A model generated the notes under the pieces. It did no database searches. It was not told the origin of the DNA and saw only the letters and a list, made by a program, of their open reading frames with translations. Positions 1 to 11,871 of a DNA stretch of 11,871 bases are shown piece by piece. A program made the translations under genes and the position numbers. Position 1 is the stretch's first letter; each line of letters opens with the position of its first letter. This DNA comes from an uncultured Rhodospirillaceae bacterium (GTDB lineage: Bacteria; Pseudomonadota; Alphaproteobacteria; RF32; CAG-239): assembly GCA_900313355.1 (NCBI GenBank), contig OMQZ01000153.1:1-11871 (forward strand), written 5' to 3'.

Positions 1-8
1 TATCTCCT

Positions 9-470
9 TTAGTACTCGTATCTATCTTCATTGATAATTACTTGAACCATCCCTGTCGTTTCGTCCCCCCAATAAGCTGTCGCTATTGCTAAAACAGCCT
101 CTTTAGGCAGTCCCTCATAGGTTAACTTAAATGTTGAATTTCCGTCTATTTTAACAACAGACAGTTTCACTTCGCCTTTATAAAGATTTTGAAGTTTTTC
201 TAGATCAACAACCATATGTTTTGGAAAGACATCAGCCTTTATGGCTTGTTTGAGCTCATCTTCGCCAAACGTAAACTCACTGCCGGAGGTTGAAAATAAA
301 GTGCGCAGATTAGTCATAATCTGCACAATTTCATCTTCCGTTTTGTTCACTTTATTTTTTTGCATTGCTTTAGAATAGCCGGCCAAACCGCCGACCGAAA
401 GCACGCCGATGATTGCCAGTACGCCGAGGATTTCAACCATACTTCTGCCATTTTCATGCACTTTTATCAT
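9..470 (-). CDS. Type IV prepilin-like protein (pseudopilin family)
   Basis: The protein starts MIKVHENG followed by RSMVEILGVLAIIGVLSVGG, the layout of a prepilin: a short charged leader ending in Gly, a glutamate at mature position 5, and a hydrophobic helix of about 20 residues. By family knowledge a prepilin peptidase cuts after the Gly and the helix packs into a pilus or pseudopilus core. The usual F-T-L-I-E is replaced by R-S-M-V-E, so methylated Phe1 would be Arg. I chose the ATG at 468-470 because GGAAGG lies about 7 nt upstream and it gives an 8-residue leader. In-frame upstream starts exist (ATGs, and a TTG at 519-521) but have no good ribosome site. The C-terminal domain (about 110 residues, ending EDRYEY) is small and has no cysteine pair; I cannot assign it a specific function. 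No secretion or pilus assembly genes are nearby, so this is an orphan pilin gene. Confidence 0.75.
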   Translation of the reverse strand: MIKVHENGRSMVEILGVLAIIGVLSVGGLAGYSKAMQKNKVNKTEDEIVQIMTNLRTLFSTSGSEFTFGEDELKQAIKADVFPKHMVVDLEKLQNLYKGEVKLSVVKIDGNSTFKLTYEGLPKEAVLAIATAYWGDETTGMVQVIINEDRYEY

Positions 471-507
471 CGCTTTGCCTTCCATAATCATTTTTTTTAA
501 ATGAAGC

Positions 508-523
508 CTTTGCTCTCGCAAAG
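508..523 (-). promoter_or_regulatory. Leader hairpin with GAGA tetraloop upstream of the prepilin gene
   Basis: On the minus strand CTTTGC-GAGA-GCAAAG forms a perfect 6-bp stem capped by a GNRA-type tetraloop. It lies between the predicted transcription start (about 535) and the prepilin start at 470. It could stabilise the 5' end of the message or control translation. That role is inference; only the fold is seen. Confidence 0.45.
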
Positions 524-543
524 CTCCAATTTATATACATATC

Positions 544-571
544 AGTATATATCTTTTTTTAAAAAAGTCAA
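544..571 (-). promoter_or_regulatory. Sigma-70-type promoter of the prepilin gene
   Basis: On the minus strand a -35 box TTGACT (566-571) and a -10 box TATACT (544-549) are 16 bp apart, placing the start near 535. The -35 box directly abuts the U-tract of the cold-shock gene terminator, so the two transcription units are tightly packed. Confidence 0.6.
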
Positions 572-605
572 CAAAAACTGCCTATAACTAAAGTCATAGG
601 CGGCT
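572..605 (-). terminator. Intrinsic terminator of the cold-shock gene
   Basis: On the minus strand a GCCTAT / ATAGGC stem (580-585 with 596-601) is followed by AGTTTTTG. It lies about 25 bp after the stop codon of the cold-shock gene. Confidence 0.65.
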
Positions 606-625
606 TTTGTTTTTAAGGAGGAGAA

Positions 626-829
626 CTATAAAATTTCGATATTTCCGGCGGCAATCCGTCCGCGGTCATTATATGGCTCATAACTGACTTTTTGCCCGTC
701 GACAAGACGGCGTATGCCTTTTTCTTCAAGTTTTGTGATGTGAACAAAAATATCTTTTTCTCCGGTCTCCGGCTCAATAAATCCATATCCTTTTTTGGTA
801 TTAAACCACTTAACAGTCCCAGTGCACAT
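626..829 (-). CDS. CspA-family cold-shock protein
   Basis: This 67-aa protein is a complete cold-shock domain (OB fold) with nothing added. It begins MCTGTVKWFNTKKGYGFI, carrying the GTVKWFN opening and RNP1 (KGYGFI), and RNP2 follows as DIFVHI at about residues 27-32. The family binds single-stranded RNA and DNA through the aromatic residues of these motifs, melting RNA structure and often acting as an RNA chaperone or antiterminator in the cytoplasm. Length is normal for the family. The ATG at 829 has AAAGGA about 8 nt upstream. The gene has its own promoter, a leader of about 55 nt with a palindrome, and a terminator, so it is monocistronic. Whether it is cold-induced cannot be read from the sequence. 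Confidence 0.95.
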   Translation of the reverse strand: MCTGTVKWFNTKKGYGFIEPETGEKDIFVHITKLEEKGIRRLVDGQKVSYEPYNDRGRIAAGNIEIL

Positions 830-860
830 ATACGTTTTCCTTTCATTAAAGTTAAAACTT

Positions 861-879
861 CAGGCCGATCGGCTGCCTG
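861..879 (-). promoter_or_regulatory. Palindrome in the cold-shock gene leader
   Basis: The leader holds a perfect 10-bp palindrome, GCCGATCGGC (864-873), and an alternative stem, CAGGC (861-865) with GCCTG (875-879). It is strikingly GC-rich in an AT-rich leader. It could be an operator, or an mRNA element with two competing folds as known for cspA-type leaders. The role is inference. Confidence 0.4.
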
Positions 880-893
880 TTTCTTACAAAAAC

Positions 894-923
894 TATATAT
901 ATCACTTTGGCTTTTAAAGTCAA
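894..923 (-). promoter_or_regulatory. Promoter of the cold-shock gene
   Basis: On the minus strand TTGACT (918-923) is followed by TATATA at either 16 or 18 bp spacing (896-901 or 894-899). It predicts a leader of about 55 nt before the ATG at 829. Confidence 0.6.
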
Positions 924-971
924 TTAAAAATTGTTAATATATAAAATATTATCTTATTAGTTGTGTATTTT

Positions 972-1262
972 TTAATTCAGCCCTTGTTCTTCCATCATTT
1001 TTTTAATGTATGATATTCTAGATTTCGGGGCTTTACTTTTCTTCACGTATTGCGTTAAGAGAGCCACAATTTGGCTTTGGTATTCTTTTTTTTGATTTGC
1101 AACAACACATAAGCTGTAAACAGCTGCTTCAAAAACCTGTTCGTCTTTGCTGTTTAAGTTTTTGCTGATTTCAAGATATGTCGGCGTAAAACCCTTTTGA
1201 TTTTCTTGATTTTTTGAAAAGCCGTAAACCATATTCCAAAACGATTTTGCTGTTTTTGACAT
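972..1262 (-). CDS. Hypothetical protein, 96 aa
   Basis: I do not recognise this small, basic, probably helical protein. It begins MSKTAKSFWNMVYGF and ends YIKKMMEEQGLN, has one cysteine, and shows no signal peptide or membrane segment. The middle (EVFEAAVYSLCVVANQ-like helix, then a second amphipathic helix with VALLTQYVKK) suggests a compact helical bundle. The ATG at 1262 has GAGG about 5 nt upstream, which supports real translation. It is transcribed divergently from the tRNA-Gln gene with an overlapping -35 region. No strong terminator follows it, only AT-rich sequence running into the cold-shock promoter, so some read-through into that gene is possible. Its codon use and composition match its left neighbours rather than the islet on the other side of the tRNA. 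Confidence 0.65.
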   Translation of the reverse strand: MSKTAKSFWNMVYGFSKNQENQKGFTPTYLEISKNLNSKDEQVFEAAVYSLCVVANQKKEYQSQIVALLTQYVKKSKAPKSRISYIKKMMEEQGLN

Positions 1263-1301
1263 TTATCCCTCTTTTTTTATCAAACAAACCGAATATATCG
1301 T

Positions 1302-1331
1302 AGAATAAAGATATTAAAAAAGATTTGACAA
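1302..1331 (-). promoter_or_regulatory. Possible promoter of the 96-aa gene, overlapping the tRNA promoter
   Basis: On the minus strand TTGTCA (1326-1331) and TATTCT (1302-1307) are 18 bp apart. The -35 box shares 5 bp with the -35 box of the divergent tRNA-Gln promoter. The match is moderate. Confidence 0.4.
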
Positions 1332-1353
1332 GCCATAAAAAAAAGCGTATACA
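1325..1353 (+). promoter_or_regulatory. Promoter of tRNA-Gln
   Basis: A perfect -35 box TTGACA (1325-1330) and a -10 box TATACA (1348-1353) are separated by exactly 17 bp, which puts the start near 1360, about 13 nt before the mature tRNA. Confidence 0.75.
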
Positions 1354-1372
1354 GCTTTCAAGTTTTGATTAT

Positions 1373-1446
1373 TGCTTCATCGTCTAATGGTAGGACAGCG
1401 GATTCTGACTCCGTCAATCTTGGTTCGAGTCCAGGTGAAGCAGCCA
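1373..1446 (+). tRNA. tRNA-Gln(CUG)
   Basis: All four arms fold. The acceptor is 7 perfect pairs (1373-1379 with 1436-1442), followed by discriminator G and an encoded CCA. The D stem is GTCT/GGAC. The anticodon stem GCGGA/TCCGT encloses the loop TTCTGAC with anticodon CTG, which reads CAG (glutamine). The T stem is CTTGG/CCAGG with the loop TTCGAGT. The gene has its own near-consensus promoter and an intrinsic terminator starting right after the CCA. Its last 19 bp are repeated at 1584-1602, and the last 7 bp plus terminator are repeated at 3131-3169, as expected when a tRNA serves as an integration site. Confidence 0.95.
1428..1446 (+). repeat. Att-like direct repeat, copy 1 (inside tRNA-Gln)
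   Basis: The 19 bp AGTCCAGGTGAAGCAGCCA cover the end of the T arm, the acceptor 3' strand and the CCA of tRNA-Gln. An identical copy is at 1584-1602. The 3' half of a tRNA is the classic target of tyrosine recombinases (established knowledge). Confidence 0.85.
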
Positions 1447-1447
1447 T

Positions 1448-1477
1448 AAAAAAGCACCCCTTGAGGGTGTTTTTTTT
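1448..1477 (+). terminator. Intrinsic terminator of tRNA-Gln
   Basis: A run of A, then the stem CACCC (1455-1459) / GGGTG (1465-1469) with a 5-nt loop, then eight T. The A and T runs extend the pairing. The flanking CAGCCAT (1441-1447) and GTGGCTG (1478-1484) are also complementary, making an unusually long inverted repeat. Confidence 0.85.
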
Positions 1478-1603
1478 GTGGCTGATTTATCTTTATGGGA
1501 GAACCAATTCGGAATCGAAGTGTTTGCAGGCAAATATCTGCAAACGCTGAGATCGGGCAAGGCTTTGTTAAAAGCCGAAGCCCAGTCCAGGTGAAGCAGC
1601 CAC
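1478..1603 (+). other. Hairpin-rich non-coding segment, possible structured RNA or att arm
   Basis: Two strong hairpins are visible. The first is an 11-bp stem, 1519-1529 with 1538-1548 (one T-G pair), with an 8-nt loop. The second pairs 1561-1566 with 1571-1576 and is extended by GGGC/GCCC (1555-1558 with 1580-1583) across a small internal loop. The ends GTGGCTG (1478-1484) and CAGCCAC (1597-1603) are exact complements, so the whole segment can close into a three-way junction. I do not recognise an RNA family. No promoter is evident and the tRNA terminator lies just upstream. It may instead be structured DNA at the recombination site. Confidence 0.4.
1584..1602 (+). repeat. Att-like direct repeat, copy 2 (displaced tRNA-Gln 3' end)
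   Basis: This is an exact 19-bp copy of the tRNA-Gln 3' end, preceded by unrelated sequence and not followed by a terminator. It has no 5' tRNA half, so it is not a tRNA gene. It is best read as a right-hand junction left by insertion at the tRNA. Confidence 0.8.
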
Positions 1604-1616
1604 TAATCAAAAATGC

Positions 1617-1886
1617 CTATTTAGTAAATGGTAATCCTTTTTCTTTTTTTCGGATATTTTCTGGTGTAATCGGCACACACCCAGTTGTTTCATCCCACGT
1701 TAAGCAATCATCTCGGCATATTTTTTGTTCTGGATCATAAATTTTTCCTATATCTAAACATCTTGCTTGATTATCAAAAATCAAATAACCCAAAACACAA
1801 ATACTTATGATGCCTATCACGGCTAAAATACCATATAAAATTTTTAAAAAGATTTTTGCTGTTGATTTTGTTTCAGTATTTTTCAT
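1617..1886 (-). CDS. Small membrane-anchored, cysteine-rich protein, 89 aa
   Basis: I do not recognise the family. A charged N-terminus (MKNTETKSTAK) is followed by one hydrophobic helix at about residues 12-36 and then a polar C-terminal domain of about 50 residues. That domain has cysteines at 43, 57, 61 and 70, a spacing that could form two disulfides outside the cytoplasm, and contains YDPEQKIC and CLTWDETTGC. The likely topology is N-in with the C-terminal domain in the periplasm. The ATG at 1886 lies inside the end of the upstream gene (14-nt overlap) and has AAGG about 6 nt before it. The two genes are therefore almost certainly co-transcribed and probably translationally coupled. It is the last gene of the islet unit and ends 15 bp from the displaced tRNA end. 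A partner or immunity role for the upstream product is possible but speculative. Confidence 0.7.
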   Translation of the reverse strand: MKNTETKSTAKIFLKILYGILAVIGIISICVLGYLIFDNQARCLDIGKIYDPEQKICRDDCLTWDETTGCVPITPENIRKKEKGLPFTK

Positions 1887-2397
1887 TTATACCTTCTACC
1901 CTATATGGATTACAAGCTTCTCTTGAATTTTTATATAAACCACTTTTTGCCCTTTGTCTACCGATTTGATTGATTGTTCTATCGTTAATTTTATCTTGAT
2001 ATGCTTGTAAAGGTGATAAACCTTTTCTTATTTGATTATCCCAGAAATCGAATTCTTCTTTCGCATTTCCTATTTTTTCAGCAATTTTTTCTCCTATTCT
2101 ACCTCTTTGCGTTGCTTCATAATTGGCTTTACAATGAAAATAATTATCTCCCTTTACAGTATTATCTCTTTTCATATCAAAATAATTACGAGCCAAATCT
2201 TTTATCGCTCCTACGACTTGTTTTAAAGAAGATTGTTGCGAATTTACTGGTTGGTATTCACTATTAATAATTCTTGTTATTTGGTCTCGCAAAATCTCTT
2301 TTGCTATAAATTTCGAATAATCAATTCCATAAGGATCAATCTGATTTTTGTTGCTCATATATTCTAACAGTGATTTATGTTGTTTTAAAAATGACAT
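1873..2397 (-). CDS. Hypothetical protein, 174 aa, with HCKAN-type motif
   Basis: This is a soluble, mostly helical protein with no signal peptide or membrane segment. The N-terminal half (to about residue 85) is unfamiliar. The C-terminal half begins with YFHCKANYEATQRG (about residues 86-99), then a helical stretch with KEEFDFWDNQIRKG, the pattern NQIGRQRA, and a final C-N-P-Y-R-V-E-G. From memory this order of motifs resembles a small domain found alone or at the tips of some Rhs-type and other secreted effector proteins, where the motif usually reads HCKANCEA. Here the second cysteine is Tyr. I could not verify this similarity. The ATG at 2397 has GGAG about 8 nt upstream and a good promoter at 2435-2463. 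It overlaps the membrane protein gene downstream. Its very low GC sets it apart from the flanks, consistent with horizontal acquisition. Confidence 0.75.
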   Translation of the reverse strand: MSFLKQHKSLLEYMSNKNQIDPYGIDYSKFIAKEILRDQITRIINSEYQPVNSQQSSLKQVVGAIKDLARNYFDMKRDNTVKGDNYFHCKANYEATQRGRIGEKIAEKIGNAKEEFDFWDNQIRKGLSPLQAYQDKINDRTINQIGRQRAKSGLYKNSREACNPYRVEGINEKY

Positions 2398-2434
2398 TTT
2401 ATTACTCCATTTTAAAAATTTATTTTATGTTCTT

Positions 2435-2463
2435 ATTATAAAGGAGTATTCAATTGTTGTCTA
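2435..2463 (-). promoter_or_regulatory. Promoter of the HCKAN-motif gene
   Basis: On the minus strand TAGACA (2458-2463) and a perfect TATAAT (2435-2440) are 17 bp apart. It would drive the two overlapping islet genes independently of the gene at 2486-2959. Confidence 0.65.
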
Positions 2464-2485
2464 TGCCCCATAGCCTGCTAAAATA

Positions 2486-2959
2486 CTAACTTTTGCCAAG
2501 CAAAAGCTTTTTAAATTCACGATTATTTGCTTGCGCTAACTGCCTTAATTTATTTTTCTGATTATGTTCTACATATGGAATTGTCATTTCTCTGGGTTTA
2601 TTTATCAAAAACCAATCTACAAAACTGTTAGCTGTTAAATTTTGATTATTTTGATGAGCTTTCATAAAATAGTCTTTTTGCACGTCGGCAAATTTTTCTC
2701 TGAATTTTTTATATTTACTGTCTCTGCTCATTGCGCCTTTAGATGCTTTTGACCTTTGATGAACTTTTATAACGGCATCTATCGATACTGCGCGCTTTTT
2801 GCACCACTCTGTACGAGCATCAACAAGAATTTCTTGTATTACGGATATTATCTTGTTTTGTAGTTCTTTGTTTTGGTTTAACGTTGGCTCTGCTCTGAGA
2901 AAATTTGCTAATTTGCGTACAGACTTAAACGGCATTAACGCTTCTAAATTATCAACCAT
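2486..2959 (-). CDS. Hypothetical basic helical protein, 157 aa
   Basis: I do not recognise this protein. It has no signal peptide, no membrane segment and one cysteine (EWCKKR). It is rich in Lys, Arg, Gln and Asn and appears fully helical. Noteworthy stretches are a central basic region (about residues 64-90, with KVHQRSKASKGAMSRDSKYKKFREKF), a conserved-looking NSFVDWFLINKPREM, and a C-terminal basic helix with NKLRQLAQANNREFKKLLL. The charge pattern is compatible with nucleic-acid binding, for instance a replication or maintenance protein of the islet, but that is inference only. The ATG at 2959 has a strong AAAGGAGA ribosome site about 6 nt upstream. It lies at the head of the islet's minus-strand genes, separated from the next by 88 bp that contain a separate promoter. 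Confidence 0.7.
   Translation of the reverse strand: MVDNLEALMPFKSVRKLANFLRAEPTLNQNKELQNKIISVIQEILVDARTEWCKKRAVSIDAVIKVHQRSKASKGAMSRDSKYKKFREKFADVQKDYFMKAHQNNQNLTANSFVDWFLINKPREMTIPYVEHNQKNKLRQLAQANNREFKKLLLGKS
2490..2506. other. Inverted repeat at the end of the 157-aa gene
   Basis: CTTTTGC / GCAAAAG with a 3-base loop overlaps the last codons. Read on the plus strand it is followed by CTTTTT, so it resembles a weak terminator for plus-strand transcripts. On the minus strand the following sequence is only moderately T-rich. The function is uncertain. Confidence 0.3.
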
Positions 2960-3031
2960 AAGATTCTCCTTTAAATATATGCTTTATTCTGTATATAGGT
3001 TTGTGTTTAAGTTCACGCAAGCTTTAAAAAA

Positions 3032-3121
3032 TTATATTACTAATCTTTTCCTAACAAAATGGAGTTGTTCTTTAATGGCAATTACCTCGGAGCGATGAGA
3101 TTGTAAAAGTTCGAAGATTGT
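3032..3121 (-). pseudogene. Possible C-terminal remnant of a MerR-like regulator
   Basis: On the minus strand an open frame of about 30 residues ends at 3032: TIFELLQSHRSEVIAIKEQL, then HFVRKRLVI and a stop. The pattern LL-x-HR-x-EV plus a following helix resembles the C-terminal coiled coil of MerR-family regulators. Upstream, the frame runs straight into the tRNA-end and terminator repeat (3131-3169), so the DNA-binding part is missing. If real, it is a truncated gene cut at the right junction of the islet. The fragment is short and the family match is from memory. Confidence 0.25.
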
Positions 3122-3130
3122 ACACTGCGT

Positions 3131-3150
3131 GCAGCCATTAAAAAGCACCC
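3131..3150 (+). repeat. Diverged third copy of the tRNA end plus terminator start
   Basis: These 20 bp match 1440-1459 at 19 of 20 positions (mismatch at 3139 versus 1448). They cover GCAGCCA of the tRNA end and the start of the terminator. The shared sequence continues into the following hairpin and T run. Upstream of GCAGCCA the similarity to the tRNA is lost. Confidence 0.65.
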
Positions 3151-3169
3151 TTTTAAGGGTGTTTTTTTC
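3141..3169 (+). terminator. Intrinsic terminator, probably the original tRNA-Gln terminator
   Basis: A run of A, then CACCCT / AGGGTG around a 4-nt loop, then seven T and a further T-rich stretch. It closely resembles the terminator at 1448-1477 and follows the partial tRNA end at 3131. No intact plus-strand gene precedes it here, which supports the idea that it once ended the tRNA-Gln transcript. Confidence 0.75.
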
Positions 3170-3189
3170 TTTTTTGTAACGAAAAATTA

Positions 3190-3218
3190 ATGACATCTGC
3201 TTCAAAATCTGGTATAAT
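3190..3218 (+). promoter_or_regulatory. Promoter of the 494-aa gene
   Basis: ATGACA (3190-3195) and a perfect TATAAT (3213-3218) are 17 bp apart, and TGG before the -10 gives an extended -10. The start would be near 3226, with a leader of about 25 nt. Confidence 0.75.
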
Positions 3219-3250
3219 GATTTTATGTTGACTTTAAGCGGAGAAAAGCT

Positions 3251-4735
3251 ATGCCGGATAATAAGGAAAAACAAAAGTTAATGCCGACCGTCGATGTTGC
3301 ATATCAAGTAGATACGCTTGATCAACCTTGGCGCAGAGGATTTAAATATGACCGTCAAGACAATCGTATCGACTTTGCGCATGTTCTCGGCGAAGATGAA
3401 ACGAATCGTAAAAATTTTTCAGATGAAAAAATCGTTCATGAGCAAAAACGCCGCACAAATTACCAAAACGGCATTTATGAATATGCTCTTTCGACTGAAC
3501 AGGCTTATAAAGTTTCCATGCATGATCATATTTCTGCAGATATGGCCGAACTTATTGCATTGCGTCAGCAATATCTTGAAAATAAAGATGAATCTGTTTT
3601 TGACGGCACGCCATTTGGTTTTTATGCCGAAGCTCTGAAAACCGGCGAAATCGACCCGACCTCAAAAGACCCTGAGGCTTTTAATAAAGAAATGTCTCTT
3701 ATCGTTAATGGCACGCGCGATAAATATAAACCCTCTTATGCAAATGCGGCTGATGCGACTTTCTTCGGCGAAGATGACGGTGCACACGCTCAATATTATG
3801 ACCAAAATTATCAGCGCGCAAAAAAGATTTGCTATAATATCGGCGGGGTTGATTTTACAAAATATATGGACCATGATGTTGAAATAAGCCAAAACAGCCA
3901 TCTTGATATTTTAGCATATAAAAAAAATTTAACGAATGCGGAAGCTGCCGAACTTTATAATGTTCCGGCTTATAAAGCCGATATGAGCCTCCAGCAATAT
4001 CAAGATTTGGTTCAACAAACGCTTGCCATGAACGAAGGTTATCACTGGGGCGACACTTCTCAAAGCGAATATGAAGGTCAAACGGTCGGCGATGTTTGGA
4101 AGGAATCAATTGCACGCGTTGCGTTAAATCACTCTCCTGATTTAAACCTTGAAAATATTTATCGTGACGGAATGGTCAAATCCGCCTCTCTTGCATCTTC
4201 CATCACAAATGACGTTGCAAGAGAATATCAGAAAAAAGGAATCCCCGTCGGGGTTCAAAATGACGCAGCTTACAACAAAGCCTTAAAAGAACTCTATAGC
4301 GTTTCCTTAGATGGTAAAAATGTTGATGTTTCGGGTATTATCAATCCGCAATATACTGATTTTACGCAATCCATATCCGATGAGGCTCAGGCTGTTCAAG
4401 ATATGAACAAGTGGGCTTTAACGCGTCAACGTGTTTCAAACACCCTTGCCTCTTTTAGCAAAGGTAATGTTCAAAATGAAATTGTTCATCCTCAAGAAAA
4501 TGAAAAAAATAATCATGGAACTCCTTTATATGCACCGCAATCTTCAGATTTTATGCATCGTGTTGTGCCGGATATGACAGGTGACGTCATTGAAAAACCC
4601 GAGAAACAGGATCCAGCCCAAACACTTCTTGAAAAAACAGGGCGTCTTAATCCGCCTAAGGCTCCTGCCGTTTCAAAAATCAGCGACGCACCGGCCTCAA
4701 CTCTTCAGCATATGAGAGAATCTGAAGGCAGATAA
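3251..4735 (+). CDS. Hypothetical soluble protein, 494 aa
   Basis: I do not recognise this protein. It has no signal peptide, no membrane segment and only one cysteine (AKKICYNIGG). It is acidic and rich in Tyr, Asp, Asn and Gln. The N-terminal half carries a Tyr/Asp-rich region around residues 180-215 (QYYDQNYQRA, TKYMDHDVEIS). The middle is mostly helical (LSLQQYQDLVQQTLAMNEG-like, SLASSITNDVAREYQKKG). The last 90 or so residues are Pro-, Asn- and Gln-rich, probably disordered, with a linker-like APAVSKISDAPASTL. This could be a structural, scaffold or secreted-by-other-means protein. The ATG at 3251 has GGAG 7 nt upstream and the promoter is strong, so expression is likely. It stands alone and converges on the exporter operon with only 11 bp between the stop codons and no clear terminator. 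Its composition matches the flanks, not the islet. Confidence 0.8.
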   Translation: MPDNKEKQKLMPTVDVAYQVDTLDQPWRRGFKYDRQDNRIDFAHVLGEDETNRKNFSDEKIVHEQKRRTNYQNGIYEYALSTEQAYKVSMHDHISADMAELIALRQQYLENKDESVFDGTPFGFYAEALKTGEIDPTSKDPEAFNKEMSLIVNGTRDKYKPSYANAADATFFGEDDGAHAQYYDQNYQRAKKICYNIGGVDFTKYMDHDVEISQNSHLDILAYKKNLTNAEAAELYNVPAYKADMSLQQYQDLVQQTLAMNEGYHWGDTSQSEYEGQTVGDVWKESIARVALNHSPDLNLENIYRDGMVKSASLASSITNDVAREYQKKGIPVGVQNDAAYNKALKELYSVSLDGKNVDVSGIINPQYTDFTQSISDEAQAVQDMNKWALTRQRVSNTLASFSKGNVQNEIVHPQENEKNNHGTPLYAPQSSDFMHRVVPDMTGDVIEKPEKQDPAQTLLEKTGRLNPPKAPAVSKISDAPASTLQHMRESEGR

Positions 4736-4746
4736 ATTTCTATCGG

Positions 4747-5844
4747 TTAAACAAGTTTTGTCTTAAATCGTCTGATTGCAAAAAAGGCGACAACAATACC
4801 GCTTGTCACCAAAACGGCGGAATGAGCCGTAAAGTATGCCCAACCGGCTCCTTTTAAGATGATGTTTCTAATCATGTATGTATAGTGTGTTAAGGGGTTT
4901 ACATAACTAATCCATTGTAAGACATCGGGCATATTCTCGCTCGGAAAAATCGTTCCCGATAACATCATCGCCAAAAAAGCCACCATCATCATACCGAGCA
5001 TCGCCTGTTGTTGCGTGTTTGTATATGTTGAAAGCCATATGCCGATGGCACAAGCCGGAATACAAAACATCAAAAATGCCAGAACGAACATCACGAGGGA
5101 GCCCACAAACGGCAGCTTAAATAATATCAATCCGGCTGACAAAACCAATATCATATTAAAAAATGCCATAATGATTGCCGGAATTGTTTTGCCCAAGATG
5201 ATGTCATATTTTGAAATCGGCGCTGAAATCAATGTTTCAATCGTTCCGTTTTCTTTTTCTCTTGTCATAGAAACGGTTGTTAACAACAAAATTGTCATAA
5301 ACACTTGTATCACAATCATCGCCGGAACGAAGAACCATTGCGTGCTCAACTCCGGATTAAACATCAGGCGCACCGTAAATTGAATCGGCAACTCGGATTT
5401 TATGCCGAATTTTTCGTCTCTTAGAACTTGGGTGATGATGCCCCTTAAATATCCGTCAACACTTTGTGCTTGGATAACGTTCGTTGCATCAATTAAAATT
5501 TGGATATTTCCCTCGCCTCGAGCCATTGAGCGCAAAAGCCCGCCTTCCGGCGCAACGATGGCCACATCGGCTTTTCCTTGACTGACCGCAGCCATTGTAT
5601 CCTTTTCCATCGGGCGTACTTTTATAAACCAGCCTGATGCAATCGCGTGGTCATAAATTCTTTCCATCACAAAATCATTCGGCTCAGCATCAACAACAAG
5701 TTTAATGTTTTTTGCCTCCATTGTGATTGCCTCACCGATGATTAATATCTGAATAATCGGCAAAACCAAAATCGCCACAATCAACGTCGGATCACGCCAC
5801 AGTGCAATCAGTTCTTTTTTGATAAATCCTTTCAGCGTTTTCAT
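4747..5844 (-). CDS. ABC-2 type permease, YbhR-like
   Basis: This 365-aa membrane subunit belongs to an ABC exporter of the ABC-2 family. It has one N-terminal membrane helix (about 20-40) after a cytoplasmic stretch with the typical KEL..LWRDP. A large periplasmic domain (about 42-165) comes next, ending FNPELSTQWFFVP, then five more helices from about 172 to the C-terminus. REKENGTIETLISAP (195-209) is the conserved cytoplasmic coupling segment that contacts the ATPase. Length and layout match E. coli YbhR (368 aa by memory). It is the last gene of the operon and starts with an ATGA overlap to the gene before. With the other permease it would form the heterodimeric inner-membrane channel. 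The substrate is not visible from sequence. No clear terminator follows before the convergent neighbour. Confidence 0.88.
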   Translation of the reverse strand: MKTLKGFIKKELIALWRDPTLIVAILVLPIIQILIIGEAITMEAKNIKLVVDAEPNDFVMERIYDHAIASGWFIKVRPMEKDTMAAVSQGKADVAIVAPEGGLLRSMARGEGNIQILIDATNVIQAQSVDGYLRGIITQVLRDEKFGIKSELPIQFTVRLMFNPELSTQWFFVPAMIVIQVFMTILLLTTVSMTREKENGTIETLISAPISKYDIILGKTIPAIIMAFFNMILVLSAGLILFKLPFVGSLVMFVLAFLMFCIPACAIGIWLSTYTNTQQQAMLGMMMVAFLAMMLSGTIFPSENMPDVLQWISYVNPLTHYTYMIRNIILKGAGWAYFTAHSAVLVTSGIVVAFFAIRRFKTKLV

Positions 5845-6962
5845 TCTAATGTCCTTTTGAATTTAATGACACACAATCCTGACAACACACAAAATTGCAA
5901 CAGCAGCACGGCAAACGGTACCCACAAATCCAAAAGCGTGCTTCCTTTTAAGAATTGGTCTCGAACTATTGTAACATAAAATCTTGCCGGAAAAACGGAG
6001 GCAATATATTGAAAAACAGGTGCCATATATTCCACGGGAAAAAATACACCCGAAAAAAGAGACGTCGGCATCAACCCGATTAACGCCGCATATTGAACAG
6101 CAACCTGTTGTTCGTGAGATATGATTGAAATAAACAAACCAAGCGCCAAATAACCTAATATGAACAACAATGTTCCTAAAAGCAGAACCGCAAAATTCCC
6201 CACAAAAGGCACCTTAAAAACCAGTCTTGCCACAACAAAAACAATTAAAAAACCGATTAAGCTCAATAAGGCATATGGCAATAACTTGCCCACAATAATC
6301 TCCGATGATCTGATCGGGGTTGTCAGGAGCATTTCCATTGATCCTTGTTCCCATTCTCGGCATATTGTTAAGGTCGTTAACATAATCGATACAAGCGCAA
6401 TAATAATGGCTGTGATTCCCGGAACGGAAAACCATTGAGAGCTCAGTTCGGGATTAAATAAATATCGCGTCTTAAAACTCAAAAGTTCATCTTTTGAAAT
6501 CGGCACATCTTGAATTTTATAAATTGCATTGACGTTAATCGTGTTTAAATAATTCATCACAGATGATACCGAAGAATTATCCGCACCATCTAAGATAATC
6601 TGAACGGTGCCTGTTCTTTGTGACATAATTTCTTTTTCAAAATCAGGCGGTATGATTAAAAGCATTTTTGCTTTTTCGGCTGTTAGTTCATTCATGCCCT
6701 GCGTCGGTGTCTCAATTTGATATGGCTTGAAATAATTTGAGGAACCGAAGGTTTCAATCAATTTTCGAGAACTTTGCGTTTTGTCATGGTCCATATAAGC
6801 TAAGTTAATGTGCTTGATATTAAACTCGATGCAGTTTCCTAAAATCAGCACAATCAAAAGCGGCAAAAGCAATGCCACCATTAAAGTGAAAGGATCGCGA
6901 AAAATATGCATAAACTCTTTTTGGCAGACGGCCCGCGCTCTAAGCAGTGAAAATTTTCTCAT
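5841..6962 (-). CDS. ABC-2 type permease, YbhS-like
   Basis: This is the second membrane subunit, 373 aa, with the same plan as its neighbour: a cytoplasmic start with CQKEFMHIFRDP, a first helix at about 25-43, a periplasmic domain to about 178 ending FNPELSSQWFSVP, then five helices. The coupling segment is REWEQGSMEMLLTTP (202-216), which is closer to YbhS of E. coli than to YbhR, and the position right after the ATPases agrees with the ybhG-F-S-R order. The two permeases share the FNPELS-QWF-VP motif but are otherwise well diverged, as expected for an obligate heterodimer. Both junctions are 4-nt ATGA overlaps, so the ATPase and both permeases are probably made in matched amounts. Confidence 0.88.
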   Translation of the reverse strand: MRKFSLLRARAVCQKEFMHIFRDPFTLMVALLLPLLIVLILGNCIEFNIKHINLAYMDHDKTQSSRKLIETFGSSNYFKPYQIETPTQGMNELTAEKAKMLLIIPPDFEKEIMSQRTGTVQIILDGADNSSVSSVMNYLNTINVNAIYKIQDVPISKDELLSFKTRYLFNPELSSQWFSVPGITAIIIALVSIMLTTLTICREWEQGSMEMLLTTPIRSSEIIVGKLLPYALLSLIGFLIVFVVARLVFKVPFVGNFAVLLLGTLLFILGYLALGLFISIISHEQQVAVQYAALIGLMPTSLFSGVFFPVEYMAPVFQYIASVFPARFYVTIVRDQFLKGSTLLDLWVPFAVLLLQFCVLSGLCVIKFKRTLE

Positions 6963-7861
6963 CTTTCTTTGCCCTCCACGACGCGCATAAACACATCTTC
7001 GAGCGTCGGATTGATTTCTGAAATATCAAAATTTTTCTTTAAGGTTTTCATCACTTCAGGCTCATCGTTTTTTAAGATTGCATGATAGTGCTGCCCATAA
7101 GGCTCAAAACTTTCAAACAAAGATTTATCCGGCAGCTTTGTATTCACATTTTTCGGCGTTATCAAATAAATCGGTTTGTTAAAACTCTTTTTTTTCAAGT
7201 TTTCGGGCGAATCCAGCGCAATCAATTCACCGGAGCGCATCAACGCAATCCGTCCGCAATTTTCCGCCTCATCCATATAGTGTGTCGTCACAAAAACCGT
7301 TTTTCCGATTGAGGCAAGCTGTCTGATTAATTCCCAAAAGCGAAATCTTGCACTCGGTGCAACACCTGCCGTCGGCTCATCTAAAAAAATAACTTGCGGA
7401 TTGTGCAAAAGCGCCACACAAAGCGCAATTTCCTGCTTTACACCTCCGGGCAGATCTCTCACAATTGTTGATAAGTTTTCTTTAAAATCAATAAAGTTCA
7501 GCAACTTTTCTCTTTGCCGTTCGTATTCTTTATCTTCCAAATGTCTGAGCGTTGCCGCAAAATCCATATTTTCCTTAATTGAAATGCCGTCATAAAGCGT
7601 AAATTTTTGCGACATATATCCAACTTTTTGTTTGATTAAATTTTCTTTTTTGTTTTCAAGAAATATGCCGTCAACCACAACTTTTCCGGAGCTTGGCGTA
7701 AGCAACCCGCACAAAACACGGATTGTTGTCGTTTTTCCGGCACCGTTTGCACCTAAAAAACCGAAAATTTCACCTTTTGAAACGCTAAATGAGACATTTT
7801 TCACCGCATAAAAATCGCCAAATTTGACGCTGAGGTTTTCAACTTCAACAACTTTACTCAT
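6959..7861 (-). CDS. ABC transporter ATPase, equivalent to the second half of YbhF
   Basis: This 300-aa nucleotide-binding subunit has Walker A GANGAGKTT (37-45), Q-loop Q85, a signature that reads LPGGVKQ (137-143) in place of LSGGQ, Walker B VIFLDEP (157-163) with the catalytic Glu, and an intact switch His194 in VTTHYMDEAE. The D-loop reads GVAP, not GVDP. A C-terminal extension (about 225-300) ends NPTLEDVFMRVV, typical of ATPases that work with ABC-2 permeases. In E. coli the corresponding domain is the second half of the fused YbhF. Its Walker motifs and His would pair with the canonical LSGGM of the companion ATPase to form the active ATP site. Its own altered signature faces the other, degenerate site. 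It sits in the cytoplasm on the two permeases encoded next, with ATGA overlaps on both sides. Confidence 0.92.
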   Translation of the reverse strand: MSKVVEVENLSVKFGDFYAVKNVSFSVSKGEIFGFLGANGAGKTTTIRVLCGLLTPSSGKVVVDGIFLENKKENLIKQKVGYMSQKFTLYDGISIKENMDFAATLRHLEDKEYERQREKLLNFIDFKENLSTIVRDLPGGVKQEIALCVALLHNPQVIFLDEPTAGVAPSARFRFWELIRQLASIGKTVFVTTHYMDEAENCGRIALMRSGELIALDSPENLKKKSFNKPIYLITPKNVNTKLPDKSLFESFEPYGQHYHAILKNDEPEVMKTLKKNFDISEINPTLEDVFMRVVEGKER

Positions 7862-8586
7862 TTTAGATTTCCCCTCTTTAAGAAGTATTCGTCAAAATTG
7901 GAAACTTTTTCTTTTTGCAATAACTCTTTGGGTTCGCCCTGACCTAAAACGAGCCCGTTTTCCATCAAAACGACTTCACCGCACCGCTCTGCCTCATCCA
8001 TGTATGCCGTCGTCATTAAAACCAAAATACCGTCTTCAACTGCCGTGTGCAGCATCTCCCAAAATTCACGCCGGCTTATCGGATCAACCCCGTTTGTCGG
8101 CTCATCTAAAAACATAATTTTCGGCGAACGCAAAAGGGCGCACATCAATCCGAGCTTTTTATACATACCGCCCGAAAGTTTTCCGGCCGGCCTGTCTAAA
8201 AATTTTTCAAGTCTTGTTAATGACAAAAGTTCTTGTTTTTTCTTTTCATATACGCTTTTTTCGATACCGTATAAATCTCTGAAAAATTTTAAGTGTTCTT
8301 CTATTGAAAGATCGGCATATAAGCTTTGTGTCTGGGGCATATATGCAATACTGTCTTTGATTTTGTTAAAATCTGTTTTTTGATTATCCAATTGATAGAT
8401 AATACTTCCCTCATCTTTTGCCATCAGCTCAAGCATCAGGCGAAAAAGCGTTGTTTTTCCGGCACCGGCCGGCCCGATGATCCCATAGAGCTTGCCGCTC
8501 TCAAATTTCATCGAAACACCTTTTAAGGCTTCCGTATCCTTAAATTTTTTTTTGATATTTTTAATCTCAATTTCAATTTTATTCAT
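7858..8586 (-). CDS. ABC transporter ATPase, equivalent to the first half of YbhF
   Basis: This is a 242-aa nucleotide-binding subunit. It has Walker A GPAGAGKTT (38-46), Q85, canonical signature LSGGM (137-141), Walker B KIMFLDEP (156-163) and D-loop GVDP. The switch histidine is missing: the motif reads MTTAYMDEAE with Ala194. The motif positions match those of the companion ATPase almost residue for residue, which supports an origin by duplication. In E. coli YbhF both domains are on one chain; here they are separate genes overlapping by ATGA. I placed the start at the ATG at 8584-8586, inside an ATGAATAA overlap with the adaptor gene, because the protein then starts MNKIEIEIKN like its relatives. 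A TTG six codons upstream (8604) is possible but less likely. No separate ribosome site is seen, so translation is likely coupled. Confidence 0.92.
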   Translation of the reverse strand: MNKIEIEIKNIKKKFKDTEALKGVSMKFESGKLYGIIGPAGAGKTTLFRLMLELMAKDEGSIIYQLDNQKTDFNKIKDSIAYMPQTQSLYADLSIEEHLKFFRDLYGIEKSVYEKKKQELLSLTRLEKFLDRPAGKLSGGMYKKLGLMCALLRSPKIMFLDEPTNGVDPISRREFWEMLHTAVEDGILVLMTTAYMDEAERCGEVVLMENGLVLGQGEPKELLQKEKVSNFDEYFLKRGNLK

Positions 8587-9316
8587 CGAAAAGCGCGCTT
8601 TCAATCGTCATTCCCGATTTGAGCATTAAATCCTTGTTTTCAAATTTGACCTTAACACCATATACAAGGCGTGTGCGCTCTTCTCTTGTTTGCACGTTTT
8701 TAGGTGTAAATTCAGCTTCTTCATTTATTTTCAAGATTTTTCCGACAAACGGTTTGTTTTTTGCTTCGGGCAAATATCCGATAATTTTTTGCCCGACTTT
8801 TAAGCGGTAGAGTTCGTCGTGCGGCACATAAAAATATGCCCAAATATCATACGGATTTGCAATTGAAACCAAAGATGCGCCCTGGGCAACAACTTCGCCT
8901 TCTTCTCTGAATTTTGTAATAATCATTCCCGAAATCGGCGCCTCGACTTCACACCATTTTAACTTCAAGTCGTTATCCTCTTTGTTTCGCGCCAAAACAT
9001 CAAATTGAGCTTGCGACATATGCCCCTTTTGAACCAACGCAAGAGCCCTTTGGTAGTCATTATCAATTTGATGAGATAAAACCTTATAATTATCGCAGCT
9101 CATTTCTAAAATAAGGTCGCCCTTTTGAACCATATCCCCTTCCTCAACCGGAAAATTTGTGATGTCGGAGGCTATTTTAGATGAAACGATTACTTTTATT
9201 GTTTCAAGTGTTCCGGCATAAACGAAAGGCTGTTTTGAAAGCCAATAGCGATATGTTCCGTAACCCATCAGCAAAATAATCGCCGCTATCGGAAGAAATA
9301 AGTTTTTTTTATTCAT
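8579..9316 (-). CDS. HlyD/YbhG-type periplasmic adaptor (membrane fusion protein)
   Basis: The protein has 245 aa. One N-terminal membrane anchor (about 6-24) is followed by the first half of a biotinyl-lipoyl-like domain (about 44-73, VEEGDMVQKGDLIL), a helical hairpin (about 76-120), the second lipoyl half (122-150, EAPISGMIITKFREEGEVV) and a beta-barrel domain to the end. The segment AEFTPKNVQTREE (201-213) is a hallmark of this adaptor group. Such adaptors link an inner-membrane exporter to the outer membrane. It is much shorter than YbhG (about 330 aa by memory), and nearly all the loss is in the hairpin, of about 45 residues here. No outer-membrane TolC-like gene is in the window. The ATG at 9316 has a near-perfect AGGAGGT ribosome site, the strongest in the operon, and overlaps the upstream gene by ATGAATAA. 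Confidence 0.9.
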   Translation of the reverse strand: MNKKNLFLPIAAIILLMGYGTYRYWLSKQPFVYAGTLETIKVIVSSKIASDITNFPVEEGDMVQKGDLILEMSCDNYKVLSHQIDNDYQRALALVQKGHMSQAQFDVLARNKEDNDLKLKWCEVEAPISGMIITKFREEGEVVAQGASLVSIANPYDIWAYFYVPHDELYRLKVGQKIIGYLPEAKNKPFVGKILKINEEAEFTPKNVQTREERTRLVYGVKVKFENKDLMLKSGMTIESALFDE

Positions 9317-10196
9317 GCAAACCTCCTCTATATATTTCTCGTCCGCTCGTTATCACAGATTGTGGCTGTGTTTTGAACGGATCATAAAAAATTTTAATAC
9401 CTGCTTTTTGAGCCAGTTCTTCGGCTTTTTTAAAGTTATCTCCCAAGCGCTCAACGTTGTGAGCATCATCGCTGATTATCACCGGCACATTATATTCTGC
9501 CAAAAGCGATAATATTCTTTTGCTCGGATAGGGTTCGTCATATAAAAGCTTAAAACCGCTTGTGTTGATTTCTGCTCTTGCGCCGGCTTTTGCGATTGCT
9601 TCAACGGTTTGACGCTCTTCATCAATCCATTCTTTTTCAAGCCCTAAACCGACTTTTTTCATTAAATCCAAATGTGCTAAAAAATTAAACAAACCGCTCT
9701 CTGCCGCAGCCCTAACGTTTTGATAATATTTGTGCAATAAAAGATTTTGTTCCTCTTTTGAAGCATTCTTTAAGTCATGCGTGTTATAAAGCGTGTCTCT
9801 TGTCAAAACAAAATGCGCCGAACCGATAAGATAATCCGGTTTTAAGATTTTAACAGCTTTTTTGAAACCTTCCTGCCACTCGTCGCCTCTGAAAAAATCA
9901 ACTTCCATGCCTTTATATATCGTAAAGCCTGTTTTTTCTTTCAGTTCATCAACTCTTTCGTAATGTGCTTGAAATTTTTCAACAGCCTCATCAAATGAGG
10001 AAGAATATATTTGCTCATATCCCCCTTTTAGTGCATATTGATACATCTTTGTGGATTTGATGTTTCGATGAACAATAAAATGATTTGAAAAACCGATTTT
10101 TGACCACCCCAAAGCACGAGCCTGTTCCACCATCTGCGCTTCCGTATTGCGCCCGTCAAAACCAAGCGTGTGCGTGTGGAGTGAAAAATTTTGCAT
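9309..10196 (-). CDS. PHP-domain phosphatase, histidinol-phosphatase-like
   Basis: This 295-aa metal-dependent phosphoesterase is of the PHP family. The metal-binding residues appear in the expected order: HTH at 7-9 (LHTHTLGFDG), His39 in GFSNHF, Glu98 in KGMEVDF, His128 in IGSAHFV, His175 in LAHLDLMKK, and D-A-H at 244-246 in ISDDAHN. This motif order is that of HisK/HisJ-type histidinol phosphatases, which remove phosphate from L-histidinol phosphate in histidine synthesis. No other his genes are nearby, so the true substrate may differ. A related phosphoesterase role is possible. I start it at the ATG at 10194-10196, which overlaps the gltX stop as TGATG. The in-frame TTG one codon upstream is unlikely. 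The length is slightly above the usual 260-280. It is cytoplasmic, and its link to the exporter downstream is unknown. Confidence 0.85.
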   Translation of the reverse strand: MQNFSLHTHTLGFDGRNTEAQMVEQARALGWSKIGFSNHFIVHRNIKSTKMYQYALKGGYEQIYSSSFDEAVEKFQAHYERVDELKEKTGFTIYKGMEVDFFRGDEWQEGFKKAVKILKPDYLIGSAHFVLTRDTLYNTHDLKNASKEEQNLLLHKYYQNVRAAAESGLFNFLAHLDLMKKVGLGLEKEWIDEERQTVEAIAKAGARAEINTSGFKLLYDEPYPSKRILSLLAEYNVPVIISDDAHNVERLGDNFKKAEELAQKAGIKIFYDPFKTQPQSVITSGREIYRGGLHE

Positions 10197-11518
10197 CAAG
10201 CTTTGTTACCTTTCAAACGCTCATAAGCTTTTTTATAACCGATCAGCGGTAGCAATGTTTTTAATTCCGGCCCTGATGCTTCGCCCGTTAAGGCCAAACG
10301 AATCGGGTGGAACAAATCTTTTCCTTTTAAGCCGGATTTTGCTTTTACCTCACCGAGCCATACGTTAAACGTTTCGTCCGTCCACGGCTCTTTGGGCAAC
10401 AAATCAGCGGCCATATCCGTTAATGTTTTATTTTCAACTTGAGGTGAAACTTCGCCGTTGCAAATATTGTTCCAAACATCAACATCTTCGACTTTTTCCA
10501 AGTTTGCTTTCACATCATTCCAAAATTCTTCATTGACTTTGAGGCGATCTTTGACAGCATCGAAAGGCATTGTGTGAATATGTTTCACATTAAAGTGTTT
10601 TAATTCTTCAACATCAAATTTCGGTTGAGCACGTCCGATTTTTGAGAAATCAAGCGTTTGAGCCAAATCTTCCAAGCTGTAAAAAGAACGAATCTCTTCT
10701 GATGTGCCGAGTTTTGCAAGATAAGAACAGATTGCCATGTTCTCTACTCCATCGGCCCTTAATTCACGGACGCCTAAACTTCCTAAACGCTTTGAAAGTT
10801 TTCCTTCCTTGCCCGTCAATAACGGCAAGTGTGCAAATGTCGGCACAAAACCGCCGATTGCTTCAAACATTTGAATTTGAGAGGCCGTGTTTGTCACATG
10901 GTCTTCACCGCGCAAAATGTGCGTGATACCGAAATCAGAATCGTCAATAACAGACGGCAAATGATACAGATATGAGCCATCTTCGCGAATAATAATCGGA
11001 TCGCTCAAATTCGATGCCTCATATTTCACCTCACCTCTGATTGCATCATTCCATTTGATTTCGCCATCATTTAATTTGAAACGATAGTGCGGTTTTCGTC
11101 CCTCTTTTTCAAAATTTGCAATATCTTCTTTTGTGTAGTTCAAAGCCTGACGATCATAGATCGGCGGCAATCCTTTTGAAAGGGCGCGTTTGCGTTTAAA
11201 CTCTAACTCTTCCGGTGTTTCATAACAAGGGTAGATTCGCCCGTCTTGAATGAGTTTTTCCGTAACTTCTTTATAACGTTCAAAACGTGCGGATTGGCGC
11301 GCTTCGGAAGACCAAACAAGTCCAAGCCATTTTAAGCTTTCACGCATCGAATCTTCATATTCTTTTTTAGAGCGCGCAAAATCCGTATCATCAATACGGA
11401 GCATAAACTCGCCCCCCATTTTTTTGGCCCAGAGCCAGTTAAAAAGAGCCGTTCTGGTGTTTCCGATATGCATATGTCCCGTCGGCGAAGGGGCAAAACG
11501 AACTTTTATCTTTGTCAT
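10196..11518 (-). CDS. gltX: Glutamyl-tRNA synthetase (GltX2-type)
   Basis: This is a 440-aa class I aminoacyl-tRNA synthetase that joins glutamate to tRNA. It opens with VRFAPSPTGHMHIGNTRTAL, holding the HIGH-type motif HIGN (17-20). The KMSKS-type motif is KLSKR (240-244). It also has the RIDDTD segment, YPCYETPEELEFKRKRALSKG (96-116) and LRGEDHVTNT. RIDDTD instead of RIEDTD and the PCYET segment resemble the second, shorter GluRS (GltX2) of Alphaproteobacteria (comparison from memory). Many of these bacteria lack glutaminyl-tRNA synthetase and charge tRNA-Gln with Glu first, then amidate it through GatCAB. A GltX2 may specialise in tRNA-Gln, but specificity cannot be read here. The ATG at 11518 has AAGGA 8 nt upstream. 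It is the first gene of the seven-gene operon. Confidence 0.95.
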   Translation of the reverse strand: MTKIKVRFAPSPTGHMHIGNTRTALFNWLWAKKMGGEFMLRIDDTDFARSKKEYEDSMRESLKWLGLVWSSEARQSARFERYKEVTEKLIQDGRIYPCYETPEELEFKRKRALSKGLPPIYDRQALNYTKEDIANFEKEGRKPHYRFKLNDGEIKWNDAIRGEVKYEASNLSDPIIIREDGSYLYHLPSVIDDSDFGITHILRGEDHVTNTASQIQMFEAIGGFVPTFAHLPLLTGKEGKLSKRLGSLGVRELRADGVENMAICSYLAKLGTSEEIRSFYSLEDLAQTLDFSKIGRAQPKFDVEELKHFNVKHIHTMPFDAVKDRLKVNEEFWNDVKANLEKVEDVDVWNNICNGEVSPQVENKTLTDMAADLLPKEPWTDETFNVWLGEVKAKSGLKGKDLFHPIRLALTGEASGPELKTLLPLIGYKKAYERLKGNKA

Positions 11519-11550
11519 TTATTTATCCTTTATTTTGCAAAATTGAGCTC

Positions 11551-11578
11551 ATTATATAGACTTTACTTTTAGATTCAA
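11551..11578 (-). promoter_or_regulatory. Promoter of the gltX-exporter operon
   Basis: On the minus strand TTGAAT (11573-11578) and TATAAT (11551-11556) are 16 bp apart, giving a leader of about 25 nt. I see no other promoter or terminator between the seven genes, so this one probably serves all of them. Confidence 0.65.
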
Positions 11579-11615
11579 CAAAAATTTTCATTGTTCTTTT
11601 AACTGCTTGAAACTT

Positions 11616-11642
11616 AAAAAAGGCCTCTTTTTTCAAGAGGCT
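11616..11642 (-). terminator. Intrinsic terminator after the partial gene at the right edge
   Basis: On the minus strand GCCTCTT / AAGAGGC (11635-11641 with 11623-11629) forms a 7-bp stem followed by a T run. It separates the partial gene from the gltX promoter. Confidence 0.8.
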
Positions 11643-11649
11643 TTCTGTT

Positions 11650-11871
11650 TTATTCGTAAAGCTTAATTCCTTTTTCTTTCAATTCTTTCTTGCCAATAGG
11701 ATCATATTGGTAGTAATATATAAGTTCACGTTTGTTAATATTATTAGCATCAACGAAACCTTCTGGAACACCCCATAAAATTGAAATCGGCCATGTCAAA
11801 AGATTTCCCGCTCCGTAAAGCCAATGATTGCTTTCTGCACCATTGCCTGAGGCCAAATAAAAATTTCCAAA
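11650..11871 (-). CDS. C-terminal part of an unrecognised protein, cut by the window edge
   Basis: An open frame of 73 residues enters from the right edge (FGNFYLASGNGAESNHWLYG) and ends LKEKGIKLYE at 11650. The true start lies outside the window; internal TTG codons should not be taken as the start. The segment contains a hydrophobic, Trp-rich stretch (GAGNLLTWPISILWGVPEGFV) followed by a charged tail (YYYQYDPIGKKELKEKGIK). This might be a membrane-associated or lipoprotein-like C-terminus, of the kind seen in small YceK-like envelope lipoproteins, but the resemblance is weak and I do not assign a function. A terminator follows directly. Confidence 0.6.
   Translation of the reverse strand, partial: FGNFYLASGNGAESNHWLYGAGNLLTWPISILWGVPEGFVDANNINKRELIYYYQYDPIGKKELKEKGIKLYE

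Follow-up and report, generated by a model that had tools for sequence, protein, structure and literature searches.

An RtT-like tail element behind a tRNA-Gln gene, with a predicted toxin-immunity islet probably inserted at its copy of the tRNA end

The window analysed here is a stretch of 11,871 nucleotides derived from a gut bacterium. The following features were recognised at and behind its tRNA-Gln gene.

1373-1446, plus strand: tRNA-Gln(CTG) (ARAGORN; Rfam tRNA, 57.7 bits)
1428-1446, plus strand: tRNA-end copy 1, within the tRNA-Gln(CTG) gene
1447-1477, plus strand: first terminator-like hairpin and T run (read off the sequence; paired in the RNA fold)
1478-1602, plus strand: RtT-like tRNA-tail element, type C (RNA fold; model R2; homologous units at tRNA-Gln in relatives)
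1584-1602, plus strand: tRNA-end copy 2, T-loop to CCA (19/19 identity); putative islet insertion site
1603-3137, no strand assigned: putative inserted islet of 1535 bp between two copies of GCAGCCA (1596-1602 and 3131-3137)
1617-1886, minus strand: membrane protein of 89 aa, its hydrophobic stretch followed by four conserved Cys; predicted immunity protein
1873-2397, minus strand: 174-aa prok-SAA (lipocone) effector (Pfam PF00277, E 4.3e-19; PDB SAA chains match)
2486-2959, minus strand: ORF3, 157-aa helical partner upstream of the effector (matched in 55 of the 152 family genomes)
3035-3130, minus strand: islet right end with conserved peptide (HRSEVIAIKEQLHFVRKRLVI); similar ends occur twice in G006 and also in G003
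3131-3169, plus strand: copy 3 (GCAGCCA) and second terminator, putatively displaced from the tail element (31/39 identity with 1440-1478)

The exact recurrence of the 19-bp tRNA end, reported in a preliminary description of this DNA, is borne out, and copies 1 and 2 are the sole exact 19-mer repeat of the window; 200 mononucleotide shuffles yielded one such repeat in total. The likeness of the third copy holds as well, with 19 of 20 positions identical between 1440-1459 and 3131-3150. At the islet's left end the tRNA-end repeat measures 19 bp, whereas at its right end it amounts to only 7 bp plus a similar terminator, a point against the insertion reading given below. As had also been observed, it is AT-rich (30.7% GC in 1603-3137 versus 39.1% for the window outside 1373-3169), and no integrase was found among its ORFs (ORF list, Pfam and PHROGs).

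The same description held that the islet carries only genes of unknown function, which is incorrect in view of the Pfam match of the gene at 1873-2397 to the SAA protein family. The encoded effector has a short N-terminal module, residues 1-43 of the protein matching L085 at 49%, followed by the SAA domain at residues 58-174. It contains the motif INQIGR, and N143 and R147 are invariant in alignment A6. The motif of the prok-SAA clade is given as sNxxGR in PMC12419801, and the window effector conforms to it, though the residue before N is I and not a small residue. Section 30 of the same source describes a linked class of four-Cys membrane or periplasmic immunity proteins for prok-SAA toxins, a family that the 89-aa protein resembles. 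In alignment A5 (19 sequences) Cys 43, 57, 61 and 70 of this protein are invariant, and a four-Cys membrane protein adjoins SAA genes in relatives too. The islet is predicted to represent a toxin-immunity gene set, that is, an antibacterial toxin and its antidote.

The third gene, ORF3, has no supported Pfam family, and its PDB sequence matches lie only at E 0.033-0.056. For its AlphaFold model (pLDDT 88.5), a comparison with PDB folds gave nothing at E ≤ 0.001. Among 10 chosen effectors adjoining ORF3, three carry SAA domains and one each other cell-wall toxin domains (Tlde1, a VgrG3-like lysozyme and SLT), the remaining four having no Pfam match at E ≤ 0.01. A common N-terminal module, judged by eye from the translations, is combined in these effectors with exchangeable C-terminal toxin domains, which is the organisation of polymorphic toxins. 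Comparison with the prok-SAA lipocone toxins of PMC12419801 reveals the same placement of SAA as a C-terminal effector and the same adjoining membrane protein with four conserved Cys; the helical partner ORF3, the short common N-terminal module and the lack of a VipB match are different here. The T6SS protein VipB was matched in none of the 152 genomes, which disfavours T6SS delivery. A phage origin was considered and rejected, the ORF3 profile having no relatives in viral contigs and the SAA profile two distant ones. In PHROGs, neither ORF1 nor SAA nor ORF3 was matched with confidence, and the PADLOC defence library gave nothing convincing.

Judging by the tRNA-Gln loci of relatives, the 156-bp segment 1447-1602 is a resident structured tRNA-tail element. 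It belongs to a divergent type, and its likeness to RtT is confined to position and anatomy. Behind the terminator, the type C unit consists of the tRNA 3' end in inverted orientation (G-U pairs included), a hairpin core and the copy of the tRNA 3' end. The RNA fold of 1478-1605 has an energy of -57.4 kcal/mol (z -6.86), with none of 200 shuffles equally low. As plain sequence the inverted copy is non-significant (score 8 versus a shuffle maximum of 11), being visible only when G-U pairs are counted, and RNAalifold retained only 4 pairs in the type C alignment. Covariance model R2 matches the window at 1477-1606, the window itself being one of its training sequences. With this model the unit was found at 13 of 30 tRNA-Gln loci from the family, window included (E ≤ 0.001), of which 8 belong to the R2 training set and one, L018, is a weak match. 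Relatives that have the unit at tRNA-Gln and are free of the islet include G001, G003, G004 and G010 as well as members of other genera. At junctions without this islet (L009, L011, L023, G003 and G010) the order is tRNA, terminator, unit, tRNA-end copy and second terminator. An exact same-species empty site was not present among the sequences compared. G004 is islet-free, but the same locus also lacks the downstream genes 3251-9316.

Such tail elements are widespread in the family. In four genomes, 40 of 126 tRNA genes are followed within 2.5 kb by a copy of their own last 18 nt, a count reduced from 41 by dropping L225, whose copy is the neighbouring tRNA. Locus L214 stayed in the count; the thousands of 'copies' recorded for its 5' end are an artefact of an empty pattern, because its tRNA starts at the contig edge. 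The common anatomy comprises a terminator, the inverted tRNA 3' half, a hairpin core and a repeat of the tRNA's T-loop-to-CCA part, and in many units inspected the second terminator duplicates the first almost exactly. The cores are alike at different tRNAs, with 39 of 47 falling into one single-linkage cluster. Covariation was seen in the alignment of tail elements other than type C, with 87.6% of the cells paired versus 31-37% when it is slid. Covariance model R1, built for the commonest type (type A), has matches in 143 of the 152 family genomes. Of 53 R1 matches, 40 start no more than 600 nt behind a tRNA on the same strand (about 0.8% expected), 36 of them at 23-51 nt; after removal of the 17 training sequences of R1 the figure is 23 of 36. 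Eleven of the 13 other matches are flanked by a copy of a tRNA 3' end with at most 3 mismatches in 15, nine of them with at most 2.

For decades, the repeats that follow tyrT in E. coli have counted as a curiosity. Model R1 matches the five Rfam RtT elements (RF00391) in 100.5 kb of E. coli, the next match having E 3.3, and R1 and RF00391 delimit the same five stretches with boundaries within 4 nt. The family's elements share with RtT (E. coli tyrT/tyrV and lysV) the location 3' of a tRNA, the inverted tRNA 3' half, the T-arm copy, the hairpin core, the final tRNA copy from T-loop to CCA and the occurrence of tandem copies. They differ in that type A elements are spread over 143 of the 152 genomes, behind many kinds of tRNA, and in that the type C unit of the window is linked to RtT by neither model: R1 had no match to it at E ≤ 10, and R2 none to the E. 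coli RtT stretches at E ≤ 5. The RF00391 gathering score (45 bits) was reached by no unit in the alphaproteobacterial loci scanned, the sole match, at L049, scoring 29 bits. The Rfam RtT label was rejected for the window's unit, with no RtT match in window positions 1-5000 at E ≤ 1. By position the unit does agree with RtT, lying on the same strand directly after the tRNA and ending in a copy of the tRNA 3' end. An open-access literature search revealed, among the matches listed, no paper on RtT-type elements across alphaproteobacterial tRNA genes.

Taken together, the locus is composed of tRNA-Gln, a terminator and an RtT-like tail, with the predicted toxin-immunity islet probably inserted at the CCA end of the second tRNA-end copy. 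The last part of the tail element repeats the T-loop-to-CCA part of the tRNA, and in several relatives a second terminator comes after it. The islet would have entered at the CCA end of this copy, with GCAGCCA as the duplicated target, and would therefore have left the tRNA intact and shifted the second terminator 1.5 kb downstream. Read-through transcription may give a folded RNA ending in CCA, and the islet may have been placed by a recombinase that works in trans on the 3' ends of tRNAs. Its mobilisation in trans is plausible because such enzymes are encoded at or near tRNAs in G005, where a large serine recombinase gene abuts tRNA-Gln, and in G118, where tRNA-Gly(CCC) is followed at 1.1 kb by an integrase domain. 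The SAA protein might attack lipid-linked envelope intermediates of rival cells, the four-Cys protein guarding the producer and ORF3 aiding export or storage of the SAA protein.

An unlikely alternative is a single cassette (1447-3137), made up of both unit and islet, which integrates at CAGCCA and accumulates in arrays behind tRNA-Gln. In G006:C15 the unit and the immunity, SAA and ORF3 genes are colinear with the window (74% over 1464-1602, 68% over 1675-1769 and 84% over 2045-3152) and flanked by CAGCCA; next to them lie another islet's right end and part of a serine-recombinase gene. In G010 a distance of about 1 kb separates two units. Unit and islet occur together in G006, about 0.6 kb from the contig end, and the 6 kb examined there hold no tRNA gene; the G006 contig bearing tRNA-Gln stops inside that gene, so the start of the array lies outside the sequence. 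However, in G003 a unit of this kind is followed by a different gene, the unit of G004 is islet-free, and units stand at many tRNAs where no such islet was noticed. It is very unlikely that local tandem duplication and recombination made the tail elements and that chance recombination between short repeats captured the islet, no site-specific enzyme being involved: the near-identical terminators and the lack of a visible recombinase in the islet would agree with this, but the clustering of cores from different tRNAs does not, and relatives have different genes after the same tRNA end, which suggests a targeted process. The history first proposed, an old 1.5-kb insertion at the tRNA followed by a younger 156-bp one bringing a new terminator, is highly improbable. 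In its favour, the left part of copy 1 recurs in copy 2 and its right part in copy 3, but relatives of several genera that lack this islet have the unit at tRNA-Gln, and comparable units stand at many tRNAs. What survives of that history is a 1.5-kb segment that looks like an islet placed at tRNA 3' end sequence and before a terminator, with no recombinase found in it; the 156-bp piece as a separate younger insertion is not supported, and the islet probably entered at the second tRNA-end copy, which belongs to the unit, and not at the tRNA itself.

An RtT-like architecture behind about one third of the surveyed tRNA genes, with ends tracking each tRNA, offers many natural replicates for learning the role and spread of tail elements. 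Toxin cargo at a duplicated tRNA end would provide a testable route for small effector cassettes to settle with the tRNA unharmed. Beyond insertion at the second copy, it is conceivable, if rather doubtful, that RtT-type tails act as folded landing pads with a decoy tRNA T-loop-to-CCA end, at which trans-mobilised toxin cassettes insert and array, the tRNA staying whole; such a role would be somewhat like that of integron attC sites. Work by Williams in 2002 is said to have dealt with tRNA integration sites. Among tRNA- or tmRNA-targeted islands and cis-mobilised elements, the Dehalococcoides ssrA islands (PMC3146451) likewise have cargo integrated at an RNA gene; the present islet differs in its size of 1.5 kb, in having no recombinase found and in its site at a secondary copy within a tail element. 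Among SAA/ORF3 loci, 11 of 58 hold a tRNA versus about 5 expected, an enrichment of only about twofold, which weighs against the favoured reading.

The tRNA-Gln(CTG) gene is the sole tRNA gene of the window, and its last 19 bases are found again, identical, at 1584-1602. No other 19-mer occurs twice without mismatch in the window, and 200 shuffles produced one such repeat in total. The tRNA-end repeats noticed in the preliminary description are real. A third, weaker copy consists of GCAGCCA and a terminator; it is identical at 19/20 of the first 20 bases, or at 31/39 when 39 are compared. The GC content between the second and third copies is 30.7%, against 39.1% outside 1373-3169. The features discussed here are:

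1373-1446, tRNA-Gln(CTG) gene
1447-1602, 156-bp tail unit with the first terminator, ending in the exact tRNA-end copy
1603-3137, islet of 1535 bp
1617-1886, minus strand, predicted immunity protein of 89 aa
1873-2397, minus strand, predicted effector
2486-2959, minus strand, ORF3, predicted partner protein of 157 aa
from 3131, third tRNA-end copy with the second terminator
3251-4735, gene for a 494-aa protein

In genomes of the same family, CAG-239, tRNA-Gln and other tRNAs are followed by elements of a common plan: tRNA, terminator, inverted copy of the tRNA 3' half, T-stem copy, hairpin core, and a repeat of the tRNA stretch that runs from T-loop to CCA; many also have a second terminator. 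The survey covered four genomes, namely the window's own (G000), the same-genus G008, G118 and G163, and 126 of their tRNAs, each followed by 400 nt or more of sequence. For 41 of these the final 18 nt of the tRNA itself recur, with up to 3 mismatches, no further than 2.5 kb downstream, or for 40 without one case due to a neighbouring tRNA (G000, 4/21; G008, 10/31; G118, 18/40; G163, 8/34), and 32 of these 40 copies finish 150-260 nt past the tRNA. As controls, the first 18 nt of the tRNA gave 2 matches, one from that neighbouring tRNA and one from a pattern left empty by a contig edge, and an internal tRNA stretch gave 3, one of them again from the neighbour. The inverted copy is clear by score in fewer cases, with 30/126 tRNAs scoring more than 2 above the maximum from 50 shuffles. 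The cores are related across different tRNAs, since single-linkage clustering of blastn matches placed 39 of 47 in one cluster. Behind tRNA-Arg(CCG) of G000 the tail copy lies just 91 nt past the tRNA and comprises the inverted piece and second tRNA end without the core, perhaps a deleted unit. Three G000 contigs (C66, C72 and C102) stop 0-6 bases past a tRNA 3' end, as expected if repeated tails break assembly.

The commonest type of tail element, type A, was aligned from 19 of 20 selected units, out of 47 in all, and described by covariance model R1. Its four-helix structure, with two helices from RNAalifold and two added by visual inspection of single folds, pairs in 87.6% of cells compared with 31-37% when the partners are slid, a test leaning in its favour because the structure was drawn from the same 19 sequences. 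In this alignment both partners have changed in 65 cells, compared with 22 in shuffles, and further pair types show no excess over shuffles (29 versus 27.6). Searching the four genomes with R1 gave 53 matches, of which 40 follow a tRNA on the same strand by no more than 600 nt, 36 of them at 23-51 nt; the expected share so placed is about 0.8%. When 17 training sequences are removed, 23 of 36 still lie within 600 nt after a tRNA. Eleven of the 13 matches not following a tRNA adjoin a copy of a tRNA 3' end with at most 3 mismatches in 15, the three-mismatch matches being weak evidence, and nine do so with at most 2. At E ≤ 1e-5 R1 matched 143 of 152 family genomes, in all 16 genera, as against 6 of 240 in a class-wide draw, three of which belong to CAG-239. 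One strong match (1.4e-21), at 14-149 of contig C8 of G340, a genome of a different family of the class, lies at the contig start and may reflect transfer, contamination or wider spread.

The same anatomy is displayed by the E. coli RtT loci behind tyrV and lysV (Rfam RF00391), where tRNA-end copies lie at +178, +356 and +534 for tyrV and at +156 for lysV; the last is exact, and the lysV stretch (3360-3485 of the fetched K-12 locus) reaches the RtT gathering score. R1, trained on no E. coli sequences, matched four stretches behind tyrT/tyrV and a fifth that follows lysV by 34 nt in 100.5 kb of E. coli (E 1.8e-6 to 2.6e-3), the sole further match having an E of 3.3, and it agrees with the Rfam model on these five stretches within 4 nt. 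The reverse test was weak, RF00391 giving one sub-threshold match (29 bits, L049) among the alphaproteobacterial loci scanned. RtT RNAs are described as freed from tyrT and other tRNA transcripts (PMC4986893). The window's unit, of type C, is RtT-like by place and anatomy and not a member by score, as R1 does not match it at E ≤ 10, and at E ≤ 5 its own model, R2, matches none of the E. coli stretches.

The predicted fold of the unit is strong (-57.4 kcal/mol, z -6.86), and in it the tRNA-end copy is paired, in part by G-U pairs, with the beginning of the unit. The 156-bp piece had been taken for a late insertion. R2 instead detects a unit at 13 of 30 tRNA-Gln loci, counting the window, one weak (L018), one partial (L009), and eight being training-set loci; they include the same-genus genomes G001, G003, G004 and G010 as well as members of other genera. 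Four loci (L008, L010, L012 and L021) have a further unit, whole or partial, and several R2-positive loci carry other genes after the unit, in G004 a chromosomal gene. The unit is therefore read as a resident of tRNA-Gln, older than the islet. A search of the four whole genomes with R2 gave 5 matches in three of them: the window, three behind tRNA-Glu, tRNA-Leu and tRNA-Gln, and one on a G000 contig (C151) with an exact tRNA-Glu end ahead, where the 4 kb fetched contain no tRNA gene. Four of the five are in the R2 training set.

The proposal of a recombinase-free islet at the tRNA end stands in outline, the tail element excepted. The islet sits exactly between the tRNA-end copy of the unit and the second terminator, and three loci (L009, L011 and L023) have this junction without it. 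A colinear relative on a 28,313-base contig of G006 (C15) aligns to window positions 1464-1602, 1675-1769 and 2045-3152 and is flanked by CAGCCA; no tRNA gene was found in the 6 kb fetched. Since another contig of G006 (C11) ends within that genome's tRNA-Gln gene, this relative may be the distal portion of an array. Its neighbours are another islet's right end and a fragment resembling an Mpi-type serine recombinase. At islet right ends (window 3035-3130; L279 and L273) a conserved C-terminal peptide, HR.EVIAIKEQ-like, runs into the CAGCCA end.

Recombinases at tRNA ends exist in the CAG-239 family and are only candidates for moving the window's islet. In G005 a large serine recombinase gene (264-1886 of its locus), XisF-like below the cut-off, abuts the tRNA-Gln 3' end and is a candidate enzyme for islets there. 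The tRNA-Gly(CCC) gene of G118 is followed at 1.1 kb by an integrase domain, and 16 kb further on there is a tail element with exact tRNA-Gly ends on both flanks; C3:91908-108200 is likely a 16-kb island.

The islet genes, formerly described as of unknown function only, are predicted to form a lipocone toxin-immunity set, in the minus-strand order ORF3, effector, immunity. The effector contains an SAA domain, matching animal SAA chains in PDB at up to 2.5e-9. As stated in PMC12419801, prok-SAA domains are predicted toxins, lipocone toxin action is placed at the membrane or periplasm, and a four-cysteine immunity family is among those listed. The neighbouring 89-aa protein contains a hydrophobic stretch, and its cysteines 43, 57, 61 and 70 are invariant in 19 aligned sequences. 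ORF3 is predicted to be all-helical (pLDDT 88.5, pTM 0.57), with no PDB match to the predicted fold at E ≤ 0.001. In relatives, genes following ORF3 share an N-terminal module and end in SAA, Tlde1, VgrG3-like lysozyme or SLT domains in 6 of 10 scanned, the other 4 having no Pfam match; a small protein with a hydrophobic stretch often comes next. Such an arrangement is typical of polymorphic toxin systems, here one that would be aimed at the cell envelope. Of 152 family genomes, 71 have PF00277 proteins above the cut-off and 55 have ORF3 matches, while none has a match to the T6SS protein VipB. SAA and ORF3 genes also occur away from tRNAs: of 58 loci scanned besides the window's, 11 contain a tRNA, compared with about 5 expected from tRNA density.

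Additional tandem copies of the four-cysteine immunity gene stand beside SAA genes at two loci (L127 and L034), as orphan immunity genes would look. The 494-aa gene has no Pfam match; its relatives differ in length and mostly share the first ~220 residues only, and it is perhaps another variable effector family.
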